Source: Planctomycetaceae bacterium
Lineage (GTDB): Bacteria; Planctomycetota; Planctomycetia; Planctomycetales; Planctomycetaceae
Assembly: GCA_947476295.1 (NCBI GenBank)
Contig: CANJQC010000033.1
Coordinates: 1-47,499 of the forward strand
Length of the DNA: 47,499 bases
Reading direction: 5' to 3'
The stretch's first letter is position 1. Every line of letters begins with the position of its first letter. The translations under genes and the position numbers were made by a program. Of the stretch, positions 1 to 47,499 are shown piece by piece. Under the pieces are notes generated by a model. The model worked only from the letters and a program-made list of their open reading frames with translations, was not told where the DNA came from and ran no database searches.

Positions 1-475
1 GCTTTGCGCCGAGTCCAAGAAGAGTGGTCGTCACTACATCACGTTGCGGGATCCCAAAGACGCCGCTTTTCAAAATTCCGTCTCAAAAACACGGCTGATA
101 ATTTTCCCGCAACAACGGATTTCGACACTTCTGGGGAAGTCGGGCTAGAGGGTTTGATACGGGGGAGCGCAACAGATTTCCATTTTCCTCGCAAACCCAA
201 TTCGCCCATTTTCCGGCTCGTGCATCAGGCCAAGCGTAGCCAGACATCGCATTTTCTTTTCAAGGTTTCATGACGGTCTTTCATTGAAAAACACTGGGTT
301 CCGCTGCGGATCTTTATCTGAATGGCGGTTCAAGTTCGGTTTAGACGAGCCAATGCCAACCGCGTGCGTTATGGTGGCGATGCACATTGGGTTGCGCGCA
401 AATGTAGCGTCGGATGTTTCAACACGCAGAATCTTCCGATGTGGTCCCCTCCGGATACTTCGCGACAACTCCGTC
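1..475. other. No recognisable gene at the left edge
   Basis: Several short open frames exist on both strands here. None shows a family motif, a convincing ribosome binding site or protein-like composition. I see no tRNA fold, repeat array or transposon end. A short frame open from base 2 to base 148 could be the end of a gene lying to the left, but I do not recognise it. Confidence 0.4.
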
Positions 476-793
476 TTAGAGTTCCAGAAGCGGTAAATTC
501 ACGCTCAGGCTATCCAGCGTAATGGCATCGTCGATTCGCACTGTACTCATCTTGGTCATTTCTGCCTGTCCAATGGACGCTGACCGAAACTCTATTCGCT
601 CACTAATTGATCCAGAATCGGACGATACTGGCGAGAGGTTGCTGGAGAACTTACTAAAATCCAGCGATTTGTTCAGATGCAAATAGTCCGGATCTCCCGG
701 CAGTCGAAATTCCTGAATTCTGGTTTCTGGAGTTCCGTAGTCCTGATATCCTGCAGGTTCGGGTAGCCTTGACAGTCGGCACCCGAGCTGCAT
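476..793 (-). CDS. Possible small hypothetical protein
   Basis: This frame of about 105 codons starts at ATG 793 and runs divergently from the ligase-like gene that begins near 840. The predicted product is soluble, rich in Ser, Pro and acidic residues, and ends in SLSVNLPLLEL. Its composition looks protein-like through most of its length, especially the second half. The open frame extends further upstream to 949, inside the neighbouring gene, so an earlier start or a decayed N-terminus is possible; a Cys close to the chosen start is not preceded by a signal peptide in this frame. I recognise no family. It may be a real orphan gene or chance, and the call is tentative. Confidence 0.33.
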   Translation of the reverse strand: MQLGCRLSRLPEPAGYQDYGTPETRIQEFRLPGDPDYLHLNKSLDFSKFSSNLSPVSSDSGSISERIEFRSASIGQAEMTKMSTVRIDDAITLDSLSVNLPLLEL

Positions 794-839
794 TTCACAC
801 GCGTGCTGCGACAGACATGACGACACTCTTGTTTGGACC

Positions 840-2150
840 TTGATTCTCGTGACAATCGATATCGAAACGATTTGGCAGGTCCGGTCGCAGATTGAAGCCA
901 TGCAGTCGCAGCGACTAGTGGAGATGTTGCAGACGATTATTCCTCGCAATCGATTCTGGACGTCGAAACTGCAGGCGGCAGGAGTGGATGTGACAGCGAT
1001 TCGGGGACTCGAAGATCTTGCGAGACTGCCACTGACGACGAAACAGGAATTGGTTGATAACCAGACAGAGCAGCCTCCGTACGGTTCGAACCTGTCGTAT
1101 CCTTCGACGCGCTATCGTCGACTGCATCAGACGTCGGGAACAACAGGACGTCCTGTGCGCTGGATGGACACTCAGGAAAGCTGGGACTGGTTCATGGAAT
1201 GCTGGCGGCAGATTTATACGCTCATGGGACTACAGACATGGGATCGGTTGTTCTTTCCGTTTTCCTTCGGACCCTTCATCGGTTTCTGGGCGGCGTTTGA
1301 AGGTGCAGGACGATTCGGCAACTTCTGCATCGCAGGCGGCGGCATGTCGACATCGGTGCGGTTGCAGGCGATGATCGAAAACGAAGCCACAGTCGTCTGC
1401 TGCACACCGACATACGCCATGCGGATGGCAGAAGTCGCGGCTGCAGAAGGCATCGATCTGAAAGAAACGTCGGTTCGTATGTTGGTTGTCGCTGGTGAAC
1501 CAGGCGGCGCAATTCCCGGCACGAGGGCTCAAATTGAAGACGCATGGGAAGCACGAGTCATCGATCATTGGGGCATGACGGAGATTGGTTCACTGGGAAT
1601 TGAAAGCGAAGATCGACCGGGTGGATTGTTTCTGCTGGAGACGGAATGCATCGCAGAAATTCTTCATCAGGAAACATTGAAGCCGGTCGCACCTGGTGAG
1701 GTCGGCGAACTTGTGGTCACGAATCTGGGACGAATCGGCAGTCCGCTGATTCGTTATCGCACGCGTGATCTTGTGAAGGCCTCGACTTCCGAAGATCCGG
1801 CTGGCAGAAAACTCACATGGCTCGACGGCGGCATCCTTGGCCGTTCGGACGACATGATGATTGTTCGCGGCAACAACGTTTTCCCGTCCAGTATCGAAGC
1901 CGTCGTTCGCGAGTTTACAGAGGTCGCTGAGTTTCGAATTGAACTCAGAGCCGTCCGCGCGATGCAAGAACTTTGCGTCGCGATTGAACCCACACCTGAA
2001 GCTGCCGATTCCGCCGCTCAGTTAACTGAACGAGTTCGGTCGGCCTTGCGGCAGCGACTGGGATTCATCATGGACGTACGTTTGGTGGCTCCCGGTGAGT
2101 TTCCCCGATTTGAACTCAAGAGCAGACGAATCGTGCGGGATGAATCGTGA
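840..2150 (+). CDS. PaaK-like adenylate-forming CoA ligase
   Basis: The product belongs to the phenylacetate-CoA ligase branch of the AMP-forming (ANL) enzymes, which activate a carboxylate as an acyl-adenylate and then usually pass it to CoA. The nucleotide-binding P-loop-like motif HQTSGTTGRPVR is at about residues 96-107. The motif DHWGMTEIG, matching the family's YGxTE, is in the middle, RYRTRDL follows, and the C-terminal hinge reads GRSDDMMIVRGNNVFPSSIE. At about 436 residues it has the usual PaaK length. The first usable start is TTG at 840, GTG at 849 is a good alternative, and ATG at 900 would cut into the conserved N-terminal helix region; none has a strong Shine-Dalgarno. It lies 3 bases upstream of glnD and is probably co-transcribed with it. 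The substrate cannot be read from sequence; the sugar-locus genes are far away, so no link to them is implied. Confidence 0.85.
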   Translation: MILVTIDIETIWQVRSQIEAMQSQRLVEMLQTIIPRNRFWTSKLQAAGVDVTAIRGLEDLARLPLTTKQELVDNQTEQPPYGSNLSYPSTRYRRLHQTSGTTGRPVRWMDTQESWDWFMECWRQIYTLMGLQTWDRLFFPFSFGPFIGFWAAFEGAGRFGNFCIAGGGMSTSVRLQAMIENEATVVCCTPTYAMRMAEVAAAEGIDLKETSVRMLVVAGEPGGAIPGTRAQIEDAWEARVIDHWGMTEIGSLGIESEDRPGGLFLLETECIAEILHQETLKPVAPGEVGELVVTNLGRIGSPLIRYRTRDLVKASTSEDPAGRKLTWLDGGILGRSDDMMIVRGNNVFPSSIEAVVREFTEVAEFRIELRAVRAMQELCVAIEPTPEAADSAAQLTERVRSALRQRLGFIMDVRLVAPGEFPRFELKSRRIVRDES

Positions 2151-2153
2151 ACA

Positions 2154-4805
2154 ATGAATAATTTAAAACCCATCAACGGCCGTATCCAGCAGCGACGAGC
2201 TTCCTTGTTGGCGATGCGCAGCGGCGTGCGTGAACGGAGGCGGGCGGGTGAAGACGGGATTGCGTGCTGTCAATTGCTTTCCGATCAGGTTGATGAGTTC
2301 ATCTGCGGGATCGTGGCTCAGCAGCAGGACGCTCATCCAGAAATTTCGCCAACGTCATTCGCGGTCCTCGCCGTAGGCGGCAACGGTCGCCGTCGCCCTG
2401 CTCCGTTTTCAGACATCGACCTGTTGTTTCTGGTGGATGCAAAACAACACACTGCTGCTCAGGAGTTTTTGTCGGCCGTCGTACGCGACTGCTGGGATGC
2501 GGGTGCCCAGCCGGGGTCAAGTATACGCACGATCTTGGATGTGGTGCGATTTGCAATCGACGACATTCAGTTCGCGACTTCGCTGATCGAAACGCGATTC
2601 CTGTGCGGCAACGAACGACTGGCTGAGTTAGCTCTGCAGCAAGTTCGTTCAAAAGTCTTCTCGGATCGGTCGGAACCAATGATCCAGAGACTTGTTGCAT
2701 CACGGCGTGAAGAATGGATGACGCGAGGTAACTCGGTGAACCAACTGGAACCGGACTTGAAGCGATCTCCCGGTGGCCTGCGTGATCTACACTTGCTGCG
2801 ATGGGTGTCTTTCATGCGTTATCGCAATCCAGATCCGGTTCTGCTACAGCAAAAAGGTGATATCAGCAAGCAGGAACTGGATGATCTGCTGCTTGCGGAT
2901 GAATTTCTTTCGTCGCTGCGAACCGACCTGCATTTGCTCACAAATCTGAAGCAGGATGTGATGACGCGCGAACTGCAGTTGCAGCTTTCAGAGCAACGAG
3001 GATTTCAGTCGTCCAATCTGTTAAGACCTGTCGAAGCATTTATGCAGGAGTACTTCGGAAACACCTCGCGCGTAGCAGCGGTTGCACGGCGTGTGGCGGA
3101 GGTGCCTCGCAGATCGTCGATCTTCAGTCGCCTGCGAAACGCCATTCTGCCGCAGAAATCGGCGGAAGGTTTTCTGATTGTTGACGGCATGGTACAGGTT
3201 CCGGACGTTCGCCGCAGATCGCTCAAAGATCCGCTCACCATTCTGGACGTGTTCGTCAGCGCCACTCAGAACGAAGCAGAACTTTCACCGGAACTTCGCA
3301 AGTCGATAGGCCAAATTGCAGTCAGCCTTCCCGATGAACCGAGCCGTGAAGTAACCGATCGCTTTCGGGACATTATGCGTTTTGCCGACGGGTTGCCGGA
3401 TACGCTGCGAGCAATGTACGAAACCGGAATTTTGGAATGGCTGATTCCTTCATTTGCCGGGATCCGAAACCTGATGCAGTTCAATCAGTATCACAGTTTC
3501 ACGGTCGATGAGCATACGCTGAAAGCGATGGACGAGATTACTTCTTTCGCCCACGACGAGTCACCGGTCGGTTCGGCATATCAAGGCGTTCGTCATCGAG
3601 CGACACTGCATCTGGCGATGTTGATGCACGACGTCGGCAAGGGGCGCGAAGGCGATCACAGCATCGTTGGAGAACAACTGGCAGACGACGTTGCCGTGCG
3701 TCTGCAGATGGCTGCAAACAAAAAAACAATGCTAATGTTTTTGGTACGCTATCATCTGATCATGCCGGATCTGGCGTTTCGAAGAGACATCACTGACGCC
3801 ACAATGCTCGTCGATTTCGCGCGCCTCGTGGGTGCCCCGGAGTTACTGCGAATGCTGTACGTGCTGACCGTTGCCGATATCAGGGCCGTTGGGCCGGATG
3901 TCTGGTCGGACTGGAAAGGTGAGTTGCTGGCTGACCTTTACAACCGCTCGATGCAGATTCTGAGCGGACGTCCTTACAACCACTTGGAACGTGAACGACT
4001 GCAGATGGTGCGAACCGCTGTGCGGAGTTCCATCGTGCCGCTGGGCAGCAAAACAGATCCGGAAACATGGGGGAAATGGGCCGAAGAGCAACTGGATTCT
4101 CTTCCGCCGTTTTACCTGATGACCGAACAACCCTACCGCATCGCGCGGGATCTTGACATGATTCATCAGTTAAACGAGTCAGAAGTCAAGATCGAGGGTG
4201 AATTCGATTCAGAAACCGAGACTGTTAGCTACCGCGTCTTTGCTCCTGGCAGATTCGGACATGGAAGTTTTCACAATATTGCCGGAATTCTGTCCGGCCT
4301 GCGGATGAACATTCTGGCAGCTCAGGTCTGTACGACATCAAATGGCGTTGTGATAGCCTACTTTCGAGTGACCGACAACGATTTCACCGGCCCTGTGCCG
4401 CAGTCGCGAATCGAGGATGTCGCCGTGGCAATCGGGGACGTACTGACAGCAAAAAAGACGGTGGAAAGCGTCTTTCGCCGCAGCGGAATTTATCGATTCA
4501 ACCACATCAATCCGGTTATCGTGAGGCAGGAACCGAAGGTCGGGATTGACAATGATTGTTCGGAACGCTTCACTGTGATTGATGTGTTTGCCACAGACAC
4601 ACAGGGCCTTCTTTATACCCTCGCTCATACGCTGTTCAACTACGGGCTAACCGTCCATCTGGCACGCATCGCGACCAACATCGATCAGGTCGTGGATGTC
4701 TTTTACATCGTGAACGAACATCATCGCAAAGTTGAAGATCAGGAACTTCTGCAGAATCTCAAGTCATCGCTGCTCAAAGAAATTCGGTTGCTGAGTGGTT
4801 CGTAG
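2154..4805 (+). CDS. glnD: Bifunctional PII uridylyltransferase/uridylyl-removing enzyme GlnD
   Basis: GlnD senses glutamine and adds or removes UMP on PII proteins, which sets glutamine synthetase activity and nitrogen gene expression; it acts in the cytoplasm. The order of domains is canonical across 883 residues. A nucleotidyltransferase domain has the metal site GGNGRRRPAPFSDID at residues 75-89. A central GlnE-like helical region includes SPGGLRDLHLLRW. An HD hydrolase domain has HDVGKG near residue 490, for UMP removal. Two C-terminal ACT domains start near 697 (FAPGRFGHGSFHNIAG) and 802 (FTVIDVFATDTQGLLY). The usual Tyr after GG is Asn here, but the catalytic Ser-Asp-x-Asp is kept, so both activities should be present. 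ATG at 2154 is 3 bases after the previous stop, suggesting co-translation. No PII or glutamine synthetase gene lies in the window. Confidence 0.95.
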   Translation: MNNLKPINGRIQQRRASLLAMRSGVRERRRAGEDGIACCQLLSDQVDEFICGIVAQQQDAHPEISPTSFAVLAVGGNGRRRPAPFSDIDLLFLVDAKQHTAAQEFLSAVVRDCWDAGAQPGSSIRTILDVVRFAIDDIQFATSLIETRFLCGNERLAELALQQVRSKVFSDRSEPMIQRLVASRREEWMTRGNSVNQLEPDLKRSPGGLRDLHLLRWVSFMRYRNPDPVLLQQKGDISKQELDDLLLADEFLSSLRTDLHLLTNLKQDVMTRELQLQLSEQRGFQSSNLLRPVEAFMQEYFGNTSRVAAVARRVAEVPRRSSIFSRLRNAILPQKSAEGFLIVDGMVQVPDVRRRSLKDPLTILDVFVSATQNEAELSPELRKSIGQIAVSLPDEPSREVTDRFRDIMRFADGLPDTLRAMYETGILEWLIPSFAGIRNLMQFNQYHSFTVDEHTLKAMDEITSFAHDESPVGSAYQGVRHRATLHLAMLMHDVGKGREGDHSIVGEQLADDVAVRLQMAANKKTMLMFLVRYHLIMPDLAFRRDITDATMLVDFARLVGAPELLRMLYVLTVADIRAVGPDVWSDWKGELLADLYNRSMQILSGRPYNHLERERLQMVRTAVRSSIVPLGSKTDPETWGKWAEEQLDSLPPFYLMTEQPYRIARDLDMIHQLNESEVKIEGEFDSETETVSYRVFAPGRFGHGSFHNIAGILSGLRMNILAAQVCTTSNGVVIAYFRVTDNDFTGPVPQSRIEDVAVAIGDVLTAKKTVESVFRRSGIYRFNHINPVIVRQEPKVGIDNDCSERFTVIDVFATDTQGLLYTLAHTLFNYGLTVHLARIATNIDQVVDVFYIVNEHHRKVEDQELLQNLKSSLLKEIRLLSGS

Positions 4806-4857
4806 TGCTTGCGAGATCTGAATTCGCTTAATGACGCAGGGGGCTACTGGCAGCTGA

Positions 4858-4874
4858 TGAGCCGCGCGGGCTCA
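4858..4874. terminator. Hairpin between convergent genes, possible terminator
   Basis: TGAGCC and GGCTCA form a perfect 6-bp stem around a 5-base GC loop, in the gap between glnD (plus) and the beta-RFAP synthase gene (minus), which converge here. No T-run follows on either strand, so if it terminates transcription it is not a classical intrinsic terminator. The position is the main argument. Confidence 0.3.
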
Positions 4875-4937
4875 CCGTGAGTAACACTGCCTGTTGGTGG
4901 CTGGCGATCTCCCTTGTCCTACCTTACAACAATGCTG

Positions 4938-5930
4938 CTACTCTAATATACGATCAACCGCATCATCAACCGCCGAGCGAATCGTGGCACCGGTATTCAG
5001 CGGTTCAGAAACGGTTGTGTTCATTCGACTCTGATCGATGGAGTCCGGAATGAGTCTCATAATTTCCGCCGCATGTTGCTCCGAAGCAGCCGGGATGCTG
5101 ATCAACGGACCCCACGATGATTGTGCCATCCCGAAAACTCCGCTCGAACGCAGGTTCGCGACCAGTTTCGTCATCGCAGGATGCGCGAACACACCACCCT
5201 GCTCGGCCGAGTAGAAAGTGCCAATCGCTTGCCCGTAGGTCTCCAGCGACTTCGCGAACGACTCAAAGTGATGCTCACGGACAGCCGGAACGATCTGTCG
5301 CAAAACCTGCTGTTCAAGGTTTTCGATCAACACGTGAGGCATATGAATTTGCCGGCCGAAGAACGTTCGTTCCTGTTCGCCGGACAGTCCCTGCGAATTT
5401 TCCGGATGCACTAGGACAAATCGCCAAGCATCCGGAAATCTCATTCGATCCACCTGTCGATCTACCGGGTCCACTTGGGATTCACCTTTATCCACAAGAA
5501 ATCCACCTTGTGTAAACCCTACAGTACCGATCGCCGATCGCTCTGCGCGGTCTGCCAGCTGGGCCAACCGAAATGGATCTTCCTGCACGCGACGGTGAGT
5601 GATTAGTTCGATGGCAGCGGACACCGCTAGTCCCAGCTGGGTTCCGCTTCCAAGTCCCGTATGGAACGGCACCGCGTGATGCACCTCAATCCGCAGCGAT
5701 CCAATGTGGTGGTGTGATCGGATGCGTTTGAGGAACTCGCAAACCCGCTGGCCGATGTCGTCTGCCGCCTCAATCGTATCCGTGTCAGCAACGATCGGTG
5801 TAAAACTCAAACGCCACGCGGGTTGTCGCAGCATGACACCGATTCCGCCAAACCGCCAACGCATGGCGGGTTCGCTGCAGATGAGTCCGAAGTGCAGACG
5901 CGCGCCTGTTGAGATATCAATCCTGGTCAT
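4938..5930 (-). CDS. Beta-ribofuranosylaminobenzene 5'-phosphate synthase (beta-RFAP synthase)
   Basis: Beta-RFAP synthase condenses PRPP with 4-hydroxybenzoate or aminobenzoate, an early committed step in making tetrahydromethanopterin, the C1 carrier of methanogens, methylotrophs and many planctomycetes. The 330-residue product has the GHMP-type fold marks of this family: an N-terminal TRIDISTGARLHFGL, GGIGVMLRQP around residues 28-37, and the glycine-rich loop VPFHTGLGSGTQLGL at about 88-102. The start ATG at 5930 was chosen because TRIDI is the family N-terminus; the frame stays open upstream to 5993 but would overlap the preceding gene. The DUF447 gene ends 13 bases upstream, so the two probably form one minus-strand operon. 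The enzyme family call is firm; that the cell uses H4MPT is inferred. Confidence 0.88.
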   Translation of the reverse strand: MTRIDISTGARLHFGLICSEPAMRWRFGGIGVMLRQPAWRLSFTPIVADTDTIEAADDIGQRVCEFLKRIRSHHHIGSLRIEVHHAVPFHTGLGSGTQLGLAVSAAIELITHRRVQEDPFRLAQLADRAERSAIGTVGFTQGGFLVDKGESQVDPVDRQVDRMRFPDAWRFVLVHPENSQGLSGEQERTFFGRQIHMPHVLIENLEQQVLRQIVPAVREHHFESFAKSLETYGQAIGTFYSAEQGGVFAHPAMTKLVANLRSSGVFGMAQSSWGPLISIPAASEQHAAEIMRLIPDSIDQSRMNTTVSEPLNTGATIRSAVDDAVDRILE

Positions 5931-5943
5931 TGTGTGATCCGTG

Positions 5944-6540
5944 TCACGATGTTTTGTGCAAGGATGACATTGTCTCCGGCTGACTGAGGACAAAATCTTT
6001 CAGCATGGTGAATGCGAATTTTTCTTCCATGCCGCCGGTCTTCTCAACCGCCGGTTCCAGAAAGCTGATCATATCCACGACATGCTGCCGAGGAAGCAGG
6101 TGCAGTCGAGTCGAAAGGATAGCCGCTTCAAGGACGGCATGTCGGGCGCGATTGAATCCGAAGAACGGGCGTCGTTCGCCCTGATGCACAATCGATAATG
6201 GCATCCTGCTTCTGGCGCTTGATGCGTCGATGCTGTCCACCGTAAATTCAAACCACCGGCAACAATCCTTAAGAACAAAACCGTCAATCATGGCGGCGGG
6301 TTCAACAGGTGGCATTTGTGTCAGTTTGCCGGTCGCTGCCTTGGCAATCATGTCCACTCGATCAACCACATGAAACACGCCACAGCGCGTCGCTGCGAGA
6401 TTAGTGAATGTAGTCGAAGGTTGAAACGGGCGGAGGAGCAATCTGGCAAAGTCACCAGTAACAACCGGCCCCATCGGAGCGATGTTCAGGTGACCGGCTG
6501 TATCTACACTTGTTACAATTCCTTCAACGATCATGTCCAT
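5944..6540 (-). CDS. DUF447 family protein (flavin-reductase-like split barrel)
   Basis: The 198-residue product fits DUF447: the opening MIVEGIVTSVDTAGHLNIAPMGP resembles FMN-binding split-barrel proteins, followed by LLLRPFQPSTTFTNL, DRVDMIAKAATG and a helical C-terminal half with the FFGFNRARHAVLEAAIL segment. Genes of this family recur beside tetrahydromethanopterin biosynthesis and C1-transfer genes in methylotrophic bacteria and planctomycetes, and their exact reaction is not established. Here the partner is the beta-RFAP synthase 13 bases downstream, consistent with that association. Start ATG at 6540 or the in-frame ATG at 6534 are equally possible. The gene diverges from the HtrA-type protease gene, with a 292-base intergenic region that contains a long inverted repeat. 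Confidence 0.8.
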   Translation of the reverse strand: MDMIVEGIVTSVDTAGHLNIAPMGPVVTGDFARLLLRPFQPSTTFTNLAATRCGVFHVVDRVDMIAKAATGKLTQMPPVEPAAMIDGFVLKDCCRWFEFTVDSIDASSARSRMPLSIVHQGERRPFFGFNRARHAVLEAAILSTRLHLLPRQHVVDMISFLEPAVEKTGGMEEKFAFTMLKDFVLSQPETMSSLHKTS

Positions 6541-6623
6541 CCCACTGAAAAGCCCAAAGGCGAACGTGCCAGACTTTGCGGATCGCAGATAATACGCGAT
6601 GATTATAGTTGGACACCGTTACT

Positions 6624-6711
6624 TTCTGTGAGCGGATGGGCGCTGGCCCCGGTGTTTTTCTACGTTTTTTCTTGGCCTACCCTGACGATTATCGCCATTC
6701 CGCTCACAGAA
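6624..6711. repeat. Long imperfect inverted repeat between divergent genes
   Basis: The left arm begins TTCTGTGAGCGGA at 6624 and the right arm ends with its reverse complement at 6711. The 13 paired bases extend into TGG and CG with single-base bulges, giving arms of about 18 bases separated by roughly 50. It sits between the divergent DUF447 and protease genes, 120 bases ahead of the protease start. It could be a looped operator, an RNA hairpin in the protease leader or a small mobile relic. The pairing is seen directly; the role is not known. Confidence 0.6.
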
Positions 6712-6832
6712 CATGGAAACCATGCAAGATGGCCAGTTTTTTGGGAGAAACGCGGCGTTGTTCAGCTAATCAACGGCACGTAACGGCAGCAAAATCCGGC
6801 AATTTGAAATCAGATATTCCGGAACAACAACC

Positions 6833-8041
6833 ATGAGTGACCACGAACAACATTCTTATTCACCGTCAGAGCATCACGCGCCTGCCGCGAACGGCTGGCT
6901 TGTGATTGTGCTCATCGGCCTAGTGGCCGTGCTGGTGTTCAAGACAGGCACGGACACTTGGCGAAATCGTCACGATTACACTCAGCGCACTGTCACGCCA
7001 CGCGGCGATCTGGCGGCTGATGAAGCGGCCATGGTTGAACTGTTCGAGAAAGTCTCTCCTTCAGTCGTGTACGTCCGGATGAAGTCGAAGGGCGTGCTGC
7101 AGGCCAATGATGGCAGCCTCGCAGAACAGGAAATTGGATCCGGGACCGGCTTCGTCTGGGATGAAAACGGTCACATCATCACAAATCTGCACGTCGTGCG
7201 AGACGCACTGTTCAGGCAAGGAGCAGAGTTGGAGGTGCAACTGGGGGACTCAGCAAATTCCACAAGTCTTCAAGTATTCACTGCAGAGTTTGTGGGGGCG
7301 GTTTCCAAGCACGATATCGCTGTGCTGAAAATCGCAGCCGAACCTTCGCTGCTGGTACCAATCACCATCGGATCGTCAGACGATCTGAAGGTTGGGCAAA
7401 CCGTGCTGGCAATCGGCAATCCGTTTCGTTTTGAGCGGACGCTGTCCACGGGCGTGATCGGCGGACTCAATCGAAGCGTCGGCACCAACGATGGGAATAT
7501 CCTTGCGGGGATGATTCAGACGGATGCCGCCATCAATCCCGGCAATTCCGGAGGTCCGCTGCTCGACAGTGCAGGTCGCCTGATTGGTGTCACCACCGCG
7601 ATCGTAAGCACTAGTGGCGCGTCAGCCGGACTGGGCTTTGCGGTGCCAGTCAACAACGTTCATCAGTCCGTGGAGTTGGTCATGCACGAGTCCATTAACA
7701 ACCAGATGCCGTCTATGGGGATCGCTATCCTCGATAGCGAAACCGCCCGCGACAATGGCATCCCGGAACAACTACTGGCTGGTGGCCTTGTCGTGCTCTA
7801 TGTCTACCCCAACACACCCGCAGAAGCCGTCGGACTCCAAGGATGCAGCAAACACGATGGACGATTCTTTCTGGGTGACCAGATCACCGCCATCAACGAC
7901 ACGAAAATCCGTACCTTCGACGACCTCACCCTCCTCATGCAAACCTTCAAGCCAGGCCAATCGATCCAACTCGTCGTCGTCCGAGCGGCTCAGCAAACAA
8001 CGGTAGAGTTGACGCTGGAGCCCAGAAAAGTCTTGTTGTAA
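6833..8041 (+). CDS. Membrane-anchored HtrA/DegP-type serine protease with PDZ domain
   Basis: The product is a 402-residue envelope protease of the HtrA family, which degrades or processes misfolded exported proteins. A charged N-terminus precedes one membrane segment at about residues 21-36, so the catalytic part should face the periplasm. The trypsin-like domain keeps the full triad: His120 in TNLHVV, Asp161 in KHDIAVLKI and Ser239 in GNSGGPLL. A single PDZ domain covers about residues 290-395, with GLVVLYVYPNTPAEAVGL and LGDQITAIN. The usual HtrA has one or two PDZ domains, so this matches the one-PDZ DegS/HtrA group. The start ATG at 6833 has only a weak GGAA upstream. The gene stands alone, converging on the acetyltransferase gene. 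The annotation is firm; its substrates are unknown. Confidence 0.92.
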   Translation: MSDHEQHSYSPSEHHAPAANGWLVIVLIGLVAVLVFKTGTDTWRNRHDYTQRTVTPRGDLAADEAAMVELFEKVSPSVVYVRMKSKGVLQANDGSLAEQEIGSGTGFVWDENGHIITNLHVVRDALFRQGAELEVQLGDSANSTSLQVFTAEFVGAVSKHDIAVLKIAAEPSLLVPITIGSSDDLKVGQTVLAIGNPFRFERTLSTGVIGGLNRSVGTNDGNILAGMIQTDAAINPGNSGGPLLDSAGRLIGVTTAIVSTSGASAGLGFAVPVNNVHQSVELVMHESINNQMPSMGIAILDSETARDNGIPEQLLAGGLVVLYVYPNTPAEAVGLQGCSKHDGRFFLGDQITAINDTKIRTFDDLTLLMQTFKPGQSIQLVVVRAAQQTTVELTLEPRKVLL

Positions 8042-8147
8042 GCTGAATGGTGGCTGCGGCCTGTCGATTCAGAGGTCAGATTGTCGGATCTTGTGGGATA
8101 GGCAATCATCTGTTTTTTTGTCGTAAATGCTGTCGGTAAACCGCCGA

Positions 8148-8675
8148 TCATGTTGCTCGGAAAAATGCTCCGTCTTCAACGTCTTGAGAGACAACTCGCC
8201 CCGCGCCGACGACTGCTCCGCGTCCGACGCGAACGTTTTGCAGGATAATGCAGCGGCAGGCCAGCCAAGCGCCATGGGCAATCACAATTGCGCCGGTGCG
8301 CAACTCAAATGTCGGTGATTTGCGATCGTGGCTGCCTGTGCATAAATATGCACCTTGGGAAATGCAAACGTCACTTTCGAGTGTGACCTGATCCAGATTG
8401 TCGATCCAGACGTCCTGACCAAGCCAGCAGTAATCACCGATTTCAAGTTTCCATGGAAACTTGATTCTGACTTGTGGCTTTAGTATGACTCCCCGACCGA
8501 CACGAGCACCAAACAGTCGCAGTAAGCAAACTTTGACACCTGAAACCGGAACCCAGCCGTTTTCGAATACCACCAGACTCAGGAAGTACCAGATCATACA
8601 AATCAAGCGTCCTCGGCCTGGATTGAACTCGGGATTGCGGTACGCTGCCAGATTACGGATTCGCGGTTCGGACAT
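8148..8675 (-). CDS. WcaF-like putative acetyltransferase (left-handed beta-helix)
   Basis: This resembles the WcaF acyltransferases of colanic-acid-type clusters, which O-acetylate sugars during polysaccharide synthesis. Seen are RLFGARVGRGVILKPQ, the WcaF signature FPWKLEIGDYCWLG, and SQGAYLCTGSHDRKSPTFEL, followed by hexapeptide repeats that form the beta-helix. The catalytic His is in GSHD. The frame stops at DGAFFRAT, where relatives continue through a VVAGNPA-type ending, so roughly a dozen C-terminal residues are missing. ATG at 8675 gives 175 residues and matches the family; an upstream start at 8696 is possible. It is the last gene of the minus-strand locus and converges with the protease gene about 106 bases away. 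Whether the short C-terminus leaves it active is unclear. Confidence 0.75.
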   Translation of the reverse strand: MSEPRIRNLAAYRNPEFNPGRGRLICMIWYFLSLVVFENGWVPVSGVKVCLLRLFGARVGRGVILKPQVRIKFPWKLEIGDYCWLGQDVWIDNLDQVTLESDVCISQGAYLCTGSHDRKSPTFELRTGAIVIAHGAWLACRCIILQNVRVGRGAVVGAGRVVSQDVEDGAFFRAT

Positions 8676-8710
8676 CTTGAAGAAGTCTCCGGCCATTGGA
8701 TATGGTCATC

Positions 8711-8995
8711 TCACAGTTTCCACCGAACTTGGGCAATACCACAACCGGGAAACACAATTCCCGCATCTTTACAGCCATGGAACCTCACCAAGATTTTTGT
8801 CATTAGAGCCCGATCAATCCGAGTGATCTCACCGGCAGTAAGACGGGGATTGTTTTCGCCTTGAACACAGATTGTCCTACGGCCGTCGATACAGAAAATC
8901 CTTTCCGTCTGCGATCCGCTAAGAACTCGCACGGTCTCAATCGCGTCTGTTTCGGACTCATAAACTCGCCGACCATTGCGATATTGACCCAGCAT
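8711..8995 (-). CDS. Possible small hypothetical protein upstream of the WcaF-like gene
   Basis: A 94-codon frame fills most of the gap between the TPR gene and the WcaF-like gene. ATG at 8995 is preceded by AGAGGA at very short spacing. The frame is open further upstream, to a TTG at 9046, and would add a hydrophobic stretch there. The product is basic, with several Cys residues (FCIDGRRTICVQGE, FHGCKDAG, FPGCG), and belongs to no family I recognise. Codon choice looks like that of neighbouring genes, which is the only support besides position. It may be a degraded gene piece. The rest of this stretch shows nothing. Confidence 0.35.
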   Translation of the reverse strand: MLGQYRNGRRVYESETDAIETVRVLSGSQTERIFCIDGRRTICVQGENNPRLTAGEITRIDRALMTKILVRFHGCKDAGIVFPGCGIAQVRWKL

Positions 8996-9136
8996 GATTC
9001 CTCTAATTATGGCGAAGATTATGGGGATCTTCCAAAAGCTCAACAAGAGTACACTTAGACGTTTTCGCCCAAGATCTCATCTGGCCTTTTTCAGTGCACT
9101 CGGTGCAGCAATATCGGCGACACCAACAGCCTACAT

Positions 9137-10726
9137 TTATTTCTGCGGTTGCACCGATTGTTGTGCCAATTGCCGATGTTCTTTGGCAATATCCGGAAAT
9201 CCAAGATGGTCATAAACTTCTGCTAACTGGCCGTGGAGCAGTCTGGAATTCTGCGTTCCATTTGACGGATCTGTTGTTTCTTTTAACACGAGTTCGAAAT
9301 CCGCCAAGGCCTCATTCCAGCGCTGCAATTTCATGAAGATGGTTCCGCGCGTGTCGAGAAATTGAAGATTCTGAGGTTCAGACTCAAGTGCCTGATTGAT
9401 CATCCCGAGAGCCCGTTCGAGATCCGACTGCTGTTTGTTTTTGGCCAGCAACCACGCCAGATTGTTCAGGACATAAGTCAGTTTTGGATTAATGGAAATG
9501 GCCCGTTCAAAATGGAATCGAGCCGACTTCGGATCATTCTCAATCCAACACAAATTTCCCAGAGCAAGATGGGCGAGGGCCGGCTCTTTGCCCTCAGCAA
9601 CCACTCGACTCAGCGACGAACGCAATTCGGAATTATCGCCGGAAACGGAGTTTATTTTCGACATTAGACGACTCAGAGCCGGAGCAAAATTTGGCTCATA
9701 CTCGAGGGCCTTGTCCAACGGAGAGAACATTTCTCCAAGGCTGTGCCCTCTTTCTCTCGAAAGGATATCGTGAGCATTCACATATAGCCCGGCAAGCAAA
9801 ATCTTCCAGTTGCCGTTCGGCTCCAGTTTGAGCCCATTCTCCAGAACCTGCCGGGCCTCTTCCATTTCTCCAAGACGGGCCAATACGACGGCAAACTCCT
9901 CACGCGTTTTTCCGTCCTCCGGCGATTTCAAAAGCCGGCCTCTGAGAAAATCTTTAGCGTTTGTGTAACTCTCAACTGCCTCTTCCTGCTTCCCGAGGAT
10001 CAAACTCAGCGTCCCCAATGTGGACCATGCTTCAGGGAAGGTGGCAACAGCCTGCTCCAGGAATCCCCTCGCTTTCTCATAATCCCCCGTAGCAATTTCG
10101 TATCGTCCCCAAGCCAGAAGCATCTCGGGCGACTTTTCATCGTCGGCCGCCTGCAGATGGTGATGGGCTCTTGAAATCTCATCGGGCGTGCTTGTCTCTC
10201 CAAGCAATGCACACAAATCACCGGCGCGAAGACGGTGCGCAGCAGAATGCGATCTCCAATCATCCGGAGCCAACTGACGGAACAGGAGTTCGGCCTGCTC
10301 TTTATGTCCTGTTTCCCGATAGAGTGTCGCCAAGGAAAACTTGGCCTCATTGACGAAGCCCGTACCTGTCTGAAGCAGTCTGATCAGGAGCATTTCTGCC
10401 CTTGGATAATCCTTTGCGGAAATCGCCAACTGCGAATCATTCCAGTACCACTGCGGGATGCTGCTCTCAGCTTGTTGGCCACGAATCCTAAGGAGCACCA
10501 GCACCACGATGCCGAGCAAGGCCGGTAGTCCCCCCAAAAAAATTCTCCACATCCGCTCTTGCCACGCATTCACGACGGCGCGAAACGGGTACAACAGGAC
10601 GAATGTCAGAAATCCCGGCCGGAGCCACGGTGGCACCCAGCCTGACACCGTAAAGTTTAGGCCCGTCAGTCTGCGCCCAAAACGGCGGAACGGGCGTAAG
10701 ACCGCATCACTCAGAGACTGAAACAT
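9137..10726 (-). CDS. Membrane-anchored tetratricopeptide-repeat protein beside exosortase
   Basis: The 529-residue product has a basic N-terminal segment, one or two hydrophobic stretches (about residues 36-55 and 58-81, including LGGLPALLGIVVLVLLRI), then a long chain of TPR-type helical repeats to the end. Examples are SLATLYRETGHKEQAELLFRQ, LLAWGRYEIATGDYEKARGF and LNNLAWLLAKNKQQ. TPR arrays bind other proteins, so this is probably an inner-membrane scaffold with a large soluble domain. Its ATG overlaps the exosortase stop by one base (TAATG), so the two are almost certainly co-translated. Similar TPR proteins accompany exosortases and exopolysaccharide clusters in other bacteria. Partner proteins cannot be named from sequence. 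Confidence 0.8.
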   Translation of the reverse strand: MFQSLSDAVLRPFRRFGRRLTGLNFTVSGWVPPWLRPGFLTFVLLYPFRAVVNAWQERMWRIFLGGLPALLGIVVLVLLRIRGQQAESSIPQWYWNDSQLAISAKDYPRAEMLLIRLLQTGTGFVNEAKFSLATLYRETGHKEQAELLFRQLAPDDWRSHSAAHRLRAGDLCALLGETSTPDEISRAHHHLQAADDEKSPEMLLAWGRYEIATGDYEKARGFLEQAVATFPEAWSTLGTLSLILGKQEEAVESYTNAKDFLRGRLLKSPEDGKTREEFAVVLARLGEMEEARQVLENGLKLEPNGNWKILLAGLYVNAHDILSRERGHSLGEMFSPLDKALEYEPNFAPALSRLMSKINSVSGDNSELRSSLSRVVAEGKEPALAHLALGNLCWIENDPKSARFHFERAISINPKLTYVLNNLAWLLAKNKQQSDLERALGMINQALESEPQNLQFLDTRGTIFMKLQRWNEALADFELVLKETTDPSNGTQNSRLLHGQLAEVYDHLGFPDIAKEHRQLAQQSVQPQK

Positions 10727-12444
10727 TATGGCGTGACCTTCAACTGTGGCTGCAACTTATCCCGCTGTGTTCGAAAGAAGTCGAGAAAAGCCTGCTCCTC
10801 ATGTGGCAGGAACTCGCGGTCGGCTTCAACGAACAACTGCAACTGATAGATCGGCAGTTTCAGAATTGCGGAATCATTCGCAGCGACAACGCTGGAAAAT
10901 AATCGTTGCTGCACAGCTCGGAGGAAACTCCCAGAAACGGCCGGTGGCATTACAGAAGTCTGGACCGAGTCGAAACAACTGAAGAATACGGTTGCGTGAC
11001 TGCCGGAATTCCGGATCAGTTGCAGCTTTGTATGAAATACGGGCGAGTCATCTGAATCCTTCACTGAACCATTTTCTGCAGAAAGGATTTGCCACCCCAC
11101 ACCAGCGTAGCAGTAAGCCAAGTCGTGCCATTCGGGATAGTAGCCATCAAGTGAAAATACAGCATTGAAGCCATTTCCGCGATACGACCACATCGTTGAG
11201 TGTAAACCGCTGGGGTCTCCCTTACCGCGAATCAACTGATCAAAATCTCTCCGAACCCAGCCATCAATAGACTCTGGCAGTGACTCCTTCTTTACAAAAG
11301 AATGCAGGCTTCCGGAAATGGGCTCCTGCGGAGAAACGTTGCCGCCACTACCAGTCCTGCGGAGAATTGAAATCCATCCGACCGATACAACAAACACACA
11401 GCAAATTGCCACCAGAAAACTAAGCCCCAACCGCCTGGAAGGTAATGCTGAATCCATGAGGTTCCGCAGCCAATCAAGAACTGGGAACCGAAATCGTGCG
11501 ATAAATTCAGTCCGAAGTTCAGCAGCAGAATTGGACCCCACGGGCAGCAAGAATCGAAACAACTGCTCTGAACTCATGGACATCAGCACTGCAAAGCAGT
11601 AAGTGAAGATGCCCAGAGCGTCATGACGCCAACCGACTTCAAGCGGAAAGTCGTACTTGGCATCGCAGTAAACAACTAGAAACACACGAAGCGCATTTGC
11701 CACCACAACCCACAAAACAGTTGTCAGCAGGATCAGGAAGATTCGAATCAACCCGTGGCGGACATAGATACTGAATCCCAGCATCAATGCAATGGCCGAA
11801 AACAAGGAGTTGATCCCACTGCATGCTTCTTTGACCATGTAAGACTCTGTCGCCGTCCGGATAATCACTCCGGAAAGCGAATGCCTGACACCGCGAAGAT
11901 CCAGAGCTGTGCTGGCAACTTCCGATGCATTCAGCTGCAAAGAGCTGATTAGATGGAGATCCAGATTCAGCGGAAGGGGCACCACCATTGCGAGAAACAA
12001 GAACGGCCCCTGCAACTCACGAGCACCGCATGCACCACCGAAGTACCACACCGACGCCCATCCTGTAAGCACACAGGAAATTAGCCCCAGTAAACCGCTA
12101 TTCAAATAAATACCATAAGAAAAGAGAACCATCGAGCCAAGAAGGCACAGCAGTATCCGAACAGAAAAAACCCTCCGCAAAGGGAACTCAATCAGCGGCA
12201 CACGGATATAAAGAAGCCAAACAAAGGCCACTAGAATGACGGGAAAAAACTGATAGTGCGCACGCCCCCAGAGCCATTTCGCCTGGACAATCAGCAATGG
12301 CATGTGGATACCGATGATCAAGGCCGCGACTATCAACCAACGCCGCAACAATCCCGCACGTGCGAGGAGATCCATTTTCTGAACTGGCAGCTTTTCCTGA
12401 TCGCCCGCGAAACCTTGCGTAACAAAGTTGAACAACTTACTCAC
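10726..12444 (-). CDS. Exosortase with C-terminal EpsI-like domain
   Basis: Exosortases are integral-membrane transpeptidase-like enzymes that recognise PEP-CTERM tails. This 572-residue protein has about eight membrane segments in its first 300 residues and then a soluble domain resembling EpsI/DUF3485 (roughly 360-570, with GWVRRDFDQLI and YYPEWHDLAYCYAGVGW). The catalytic residues are visible: Cys208 in EACSGINS, Arg253 in ANALRVF and His274 in RHDALG. The fusion and the organism suggest the planctomycete type (possibly the one called XrtU), but I cannot separate subtypes by eye. The start is GTG at 12444, with AGGGG directly abutting it, which is unusually close; ATG at 12375 is an alternative. 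The PEP-CTERM gene lies just upstream, separated by a terminator. The TPR gene follows with a one-base overlap. Confidence 0.93.
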   Translation of the reverse strand: MSKLFNFVTQGFAGDQEKLPVQKMDLLARAGLLRRWLIVAALIIGIHMPLLIVQAKWLWGRAHYQFFPVILVAFVWLLYIRVPLIEFPLRRVFSVRILLCLLGSMVLFSYGIYLNSGLLGLISCVLTGWASVWYFGGACGARELQGPFLFLAMVVPLPLNLDLHLISSLQLNASEVASTALDLRGVRHSLSGVIIRTATESYMVKEACSGINSLFSAIALMLGFSIYVRHGLIRIFLILLTTVLWVVVANALRVFLVVYCDAKYDFPLEVGWRHDALGIFTYCFAVLMSMSSEQLFRFLLPVGSNSAAELRTEFIARFRFPVLDWLRNLMDSALPSRRLGLSFLVAICCVFVVSVGWISILRRTGSGGNVSPQEPISGSLHSFVKKESLPESIDGWVRRDFDQLIRGKGDPSGLHSTMWSYRGNGFNAVFSLDGYYPEWHDLAYCYAGVGWQILSAENGSVKDSDDSPVFHTKLQLIRNSGSHATVFFSCFDSVQTSVMPPAVSGSFLRAVQQRLFSSVVAANDSAILKLPIYQLQLFVEADREFLPHEEQAFLDFFRTQRDKLQPQLKVTP

Positions 12445-12590
12445 CCCTCACGTATCGCTGCAACACCCGCATGAAGACGAAGAAAATCAGACACCTCGTC
12501 GAATTAACCTCCGATAGGCCCTCCGCCCGAGAACATCTCGGACAAATATCGAATCAATCAGTTTACAGACTCAGGCCAGATCAACATATG

Positions 12591-12624
12591 AAAAAACCGC
12601 TGATGGACGAAGTCCTCAGCGGTT
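12591..12624 (-). terminator. Rho-independent terminator after the PEP-CTERM gene
   Basis: AACCGCTGA and TCAGCGGTT pair perfectly over 9 bp, and inside them GGAC and GTCC pair around a GAA loop, with one unpaired base. Read on the minus strand, the hairpin is followed at once by a run of six T, the standard intrinsic terminator. It lies 38 bases past the PEP-CTERM stop codon, so that gene is transcribed as its own unit and the exosortase should have a promoter between 12445 and 12590. Confidence 0.9.
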
Positions 12625-12661
12625 CAGATGGGTTGCTCATAAGTCAAGCTGTGCAAGCAAA

Positions 12662-13345
12662 TCAGGAGCCTGTACCAACAGCTGCTGACCGATTCGAACG
12701 CCGGCGGTAAGCGACGAACGCACTAATTCCCGTCAACCCAGCCAGAATCAGTGATGCTGGCTCTGGTGTTGCGGTCGCCTGCAGTGCCGAGGAGAATGAG
12801 AAAGTCCCCCCGTTGGCATTGTTGTTTCTATTAATTGAAACCTGCAAGTACCGCGCACTGGCGAGCGCGCCAACATTAGTAAAAGAGGCGCTTGCCACCC
12901 ACACATCGGCATTTGTGGCCGCGAGGGACAGACCACTTACAACTGCTTGGGAGAGAACGGAAGCACCGGGCGTGAATGCATTCAAAACTTTAAACGTCGC
13001 CGTGTATGAACCAGCCCCCGCACCAGTCACCGCAGAGTAAGCAAACTGCAGATAGTTCTGACCCGCAGCGGTTAAATCAACCGGAGCCCGAAGGTCATAA
13101 AAGAAACTAACCTCCCGGCTCGCTCCGGCAGGAATCACCAGCGTGTTGTTGCCAGAGGTTGTGCTTCCCCCCCCCGTTCGTGTAAGGAACCGATCAGCGT
13201 TTGCCAACACCTGCGTGGGAGACGGTACGGGCGAAATTGCGGCTGGCAGTGCCGTACTAAACGGATCAATCACCAAGCTTGCCGACCCTGATTGCGCGAT
13301 AGCCATTAAGCTCAAAAAACAAAGAACTCTTTTTACAAGCACCAC
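12662..13345 (-). CDS. PEP-CTERM sorting-domain protein
   Basis: A secreted protein and the likely substrate of the neighbouring exosortase. From the chosen start the product has 227 residues: a signal peptide (VLCFLSLMAIAQSGSASL), a beta-rich, Ser/Thr/Ala/Gly-rich body without recognisable enzymatic motifs, and the sorting tail. The tail has TPEPAS at about residues 193-198, then a hydrophobic segment (LILAGLTGISAFVAY), then the basic cluster RRRSN. The start was set at GTG 13345 because AAGGAG lies 7 bases upstream of it; the open frame reaches GTG 13384, but that has no such site. An intrinsic terminator follows. About 290 bases separate it from the next glycosyltransferase gene; I saw no sigma-54 element there. 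Confidence 0.92.
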   Translation of the reverse strand: MVLVKRVLCFLSLMAIAQSGSASLVIDPFSTALPAAISPVPSPTQVLANADRFLTRTGGGSTTSGNNTLVIPAGASREVSFFYDLRAPVDLTAAGQNYLQFAYSAVTGAGAGSYTATFKVLNAFTPGASVLSQAVVSGLSLAATNADVWVASASFTNVGALASARYLQVSINRNNNANGGTFSFSSALQATATPEPASLILAGLTGISAFVAYRRRSNRSAAVGTGS

Positions 13346-13352
13346 AGGAACT

Positions 13353-13358
13353 CTCCTT
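13353..13358 (-). promoter_or_regulatory. Shine-Dalgarno site fixing the PEP-CTERM start
   Basis: On the minus strand AAGGAG lies 7 bases before GTG 13345, the strongest ribosome binding site seen in this locus. It decides the start in favour of this GTG over the upstream GTG at 13384. A second GTG directly follows at 13342 with a 10-base spacing and is less likely. Confidence 0.8.
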
Positions 13359-13636
13359 AAACACACGAAATCACTGACCCTCACTCAGCCTCAAGCTCGA
13401 ATCAAACAGCTAGCTTTCACGATTGCTCCCAGCCTTCCAGTAAAGCTCCATTGACTACGAGCACCGATGTTCTAAATGTATTTCACGAAAGTCAACCAAT
13501 AGTAATCGCAGAAAATGAAAGCATTCCAAATTATCAGACGGGGGGATTTAGGGGATATTTTATGCTCGTCCCGAAAAGGCCGCAACTGAACATCAGTTAC
13601 CAGCCTATACGCCTAGCCCTTGAAAAACCAGCTGCT

Positions 13637-14830
13637 TTAATTACTGAACAGGAGATCAGTTGGCTGAGTGGTCTCCTTGGCAATCCAGTCATAGACTCTG
13701 CCAAGATCTCTCGCAATTCTCTGCCAAGTAAATCTCGCAACAACCAGATCGAATCCTCGAACCCCGATCGCCTGCTGGTCTAAATCTGTCAGTCTCAAAA
13801 AATCGGTCAGCGGACCTACAAGTTCCGAAACTTCTGTTCCCAAGCGAATCGCAGCGTTCCATTCAAAGCCCACGCTCAAATTGCAGGCGGGAGTCATGAG
13901 TACCGGAAGTTGATGACTCCAAGCCTCCAGCACAGCCATGGGCAGTCCTTCACTGTAACTGGGCAGCACAAACGCCTTGGCATGGTGAAACGCGGCATTC
14001 TTCGCTTCGCCGAACAACGGCCCGACAAAGAACACATCCCGCTCAAGGTGCAGGTGACGAACTTTCGCCTTCAACTTGTCCACGTACGATGGTTCTCCCC
14101 AGCCTGCCAACACCAGTCGCCACTCAGCCCGCTCACAGGTCTTTGACACGTTGCGAAGCATGGACCAGGCTTCGATCAGATTGTCCACGCCTTTCTTGGG
14201 ATGGAGCCTCCCAAGAAAAAGCAGGATCGGTGAACCAGACGGAACCAGCCCTGACCAGGGTGAAGGCAATGGAACTGCTGCATTTGACTCCGGCAAAACT
14301 ACTCCATTAGGCACAACACAGATTGGGTTTTGAAAACCGAGTCTGCGGATCGCTTCTGCCTCCTCTGTACACAATGCATGCAGACAGCCTGCGTTGCGTA
14401 GATGCTGATCCTCAAACAACATTCTCGCGATAGATTTCTTCAACGACGAATTTCGAAGCGCCCAGGAATCAAGCATCCCATGCGGGGAGACTAAATAGGG
14501 GACACGTTTTCTACGGCAATAGCGTTCATTCAAAATGCTGTAGTACATCCAAAGACCATGCACCTGCACCACATCTGGCGAGAATTCACGGTAAAGCCGC
14601 GACAGGCTCAACGACCAGCCAATAGCCCGAGGCCCCAAAACGGGGTAACTGCAGACTTCACAGCCCTGCCACAGCGGCCGATCAGTCTCAGTAAACTCAT
14701 CCAAAGTCCCAGCAACCCGAATTTCTGGACGCCATTCGAGCCTAGCCTGTTCGGCGACAAGTTGCCGAACGGCTTCGAAGACGCCACCGAAAGTGCGTGA
14801 CAAAGACTGACAAGAGTGCAGGACCTTCAT
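13637..14830 (-). CDS. Glycosyltransferase family 4 protein
   Basis: The 397-residue product is a GT-B fold, family 4 (retaining) glycosyltransferase that would add a sugar to the lipid-linked repeat unit on the cytoplasmic face. The N-terminus KVLHSCQSLSRTFGGV carries the acceptor-side glycine loop. SPHGMLDSWALRNS is typical of a GT4 subgroup. The donor half shows ILLFLGRLHPKKGVDNLIEA and the EX7E motif EGLPMAVLE. ATG at 14830 is chosen because KVLHS is the family start; the frame continues upstream into the preceding gene. Four bases separate it from the next gene upstream. It is the last gene before the PEP-CTERM unit. Donor and acceptor sugars are unknown. Confidence 0.88.
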   Translation of the reverse strand: MKVLHSCQSLSRTFGGVFEAVRQLVAEQARLEWRPEIRVAGTLDEFTETDRPLWQGCEVCSYPVLGPRAIGWSLSLSRLYREFSPDVVQVHGLWMYYSILNERYCRRKRVPYLVSPHGMLDSWALRNSSLKKSIARMLFEDQHLRNAGCLHALCTEEAEAIRRLGFQNPICVVPNGVVLPESNAAVPLPSPWSGLVPSGSPILLFLGRLHPKKGVDNLIEAWSMLRNVSKTCERAEWRLVLAGWGEPSYVDKLKAKVRHLHLERDVFFVGPLFGEAKNAAFHHAKAFVLPSYSEGLPMAVLEAWSHQLPVLMTPACNLSVGFEWNAAIRLGTEVSELVGPLTDFLRLTDLDQQAIGVRGFDLVVARFTWQRIARDLGRVYDWIAKETTQPTDLLFSN

Positions 14831-14834
14831 GCCC

Positions 14835-16016
14835 TCACTGTGGTCCCGTCGTACGTGAAACGCCAGAACCGGATTGAGCAACATGTATCGCGGATATCAG
14901 CCCCTTCGCAAAGTGTTGTGGCAAGTAGTTGGTTAGAATGTGCCCTCGAGCCGCCATTCCCATCCGCTTTCTCAGCGGCTCATCATGAGCAAGGGCAAGC
15001 AACTTCGCCGTCAGTTCATTTTGGTCCGACGGATCAAACGAGAATCCACTGGTGCCTTCCAACATAAGATCAGGAAAGCACCCACAGGCGTTGGAGAGGA
15101 TCACCGGCAGCGCTGAGGCCATCGCTTCATTCACAACAAGCCCCCACTGCTCCGTCAGTGCGGGATGCACGAAAGCATCGGCGAATGCATACCATCGACA
15201 AATTTCTTTGTAGGTTTGAAAGCCAGGAAAATGCACTCTGGCTTCAAGCTTTTTCTTTTGCACAATCGAGTGGAGTTCAACCTTCTGCGGCCCATCCCCT
15301 AACAGGACCAGATCCCATGTTTCCGACGATGAAAGACGTTCCCGAAATTGGGCAAAGGCCTCAATCAATGTTGTCAGGTTCTTTCGAGGGATGAACCGAT
15401 TGACTGCGACAAAATACCGTCGCCCCAGAACACAGTTCGGTCGCTCTTCAGAGTTTTCATACAGACGCAGACGGTCAACCTCATTGATGAAATACTGATT
15501 ATCGACAATATCGTAACCTTCAAAAATCTGGTCGTCCCGCATCCCAAGTCGTTTCAGATAACTGCGATGCTTTTGTCCGCCAACAATACTCGAAGAAAAA
15601 TGCCGCACAGACAGCAGTCTTTTGGCAAGTTCCTTCCACCATCTGCGTGGTGCGTCATCAAATTTTGATTCTGACATGAGCACCGAGATGCGACGTTGCC
15701 GCTGACACCATTTCAGAGCCGTACGTGCGAAATCGAACCCCCAGCCGGGAATTGCAACAGCATCAGGAGTCAGTATGTTCAGTGCATCCACAAGGAGCTT
15801 CTGATCTGACAACACGGGCTCGGCGCCTTCCTGAAACGGCATCAGCGTCGTCACGTATTCCGGAAGTGCGAGATTCCCCCAGGGATGCTCTGACGTGTTT
15901 TCTGCAATCTGAATTGCGACCAACTCCCATCCGCTCAGACGACAGGCTTCATGCGCAGCATCCAGTCGCGCCAAGTGGTAACCACCGAGGTTAAAGAAAA
16001 TAACGCAGACTCGCAT
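14835..16016 (-). CDS. Glycosyltransferase family 4 protein
   Basis: A 393-residue GT4 enzyme. The N-terminus MRVCVIFFNLGGYHLARLDAA has the acceptor-domain opening. The donor domain carries AVNRFIPRKNLTTLIEAF, then LVLLGDGPQKVELHSIV, and the EX7E motif EQWGLVVNE followed by ASALPVILSNACG. Start ATG at 16016 matches this family pattern; an in-frame ATG at 16043 is possible. It sits between the Wzy-like polymerase gene and another GT4 gene, all on the minus strand, so it is most likely one of the repeat-unit assembly transferases. The sugar cannot be deduced. Confidence 0.87.
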   Translation of the reverse strand: MRVCVIFFNLGGYHLARLDAAHEACRLSGWELVAIQIAENTSEHPWGNLALPEYVTTLMPFQEGAEPVLSDQKLLVDALNILTPDAVAIPGWGFDFARTALKWCQRQRRISVLMSESKFDDAPRRWWKELAKRLLSVRHFSSSIVGGQKHRSYLKRLGMRDDQIFEGYDIVDNQYFINEVDRLRLYENSEERPNCVLGRRYFVAVNRFIPRKNLTTLIEAFAQFRERLSSSETWDLVLLGDGPQKVELHSIVQKKKLEARVHFPGFQTYKEICRWYAFADAFVHPALTEQWGLVVNEAMASALPVILSNACGCFPDLMLEGTSGFSFDPSDQNELTAKLLALAHDEPLRKRMGMAARGHILTNYLPQHFAKGLISAIHVAQSGSGVSRTTGPQ

Positions 16017-16074
16017 ACCCAGATGACTTCCACTACTCGACATTGGCCATTTCAAGCACGTCGCCTGATGGCAA

Positions 16075-17454
16075 TTAATGGAAAGAATCGGGTGCTGGTC
16101 TTTTTCGTTGCAGCTGTATTTTTTGAGCGGGTGCAACCATAAGGGTCCCATTCATTTTCTCGTACGCAAACACTCCTGCACAGGCGAAGATCGCGGGCCA
16201 CAAGTTTAGAAGCGTGATGTCGCGGCCCAAATTTGGAATGAGCGACATCAGGAAGATTACCACGGACGAACGCAGAAACGGAATTCCTCGCTTTGTCAGC
16301 CTGCACATCCAAGCGGTCAGTATTGCCAGCAGGATTGCCGGAACTGCGGGACCTATCCATCTGCCAAAGTTCTGTACACCCTGGCCAACAAGACCATTCG
16401 AGACGGTTGCGGCCACCGTACCATTGTGGTAGCCGACTCGCAACGCGGCAAACTTTTCCCCCGGGAAAGGCTTACCCGGCCAGATGAACCGCGGTACAAA
16501 ATTCACCGCCTGCGAAAAGTACTCATACCCCAACTCGGGTTCCAGTCGACCCTCGTGCTGATAACTGTTGATGTAGGCCAGTTCTTCAGGCATGTTTAAA
16601 CCATTATGCTCCGCATCGTCCAGCGCGGCTGAATAATCCTCTTCGAGAAAGAACTGATTGACCCCTTTGCTACGGTAGGCAATCGACACCAGCATGATCG
16701 TGTTGATCGTAAGAAAACAGACCGCCAGAAAAAGCGCCTGTTGAAGTCGACTCCAGCGTTTCAGGATCAGCGCCCCCAGAATCGACGGAACGGCCACGGT
16801 CAAGAGTAGGCTCCTCGAACCGCTGAGGGCGAACATGGGCCAAGTCAGGCACATCATCGCCAGCATGCCAAATCGCAGCGATGGGCGACGAGTGCCTACC
16901 GCGATCAATCCAAAGACGGCACAGGTCATCAAGTATCCATACATCCCCAAGGATGAGAGAAAGTCCGCAAAACCACCCAGCCTCGCACGACTCCACATCT
17001 GGGCTCCCTGCCACCGAGCCCCCATCGGGAACAGCGCATCTAGGAAACGGAAATCTGCCCGATACATCCCAATCAAGAACAGAATGGACCACAGGAGCAG
17101 GACAGTTGTGACAAAAGAGCCACTATCCAATTCTCGGGGGTTAAAGGCACGCAGGACTCGACTGGCTGTCCGGGGAACCAAGACTTCCACCGTAATACGA
17201 AACGCAACGAGAAAGATCAGCACCTGAATATAAACCGTAGTCCATTCTGAATCGGACAGCCATTCATAGACTTCTGGACGATAAATCGGATCAATGAAAT
17301 ACCACAACCCGATCGTGATATAGACAATCCCCGCGATTCCCCATCGCAGCTGTTTCAAACGAAATGCAGACTCCGCAATCAAAAGCAGCAGAATCAGCAA
17401 AACAATCTGAAACATCACCGGCTGGGACGGGATATTCCATAGCATGTCCAGCAT
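16075..17454 (-). CDS. Wzy-like oligosaccharide repeat-unit polymerase
   Basis: A 459-residue polytopic membrane protein with about ten to twelve hydrophobic segments (for example FQIVLLILLLLIAESAF at the start and VVIFLMSLIPNLG near the end). A large loop about two-thirds in carries YFSQAVNFVPRFIWPGKPF, a pattern typical of O-antigen/oligosaccharide repeat-unit polymerases. Such enzymes join lipid-linked repeat units in the periplasm. It lies within the glycosyltransferase run, 3 bases downstream of a GT4 gene, as Wzy genes usually do. The membrane-polymerase class is clear; an O-antigen-ligase role is less likely because that kind of protein is encoded elsewhere in the locus. Confidence 0.8.
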   Translation of the reverse strand: MLDMLWNIPSQPVMFQIVLLILLLLIAESAFRLKQLRWGIAGIVYITIGLWYFIDPIYRPEVYEWLSDSEWTTVYIQVLIFLVAFRITVEVLVPRTASRVLRAFNPRELDSGSFVTTVLLLWSILFLIGMYRADFRFLDALFPMGARWQGAQMWSRARLGGFADFLSSLGMYGYLMTCAVFGLIAVGTRRPSLRFGMLAMMCLTWPMFALSGSRSLLLTVAVPSILGALILKRWSRLQQALFLAVCFLTINTIMLVSIAYRSKGVNQFFLEEDYSAALDDAEHNGLNMPEELAYINSYQHEGRLEPELGYEYFSQAVNFVPRFIWPGKPFPGEKFAALRVGYHNGTVAATVSNGLVGQGVQNFGRWIGPAVPAILLAILTAWMCRLTKRGIPFLRSSVVIFLMSLIPNLGRDITLLNLWPAIFACAGVFAYEKMNGTLMVAPAQKIQLQRKRPAPDSFH

Positions 17455-17457
17455 CGA

Positions 17458-18675
17458 TTAAAGCTCGCCTCCTGATAAACTGGCACCTAATGCCATCAGT
17501 TGCTTTCCCACAGCCGCCAACGAAAACGCAGTCTCGACACGGCTGTTTGCTGCAAAGCGTCGCAACAACTGTGGCGACTGAATCAGCTGCTCCACTGCAT
17601 TTACTATTGCAGCGGAAGTGACGTCAGGCAAATGCAGACCATTGTAGTTATGCACAGCGACATCACCGCAGCAAACTGACGCAATTACTGGCAGCCCATA
17701 CGATAATGCCTCCAGCTGAGTGAGTGCAAACCCATCAGAGTGTGTCGGCAGAATAAACACATCAGCTGTTCGATAATAGCTGGCAACTTCATGTCGGGAA
17801 ACCGCGCCCGTCACCGTTGTCTGAGGCAGTCTTCGAAAGCGATCAAGCAATTCTGCAGGACCACCTCCAACAATCAGCCACTCCACGGGCCGACCCACCA
17901 GCAACTGAATGGCTTCGGCCAGCTCAAACGATCCTTTTCGCGGGATCACCTGCCCAAGGAACAACACTCGCAACGGCCGCTCAGCCCCAAATTGTTCCGG
18001 GATGGTGGGGGAAGGGGGAATCGGTGCTGCCGCCTGATCGTAGGCTAGGGGAATAACGTGAAGCCGATCGACTGCGATACCCTCTTCCAGCAAAGCTTCT
18101 CTGGTCCATTCAGAATTGACAATAATTGCATCGGCCAGATTACACTCGGAATGCCAGTTGTCCCAGTACAGCGGAGAGGGCCATTCCGAAAGGAGGTCAC
18201 CGCGCTGCCTTTCGATGTCCTGCACAATCTGCATTTCCATGGGCCCGGGATCAATTTGTCCCAGGACAGTATGGCACCCTAACTGTTTTGCCAGTTGAAA
18301 GATCTTCCTCGCTGCATAACTGTAGGCGAATACGGTCACAGGAGACGGAGACGACTGCACTAGAGCTGGAAGAACACCGCAAGCTTTCCGCTGGAACCAG
18401 TCATTCACAGCCACGTTGCGCTGCCACAAAGTCCGTTGCTGCAGCTTCAATCGAGTCTGCAGACATAAAGCGGACCAATTCCATGCGGCCACAGTCTTGT
18501 CGTCAATTTCCGGATGATGACGCTGTCGCCAGCGTGAAGGAAGCCATCCAGTTTTTTTCGCAGCCCAGACATCAGTGACCAGATGCGCGGCCCCTCCGCT
18601 GCGAAGAATACTCCGAGGAATCGCATAGTGCTCGCGTCCCCCGATTTGGCAGCAGATCCATGCTTGCTGGTGCAA
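17458..18675 (-). CDS. Glycosyltransferase family 4 protein, TTG start
   Basis: A 405-residue GT-B enzyme. The N-terminus AWICCQIGGREHYAIPRS is conserved in a subgroup of GT4 proteins. The donor half has VLFLGQVIPRKGSFELAEA, WLIVGGGPAELLDRF and DGFALTQLE in place of the usual EX7E (the first Glu is Asp). An in-frame stop lies a few codons upstream and no ATG or GTG precedes the conserved N-terminus, so TTG at 18675 is the only ordinary start; an AGGGA lies about 9-10 bases before it. The gene ends 3 bases before the polymerase gene. Sugar specificity is unknown. Confidence 0.85.
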   Translation of the reverse strand: MHQQAWICCQIGGREHYAIPRSILRSGGAAHLVTDVWAAKKTGWLPSRWRQRHHPEIDDKTVAAWNWSALCLQTRLKLQQRTLWQRNVAVNDWFQRKACGVLPALVQSSPSPVTVFAYSYAARKIFQLAKQLGCHTVLGQIDPGPMEMQIVQDIERQRGDLLSEWPSPLYWDNWHSECNLADAIIVNSEWTREALLEEGIAVDRLHVIPLAYDQAAAPIPPSPTIPEQFGAERPLRVLFLGQVIPRKGSFELAEAIQLLVGRPVEWLIVGGGPAELLDRFRRLPQTTVTGAVSRHEVASYYRTADVFILPTHSDGFALTQLEALSYGLPVIASVCCGDVAVHNYNGLHLPDVTSAAIVNAVEQLIQSPQLLRRFAANSRVETAFSLAAVGKQLMALGASLSGGEL

Positions 18676-18767
18676 AGATGTCGGTCCCTGTTTACTTTAT
18701 CGTTTAGCAAACGCCCGACTTCCACAGAAAGCCGAGCCTCCGATGCGAAATTGCCAATCAACAGCTC

Positions 18768-19382
18768 TCATAACAACCACGGTTGGTAGTTCAATTCGTA
18801 GACAAGATTTGGATTGCGGGATCCGATTTTGCGGGCGGGGACTCCAGCAACTATCGTGAATGGATCTACATCTTTACTGACCACCGCACCGGCTGCAACG
18901 ACAGCTCCTTCGCCAATGCTGACACCAGGCAAAATGATGGCTCGGTAGCCAATCCAGACGCGATCCCCGATCACTACGTCTCCGCCCTGATCAGCAAAGT
19001 CCGGAGATTGAGGATCATGCCCCAAAGTCAAGATCGTTGCCTCCGGGCCGATACTTACATTGTCACCCGTGACAATCCTGTACTTCCGCCCATCGAGCAG
19101 GCAGCCAAAGTTGATCACGTTCTGATTGCCCAGACTGACTTTGCGGGGATTCAGGAAACTACAGCCAAGCTGAACTCCCAATCTCCGTCCGCAGGATTTC
19201 AATGTTGCCTTAAGCCACAACACTCGGAGATGTCGGCTAGGGACATAGGTCACCAAGCCGTTGTAAATCCATGCGACAATGGCTCCCAATAATAGTCTGC
19301 ACGTCATCGACTGTCTGCTCTCCTCTGCAAATCGGGAACTCATTTGCATCGTATCGTCGCTCGGACGTCGAAATGAATCCAT
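18768..19382 (-). CDS. Hexapeptide-repeat acyltransferase
   Basis: A left-handed beta-helix acyltransferase of about 204 residues, of the maltose/galactoside O-acetyltransferase type. Repeats run through VSLGNQNVINFGCLLDG, GDNVSIGPEATILTLGHD and IGDRVWIGYRAIILPGVSIGEG, and end in the typical VVSKDVDPFTIVAGVPARKIGSRN. The catalytic His is in LGHDPQSPDF. The N-terminus carries a hydrophobic helix (LLLGAIVAWIYNGLVTYV). The start is uncertain: TTG 19415, ATG 19382 and ATG 19349 are all in frame, none with a strong ribosome binding site. The neighbours, an FkbM methyltransferase and GT4 genes, suggest it acylates a sugar of the exopolysaccharide. Confidence 0.83.
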   Translation of the reverse strand: MDSFRRPSDDTMQMSSRFAEESRQSMTCRLLLGAIVAWIYNGLVTYVPSRHLRVLWLKATLKSCGRRLGVQLGCSFLNPRKVSLGNQNVINFGCLLDGRKYRIVTGDNVSIGPEATILTLGHDPQSPDFADQGGDVVIGDRVWIGYRAIILPGVSIGEGAVVAAGAVVSKDVDPFTIVAGVPARKIGSRNPNLVYELNYQPWLL

Positions 19383-19454
19383 TGCTGCTGCAGGATCTTC
19401 GTGTTTTCCATTCAAATGCGTTAACAGGAAATGGTTTTGTGTTCGGTCCGCACT

Positions 19455-20204
19455 TCATACCGATTTTTCGGACAACTCCGATCTCGCCAGCCACATGATT
19501 CCGAAGCCATTATTCGGGACAAGTTTCTCAATCTTGAAGCCGATGCCATGCACAGCAGTCTCCAGATCCGCCATCGTCTTCTGATTCACAAGGTGGTATT
19601 CCATGTGAATTCGATGAACTCGGCAAAAAGCTTTGGTGTTCTGAAGTATCTCCCACTCTGCTCCTTCGCAGTCCATCTTGAGAAGATCAACCTCAGCAGG
19701 TAAGGCACAAATAATCTTTTCGATGGACATCAATTTCACGTTTCCATATTCGGACTGAGTCACTGTGCTGAGTCGCCAGTCTTCAGTCGTGTGAAGGGAA
19801 ATGAACCCTTCGGCCGCGCCGACTGCTGCATTGGAAATTTGAGCGCTTGGCACATTCTTGATGGCGTACTTCCATGCCAGAGGATTGGGTTCGAAGCCGA
19901 CGATCTCGGCATCAGGGTAGAGCTTATGGGCATACCACGAGAATATACCCACATTGGTTCCAATATCGACGATCATTCGAGGGGCTGTCTTCAGTTCTCT
20001 TAGTCCGTACTCGTCGTCAAGAATCACATTGATGACGTCCAGATTCACGTGGGACTGAGATCTTGGAAGGTGGAGACAGCTTTTGTCACGAAGGACTGTT
20101 TTTTCCGGGAGTCGAAAAGTGCTCTGCCGCAGAAAATTCAGCCCTAGATCCTTCGCAATACGCCGCCGCCTGATCAGAGTCCGAAGCCGCTCAATCCATC
20201 TCAT
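19455..20204 (-). CDS. FkbM family methyltransferase
   Basis: A 249-residue SAM-dependent methyltransferase of the FkbM family, which O-methylates sugars in many polysaccharide clusters. The SAM glycine loop is VDIGTNVGIFSWYA, the acidic residue of the next strand is in VGFEPNPLAW, and the family signature DLLKMDCEGAEWEIL is present. The ATG directly abuts the stop (TAG) of the GT4 gene that follows on the minus strand, so it is tightly packed in the same operon. The methylated sugar is unknown. Confidence 0.87.
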   Translation of the reverse strand: MRWIERLRTLIRRRRIAKDLGLNFLRQSTFRLPEKTVLRDKSCLHLPRSQSHVNLDVINVILDDEYGLRELKTAPRMIVDIGTNVGIFSWYAHKLYPDAEIVGFEPNPLAWKYAIKNVPSAQISNAAVGAAEGFISLHTTEDWRLSTVTQSEYGNVKLMSIEKIICALPAEVDLLKMDCEGAEWEILQNTKAFCRVHRIHMEYHLVNQKTMADLETAVHGIGFKIEKLVPNNGFGIMWLARSELSEKSV

Positions 20205-21365
20205 CTAAGTGCCCCGTAGCCCATCCCGTATCAAAGTTGCATTTTCTTTCCATGAATGAACCCTGCGATAGCCGTCCCAATTCGGAACAGCCGATGTCTC
20301 TTGAAGCAACTGTTTAACACCAAAACAGGTTGCCTCAAAGGAATCCGGCTTGACCCAATGACCAAGGTTGTATTTTTCTACTAACCGTTTCAATGGTCCA
20401 CCACCACTGCTGCACAGTACACGACAGCCAAACTGAGCAGCGTTGTTCAGAACACCGCTCGCAGACCGAAAGGCGGACGAATACATCAACGAGACGAAGT
20501 CTGCAGCCAGGAAATACTGGAATACTTCCCGGTTATGCACAAATCGGTGCAACCAGTGACAGCGATCTGCGACACCAGATCTCGCGGATAAATCCTGATA
20601 ATGGCGAACTGGCTTCTGAGACGAAGACTGCTCACGTCCAACGACCAGCAAGTGCAAGTCCGGAAACAACGGCAGTGCCTTGATGATAAGGTCCATGTTC
20701 TTGCCATCTCGGATATGCCCAAATGCAAGCAAGACGCGGGCGTCTGCCGGAATACCCAGCTCCAATCGAATCAGATTACGGTCAGGTAGCGGATCAGGCA
20801 CTGGCACCTGATACAAACCGTGAGGAATCACCCTAAGGTTCAGTTTTCTGGCTGGGCAGCCCGTATCAAGGACACTTTGATCATGAACGAAGGCCACGTC
20901 AACGAACGAATACGCCTGAGACACCGACCATTGGTGCCAACATCGCGGTCCCACCTGAAAATCTCGAACCGGGTCATGCACAACACTGCCAATCCGTACG
21001 CCCCGTGATCTCATTCGACGCAAAATCCCCGCCCAGAACGGGGCGAAATATTCAGCGTAGCTGGCGATAACAACGCAAGTGGCCTGATATTCTTCCACTG
21101 TCTGAGCCAGCTGACGGGCCTCGGATCGACACCGTCGGATCCACCGTAACACTTTCCACGTGCGTGAAAGGGCTGCTTTCCCGTCAGGTTCCGGAGCAAG
21201 AGGAATAAAGGGAATGCCGGGAGACTTTTCCTCCAGCCCCTTCTGCAGGTGTTTCCGACCAAGGAAGATTACATCACAACCGAGTTCCGCCAGTGCCGCA
21301 GCCTGATGGATGGAATACTCAGAAAGACCACCTTCATCGACAGCCGCAAAATAGATGAGTTTCAC
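20205..21365 (-). CDS. GT4-like glycosyltransferase, atypical donor motif
   Basis: A GT-B fold protein of about 386 residues. Its N-terminal domain opens with KLIYFAAVDEGGLSEYSIHQAA, and the donor half has VLLAFGHIRDGKNMDLIIKA and LHLLVVGREQSS. In the place of the EX7E motif it reads FRSASGVLNNAAQFG, without either Glu, so catalysis must differ from the standard GT4 scheme or be weak. The frame stays open to GTG 21443, but the family N-terminus begins at GTG 21365, which is the preferred start; no good Shine-Dalgarno helps. It abuts the FkbM gene. Confidence 0.75.
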   Translation of the reverse strand: MKLIYFAAVDEGGLSEYSIHQAAALAELGCDVIFLGRKHLQKGLEEKSPGIPFIPLAPEPDGKAALSRTWKVLRWIRRCRSEARQLAQTVEEYQATCVVIASYAEYFAPFWAGILRRMRSRGVRIGSVVHDPVRDFQVGPRCWHQWSVSQAYSFVDVAFVHDQSVLDTGCPARKLNLRVIPHGLYQVPVPDPLPDRNLIRLELGIPADARVLLAFGHIRDGKNMDLIIKALPLFPDLHLLVVGREQSSSQKPVRHYQDLSARSGVADRCHWLHRFVHNREVFQYFLAADFVSLMYSSAFRSASGVLNNAAQFGCRVLCSSGGGPLKRLVEKYNLGHWVKPDSFEATCFGVKQLLQETSAVPNWDGYRRVHSWKENATLIRDGLRGT

Positions 21366-21457
21366 GAATCCGTTGCTTTTCGAGTCGGGTCTGGTCGTCT
21401 GCCTAGGACAATTTTCACAATGGACTCCGGATCCAGTGACCACGGCAGGTGACGGTC

Positions 21458-22666
21458 TCAGTGTACCTCAATATGTTTCCGCAGCAGGCTTCGGAAGTTC
21501 GACACCGAGAAATGTCGCTGTGCCTTTTCCTGTCGTGCGATCGCCTGTGCTCGAAGTTCACTGAATGATGAAACTGCCTTTTTTATGCCAGAAACAAGTT
21601 CATCTAGACTTCCATCGCAGAATGTAATCCCTGCCCCGAATTCTTCGAGCTGATCACTCATGGTCGTCTGATTGGTCGCGATCACCGGCAAGCCCTGAAT
21701 CATGGCTTCAATCACCACGCGAGACACCCGTACGTTGTACGCATGCCGCTGATAGGGCAACATTATTACGTCGGTTTCAGAAAGTTGTTTGGCATATTCT
21801 CCGTCGCGAAAATAACGTCGAATGAACTCGACTTTCCCTGATTCTTCTAGGTCCGTCCGCGGCTGCACCAACTGCCCATTCTGATCTTGAAAATCATCGA
21901 TCCACTGAATCACAAATCTTGCGGCAATGTCCCTCTCTTCGGCCAGAAATCCCGCCACTGCCAGTTGAAGAATATTACTCCCTTTTTCAAGGCGAGCGGC
22001 ACCATAGCAGGCCAGAGTGATCGGCCGGTCGAGCGTTGCTGATTCGATAGTTGCCGATCGAACTGGATGCGGAAGATACGTGACCGAGAGACCAGTAAGT
22101 TGTCCCAAAGCCGTCTGCATCGGATAGGTTTCGACACCCACTATCACACGCTTCGTATGAACAAACGGTTTTAGAGCGGCAAACAAAAGACCGAGCAACT
22201 TTGTCGTGGGCCCGCCCGTCCATACCGCATGGCCATCGTCACTCAACTGCAGCGGCATGTTTGGAAAGAACAACAATACTCGAGATTCGGGAGGCACGAT
22301 TCCGAATCGGATCAGCCAGTACCACGCCAGCAGGTGATGAACAAGCACGGTCGGCACAAAGATTACTTCAGGAGCTGGATTCGTCCGCAACCATCTTTTC
22401 ATGACCTGGATAGTTTTCCACGCATGATAAGGTACACGACCATACCTTCGCATGCGAGAACTTTCGTCGCTCATCCTATGCCAGATCGATGCCGGAAGCA
22501 AAGGCTTCGCCTGTATTCCCTCGGTTATAAACTCCTCGGCATTGTGATCTGCCAGGATGGTAACTTCGTCTCCAAGGCCGCTCAGGCCAACGCGGAAAGT
22601 CTCCACATATTCAGCCCAGTGCCCCTTTCGATCTTTTAATGCGTCCTCGACGATCAACCACTTCAT
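21458..22666 (-). CDS. Glycosyltransferase family 4-like protein
   Basis: A 402-residue GT-B protein. It starts MKWLIVEDALKDRKGHWAEYVETF and has a donor domain with LACYGAARLEKGSNILQLAV and a C-terminal RVSRVVIEAMIQGLPVIATN, where the second Glu of the EX7E motif is kept and the first is not. Its ATG at 22666 overlaps the stop of the upstream GT4 gene (ATGA), showing translational coupling. Assigned as a repeat-unit glycosyltransferase from fold and location; the sugar is unknown. Confidence 0.8.
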   Translation of the reverse strand: MKWLIVEDALKDRKGHWAEYVETFRVGLSGLGDEVTILADHNAEEFITEGIQAKPLLPASIWHRMSDESSRMRRYGRVPYHAWKTIQVMKRWLRTNPAPEVIFVPTVLVHHLLAWYWLIRFGIVPPESRVLLFFPNMPLQLSDDGHAVWTGGPTTKLLGLLFAALKPFVHTKRVIVGVETYPMQTALGQLTGLSVTYLPHPVRSATIESATLDRPITLACYGAARLEKGSNILQLAVAGFLAEERDIAARFVIQWIDDFQDQNGQLVQPRTDLEESGKVEFIRRYFRDGEYAKQLSETDVIMLPYQRHAYNVRVSRVVIEAMIQGLPVIATNQTTMSDQLEEFGAGITFCDGSLDELVSGIKKAVSSFSELRAQAIARQEKAQRHFSVSNFRSLLRKHIEVH

Positions 22667-23901
22667 GCCACGAATGCCTCCGCTGAATCTCTGCCAGCAT
22701 CAATGGCGGACTCAAGAACGCTAATATACTCAAGGGCACGGTGATTCCATTGGCACGAATCGTTGTACAGAGCGTACGCGGATCTTGCAATCGACTGTCG
22801 TCGCTTTGGACAACTGCAGAGTGATGTGAGAGCCTCGACAACTGAATTAAGATCTCGAGGTTTGGTCAATACTGCGTTTTCTCCGTCAGTCAGGATTTCC
22901 GCAACCCCCGCATCGGAGCTCACCACCACTGGGCAGCCATTGGCCATAGCTTCCAGAAAGACAACGCCAAAAGGCTCCGCCCAGCCGACCAAGGCAAAAA
23001 CGTCAGCCGCAAGCATCTCCCGCTGGACCTCTTGATGCTCGATCGACCCCATCAAACGGATCTGATTCCGTGACGCCAGCTGTGAAACCAGTCTCTCGAT
23101 CAGTTCCCGATCCGGACCATCGCCCGCGATTCGCAATGTAGCTTGAGGAAACTCCTTCCATACCTGATCGAAGGCCTGAATCAGCAAGGGGACATCTTTG
23201 CGGCTATACAGATTGCCGCAGCAAAAGATGCGAACGTCAGGCTTGTCGATATGTCGGTCCAGTGCCTCCAAACCGCACGGTGCAAACCCGGCTCCATTGT
23301 AAATTGTCTGAAATCGGCCGTCCGGGAGGATCTGCTCGGCGATCTTCTGCATGGTCTTCGAGACCGTGACACTGCAGGCAGCGGCCTTGATCACAGGCTG
23401 CAGCACTCGGAGCCAGCGGGGATTGTCGCGGCAGCCCAGAAAATCGCCCACTTCATGGTCCACAGTGATATAGGGTAAGCCCCAAAGTTGCTTCAGTTTC
23501 AGGGCCACAAGACCATTGACCAGACTATGATTGGCGAGAATGACATCCGGCTGGAAATCCACAACGGTCTTCAAAACCTGGCGCCTTGCTGTGAGCCAGC
23601 CAATCCTCAGAAAAAATGAGGGAGCAAAGCCGAGCAGCCTCCAAGTTTGCTTAATGGGATAACACAGCCATCGCGGATATCGAACAGGGACGCCCGCCAT
23701 TCTCGCTGCTGGCGGACACAATGCATATGTGTTGACGGCGGGCCAGATCCGTGCGAGCCAACGCGGAAACGTCGGCGTTAGACTGACAACCTCCACTTCG
23801 ATCCCTGCCAACTTTAGAGCCACCGCATGATCCAGCGACCACGTGCCCATACGAGCATTCGATGGTCTGGGAAAATATGTAGAGAGGAACAGGACCTTCA
23901 T
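22663..23901 (-). CDS. Glycosyltransferase family 4 protein
   Basis: A 412-residue GT4 enzyme. The N-terminus MKVLFLSTYFPRPSNARMGTW is the classic opening. FCCGNLYSRKDVPLLIQAF and LRIAGDGPDRELIERL mark the nucleotide-sugar domain, and the EX7E motif EPFGVVFLE is intact, followed by ANGCPVVVSSDAG. The start is ATG 23901, as the frame's upstream extension lacks homology. Its end overlaps the next gene by 4 bases. Likely one of the serial sugar-addition steps. Confidence 0.88.
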   Translation of the reverse strand: MKVLFLSTYFPRPSNARMGTWSLDHAVALKLAGIEVEVVSLTPTFPRWLARIWPAVNTYALCPPAARMAGVPVRYPRWLCYPIKQTWRLLGFAPSFFLRIGWLTARRQVLKTVVDFQPDVILANHSLVNGLVALKLKQLWGLPYITVDHEVGDFLGCRDNPRWLRVLQPVIKAAACSVTVSKTMQKIAEQILPDGRFQTIYNGAGFAPCGLEALDRHIDKPDVRIFCCGNLYSRKDVPLLIQAFDQVWKEFPQATLRIAGDGPDRELIERLVSQLASRNQIRLMGSIEHQEVQREMLAADVFALVGWAEPFGVVFLEAMANGCPVVVSSDAGVAEILTDGENAVLTKPRDLNSVVEALTSLCSCPKRRQSIARSAYALYNDSCQWNHRALEYISVLESAIDAGRDSAEAFVA

Positions 23902-23944
23902 TGGCGTGTGTTTGCCCGGATGCATTTCGGTCAACAAGACTGCT

Positions 23945-24655
23945 TTACTGCGGCTTTATCGCTACAATGGCTATATGAGAAGCATTTCGAAGCAGATTCA
24001 CGGCTGGAGTCTTTGTCGAGAAGCAAAAGACCTGTGAGGTTTGCGATCGAACCTGCTCAAAATAGTCGATCAGGGAAAACGGGTAGAATACACCATCCCA
24101 GTCGGTGTCGTGGTATCCTTTTCCCCGCGTCATGATCCGGCCCAGCAATCGACGTAGCCCTAATGCGCGGAAACTTTGTTTGAACAATCGCGTCGCCGGG
24201 CTTCCCATTCCATAAATATTGTGGTCCGAAATGACAACCATCCTGGCTGCGACACGCAGGGCTTCCTGAATTGCCCTTTCGGGCGTGGGGATATGATGCA
24301 GAACTCCAAACAGACTGACGCAATCAACGCTGCCATCAGGCAGACTCAGTTTGCACGCATCTCCGTCCTGAATCTGTTCCGGTGTGAATCCTTTTTCAAG
24401 ACACTGTTGTCGCAGTGCTTCAACCGGTTCCACCCCAGACAGAGCAATGTTTGGTGCATGGTCTCTGACATAAGCCAGGGAACGCCCCGTACCACACCCC
24501 AGATCCAGCAGTGAAGTGATCTTATACAGGTCGAACAGCCCGCACAGAACAGCAGTCGCTACATAATGTTCGTCACATTTATCGAACGCACACATCTCAT
24601 CGTAGCACTGTGCCTGCTGACGGTAGAACTCTCTCTGCTTTTTCACATCATGCAT
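23945..24655 (-). CDS. Class I SAM-dependent methyltransferase
   Basis: A methyltransferase of 236 residues with motif I LLDLGCGTGRSLAYV near residues 49-63, an acidic strand in SGVEPVEALRQQ, and VDCVSLFGVLHHIPTPERAI as motif IV region. The C-terminal part (FYPFSLIDYFEQVRSQ) resembles sugar- or lipid-modifying methyltransferases. ATG 24655 is preferred over TTG 24658. It lies between the sulfotransferase gene and GT4 genes, so it may methylate a repeat-unit sugar or a lipid carrier; the target is unknown. Confidence 0.83.
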   Translation of the reverse strand: MHDVKKQREFYRQQAQCYDEMCAFDKCDEHYVATAVLCGLFDLYKITSLLDLGCGTGRSLAYVRDHAPNIALSGVEPVEALRQQCLEKGFTPEQIQDGDACKLSLPDGSVDCVSLFGVLHHIPTPERAIQEALRVAARMVVISDHNIYGMGSPATRLFKQSFRALGLRRLLGRIMTRGKGYHDTDWDGVFYPFSLIDYFEQVRSQTSQVFCFSTKTPAVNLLRNASHIAIVAIKPQ

Positions 24656-24735
24656 CAAAATAACTCCTGCCAGCAGTGAATACTGAACAGTGAAGTAAAG
24701 GCCTGCAATCCTGAGTGCAGACCGAACACTCTGGA

Positions 24736-25584
24736 CTAACGATAGAGAAAATAGTCTTTAAGCCTGAAATACGCGTCATATGGCCTCTGTCGAAACCGAC
24801 GATATTTTCGATTCCTGAATTCAAACTCCTGGAGTGCCGCTGGCCTCTCAGCCACCAAGGCATTCCAGGCTTGCTCATTCTCTCCCAGAGCCCATTGATA
24901 CAGCTGTCGGTCTAGGCGGACATATGGTTCTAGCGATTCATCCCACTCTGTACCAATTCGTGCTGCGCTTCCTCGCTCGTTGAGTTTCAGGTATTCGACA
25001 TTGGGCAGGGCAAATGCCTGCTGTATAAGGAGTAAGGACCGGTCAAACTGCTCGGTGATGCCGGGAGGCGCAAAATGTGCCCTCAGATTTTCAATGGCCT
25101 GCAACAGATCATCTTCCGTCAGGCTTCTGAATGGCTTACGGCAAATGAAATAATCGGACCTACGCAAGTCGCCTAGGAGAAAACGAACCATACCGTTGTC
25201 AGTCTCAAATACACTGTGACTTTCAATGAACTCCTTAAAGCTTCGGTTTTGTGCATGCCTAAAATAAAAAGACCCCGGAGTCACACGCGAGTACTCATAC
25301 AGTGAGATCAGCCTTTTCACGGGATCCCGCAGGAAGGTCACGTACTTTGCAGGTGACGGCAGCAGGTCATGAACACCAAAGCCAAAATGGCCTGCAAAAT
25401 ACCTATCCTCCTGCTTAGCGATTTTGAGGGCCGCCATCAAAGGTTGCGGCTGGACCCCCCGCAGCCTGTTTTTAACTCGAACAAAGATTCCAAGGCCGAA
25501 TTGCTGCCGAAGGATTCGTTTGAATGACAATCCTGCACACTTATGAATGTGAAGAAAGATGATAAAGGGCGTCTGATGTTGCAG
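24736..25584 (-). CDS. Sulfotransferase, probably CTG-initiated
   Basis: The product would transfer sulfate from PAPS to a sugar hydroxyl. The 5'-phosphosulfate-binding loop reads FLHIHKCAGLSF, the 3'-phosphate site is YVTFLRDPVKRLISLYEYSR, and the rest (FAPPGITEQFDRSLLLIQQ) fits the heparan-sulfate-2-O-sulfotransferase-like family. The binding loop lies upstream of the first ordinary start codon in this frame, TTG 25530, which is itself inside the loop. Above it the frame is open back to a TAG at 25600-25602 with no ATG, GTG or TTG. CTG at 25584 is 8 bases after AAGAG and gives 282 residues; ATC or ATT codons are the other options. Family call firm, start inferred. Confidence 0.78.
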   Translation of the reverse strand: MQHQTPFIIFLHIHKCAGLSFKRILRQQFGLGIFVRVKNRLRGVQPQPLMAALKIAKQEDRYFAGHFGFGVHDLLPSPAKYVTFLRDPVKRLISLYEYSRVTPGSFYFRHAQNRSFKEFIESHSVFETDNGMVRFLLGDLRRSDYFICRKPFRSLTEDDLLQAIENLRAHFAPPGITEQFDRSLLLIQQAFALPNVEYLKLNERGSAARIGTEWDESLEPYVRLDRQLYQWALGENEQAWNALVAERPAALQEFEFRNRKYRRFRQRPYDAYFRLKDYFLYR

Positions 25585-25682
25585 GAGACTTACTCTTAAC
25601 TATAAACCTGCTGCGACTGCGCAGGATTTCCATGCGATTGAGATTACGTGATACGTTTAGATCTGTCCGGGTCCGAAATTTT

Positions 25683-26693
25683 TTATGGCTCGAGGTGAAA
25701 GCCCATTTGCCGAATGAGGACTTCCTGAGCTGGAGTCACTGCTTCAGCCTGATACGCTCTTGACCAAGAATGCCCCACAATTCGTCGTCGTATTCCGTTG
25801 CTCATGCGACGGTACCCCGCATCCAATTTTGATAACAGGAAAAACCGTGGCTCAATGAGTGTACGAAGTTGGCTGATGAGCTGCGTCTCTTCCGGACAAA
25901 ACTGACACAACGATCGCAGGGCCGAGTATAAGCGAAAAATATAGTCAGGCTCGCGAGTGATGTCTGGTCGTCTTTCTGCAAGAATGGAATGAACGCTTAT
26001 GAGGCATTGGGCCCAGTCGATGATTCGGCGTTTTGCCCCGAAGCCACTCGCTGTCACTTTTCCATAATCATCGAGCCGATAAAGCATAATTGAACGATCA
26101 TCAAAGATGATCTTTGGACTCTCGTACAGGACTCGCCAAAAGTATTCTGAATCATCACATGTCCAGAGATCCGTGCGATAAAACCCGACACGGTCAATCA
26201 GGGATTTTCGAAACAAACAATGCTGAAAGACCAATGACCAGCCCGTGGAGAACCATTCGAGACAATCTCGATCGTCTGGGATCGCCCGTTGCTGAAGAAC
26301 AGGGCCGTCCAGCTCCAGCCGATTTCCCTTGAACCAAACTCTTGCCCAGGGGCTATAGACCACGTCTGCTGAATGACGCTTCAAACTGTCAACCTGAGTC
26401 TCCAATTGATTCAGCGATGCTAGGTCATCACTGTCCATCAGCCAGATGAAATCACCTGTGGCGAGCCGTAGACCTGCGTTTCGTGCCGCACCAGGCCCCT
26501 GATTTTGTTGTTGGACCACATGAATATGAGTCCCGAATTCGCTGTTTAGAGAATCGACCGTATTGTCCGTAGAGCCATCATCAACGACGATGACTTCACT
26601 GGGTGGCAACGATTGTGATAAGACGTTTTGAACGGTCTGATTCACGAGCCCCGCGCGGTTGTAGGTTGGGATAATGACTGATACCCCAGTCAT
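25683..26693 (-). CDS. Glycosyltransferase family 2 protein
   Basis: A 336-residue GT-A fold, family 2 (inverting) enzyme. It opens with VSVIIPTYNRAGLV, has VVDDGSTDNTVDSL for the nucleotide, and the metal-binding DSDD in FIWLMDSDDLASL. FQHCLFRKSLIDRVG and CDDSEYFWRVL complete the family pattern. Its ATG overlaps the stop of the upstream GT4 gene by 4 bases (ATGA). It is the only GT2 in the window and probably adds one sugar of the repeat unit. Confidence 0.9.
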   Translation of the reverse strand: MTGVSVIIPTYNRAGLVNQTVQNVLSQSLPPSEVIVVDDGSTDNTVDSLNSEFGTHIHVVQQQNQGPGAARNAGLRLATGDFIWLMDSDDLASLNQLETQVDSLKRHSADVVYSPWARVWFKGNRLELDGPVLQQRAIPDDRDCLEWFSTGWSLVFQHCLFRKSLIDRVGFYRTDLWTCDDSEYFWRVLYESPKIIFDDRSIMLYRLDDYGKVTASGFGAKRRIIDWAQCLISVHSILAERRPDITREPDYIFRLYSALRSLCQFCPEETQLISQLRTLIEPRFFLLSKLDAGYRRMSNGIRRRIVGHSWSRAYQAEAVTPAQEVLIRQMGFHLEP

Positions 26694-27802
26694 ACGGTGG
26701 CTTCAATCAGCTTCATCAACGCCTTGGCTGGATCAGCGTTTGCCAGTTGCTGAGCTGCCCGGAACGCCGATCCTCCCATTTCATTCCATCGATGCCTCTG
26801 CAGCCATGCCGTCTCCAGCATCGCTCCAAAGCACCGCGGAGTTGCCGCGTCAGCGATGAAGCCGCTGACGCCGTGCTCCAGAATCTCACGATTGCCGCCG
26901 ACATCGGTCGTGATCACAGTTCGACCGCACATCATGGCTTCAAGGATGGCCAGCGGAGTCCCCTCGCCGTGGCTGGCCAGCAACTTTGCATGGCACTCCT
27001 GCCAGACTTGAGTCATCTCTCGAACATAGCCCCGCAACTGCACTCGATCAGCCAGGTCGTAGTGCCGAATCAGCCGCTGAAGATACTGTTCGTCCGGACC
27101 GCTCCCATAAATATTAAGGCGCCAGTCGCGGGCCCTCCACGCGGCCTGTGACAGACATTCCAGCAGAACATCATGACCTTTCCAGCGCGTCTCCAGCCTG
27201 GCGACACACCCAAACGTCATAGGCCCGGATGGCATCGGGACGGGCTCTGACAGATTCAGACGCGGCCCGTTCATGACGACGTCTGCTTTGTGAAATCGCG
27301 TCGCCAGTTGACGTTCCGCGAGCTTCCTGTTGTGCTGCGACACAAAAACCCACTGCGAAATCTGGGACAGAAATCGTTCGATAGCCGACTCCGGGTGTCC
27401 TGTCGCCGGCAGCGATTCTGCACAAAAATGGCAGAAGTAAACGATGCGTTTCTTTTCGCGTGCCAACCGGTTGACAAATTGGCCAATCCAGGGGAGATTC
27501 AATGAATCAAACAAGGACCCTGCATTGATAAGAATGACATCACAGTTGACCAACCGGTTCATTTCTGAACGCATTCGTTCGGCCATCAAATAGAAACGAA
27601 CAGGGCGGCGCGGGCGACGTTTGCAGACCTTAAGTCCAATCGCCTGCAGTTCACCCACCTGTGCTGACGCAGCCACTTTCGCGTGGGCACCGAGAATCAC
27701 CTCATGCCCACTCTGCAGAGCCAGTTTTGCGAAGTGATACCAGACTTCTTCAGTACCAGCCCAGGAATAGTGCTCACAGGTAGAAATGATCCCAATACGC
27801 AT
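26690..27802 (-). CDS. Glycosyltransferase family 4 protein
   Basis: A 370-residue GT4 enzyme: RIGIISTCEHYSWAGTEEVW at the N-terminus, TFGCVARLETRWKGHDVLLE and LNIYGSGPDEQYLQRL in the donor half, and the EX7E motif EGTPLAILE followed by CGRTVITTDVGG. ATG at 27802 overlaps the stop of the acyltransferase gene by one base (TAATG), and its own end overlaps the GT2 gene by 4 bases, so three genes are coupled. An open upstream extension in frame overlaps the acyltransferase gene and looks non-coding. Confidence 0.88.
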   Translation of the reverse strand: MRIGIISTCEHYSWAGTEEVWYHFAKLALQSGHEVILGAHAKVAASAQVGELQAIGLKVCKRRPRRPVRFYLMAERMRSEMNRLVNCDVILINAGSLFDSLNLPWIGQFVNRLAREKKRIVYFCHFCAESLPATGHPESAIERFLSQISQWVFVSQHNRKLAERQLATRFHKADVVMNGPRLNLSEPVPMPSGPMTFGCVARLETRWKGHDVLLECLSQAAWRARDWRLNIYGSGPDEQYLQRLIRHYDLADRVQLRGYVREMTQVWQECHAKLLASHGEGTPLAILEAMMCGRTVITTDVGGNREILEHGVSGFIADAATPRCFGAMLETAWLQRHRWNEMGGSAFRAAQQLANADPAKALMKLIEATV

Positions 27803-28398
27803 TAGCCAGACACCCGTGAACCAATCTTCTTTGCCGGAACGCCGGCCCATTTTTCCCGAGTAGGCACGTTCCTGTTCACGACCGCACCGGCTCCAATAAT
27901 GGCTTGATCCCCGATCGTAACACCCGGCAGAATAACGACATGACAACCAATCCAGACGTCACATCCAATTCGAATCGGTTCAGAATCATAGCCCTGATCC
28001 TGAACCGGCATTCGCAAGTCAGAACGATGATTGGCGGTAATCAGATAGGAGAAGCCACCAATTATCGTGTTCTCACCAATCGAGAGTAGCCGGTCACTTC
28101 CAAGAAAGCAGTACGGACCGATGTACACGCGATTGCCCAGAATAATCTTGGGCCGAGAATCTGATTCTGATGCCACCCAAAAAATGCAACCCTTGTCGAT
28201 AGCACAGTTCGCTCCAACTCTCAAATCTTCGAGCGCCTTGTCATGTCCTCGTACCTGCAGGTCTGACTCAATAACGCAGTTGTCTTGCCGCCGAATCCAA
28301 TTCTTAATTCTGGAACATCCAACCGTGTCGTATCTACCGGTAGGCTGGACTCCCAACAATCTCTTGATTCGAAACAGCAGACTGTTCAGGATTCGCAC
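27802..28398 (-). CDS. Hexapeptide-repeat acyltransferase
   Basis: A 198-residue left-handed beta-helix acyltransferase. The helix is made of repeats such as VGANCAIDKGCIFWVA, LGNRVYIGPYCFLGSD and IGCDVWIGCHVVILPGVTIG, and ends VVNRNVPTREKWAGVPAKKIG. The catalytic His is in LITANHRSDL. The start GTG at 28398 lies within the end of the upstream glycosyltransferase gene (13-base overlap), with AAAGGG 8 bases before it. It probably O- or N-acylates a sugar. The acyl group is not deducible. Confidence 0.85.
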   Translation of the reverse strand: MRILNSLLFRIKRLLGVQPTGRYDTVGCSRIKNWIRRQDNCVIESDLQVRGHDKALEDLRVGANCAIDKGCIFWVASESDSRPKIILGNRVYIGPYCFLGSDRLLSIGENTIIGGFSYLITANHRSDLRMPVQDQGYDSEPIRIGCDVWIGCHVVILPGVTIGDQAIIGAGAVVNRNVPTREKWAGVPAKKIGSRVSG

Positions 28399-29555
28399 GA
28401 GATAAGCCCTTTGATCCGCTCTACTAACTGGGAATGTAACCTGTCGGGATGAAACCTATCGCGATACATCAATCCTGCATTGCTCACCAGTCGAGCCTGT
28501 CTAGCCGGATCAGACTTTAGTTGCACCAGCACATTAGCCATGTTTGACGGATTCTCGCTCAGACAAACTTCGGCTGAATCGAACTCGCGAGCGGTTCTAA
28601 CAGCACTGCAGTACTCGGGACCCCAAACCACAATGGGCTTTTCGAAGGTCAGATAATCCAGAAACTTTGTCTTGAAGCTTGTCGATTCGATCTCGCGAAT
28701 TGCAGCATCAAACCCCATCGGTAATAACAGGATATCACAATCACGCATGGCTCCCGACAGAGTGTCAAAATCAACCTGGCCCCGAAATGTCCCATTCAGC
28801 TTGACATGTTCATCGAACTCATTTGACCAGGATGGACGACTTCCAAACAATCGAAATTGAAACTCTCCGGGGAATCGTTCTTCGACATAACGAACGAGCG
28901 ATTCAATCATTCCCCCATACCAATCGCCAAGATTCCCGCCGAACCCAACTTTCAATGGGCGATCTGACGGCGAAGCAAATGCTCCATGCCCAGGGCATGT
29001 GGCGCCGGTCGGGTAAAGCACCATTGAGTTTCGATGGCTTTCGAACGCATCCTGCATCCCGTCAGAGGTACAAATAGCAAGATCACAGCGTTGGTAGAAG
29101 TCGAGGAACTGCCTCGACAAGGCACTGTGCAAAACAGGATGGTAGATTTGGTTATAGTACCACCAGTCGTTAAAGCTCCCGATTAACGGAAGTTGAAACC
29201 GAGTCGCCACCGTCTCCGCAAGGCGAGCCATTGATGACCATGCTCCGGCAACAGTAAAGATTGCGTCCGGCTGGAAGCTTCTTACGAACCGATCGACCTG
29301 GGGAGGCACGCGACGCCCACCAAATAAATGATCGAATCCGTGTACCCAGCGAGCACCACGTGTACGTGTCAGCCGATCAAACACAGGCAACGAGGGCAAG
29401 ATCAGGGACGGATAAGATTGTTTAGCAGCAGCAGGCTCGTGCGTAATCACACCTGCCTGAAAGTCCTGTCGCTCGCAAAAATGGCGGTAGAACGTCATCG
29501 CCCCGCCCCAGGTTGGCAGGGGCGGCGTCGAAGTGATGTGGAGTATGCGTATCAG
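28386..29555 (-). CDS. Glycosyltransferase (GT4-like), probably CTG-initiated
   Basis: A GT-B protein with VGFGGNLGDWYGGMIESLVRY and FLDYLTFEKPIVVWGPEYCS in the donor half. The first ATG in frame (29498) comes after the conserved N-terminus: the frame upstream encodes RILHITSTPPLPTWGGA, the normal opening of this GT4 type. No ATG, GTG or TTG precedes it before an in-frame stop. CTG at 29555 fits best: it overlaps the stop of the upstream gene as CTGA, where neighbours show ATGA, and GAGGG lies 7 bases before it. That gives 389 residues. The EX7E motif is not recognisable. Function inferred from fold and place. Confidence 0.78.
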   Translation of the reverse strand: MIRILHITSTPPLPTWGGAMTFYRHFCERQDFQAGVITHEPAAAKQSYPSLILPSLPVFDRLTRTRGARWVHGFDHLFGGRRVPPQVDRFVRSFQPDAIFTVAGAWSSMARLAETVATRFQLPLIGSFNDWWYYNQIYHPVLHSALSRQFLDFYQRCDLAICTSDGMQDAFESHRNSMVLYPTGATCPGHGAFASPSDRPLKVGFGGNLGDWYGGMIESLVRYVEERFPGEFQFRLFGSRPSWSNEFDEHVKLNGTFRGQVDFDTLSGAMRDCDILLLPMGFDAAIREIESTSFKTKFLDYLTFEKPIVVWGPEYCSAVRTAREFDSAEVCLSENPSNMANVLVQLKSDPARQARLVSNAGLMYRDRFHPDRLHSQLVERIKGLISCES

Positions 29556-30526
29556 TTGAGTACCCTCTGGAGGAACTCTTTCATTTTTTGCTTTAAGGGA
29601 TTCACCACATCGAAATCAATCCGAACGGGACGTTCAAAAATATCCTGAAGGCCAATCTGCCGGAACAACAGTGAACGTTTTTCAAAGGAGCGGCGACTTT
29701 GAGCGACAAACTGGGCGGCGTTACCATAGATCACTGTGGCAGCACAGGTATGAACACGCTCGGAGTAAACACACTCGGCATTCTTCAATATTGAGCAGTA
29801 TCCCCACGGGATGTCCGAATGATATGTATTTGGTCTCTTGTAGATTACTTTGTACCCATCGTCGATTGATGAGTTAGAGGTACGAACAACATCCATGCCG
29901 CAAACAGATGTCAACGCGGGAGAGGACTTCTGTCCAAACAAAGTCTTCGGCAACGATTTGACCGTGGCAATCCCACTCTGGTCGAAGGATAAAACAGGTT
30001 CGCGTGAATCAAAGTTCAGGACGACATAGGGAGGTGCAACAAGTCCCGGAGGATCATAGGCATCATTCAGGAACATGCTTGTGCATAGTCCAGAATAGGT
30101 CGGACAGGACACTCGAGTCGAGATCAGTTCGTAAGTTAAATCGTCGCGTGTTGCGATGAACGCAGGCGGAAACTCGTCAAAAAATTCTTTTACAGCGTTT
30201 GCTTCGCCTTCGTCATACAAGCTCATCCCGACACTCATATAGCCGACGCGAACACCTCGATCGTAGAGTCGCCGAAAGCTTGTGGCATAGACATCCTTGA
30301 GTTTGAGATTCAAACAAGGTCCGACCAAAATTACCAACTTGCAGGCCAGGTGCCCGACAAGATCGAAGTCAGAATCACAGGTCTGTTTCCAGCGGGGGCT
30401 CTCTGGAACAAACCAAACGTCATCTCCTAGTTGCCTCAACAGCCACTGAGCACCAAGATTGTAGAAGGCATTACCAATATTTGAACTCCAGGAACCACCA
30501 AGCAGGGCAATGCCGCGACTGTCCAT
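29552..30526 (-). CDS. Polysaccharide pyruvyl transferase family protein
   Basis: The 324-residue product resembles the polysaccharide pyruvyltransferase family, which adds pyruvate ketals from phosphoenolpyruvate to sugars. The N-terminal GIALLGGSWSSNIGNAFYNLGAQWLL has the family's glycine/asparagine-rich start. VGYMSVGMSL, FIATRDDLTYELI and the C-terminal CVYSERVHTCAATVIYGNAAQF (a SxRxH-type element) also fit. ATG 30526 is preferred; the extension to 30562 lacks homology. Downstream coupling to the CTG-initiated GT gene is by a 4-base overlap. Members of this family also act in other reactions, so the pyruvyl role is likely but not certain. Confidence 0.7.
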   Translation of the reverse strand: MDSRGIALLGGSWSSNIGNAFYNLGAQWLLRQLGDDVWFVPESPRWKQTCDSDFDLVGHLACKLVILVGPCLNLKLKDVYATSFRRLYDRGVRVGYMSVGMSLYDEGEANAVKEFFDEFPPAFIATRDDLTYELISTRVSCPTYSGLCTSMFLNDAYDPPGLVAPPYVVLNFDSREPVLSFDQSGIATVKSLPKTLFGQKSSPALTSVCGMDVVRTSNSSIDDGYKVIYKRPNTYHSDIPWGYCSILKNAECVYSERVHTCAATVIYGNAAQFVAQSRRSFEKRSLLFRQIGLQDIFERPVRIDFDVVNPLKQKMKEFLQRVLN

Positions 30527-30871
30527 CGTTCTTCTGGTTTCTTCAGTGTCTTGATTTAACAATGTACCCGTTCAATACGCTAAGCAGGCAGCCAAAAGTA
30601 TTTCACACTGTCCGCTATGCAACAGTTGGCTCCATCAGGGAGGCAAACAATGGAAAGATCGGGGTAGATTGACAGGAAGCGTGACGAGCGTGGGGGACAA
30701 CCAACGTAGCCATGCTGCGTCAGCGGATAGCTGCGATTTTGGAAGTAAAAAGGGGGAGCCAATTGCTCAGGTATTCCCGGGAGCGACCGCGATATGTTCC
30801 TGCCCCAGACCCGGAGCGAAAAATGAAATGCCAAATTCGGCGGAAACTCCGTGAATTTCAGTGATCTCCGG
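30527..30871. other. Intergenic stretch without a recognised gene
   Basis: About 345 bases between the ABC transporter and the pyruvyltransferase-like gene. A minus-strand frame reads through most of it (ending at 30580) and gives a protein-like C-terminal portion, but it starts inside the transporter gene without a start codon of its own and matches nothing I know. It may be a gene remnant. No hairpin with a T-run was seen. Confidence 0.4.
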
Positions 30872-32692
30872 TCACTGCGCCTTTTCTGACAATAATTTTG
30901 CCGCATTGCCGCCGGGTTCACAGGCCGACACGACCACACGACCATTTTCGACGCGAAGAATCTGATCACACTCCCGCACTGTCGAAAGCCGATGTGCGAC
31001 GATGATGAACGTAAACTGCTCGCGAAGACTGTTGATTGCGTCCATCACGAGGGCTTCAGTATGGCCGTCAAGAGCACTGGTCGCTTCGTCCAGAATTAGG
31101 ATAGACGGGTGGTTATAAAGCGCTCGCGCCAGACCTAATCTCTGACGCTGCCCACCGGACAGTCGCACACCACGTTCACCAACAATGGTCTCCCATCCCG
31201 AGGGTAGCTCTGATTCGATAAAAGACAGAATCTGAGCTGATTCACAAGCTTTTCTCGCTCGCGGCGCGTCAATAAGATCCGACGGGACACCAAAGGCCAC
31301 GTTGGCGAGGATCGTATCGTCTGTCAGGAAAATTTCCTGAGGAACATAGCCAATCGTGGCTCGCCAGTGAGAAATGTTCTCGGCGGTCAACTCGACTGCT
31401 CCGGCGAGAAGTTTTCCTGATTTGGGGGTATGCAGTCCAAGGATCAAATCCACGAGTGTCGACTTGCCAGAACCAGTCGTTCCAATAATTCCGCATGAAG
31501 AGTTCTTTGGAATCGACAGATTGACCGCGTCTAGGGCAGGCAAGGAGGCACCCGGATAAGTGAAGCTCACAGCCTCCAGCCTGATCGACCCATCCCAATG
31601 GAACCGGCGTGGTGGATAATCTGCTGAAAGCGCAGGAGACAGATATGATTCCGCCAGCTTAAATTCTTCGTACACTTCATCCAGCATATAGCGGGAACTG
31701 ATGAGTGTGCCGATATGTCCGTAGAGCAACTGAACTGCGGGAAGCAGTCGATATGTGGCAAAGGCCATCACAGTCAGCCGGGGAAGAATGGCCGTCAGAT
31801 CTTCACCTCGATTCGCAGCCACCATGACAAACACCACCAGTCCTCCCAATGCCACCGGTTCGATCAGATATTTGGGGCCGGAGGAGAACAACGGAAGTGT
31901 GGCCAACAGGCGAGCCTGAAGTGCAGAATGTGTCCGGAATTGGCCAACGAACCGAGGTTCCACGCCAAGCACCTTAATCGCCTTGGCCCCTGTTAACAGC
32001 TCCGTCAAAGACTTAGCGGAGCCACGGGCTGCCGACTGCAATGAGGAAGCGATTTGACCACGACGTTTAGACAGCAATTTAAAGATACACAGATAGAATA
32101 CTGCAAAGACGGAGCTTGCGATCGCCGCAACAACAGGATCTGCCCAGACGATCGTCAGCAGCAGCAGCGAAACTGTGACCGCCCTCGCAGTGATATCCAG
32201 AAGTGGCAGAAGCATCCCGTTGACATAGCCCATCACATCGGCGGAGATCTTCTTATGTAGAATTGAAGAATGCGTCTGCAGCACAGCGGCATACGGCCGA
32301 GTTACAGCATTGTTGATCATCCGCATTCGAAGCCAATGGCCGAAGGAGTGTGCATAGCGGCCGCGCCAGAAGTCTGCCAGCAGATTCACCGCGTTCGACA
32401 CGGCCAGCATGGTAATGGCACAAATGCCTGCCAACGTCAGTAGTCCGACATTTGACATGGGCGGCAAACATTCCAAGACCCGCTCTACAGCCGCCGACTG
32501 CCTGAATCGCTCCGGATCGGCCGCCAAAGCCAGAAACGGAAAAATTGAGGTCAAGCCAACAACCTGGATCACGCCCTGCAGTAACGAAATCGCAATGGTG
32601 ATCAACAGTTTCCGACGACCGTATGGACGTGCAAGTTCATAGACCTGCTGCCAGACCAAGAAACCCCCCGGGGCATTCGCTTTTGAATTCAT
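30872..32692 (-). CDS. ABC transporter, fused permease and ATPase (flippase/exporter type)
   Basis: A 606-residue half-transporter: six membrane helices in the first 320 residues, then an ATPase domain with Walker A GTTGSGKST, the Q-loop in IGYVPQEIFL, signature LSGGQRQRLGLARAL, Walker B ILILDEATSALD and the switch His in IIVAHRLSTV. All ATPase motifs are intact. The architecture matches MsbA/PglK-type exporters that flip lipid-linked oligosaccharides or export lipids. ATG 32692 is used; TTG 32704 is possible. It follows the epimerase genes within the locus and could replace a Wzx flippase, which is not seen in this window. The substrate is inferred. Confidence 0.9.
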   Translation of the reverse strand: MNSKANAPGGFLVWQQVYELARPYGRRKLLITIAISLLQGVIQVVGLTSIFPFLALAADPERFRQSAAVERVLECLPPMSNVGLLTLAGICAITMLAVSNAVNLLADFWRGRYAHSFGHWLRMRMINNAVTRPYAAVLQTHSSILHKKISADVMGYVNGMLLPLLDITARAVTVSLLLLTIVWADPVVAAIASSVFAVFYLCIFKLLSKRRGQIASSLQSAARGSAKSLTELLTGAKAIKVLGVEPRFVGQFRTHSALQARLLATLPLFSSGPKYLIEPVALGGLVVFVMVAANRGEDLTAILPRLTVMAFATYRLLPAVQLLYGHIGTLISSRYMLDEVYEEFKLAESYLSPALSADYPPRRFHWDGSIRLEAVSFTYPGASLPALDAVNLSIPKNSSCGIIGTTGSGKSTLVDLILGLHTPKSGKLLAGAVELTAENISHWRATIGYVPQEIFLTDDTILANVAFGVPSDLIDAPRARKACESAQILSFIESELPSGWETIVGERGVRLSGGQRQRLGLARALYNHPSILILDEATSALDGHTEALVMDAINSLREQFTFIIVAHRLSTVRECDQILRVENGRVVVSACEPGGNAAKLLSEKAQ

Positions 32693-32706
32693 GTAGCCCG
32701 TCAACC

Positions 32707-33780
32707 TTAGTGATTCATTGACAGAGAGAGCCAGCCGGAGTTTTCATCCGCATGATTTGCGATTTCGTCAAGGATGTTCTCTATGCTTGTCTTGGGTCGC
32801 CATCTCCAGATCTCCATGCACTCGGACGGGTCAAGAACCATCCATGGAATATCAAACGGACGATTGTCCCCCACTACATGGATCTTCATTCCGCTGTATC
32901 GCGATTCACACCAGCCTGTCAACTGCTGCAAGGACATACTGCTCTGAGTCCCTCCGCTGACGTTGATGACACGCGTTTTTGAGGAATCCACAGGTTCAGC
33001 CCACTGCCGTCTCAACAGTGGCACCAGATCACGAGGATGAAGGCAGTCTCGCACCTGATGTCCCATCCCTCCAAAACCAATGTACTTCAGCGTTGATCGT
33101 TCTCTGAAGCTGTGAATCCAGTACGAGAAGATGCCTTGTGCGGGATGGCCAAACTGCCCAGCCCCGGCCATCACTCCGCAACGGTTGATCCATACGGGAA
33201 ACTGAAACGCCTGGCCATATTCCAGTGCCAAGTGCTCACTGGTGACCTTGGTGCTTCCATACAGCGACACTGGTGGCGCTGTGGAATAAGCTTCACTGAC
33301 CCCCTGCAAACTTATGCCGGCAGGAAAATCTTGGCTGGGATCAGGGCGAAATGCTCCGTCCACGACCTCCATTTTCAGCCCTGCAAGCCCCGGTATTGAG
33401 TACACTCGACTGGTCGATAGTAACACAAAACCTGCATTGCGATTCCGACAGTACTCCAGCAGATTAATCGTTCCGCCTAGGTTGTGTTCTACAAGTTGAC
33501 GACTACTGGTCTTTCCATCAACTCCCGCCAGAACGCTGGGGTTGGCAGCAGCATCGATCACCCAATCGACCTTCGGCAGGTTGTCGATATCACTCGCGTT
33601 ACGAATATCTCCGGGAATCACTCGGATGCCAAGTTCCTGAAGCGATCGACGATTTAGTTCACTTCCGGCCCGACTGAAGTTATCAACGCCGACGATCTCA
33701 GTTGCCGTCCCGTCGGCAGCAATCGCTCGTGCCAGCGTTGAACCGACAAAACCGCAAATACCAGTGATGAGGAGTTTCAT
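32707..33780 (-). CDS. NAD-dependent epimerase/dehydratase (extended SDR)
   Basis: A 357-residue extended short-chain dehydrogenase/reductase that would modify a nucleotide sugar. The NAD loop is KLLITGICGFVGSTLA (GxxGxxG), the acidic strand GVDNF follows, and the catalytic YxxxK is in VSLYGSTKVTSEHLA, with Ser in LLSTSRVYS. The C-terminal part (VINVSGGTQSSMSLQQL) is the sugar-binding region. It resembles CDP-paratose 2-epimerase-like proteins, but the substrate cannot be assigned. ATG 33780 is preferred over upstream starts. It lies next to a second epimerase and ahead of the ABC exporter, so the two may act in sequence. Confidence 0.82.
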   Translation of the reverse strand: MKLLITGICGFVGSTLARAIAADGTATEIVGVDNFSRAGSELNRRSLQELGIRVIPGDIRNASDIDNLPKVDWVIDAAANPSVLAGVDGKTSSRQLVEHNLGGTINLLEYCRNRNAGFVLLSTSRVYSIPGLAGLKMEVVDGAFRPDPSQDFPAGISLQGVSEAYSTAPPVSLYGSTKVTSEHLALEYGQAFQFPVWINRCGVMAGAGQFGHPAQGIFSYWIHSFRERSTLKYIGFGGMGHQVRDCLHPRDLVPLLRRQWAEPVDSSKTRVINVSGGTQSSMSLQQLTGWCESRYSGMKIHVVGDNRPFDIPWMVLDPSECMEIWRWRPKTSIENILDEIANHADENSGWLSLSMNH

Positions 33781-33893
33781 GATGCCAGGTGCCATGTCGC
33801 AGAGGGAGGTGAGCGGGACATCCACCAGCAAATATTGATATTAACGCGGGCGGTCGCGAGGCGGCTCATTTCCTCGCGTTCTCTGGAAACTGA

Positions 33894-34955
33894 CTACTGA
33901 TGACAGACGATTCTTGTCGTCCATGCATTGACGATTTGTTGGATCGTTTCTTCGAGGGAAACAGTAATGTCCCATGACGGATAATGGGCTCGCATCTTGC
34001 GAAGGTCGCTGTAGTAGCAGATATGGTCACCGACACGGTTTTCTTCGACGTATGCGTATTTCATTGGCTCACCACTGAATTTTTCGGCGATCTGGAATGC
34101 CTCAAGAATCGAACAACTATTGTTCTTCCCACCGCCGATGTTGTAGACCTCGCCGCAGCGTGGTGTTTCAATGAACGCATGAATGAACTTAGCGACATCT
34201 TCACTGTGAATGTTGTCACGAACCTGTTTTCCTTTGTAACCAAATACGCGATATTCGCGGCCTTCCAGATTGCACTTCACAAGATAGCTCAGAAATCCAT
34301 GCAGCTCAACGCCACTGTGATTTGGCCCGGTCAGGCAGCCTCCTCGCAGGCAGCATGTGGGCATATTGAAATAACGCCCATATTCCTGCACCATCACGTC
34401 CGCGGCAACTTTGGATGCCCCGAAGAGCGAGTGTTTAGACTGATCAATACTAAATGATTCAGCAATACCATGCTCATACGCAGCGTCATCATAGTCCCAG
34501 CGAGTTTCCAACTCTTTGAGGGCAATCGTATTCGGCTTGTCACCGTAAACTTTGTTTGTCGACATGTGGGCAAACGGAGATTCCGGACACGCCCGGCGAG
34601 CGGCTTCCAGCAGGTTCAGAGTTCCTACGGCATTCGTATCGAAATCGTCAAACGGAATTGCTGCGGCACGGTCGTGACTGGGCTGAGCTGCTGTATGAAC
34701 AATCGCGTCCGGCTTGACCTGCTTTAACAACTCAAGCACGCCTTGGCGATTTCGGATATCCAGCTCGTGGTGTTCAAAGCCTTTGATTGATTCTGCAAGG
34801 CGACTTTGGTTCCAGCGAGTATCTCCCTGGGGGCCAAAAAACACGGCTCGCTGATTGTTGTCAACGCCGTGAATCTTCCAGCCTTTGGTGGCAAAGTGAA
34901 TGCAGACTTCGGAACCGATCAGGCCAGACGATCCAGTGACAAGGAGAGTTTTCAT
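33894..34955 (-). CDS. NAD-dependent epimerase, CDP-paratose 2-epimerase-like
   Basis: A 353-residue extended SDR: NAD loop [41 protein letters not shown] and [19 protein letters not shown], the pattern of the tyvelose epimerase-like family that inverts C2 of a CDP-sugar. The catalytic SDR Tyr is replaced: the motif reads LFGASK, FxxxK rather than YxxxK. This may be natural for the subfamily, since the rest of the protein is well conserved. No CDP-glucose pathway genes lie in the window, so the real substrate could be another NDP-sugar. ATG at 34955 has GGAG seven to eight bases upstream in the minus-strand reading only weakly; the start fits the family. About 200 bases without a gene follow upstream. 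Confidence 0.82.
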
Positions 34956-35159
34956 ATTAATGCCAGAGAGTCCTCATCGAAAATAACGAGTGTGGCACAG
35001 AGCCGCAATAGCCCGGTTGGCGAGTTAAACTTCCAGCTCTCAATTCACTACCACCAGTGCTTATTATCTGCAGAGAAATCAGCTCACCTTTTTGTGGCTT
35101 TCTTCCCAAGGTTTGGCGAAGCGTCAAGTTGAATTGGCTAAGCCGTAGTTTTTAACGGT

Positions 35160-36140
35160 CTACGGGCGACTGACGGATTTCAAATCCTGATCGACCATCA
35201 GATGGATGAGTTCTTCGAAGGTGACGGACCGTTTCCAGCCAAGTTGTTTAACGGCCTTTCCGGGGGCACCAAGCAGTTCGTGCGCATCGGCAGGGCGTTT
35301 GAAACGGGGATCGATTTTGACATGATCCTGCCAATTCAGACCGACGTGACTGAAGGCGATGTCGAGGAGATCGCGAATAGTTCGTGATTCACCCGTCGCA
35401 ATGACATAGTCGTCCGGTGATTCCTGTTGCAGCATCAGCCACATGGCCTGCACATAGTCCTTCGCATAACCCCAATCACGGGCGGAATCGAGATCGCCAA
35501 GACTGACAAATTCCTGCAGGCCCAATTTGATTCTGGCGGCAGCCAGTGTGACTTTGCGAGTGACAAAATTTTCGCCGCGTCTTGGACTTTCATGGTTGTA
35601 ACAGATGGCGTTGCAAAAAAAGAGTCCGTGCGCTTCGCGATAAATTTTTGTCATTTGAGTCGCAAATGCTTTCGCACAACCATAAGGCGAATTGGGATTG
35701 ATGGGCGTCAATTCGTCTTGTGGGCTTATGCCGGGTGTCCCGAAGATTTCACGACTGCTGGCGTGAAGAAAACGCGGTGGGTTCGGAAGGTCGCGCAGGA
35801 TTTCCATGATCCGGAGACTTCCCATCGCTGTTAGATCACAGGTGCTTTCCGGAATCTCGAAGCTCAGACCGACATGCGACTGCCCAGCCAGATGATAGAA
35901 CTCAGCCGGTTGAACCTTGTTTGTGATTCGCCGGATTGTTGTCGTATCAGACAGATCTGCATAGTGTAGAAACAGTCGCTTTTCATACACGCCGGTATCG
36001 CCATAGAACTGGTTCAGACGGGATCGTTCAAGCGTACTGCTGCGGCGCACAATACCGTGGACTTCGTAGCCTTTTTCGAGCAGCAGTTCTGTGAGGTAGG
36101 AGCCGTCTTGGCCCGTAATACCGGTGATGAGTGCAAGCAT
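35160..36140 (-). CDS. GDP-mannose 4,6-dehydratase paralogue
   Basis: A 326-residue GMD-family dehydratase, which converts GDP-D-mannose to GDP-4-keto-6-deoxy-D-mannose. The NADP loop [27 protein letters not shown], the catalytic region LHASSREIFG (Glu present) with SPYGCAK, and the signature [18 protein letters not shown] are all present, plus [15 protein letters not shown]. It differs from the second copy downstream of 36420 throughout, for example ASSREIFG where that one has ASSSEMYG. The ATG at 36140 starts LALITG, the family N-terminus. Two copies side by side suggest that one has a diverged role, perhaps a different 6-deoxyhexose step such as reduction to GDP-rhamnose. Confidence 0.87.
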   Translation of the reverse strand: MLALITGITGQDGSYLTELLLEKGYEVHGIVRRSSTLERSRLNQFYGDTGVYEKRLFLHYADLSDTTTIRRITNKVQPAEFYHLAGQSHVGLSFEIPESTCDLTAMGSLRIMEILRDLPNPPRFLHASSREIFGTPGISPQDELTPINPNSPYGCAKAFATQMTKIYREAHGLFFCNAICYNHESPRRGENFVTRKVTLAAARIKLGLQEFVSLGDLDSARDWGYAKDYVQAMWLMLQQESPDDYVIATGESRTIRDLLDIAFSHVGLNWQDHVKIDPRFKRPADAHELLGAPGKAVKQLGWKRSVTFEELIHLMVDQDLKSVSRP

Positions 36141-36419
36141 AGGAGTCGTCAGAACTCAGTTGGCATGGCAGAGGTTTTAAGTAGTCCTGTTCGGGCTGTT
36201 GCTCCAGACTGCCCCTGCTGCGAAACGATAAACTCAAATAATTGTCACAGACGGCACTAAGGCAAATCATCTCAATTCGGCGAGGGCTGATCGAGTCATC
36301 TCAACTTCACCGACAAGATCCGGCGGATCGATTGAACGGTCGATTTCGCGTTTGCTGAAAATATGTTCCGCAAACTGGATGTAGCAAAATTCGCCCACTG
36401 GCATGGTCCAATTCGTCAT

Positions 36420-37430
36420 TCATCTTCTGGACAGGAGTGCTTCCTGGCGGGCCAGTTCCAAGTCGTGATCGACCATCAGTTTCGCGAGTTCGGCCAGACT
36501 GGTCGTAGCGGTCCAGCCGAGTTGATCTTTGGCTTTGCTGCAGTCGCCGAGCAGCAAATCGACTTCGGCAGGCCGAAAATAACGCGGATCAATCTCGATA
36601 TGTTTTTGCGGATCCAGTTCCAACTGTGCGAACACGAGATCGGCAAATTTCTGGACGGTTTGAGTCTTGCCAGTGGCGAGCACAAAGTCATCTGGCTCGG
36701 AATGCTGCAGCATTCGCCACATGCCTTCGACGTAATCCTTTGCATAACCCCAGTCGCGTCTTGCTTCCAGATTTCCGAGATACAGCTTTTGCTGAAGTCC
36801 CAGCTTTATTCGTGTGGCCGCACGAGTGATCTTACGCGTCACAAAAGTTTCACCTCGTCGCGGGCTTTCGTGATTGAAGAGAATCCCGTTCACGGCAAAC
36901 ATGTCGTATGACTTGCGATAATTCACTGTTTGATGAAATGCAAAGACCTTAGCACAGCCGTACGGACTTTGTGGTTGAAATGGCGTCTTTTCTGTCTGTG
37001 GCGTTTCAAGGACCTCGCCATACATTTCGCTAGACGATGCCTGATAGACTTTGACCAATTTTTTCTTGTTCAACTGGCGAGCGGCCTCAAGCACATTGAG
37101 TGCTCCGCCGCCTGTCGATTGAAACGTATACACAGGCTGATCAAAGGAAACACGGACGTGACTCTGAGCACCGAGGTTATAGATTTCATCGGGCTCGATG
37201 TCGAGAATCAAATTGGTCAGGCTTTGACCATCAGTCAGGTCGCCATAGTGCAGAAAAAGTCTCGTACCACTCTGGTGCGGGTCATTGTAGATGTGATTGA
37301 TTCGACCAGTGGTAAACGTGCTGGCTCGACGGACAAGACCATGAACATGGTATCCCTTTTCGAGCAGCAGTTCGGCAAGATATGAACCGTCTTGGCCAGT
37401 GATTCCGGTAATGAAAGCAGTTTTAGACAT
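36420..37430 (-). CDS. gmd: GDP-mannose 4,6-dehydratase
   Basis: A 336-residue enzyme with every GMD hallmark: [36 protein letters not shown], the catalytic [12 protein letters not shown] and [24 protein letters not shown], and [18 protein letters not shown]. It makes GDP-4-keto-6-deoxy-D-mannose, the precursor of GDP-L-fucose, GDP-D-rhamnose and GDP-perosamine. This is the more canonical of the two copies. Downstream on the same strand is the divergent paralogue; upstream lies a truncated GDP-fucose synthase. About 280 bases without a gene separate the two gmd copies. Confidence 0.93.
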
Positions 37431-37826
37431 GAGCGGAAAAGACTTGCAGTTAAAGGATTAAGAAATTGTTTAGAAACAGAAAAATACGACGGGTTTGCCC
37501 CAACGCTGAAGTGCGATCCCGCTGATCATACAACACGGAAGGTATCAGTCCGATAAATTCTCTACTGAAGTCTACGGCGGACTGCAGGGTTCCGTTCATG
37601 GCTCTGATGCCGTGCGAAGTCGCTGAAGCGATAGTTGCATCATAACCATACCGGAGTCTTACCCGCAGTGGATATGGCTTTGCAGGTTCCAATGCAACAG
37701 CATTCTCAATGGTCTGCATGTCTGTCATGGCACGCGGTTTCCTATCACGAGCTTTTCGCAGTTTCTCGGCAGAATAGAGTCATTGGGCCATCCGTTTTTT
37801 CGCAGGGAGGAAGAGGCTCAGGAATG
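37431..37826. other. Gap with a weak 92-codon frame
   Basis: On the minus strand a frame runs from ATG 37728 to 37450. It has no recognised motif and no clear Shine-Dalgarno, and could be a small gene or leftover sequence from the decay seen in the adjoining GDP-fucose synthase remnant. I found no hairpin terminator. A TGGCACG at 37728 on the plus strand lacks a matching -12 element. Confidence 0.3.
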
Positions 37827-38273
37827 TCAGATGCTCCGCAACCTTTCCTGCTTGAGTTCTCGTAGAAAATCCTGATACGCCAGCGTCAGGCCGTCTCGCA
37901 GGGAGATCTGCGGAGACCAACCGGTTGACTTGATCAGGCTGATGTCGCTGAGCTTGCGAGGCGTTCCATCGGGCATGGACAGATCATTCACGATTTTTCC
38001 GCGAAATCCTACGATCCCAGCGATCAGTTCGGCCACGCCTCGAACGCTGATTTCCTCCCCGCTGCCGATGTTGACTATGTCGGGAGGATCCAGCAACTCC
38101 AGCAAATGCAGAATCCCGGACGCAAGATCATCAACGTGCAGGAATTCTCGCAGCGGTGTCCCTGATCCCCAGATCGTGACTGCATCGGCATTCGATTCCC
38201 GTGCTTCATGAATTCGACGGATCAGTGCTGGAAGCACAGCCCCTGAATCGTGGTTTATACTCCACGCGGGCAT
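37827..38273 (-). pseudogene. fcl: GDP-L-fucose synthase remnant (C-terminal part only)
   Basis: The frame encodes 148 residues that match the second half of GDP-L-fucose synthase: GAVLPALIRRIHEA, VTIWGSGTPLREFLHVDDLA, IVNIGSGEEISVRGVAELI, MPDGTPRKLSDISLI and GWSPQISLRDGL. The enzyme normally has about 310-320 residues. The N-terminal NADP-binding half with the catalytic Ser-Tyr-Lys is absent, and an in-frame stop sits just before the ATG at 38273, with the neighbouring glycosyltransferase gene ending 33 bases away. So about 165 codons have been deleted, and the product cannot be a working epimerase/reductase. It sits beside gmd, where a complete fcl is usual. Confidence 0.85.
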
Positions 38274-38306
38274 CTTTGATGCATTTCAGCCGCAGCCGCA
38301 TAAAAT

Positions 38307-39605
38307 CTATGCGAGCACTTGCTGAAGCAGTTTACAGAATCTTGCGATAGAGCGATGTTGTGTGTACTCGGACTCAGCGAGTTTCCGGGCGTTGTGGCCC
38401 ATGATTTCAAGTTCTGCAGGATGATCCACTGCCCAAAGGATGCGATCCGCGATCGCTGGCACGGAACCCGGTTCCACTGTGAGTCCAACATTGTAAGTTG
38501 TACTGACGGTGTGCAACTCTGAACCAGCAGGTGCATTCGTGAGGTACGGTCGGCCAGCTGCAAGAATTCCGTAAAGCTTACTCGGCATCAGGCAGCGACT
38601 CAGTTCTCTTGTCAATGGCACCAGATGAAGATTCGCTGCAGCCAAGCTATGACTAAGTTCGTCCAGCGGCTGATAGTCGAAGAAGCGGACATTTGTCAGA
38701 CCGTTGGATTCGATCATTTCACGGAGCGAACTTTCCTGAGACCCGCGTCCGACAAAACAAAACAGAATATCCGAGCGATTTCTCATGAGTCTGGCAGCCT
38801 GCACAAATTCTTCAAGCCGCTGCGTGAGTCCAAGGTTCCCTGAGTACATCGCGACGAAGCGATCACCCAACTGGTGCTGTTCACGAAATCGACTGATGCC
38901 GGGAACGGGCGCGATTCTGCGAGTGTCTGCCCAATTGGGCACAATTAAAATTCTTTCAGACTCAACGCCACCGTCTGTCAGCAGGTCAGCCATGTCCTGA
39001 CTGAGCACGACCATCCGGTCGCAGCGTCGATAGACATCAAACAGTGCCGACCGCAGTCGGCGCACCGCCCAGTTGTTGCCAACTTTTCCCAACGCGACGG
39101 CGACATCAGGATAAATATCCTGCAGATAACCGATCATCCGGCAATTCGTTCGCTTCTGCAGGCGATTCGCCGCAAAGGCCAGCAAGAACGGATCCGTCTC
39201 AAAAACCACCACGTTCGGTGCAGCAATTGTTCGCAGTGCAGCATGAGAAGCGTGTGCGAACGACAGGAAGTTCAGCCCTTTTCCAATGAGATTCCGTTTC
39301 GAAAACATGGTATGCGCAACACGATGAATGCGTACTCCATTTCTTTCAGCCGCATTATTCCAATCCCGAACCTGAGGACCATCTACGATCGAATTTGGAT
39401 ACCCAGCGAGAACACTAACTTCAAAGTCCTGCGTCAGCCCTTCGCACAACGAGGTGAGCAACTGCCCGGTGGCTTCAACGTCTGGCCAATATGATCTGTT
39501 CAGGAACAGTACGGAGGGCTGGCGTGCCCCGGCGCAGACTTCGTCCCCGTCGGTGACACTCGAAGCCCGAATACGGCCTGCAAATCCCGCAAGTGAAATT
39601 TTCAT
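38307..39605 (-). CDS. WcaI-like glycosyltransferase (GT4)
   Basis: A 432-residue GT4 enzyme similar to WcaI of colanic-acid clusters. VLFLNRSYWPDVEATGQLLT, MIGYLQDIYPDVAVALGKVG, FVAMYSGNLGLTQRLEEFV, and LMPSKLYGILAAGRPYLTNA form the family pattern. The C-terminal part AGSELHTV also fits. ATG 39605 overlaps the stop of the small orphan frame upstream (ATGA). The first 30 residues, up to ARQPSVLF, look like an added extension rather than conserved sequence, so a later start cannot be excluded. Probably adds an early sugar in repeat-unit assembly. Confidence 0.85.
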   Translation of the reverse strand: MKISLAGFAGRIRASSVTDGDEVCAGARQPSVLFLNRSYWPDVEATGQLLTSLCEGLTQDFEVSVLAGYPNSIVDGPQVRDWNNAAERNGVRIHRVAHTMFSKRNLIGKGLNFLSFAHASHAALRTIAAPNVVVFETDPFLLAFAANRLQKRTNCRMIGYLQDIYPDVAVALGKVGNNWAVRRLRSALFDVYRRCDRMVVLSQDMADLLTDGGVESERILIVPNWADTRRIAPVPGISRFREQHQLGDRFVAMYSGNLGLTQRLEEFVQAARLMRNRSDILFCFVGRGSQESSLREMIESNGLTNVRFFDYQPLDELSHSLAAANLHLVPLTRELSRCLMPSKLYGILAAGRPYLTNAPAGSELHTVSTTYNVGLTVEPGSVPAIADRILWAVDHPAELEIMGHNARKLAESEYTQHRSIARFCKLLQQVLA

Positions 39606-39853
39606 ACCGGTGTGTAATGCCATAGGGCGCTCGGAGCAGCCAAGTTCGACGCTGATTCGGCCATTAATTGAATCGGTTTGGTCGGATTAAAGTCCCAGAA
39701 GAATTCTAGCGGTTTCGGCTGATCAAAAAAACAGCCCGCCGACAAAACAGTCGGTGTGAGGTACACCGTTCGCTCTGCCGACGGGATTTCAACAGTTTTG
39801 CTCGCTGACGTAATTAACCCGCTCTGATCGCCAAGGCCTGCAAGCGCCGTCAA
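39602..39853 (-). CDS. Orphan 83-codon frame coupled to the WcaI-like gene
   Basis: The frame starts at TTG 39853, just after an in-frame TAG, and ends in an ATGA overlap with the WcaI-like gene, an arrangement usual for real coupled genes. The product has no recognised motif; it reads like the C-terminal end of a larger protein (FFDQPKPLEFFWDF, PSALWHYTPV). Only about 30 bases separate it from the BY-kinase stop. It is either a small genuine gene or the tail of a decayed one, in line with the fcl remnant nearby. Confidence 0.4.
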   Translation of the reverse strand: MTALAGLGDQSGLITSASKTVEIPSAERTVYLTPTVLSAGCFFDQPKPLEFFWDFNPTKPIQLMAESASNLAAPSALWHYTPV

Positions 39854-39883
39854 TACCTAGATGTCATGCCATTTTGATTCGTC

Positions 39884-42190
39884 TTACAATACGGTGTCGC
39901 TATTAATTGACTCTGCCCCGTCTTCTGAGAAGTAGCCTTCTTCTGGCTTACCACGGTTACTGTCGCTGTCAATCTTATAGTAGTACTGATAATCAGAGTA
40001 GCGGTAAGCGCCGTAACCATAACCATCGGACTCTTCCACACCGTTAATCACGATCCCGGAGACGGTCGCCCCGACATCTCTCAATTGTTCAAGCGTCCGG
40101 CGTCCTAACTCACGTGTATGGCGACTGAGTCGCATGGCTATCAACACACCGTCCACACGCGGGGCGATGCTCGTTGGATCTGTCACCGCCAGGATCGGCG
40201 GCGTATCGATGATCACATAGTCAAATTTCTGTCGCAGAACCTCAAGTAGATTCTCGTATTCCGGTCGCGACAAAAGTTCCGCCGGATCCGTCGGACGAGT
40301 TCCACACGGCAATACAAAGAATGATTTCACAGAAGTGTTCTGCACGGCATCAATCAACTCTGCATCACCGCGCAGGACGTCCACGATGCCTCGCTTATTT
40401 TCGACAGCGGTCAGCTTATGAACTTTTGGGCGGCGGAAATCGCTCTCCACAAGAATCGTGCGTTTGCCGGACATTGCCAATGAGATTGAAAGATTCAAAG
40501 CCAACGTCGATTTTCCGTCACCGGCCGCGGGACTGCTGACCTGTATCACGCGATGCGAACCGCCCAATGCGCTGAAACAGATCGCCGTGCGTACAGATCG
40601 ATAGGCTTCTGCAATGCGAGATCGAGGCAAATGCAAGCAGATGGCCGTCTTGTCCATCCCATTCTCCACCTCTGCACTCTTGAGCTGATCTTCCTTGAAG
40701 AATGGAATGTGTCCCACAATAGGCACGCCAAATTCACGGATCACATCTTCCGGTTTCCGGAAACTCTTGTCAGCCATTTCGACCAGATACCCCAGCACAA
40801 GCCCCACGAATCCGCCAAGAAATGCACCCAAGCCAAGAAACTGACTGAGACTCGGGAACACAAGACTTCCATGGCGGGCAGGCGTCAGAATTTGTGCTTT
40901 GACCCCCCCCATATCGGCACTGACTTTTGTTTCTGAGACATGCGAAGATGCATCGTTGAATAGTTTGGTCAGTCGATCGATTTCGTTCTTTCTAGTCCTG
41001 TCTTCGTTTTCATCATTCCCGAGCGCACGAGCAAGTCGCTCAGCCTCAGCAGCCTGCATTTCTAGATCCTGACGTTCTCTTGCTCTGGTCTGCATCTGCT
41101 GCCGCAGCGATTCCAGGTAGACGGCAATCAAGTCTGTCGGTGCGGCCAAATTGACAGGAACTGGCTCTGCTTCTTTCGTTTCGACAAATTGCTGAAGCAG
41201 TTGACGAGTAAACACGATCCGACGCTCTATTGCCTTGACCGTCGGATGATCTTTCCCATGCTTCGCCTCCAGTTCTTTCTGCTCAAGCAGCAGCGGAAGA
41301 ATACGTTCTTCCATGTTCCTGCCACTGTTGGCTACCTCGTCAACTCTTTGTGCGGTTATCAAACTCGCAGTAGTATTTTCTGTCAACTTACCTATTGCCA
41401 TCAAAATCGCTTCGCGAGATCCACCGCCGCGCTCTGCCTCTTCCAGCGTCGTTAATTCCGCTTTGAGGGCTGCCTCGTTCAGAGACAGTGTTGCCAACTG
41501 TGTCAAGTAGGCCTGTTGACGTTCACGATATGGGTTCTTGCCGTCGCTCATTAAGCCGGATCGTTCACGAAATTCATTGTACTCCTTCTCCTTCGTTTTC
41601 AATTCTGCGTGCAGGGCTTCTCGTTGTCGCATCAAGAGTGCATCCAATTCGCCTCGCGCGTCTTTATAATTCTCCATCTGCTTATTGACATATTCTTCAG
41701 CGACTGCGTTCGCAATCTGAGGAATCTCGTCAGCACGTGCTCCCTGAACAGCGATCTCAACAACATTGGTGTTGTTCAGTCCTGTCTTGACTCGGGTCAT
41801 TCCGGCAATTTGATCATGTGCAGCGACGGGCGTTAGTCCCTGCAACAAAGTTAGTTGACCTAGCCGATGTTTCTCATAGGCCGGTGCAATCAGACTCGGG
41901 CTTGTGATTTCGAAAGCAGCGTCTTTCAGATCTCGTTCTGAGATAAGGATATCCATCCGTCGGTCTCCATTCCGATGAATCACCTGCACCAGCGCGGCTG
42001 ATCGATAGATTGGAACTTGGCGTTTGAACATCGTGTATCCGATTCCAACGCCCAGCAATCCAAGTACGATAATAAATGACATTCTGCGTCTCAGAAACCC
42101 CCAAATATCCAATCCGGCATCCTGATCCTCAGCTGCCCCTGAGGCATGCGCGCTTGAACCATACATGCTTGGAAGTCCTGCTGAAGCCAT
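39884..42190 (-). CDS. Polysaccharide co-polymerase/BY-kinase (Wzz and Wzc type)
   Basis: A 768-residue fused protein controlling polysaccharide chain length and export. An N-terminal membrane helix (FIIVLGLLGVGIGYTMF, residues 38-54) and a second near 465-490 flank a periplasmic domain with long coiled coils (about 180-430). The cytoplasmic kinase has Walker A SSPAAGDGKSTLA near residue 555, Walker A' ILVESDFRRP, where the first Asp of the usual D-x-D is Glu, and Walker B YVIIDTPPI near 658. The C-terminal tyrosine cluster DGYGYGAYRYSDYQYYY, with eight Tyr, is the autophosphorylation site. ATG 42190 follows AAAGGA by about eight bases. A Wza-type outer-membrane protein normally partners it, but none is in the window. 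Confidence 0.92.
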   Translation of the reverse strand: MASAGLPSMYGSSAHASGAAEDQDAGLDIWGFLRRRMSFIIVLGLLGVGIGYTMFKRQVPIYRSAALVQVIHRNGDRRMDILISERDLKDAAFEITSPSLIAPAYEKHRLGQLTLLQGLTPVAAHDQIAGMTRVKTGLNNTNVVEIAVQGARADEIPQIANAVAEEYVNKQMENYKDARGELDALLMRQREALHAELKTKEKEYNEFRERSGLMSDGKNPYRERQQAYLTQLATLSLNEAALKAELTTLEEAERGGGSREAILMAIGKLTENTTASLITAQRVDEVANSGRNMEERILPLLLEQKELEAKHGKDHPTVKAIERRIVFTRQLLQQFVETKEAEPVPVNLAAPTDLIAVYLESLRQQMQTRARERQDLEMQAAEAERLARALGNDENEDRTRKNEIDRLTKLFNDASSHVSETKVSADMGGVKAQILTPARHGSLVFPSLSQFLGLGAFLGGFVGLVLGYLVEMADKSFRKPEDVIREFGVPIVGHIPFFKEDQLKSAEVENGMDKTAICLHLPRSRIAEAYRSVRTAICFSALGGSHRVIQVSSPAAGDGKSTLALNLSISLAMSGKRTILVESDFRRPKVHKLTAVENKRGIVDVLRGDAELIDAVQNTSVKSFFVLPCGTRPTDPAELLSRPEYENLLEVLRQKFDYVIIDTPPILAVTDPTSIAPRVDGVLIAMRLSRHTRELGRRTLEQLRDVGATVSGIVINGVEESDGYGYGAYRYSDYQYYYKIDSDSNRGKPEEGYFSEDGAESINSDTVL

Positions 42191-42621
42191 TGTGTTTTTC
42201 CTTTAAAACTCCGTTTAAATTCACACCAGGAAACCGCCAAGCCTCAGGGCTAAATGGACTCAAATTGACGAGATTCTGAAACACTAATGATTTGGGGAGT
42301 GTTCAGGTTTTACAGAACGACAGATCAAAGTCCCAAGCCCGCCGTCTACAGACGGAATACACGGCATTTTTTCCGCGTGCCTCCATTGTGTCCGCAAAAC
42401 GGTGATTTTTCCATCAGCCTCTTCGAATTTCGTGGACTCTTCGCAATGCTGAGCGTGACAACTCATTCTGAAGAGGTTCAATCAGTATGGTGCAGTTTCG
42501 CAGCAGTCCCTAAAACGACTTTGCGATTTCAATGTTACGAAAAACAAGCGATCGGCAGATAATCTGTCTGAAAATCCCGCTTACATAAAACGAATCAAAG
42601 TTAAAGCCCCTCTTCCAGAAA
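42191..42621. other. Intergenic region upstream of the BY-kinase gene
   Basis: About 430 bases without a gene. It contains a minor 5-bp hairpin (CCGTC and GACGG around TACA, 42342-42355) without a T-run. I looked for a sigma-54 element facing the kinase gene and found none. The length suggests a separate promoter for the kinase gene, but I cannot identify it. Confidence 0.4.
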
Positions 42622-45363
42622 TCACTGAATTTGCTTGTTTTTCGGTTCGATCAAGCGCTTAATCGATGCTGCAGGCAGAGTACTCTTCGGATCGAAGTGC
42701 TCGTATCGCACCCATTCTCCGATTGCCTCGTCGATTTCCCCAAGCTTTTCAAGTATTTCCGCACGCATCCCACGCAGCTCCAACATCTCCGGAGCTTCCG
42801 CCAGACAGCCGTCAATCCATTCCATCGCAGCCTTGGGTGATTTTCGACGCAACAAGTAAGTGGCTCGCTGAACCCGCTGATCAGCCGTTGGATTATTTGC
42901 CGCGACCAGCCATTGCGATTCTGCTAACTCCCAGAGTCCTTCTGCTAATTCTGGATGGGATCTTGCCGCCGCGCGCACGGTCGCTGCATATTCCGCAGGT
43001 GCAAACATCTCCAAAGCCTGATTGGGCGTCCAGACTCGCAACGAATCAACCAGAATGCTGACTCGGAAACACTCGGAAATCTCCAAAGATTGGTTCCAGA
43101 AATTCACGGCCTGTTCCGGACGCCCCCCGATCAGGCACACTATCCCGCACTGATACAACCTTCGCGTTCCGGCGGGGTCAGCAAAACGAACGGCAGTGAG
43201 TTCGCTCAACTGCACGTCATCCAGTGTTCCTATGCTGATCGATCCCGCCGCCGCATCGACCGCAAGTCCCGGTGCCAGCGGGAACTGACGGGACGCATCT
43301 CTCGCGATTTTGTGCCATGGGAATTGACCCGACAGTGTCTTTAGCTGAGCCCGCAGTCTCTGAAAACTAGCTTGATCCGTATTCTTCGTCAGCATCACGA
43401 CTCGTTCTGACAGTCCTAGCGGAGTCAGTTGAGTCCATGCATCCTGCAGCTGAGGGCCATTAACCAGACGACCCGGAGGAGCAAGAGCGTCAATCATTCC
43501 CAGTCGGAATCTTGCTTCTAAAACTCCAACCAGCAAATCGCAGGCGATCAGATCATCGGGATAATTTATAACAGCGGCAGTCAACTGTTCTTCCAACGTA
43601 GGAAGTCGTTCAAACGCGATCCTTGTCACTGGTGCATCAAATAGTCTAGCCGTTTCAACAATCGTCGGATAAACCTGATCTGCCTGACGCAGTTCCGCCA
43701 CCGATCCATATGCAGCCGCCACCAATGCAAGTCGCAAGGTCCAGCCCACTAACCCGCCATCCAACGAATACCATGCTGGCGGAGTACACCTTGTCGAAGG
43801 CTGGCTGCGGCGAATCGCCGTCAGCACGCCCGCAAACACGGCAATCGCCGCCGTCGTTGAACTCAGACCAATCCCGAAATCAAAGAACGCCACGATCGCC
43901 TGCGACGCCATCATCGTCATTCCTGCCAGCCCGATCGCGATCCGATGAGCCCACAGACCGTGGTCCGATCGAACCTTCGACGTCTTCAGAATGAGCTGAA
44001 TCGACAGAGCGGTGATTAGAACTCCGAACCCGGTAAACAGAGCGAATCCCAGCAGTCCGGATTCCACCAGGATTTCGACGAACTGATTGTCAGCGTTCAT
44101 AAACCATGCCGAACGACCCCGTCGCTGGTACGGCAGTGTGGACCAGGCATAGGACCCCTGTCCTGACCCCAGGATCGGAAAATCCCGCATTGAATTCAAA
44201 GAATCGGACCAATGGAGTAAGCGACTGGTGGATTCTGAAACTGGATCCTTCAACGTCGTCAATTCTGCCAGAACCAGTGTGTCCAATTCAAATGCAGTCA
44301 GGAAAATACTCACGCTTGCCAGCAGGATTGAAAGTGGCACCAACAGCAAGAGTGACTTTCGCAATTGCATCCGGGATGCTGCGCAGACAACAAGACAAAA
44401 AATTCCGGCGACGATCCCTGAACGCGACAGCGTCGCTGCAACTCCGGTCAGCAAAATTACGACAGTCATGATCGAAACGATCTGGATAATATTAAGCGTT
44501 GCGATTCGATAACGAGCGATAGTAGTTGCTTCAAAGATCTGATCGCGCCATCCGGGACGATGGAATGCACGAGACCAGCCAGTCGAGGGATTCTTTCCCC
44601 AGACAGCCACAACCAGACCGACGGCCATCGCCACATGCACCAGCAGCCACCCCGATGCGTTGTTTGGATTGACAAAGCTTCCGAATGGCAACGTCTTACT
44701 GATGATCCACGGTTCGCTCAGCCCGCGACTTCCCGGATTGAACAACTGCTGCAGCGAAAGTATCGTCAGCAGACTGGCGTTCAAACACATTAGACCGAGC
44801 ATCCACATCAGCTGATTCGCTCGACTCAGCGAATCCGCCACCACACACAGCAAGACCGCGACAGCGATCCATTGAGCCATATGACGGCGAGTCAGTGCAG
44901 GCGCCGCAGAACGCGAATCTGCAGGAATGCGCTTCGTGGCCTGATTCGTTGCGGCTACTGAAATCGCCAGAGGCAGATGGTTACGAAACTCTGGATGAAC
45001 AGCGTGATTCATAAGCGAAATCGCGGACGGCATCCACGGCTGAAGCTGTACAATTCCAATTGCTGCCATTCCCAGCAACAGCCATGTCCCGAGCGGCGGT
45101 AGTGCGAACGAACGACGAGACACAAGTCGCGCCAGCAACGTCAAAACGGCAGCGGCAATTGTTCCCACTTGCAGTACAAGCCTCGCTTTGGGGATGGCAC
45201 CACCCAACAGCCAGGGAAGAATGCAGACTGTCACAGCCGCGACAAGCAGGGAGCTCCATTCCAGCACTAACCCCAAGCCGCTCGAAGATTTCACATCAGA
45301 AATCTTTGCGGAGGTGGTTACCGAAGGGCGTGCCCGAGACTTCGATTGCGCCCGGAACCTCAT
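42622..45363 (-). CDS. O-antigen ligase-like membrane protein with repeat-rich C-terminal domain
   Basis: The first 560 or so residues form about twelve membrane segments. They contain the O-antigen ligase/polymerase (WaaL/Wzy-type) region: TLPFGSFVNPNNASGWLL, TLSRSGIVAGIFCLV, and MRDFPILGSGQGSYAW. The remaining roughly 350 residues are soluble and resemble TPR repeats (LLRRKSPKAAMEWIDGCLAE, LEKLGEIDEAIGEW). Total 913 residues, about twice a standard ligase. It could join polysaccharide to its acceptor or act as a second polymerase; the sequence alone does not decide. ATG 45363 is 24 bases after the WecA-like gene, likely in the same transcript. Confidence 0.83.
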   Translation of the reverse strand: MRFRAQSKSRARPSVTTSAKISDVKSSSGLGLVLEWSSLLVAAVTVCILPWLLGGAIPKARLVLQVGTIAAAVLTLLARLVSRRSFALPPLGTWLLLGMAAIGIVQLQPWMPSAISLMNHAVHPEFRNHLPLAISVAATNQATKRIPADSRSAAPALTRRHMAQWIAVAVLLCVVADSLSRANQLMWMLGLMCLNASLLTILSLQQLFNPGSRGLSEPWIISKTLPFGSFVNPNNASGWLLVHVAMAVGLVVAVWGKNPSTGWSRAFHRPGWRDQIFEATTIARYRIATLNIIQIVSIMTVVILLTGVAATLSRSGIVAGIFCLVVCAASRMQLRKSLLLLVPLSILLASVSIFLTAFELDTLVLAELTTLKDPVSESTSRLLHWSDSLNSMRDFPILGSGQGSYAWSTLPYQRRGRSAWFMNADNQFVEILVESGLLGFALFTGFGVLITALSIQLILKTSKVRSDHGLWAHRIAIGLAGMTMMASQAIVAFFDFGIGLSSTTAAIAVFAGVLTAIRRSQPSTRCTPPAWYSLDGGLVGWTLRLALVAAAYGSVAELRQADQVYPTIVETARLFDAPVTRIAFERLPTLEEQLTAAVINYPDDLIACDLLVGVLEARFRLGMIDALAPPGRLVNGPQLQDAWTQLTPLGLSERVVMLTKNTDQASFQRLRAQLKTLSGQFPWHKIARDASRQFPLAPGLAVDAAAGSISIGTLDDVQLSELTAVRFADPAGTRRLYQCGIVCLIGGRPEQAVNFWNQSLEISECFRVSILVDSLRVWTPNQALEMFAPAEYAATVRAAARSHPELAEGLWELAESQWLVAANNPTADQRVQRATYLLRRKSPKAAMEWIDGCLAEAPEMLELRGMRAEILEKLGEIDEAIGEWVRYEHFDPKSTLPAASIKRLIEPKNKQIQ

Positions 45364-45387
45364 AGTTCAATCCGCCGAAAAAACGGC

Positions 45388-46920
45388 TCAGGCCGTTGCC
45401 TGCTGAGGCTGTTGCAGCGATCCCGACTCAGATAATGACGGTGATTTCCGAGGAGCATACTTTTCGTGGACTTCACCAATTAATTCAATTAGCTGAGTCT
45501 CAAACGGTCGCAATCCGCCGATCAGGTCACTCATCCATTCACAAATTGAACCCTTGCCACACCCACCCAGAACTTTGATATGACCAACCCGGTGGCCATC
45601 AATGATCAGCGGAATCTCTGAATGCCATGCGTCTTGCTGTTCCACTTTGGAGGTGGATCGCCAACTCGCATAATAGTCTTCGCCGACACTGGGAATGTTC
45701 ACCAGCAATTCAACCTCATCCATTTCAAAGCGTTCGGCAAACTCTGTCAGTGTTCGCCAAAGTTGATGCCATTCCTGCTTCCCATGCAACTGAACCTGCT
45801 CATCATGCAGCACCGGCCTGATTCCTTGAGGCGTGCGAAACAGGGAACCCGCGAAGCGACGCACTCGGTTTGTCAGCAAGGTTAATTCGGCAGCGCCAAA
45901 GGACCTTGTGGCCACCAGAATTGCCAGAGCCGTCGCGACACCCAGCACAGCAAGCATCTCGTTGTTAAATGCGGCGGCGGCGACAGCACCAAGCCCTGTC
46001 AGCCCGCACAGTGATCCCACCACCAGCAGCAAACGAGATTCTGAATGGCCCCGGCGAACCAAGCAGTGATGCAAGTGACCGCGGTCCGTGGAATAAATGC
46101 TGCGACCTGTCAGCCGACGTCTTACGATCGCCATTGCCACGTCAAAAATCGGGATGGCCCAAATGGCGGTGGGCATAACCAACGCCATCGCAGCATATTG
46201 CTTGAAGGAACATTTCAAGGCCACGCATCCCACAACCAACCCGATCAGCATACTTCCCGAATCGCCCAGAAACATGCGAGCCGGAGGAAAGTTAAAGAAC
46301 AGAAACCCAGTGAGGGCTCCCGCCAATGCGAGCGAGATTATCAAACCGTCAGGCCGACCGCCAATTATCACTGTCACGCCGGCCACGGAAAGACTGAGAA
46401 CGATTCCGATCGTACTCGCCAGACCATCGACACCGTCAATCAGATTCAGCGCGTTAATCGCGCCCAGAATCCACAACACAGTGACAATCGAAGAAAAATC
46501 TCCAAATTCGATCGGGATGCCGAAGACCTGTATTTTGCGGATCGCAATCCCGGACGGAATCATTATCACCGCTGCGAAAAACTGTCCAAACAGTTTTTGG
46601 CGACCTCGCAAACTGATCTTGTCATCCATGATTCCGAGGACCACAATCAAACCTCCTGCCACGCCCAGCAACATCAGAAATCGAATGTCGGCGTACGTCG
46701 GCAGCAGGGTTGGATGCACCCATAACGTGGCACCTAGACCGATAAACAGCGAAATCAGCACCGTCGGGCCGCCTGCAAGAGGTACGATCCGAGCGTGCAG
46801 TTTCCGCTGACCGTCAGGACGGTCCACCACCCCGAACCGTCGAGCGATCAACGCCACAATCGGCGCAAAGATGGCCGAACATGCCAAAGCCGAGAAAAAT
46901 GCAATCAGACTGGGATTCAT
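45388..46920 (-). CDS. WecA-like undecaprenyl-phosphate sugar-1-phosphate transferase
   Basis: The initiating transferase: it moves a sugar-1-phosphate, typically GlcNAc-1-P, onto undecaprenyl phosphate in the inner membrane. The MraY/WecA motifs are intact: VDRPDGQRKLHARIVPLAGG, GIMDDKISLRGRQKLFGQ, NALNLIDGVDGLA, MFLGDSGSMLIG and DRGHLHHCLVRRGHS. About ten or eleven membrane segments cover the first 340 residues. A further soluble extension of about 170 residues follows (FEMDEVELLVNIPSVGEDYY, EIPLIIDGHRVGHIKVL), much beyond the usual 320-370 length. ATG 46920 is preferred over TTG 46923. It is the first gene of the locus and lies 77 bases downstream of a sigma-54 promoter. Confidence 0.92.
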   Translation of the reverse strand: MNPSLIAFFSALACSAIFAPIVALIARRFGVVDRPDGQRKLHARIVPLAGGPTVLISLFIGLGATLWVHPTLLPTYADIRFLMLLGVAGGLIVVLGIMDDKISLRGRQKLFGQFFAAVIMIPSGIAIRKIQVFGIPIEFGDFSSIVTVLWILGAINALNLIDGVDGLASTIGIVLSLSVAGVTVIIGGRPDGLIISLALAGALTGFLFFNFPPARMFLGDSGSMLIGLVVGCVALKCSFKQYAAMALVMPTAIWAIPIFDVAMAIVRRRLTGRSIYSTDRGHLHHCLVRRGHSESRLLLVVGSLCGLTGLGAVAAAAFNNEMLAVLGVATALAILVATRSFGAAELTLLTNRVRRFAGSLFRTPQGIRPVLHDEQVQLHGKQEWHQLWRTLTEFAERFEMDEVELLVNIPSVGEDYYASWRSTSKVEQQDAWHSEIPLIIDGHRVGHIKVLGGCGKGSICEWMSDLIGGLRPFETQLIELIGEVHEKYAPRKSPSLSESGSLQQPQQATA

Positions 46921-46996
46921 CAAGATTTCGCCGATCGGCGGAGGTCCATGAAGAACCCACCTTGCTGTTCAACAACTCGTTGATGAGCATCAACGC

Positions 46997-47014
46997 AAGC
47001 AATTCCCGTGCCAA
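46997..47014 (-). promoter_or_regulatory. Sigma-54 (-24/-12) promoter for the WecA-like gene
   Basis: Read on the minus strand the site is TTGGCACGGGAATTGCTT. It matches the RpoN consensus YTGGCACGrNNNTTGCW at every fixed position, with the GG and GC at the exact 10-base spacing. It faces the WecA-like gene, and transcription would start about 65 bases before its ATG. Sigma-54 promoters need an enhancer-binding protein; two dyads lie upstream at the right distance. Sigma-54 control has been described for exosortase-linked polysaccharide loci (the PrsK/PrsR pair). The match is seen; activity is inferred. Confidence 0.85.
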
Positions 47015-47074
47015 ACAATGCAGCAGAGCCAATAAATCTACCCGGCCATTCTAGCCATCCCGGATTCACTGCAA

Positions 47075-47088
47075 TTAGAGAGCTCTAA
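47075..47088. promoter_or_regulatory. Dyad TTAGAG-AG-CTCTAA, candidate enhancer site
   Basis: A perfect 6-bp inverted repeat centred about 95 bases upstream of the predicted sigma-54 start site, the typical place of an upstream activator site for an enhancer-binding protein. It could also be chance. No protein partner is encoded in this window. Confidence 0.4.
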
Positions 47089-47124
47089 AGTAATTCTCGC
47101 ATTATTCCTGTGGCGGGAAACCCC

Positions 47125-47138
47125 TTGCAAGTGTGCAA
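47125..47138. promoter_or_regulatory. Dyad TTGCA-AGTG-TGCAA, second candidate enhancer site
   Basis: A 5-bp inverted repeat around a 4-base spacer, about 145 bases upstream of the predicted start site. It differs in sequence from the nearer dyad, so at most one is likely to be the true activator site. Confidence 0.3.
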
Positions 47139-47276
47139 TCGGTGATTCACAAGAAATTCGCACAAGAGTCCTATGTTCCTCATTTTCCAAGAATCGTGCT
47201 GGAAAAATGCAACAGTTGTGCGCTAGGCAGCAGCGAAGTTGGGGTTGCGTTGGGATGTTGATCAGGTGAGATTTGT

Positions 47277-47499
47277 TTACGGTATTTGAGGGGAAAAGGC
47301 GAGACGTCGTTGAGCCTGTACGGAGACTGGCAGATGTTCTTTGCACCACGCTTTCACGAGTTTCGCACGAGTTTTGTCCAAGGCGTCTTTGATTCTTGTC
47401 GTGGTCCAGTCTCCCACCACAGCCCCGAGGCTCAGGACGTAACGTGTGAAGCCGCTGGAGCATTGATCGCCCTCCAGCGTTTGGAGTTTCCCGAACACC
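47277..47499 (-). CDS. Possible partial hypothetical protein at the right edge
   Basis: The frame enters from beyond the right edge and ends at 47277 with the sequence QAQRRLAFSPQIP. It reads protein-like (TRIKDALDKTRAKLVKAWCKEHL), but I cannot place it in a family. If real, it is the 3' end of a minus-strand gene whose start lies outside. The roughly 260 bases between it and the sigma-54 promoter have no other gene. Confidence 0.35.
   Translation of the reverse strand, partial: VFGKLQTLEGDQCSSGFTRYVLSLGAVVGDWTTTRIKDALDKTRAKLVKAWCKEHLPVSVQAQRRLAFSPQIP

Follow-up and report, generated by a model that had tools for sequence, protein, structure and literature searches.

The window analysed here, a stretch of 47,499 nucleotides in its whole length, carries a polysaccharide locus headed by a wecA-like gene for a polyprenyl-phosphate sugar-1-phosphate transferase (45388..46920, minus strand, with its ATG at 46920). 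The encoded protein belongs to the Glycos_transf_4 family (PF00953, 123.8 bits), and its match to TIGR02380, the model for WecA of enterobacterial common antigen, was 134.8 bits, below the cut-off of 326.05. A gene for a Wzy_C/O-antigen-ligase-type polymerase (wzy; PF04932; 42622..45363, minus strand) follows 24 nt after wecA, a gap from which we infer that the two genes are probably on the same transcript, and wzc comes 431 nt after wzy. The same locus encodes exosortase U (XrtU; 10726..12444, minus strand; NF033780, 119.2 bits with a cut-off of 40) and an adjoining PEP-CTERM protein (12662..13384, minus strand; PF07589, 22.6 bits with a cut-off of 20.7), and with both an exosortase and a PEP-CTERM protein it is an exosortase locus. 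Upstream of wecA, an open frame with no Pfam match (47038-47499) runs off the contig end. In four genomes of the same genus (G001, G004, G005 and G017; the genome of the window is G000) the protein encoded upstream of wecA shows MARLTQ or MPRLTQ close to the N-terminus, and we take it to be PAPS-reductase-like.

At 47014-46998 on the minus strand lies a sigma-54 -24/-12 element, TTGGCACGGGAATTGCT, with its GG at 47012-47011 and its GC at 47000-46999. The initial annotation had claimed a match to the consensus at all fixed positions and in spacing, 77 bases ahead of the WecA-like gene, and both statements were borne out: GG, GC, the spacing of TGGCAC-N5-TTGCT and all core positions agree with a sigma-54 promoter, and 77 nt separate the element from the ATG at 46920. 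The outer positions of the published consensus are weakly conserved, and the window element does not match all of them. Judged from geometry only, at about 12 nt past the GC, the predicted start of transcription falls at 46985..46989 on the minus strand. A perfect palindrome, CGTTGATG-CT-CATCAACG (46995-46978, minus strand), spans this predicted start and was not seen in the relatives when these were judged by eye; a search of the window against Rfam gave no match.

Within the window, TGGCACNNNNNTTGCW has a single exact match, which is the pre-wecA element, and when up to one mismatch was allowed two matches were found versus a shuffle mean of 2.15. Over the 5.99 Mb of the genome the core pattern gave 12 perfect matches versus 9 for the reversed control, so the perfect string by itself is not significant. 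In a mechanical reading of frames, five of the 12 perfect sites are followed on the same strand by a frame of more than 200 aa beginning 83-151 nt downstream, a count that stands without a control.

We searched 59 genomes for wecA and obtained 15 orthologues of near full length and 45-100% identity in the 18 genomes of the genus, where G010 has a broken-up copy and G012 and G013 gave weak matches only. The upstream DNA was scored with a hand-written sigma-54 weight matrix, which has a maximum of 21.5. At a threshold of 14.9, chosen after the scores were seen, nine of the 15 genus orthologues (G000, G004, G005, G006, G007, G008, G011, G015 and G017) carry an element within 300 bp upstream, while 300 shuffle sets gave none in 287 cases, one in 12 and two in a single case. 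The count was 12/15 at a threshold of 10 (versus a shuffle maximum of 4 in 200 sets), 9/15 for all the thresholds that we set between 12 and 14.85 and 8/15 at 16, with zero on the antisense strand at each threshold; the number of carriers does not hang on the threshold. A weak variant scoring 10.0-10.8, with GG and GC kept, precedes the gene in G003, G009 and G016. Within 300 bp upstream of the orthologues, no element was found in G001, G002 (score of 4.9) and G014 (0.4), nor was one found at the broken copy of G010. The initial annotation had proposed conservation of the element in close relatives as a test, and the outcome is mixed: more distant relatives keep it, whereas the nearest, G001 (90% identical), does not, its best score being 6.0 of 21.5 in one scan and 2.8 in another. 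Outside the genus, none of 14 homologues (from G022 of a sister genus, the family and the class) reaches 14.9 within 600 bp, the best site among them scoring 14.3 at -599.

The eight carrier relatives read TGGCAGG and ATTTGC where the window reads TGGCACG and AATTGC. Among six representative carriers, identity in the core is 0.82 versus 0.22-0.29 in the neighbouring 17-bp windows, which is about chance. When the 384 upstream 17-mers of the window were ranked by conservation in the other five of these carriers, the core and its one-base shifts took ranks 1-3, and they took the same ranks when the comparison covered six other clades with carriers and non-carriers alike, the sister G001 being left out; in a clade-weighted ranking against all 14 other orthologues the core came at rank 28 of 384, with a distal block in the lead. 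As this last ranking is less favourable and the threshold-free count is firmer, our confidence in the promoter is unchanged. The carriers are mutually related, the nine forming about five clades, and the protein tree requires four changes of carrier state, three of them forced by well-supported branches, with the direction, gain or loss, not settled. Most probably, an ancestor within this planctomycete genus already had the element, and some of its descendants have since lost it.

A pattern built from the carriers, TGGCASGGNAWTTGCW, which is sure to recover most of them, gave 12 matches in 36 genomes, nine of them in the 18 genomes of the genus; the control pattern gave no match in the genus and one across the 36 genomes. 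Of the nine genus matches, seven stand immediately in front of wecA, an eighth, at a contig end of G005, has the same upstream gene and looks like the pre-wecA place, and one lies elsewhere, on C147 of the window's own genome, while carriers G008 and G017 are missed. Because nearly all of these matches are pre-wecA, the core is rare apart from this gene. Conservation before the orthologues led us to reject a chance match, though genome-wide the core pattern by itself shows no enrichment. Since most relatives keep the element before the same gene while the surrounding DNA has changed, a real sigma-54 switch is very probable.

The order wecA, wzy, wzc found in the window is the same in G001, G004, G015 and G017. 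When 26 proteins of the window were searched for downstream of wecA, none had a homologue in the 16-18 kb or so covered in G003, G007, G009 and G011, nor in the 1.8 kb covered in G008; by eye, the downstream neighbours in these genomes look unrelated to polysaccharide synthesis. The contig of G006 ends behind wecA, and G014 showed only a weak ABC-transporter match downstream of the gene. Since the element is present both with and without polysaccharide genes nearby, it goes with wecA and not with the locus. The initial annotation had considered the head gene of an exosortase-linked locus to be probably under the control of RpoN and an enhancer-binding protein. The element, its conservation in the genus, the RpoN and activators described below and the exosortase locus all agree with this for the head gene, but control of the whole locus is too wide a claim, because the element accompanies wecA where locus homologues are absent downstream. 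With a gap of 431 nt before wzc, the data support sigma-54 control no further than wecA-wzy.

RpoN is present in the genome (DNA-binding domain, 211 bits), together with 15 proteins that have a sigma-54 activator domain (E <= 1e-20), 13 of which have a GAFTGA-like loop, C174 and C8 being those without it. We compared the 15 with the sets from five relatives, namely G001 and the carriers G004, G006, G007 and G011, and eight have reciprocal best hits in all four tested carriers. One of these eight, the C105 protein (GAF, AAA+ and Fis-type HTH), is absent from G001 and is the only one of the 15 with that pattern, the seven others being likewise in all four carriers. Its loop reads GAFTDA, listed in the passages of PMC4641369 as a variant that keeps activation. 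The C105 protein is our best activator candidate, and one that can be tested; it is an unproven lead from one pattern among 15 proteins in five genomes, and if G001 has lost only the DNA site, any other of the eight may be the activator. Two further proteins absent from G001, C67 and C188, were set aside, being missing also in G007 and G011 and, for C188, in G006. The activator at C19:41078, beside a second exosortase and with its own perfect sigma-54 site, was rejected as a genus-wide activator because only four of 40 genomes match it at E <= 1e-90 (its own, G004 at 75% and two class-level relatives at 41-42%) and the G004 copy has no site of at least 11 in the 565 nt upstream.

Further upstream of wecA, we identified a conserved block at 47119..47173 (minus strand) with a TTGCA-N4-TGCAA dyad at 47125-47138, which is kept in seven genomes (the window's, G001, G004, G005, G006, G015 and G017) and which, over all orthologues, surpasses the sigma-54 core in conservation. 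A block model was built from these same sequences, and up to 150 candidates per genome were scored in 25 genomes (G016 and G017 left out); all matches with E <1e-10 lie at the wecA upstream site, those of G005 on two contig ends. A regulon-wide role for the block was rejected, there being no second strong site among the candidates scored in the 25 genomes. At the 3' end of the block lies a candidate sigma-70-type promoter, TTGCAA-N18-AATAAT (47101..47130, minus strand; 9/12 consensus letters). The main wecA promoter might be this distal site, with an operator in the block, the sigma-54 element being minor or silent in this genome. We regard this as possible, if somewhat unlikely: the block is kept even in G001, where the sigma-54 element is absent, it leads the all-orthologue ranking, and the site is the sole sigma-70-like one in the 700 nt of 46800-47499 (shuffle mean of 0.2), but G007, G008 and G011 have the element without a strong block in the model search, and in the relatives the hexamers make a weak promoter. 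TTGCAA is identical in 7/7 block genomes, whereas the second hexamer is invariant at A2 and T6 alone, the relatives reading CATGAT, CATCAT or CAAGAT, which are poor -10 sequences. Because the element is retained without the block in those three genomes, we conclude that it is kept for itself.

The block could instead be an enhancer site for the sigma-54 activator and not a separate promoter. The perfect dyad would suit this arrangement, and in the window 124 nt separate its start from the element downstream, a usual enhancer distance for sigma-54 activators. Yet the block occurs without the element in G001, the model search detected no strong block beside the element of G007, G008 and G011, and the spacing between dyad and element varies from 124 to 240 nt, all of which makes the enhancer reading unlikely. 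No spaced 4-mer pair is common to all five carrier clades upstream (the null also gave 0), the dyad of this separable block, present in three of the five, is the only one with 5-bp arms shared by more than one clade, and a palindrome at 47088-47075 is not shared with the relatives. As block and element are separable, two promoters are favoured over one promoter with its enhancer. The distal block probably provides a second, sigma-70-type promoter, a weak one as judged from its sequence, in which case sigma-54 would add conditional rather than sole control. A quite improbable reading is that some unrelated regulator uses the conserved core as its operator, the likeness to a -24/-12 element being due to chance. 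The TGGCAG of the relatives, in place of TGGCAC, would be compatible with such an operator, as would the fact that the start at the element is predicted and not mapped; against it, nine carriers and the three weaker sites all preserve GG, GC and their spacing, although these sites were found by that very likeness, and RpoN and activators are present in the genome.

The initial annotation had also regarded the element as a possible extension of the PrsK/PrsR control known from proteobacterial exosortase systems, and this analogy fails on the defining features examined. That the locus encodes XrtU together with a PEP-CTERM protein speaks for it, but the best match in the window's own genome to PrsR (TIGR02915) has 418.1 bits with a cut-off of 502.6, and that to PrsK (TIGR02916) has 100.2 bits with a cut-off of 300. 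In the passages of Haft 2006 (PMC1569441), the PrsR box is a 17-nt motif 1 that ends in TTTACA and precedes the sigma-54 motif by 32-92 nt, and the PEP-CTERM box is reported only in Proteobacteria, before PEP-CTERM genes. Exact TTTACA is absent from the gene strand of the 400 nt upstream at 29/29 wecA-homologue loci, and the target is a wecA-like transferase and not a PEP-CTERM gene. Control of the PrsK/PrsR type is therefore very improbable; the element is not an extension of that system and is a feature of wecA, not of the sugar-coat locus as a whole.

As far as the passages of the published work go, the wecA element shares several features with known systems. Like that described in PMC1569441, it is a sigma-54 -24/-12 motif tied to an exosortase system at a similar distance from the start codon (77 nt here, a mean of 71 nt there), while it differs in preceding wecA, with PrsK and PrsR below cut-off and no PrsR box found. 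In Aquincola tertiaricarbonis, experiments support RpoN1-dependent expression of the PEP-CTERM protein gene pepA (PMC9850573); its promoter likewise has a TGGCAC -24 element tied to an exosortase polysaccharide system, but, unlike here, drives a PEP-CTERM protein gene. Sigma-54 control of exopolysaccharide and cell-exterior genes is already known (PMC3162934, PMC4641369), and these cases resemble ours in having a sigma-54 promoter before an envelope or exopolysaccharide gene, whereas their passages name no wecA-type gene; the text of PMC3162934 has no mention of planctomycet, Rhodopirellula or undecaprenyl. Predicted sigma-54 regulons across phyla include Planctomycetia (PMC12316311), an in-silico sigma-54 prediction in planctomycetes like ours, and undecaprenyl, exosortase and COG0472 were not found in its main text. 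Rhodopirellula is described as having rpoN, and a sigma-54 promoter has been proposed for a different gene there (PMC2754498). A wecA-type sigma-54 target is not mentioned in the passages of these sigma-54 papers.

Given the conservation in the genus, we consider it highly probable that the wecA-like gene has in this element a working, conserved sigma-54 (RpoN) promoter. The RpoN form of RNA polymerase would wait on the -24/-12 element as a closed complex, which a hexameric enhancer-binding protein attached further upstream would open with ATP, and opening would lead to expression of the enzyme that commits the lipid carrier to the glycan, together with the polymerase gene 24 nt behind. A bolder and less likely reading is that the first committed enzyme of the surface glycan has its own sigma-54 switch and a dedicated GAF activator of the C105 type, which, unlike PrsR, has no receiver domain, that both were lost together in G001, and that the switch travels with wecA and not with the locus. 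Were this so, commitment of the lipid carrier would pass a sigma-54 checkpoint of nearly a single gene. Undecaprenyl phosphate also serves peptidoglycan synthesis, so tight control of an initiating transferase would have consequences for the envelope as a whole. If such a conserved sigma-54 promoter works without PrsK/PrsR, this would also suggest that RpoN came to serve glycan synthesis in planctomycetes on its own, apart from the exosortase regulon of Proteobacteria.

Elsewhere in the window's genome, we observed a second exosortase locus on contig C19 (about 36224-51776). It encodes an exosortase of 1788 aa fused to TPR repeats, a DUF3485/EpsI-like protein, a NusG/RfaH-like antiterminator, a polysaccharide export protein and a weakly Wzc-like protein below the cut-offs, and it has a perfect sigma-54 site at C19:40987 and an AAA+ activator with GAFTGA. 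Two further loci, L008 (C48:191 of the same genome) and L067 (near 7819-8589), encode small proteins with a common N-terminal motif, ESGVILSAEI or EYGVILSAEI, which are pilin-like by eye; a perfect sigma-54 string lies roughly 400 nt ahead of the start of the L008 protein.
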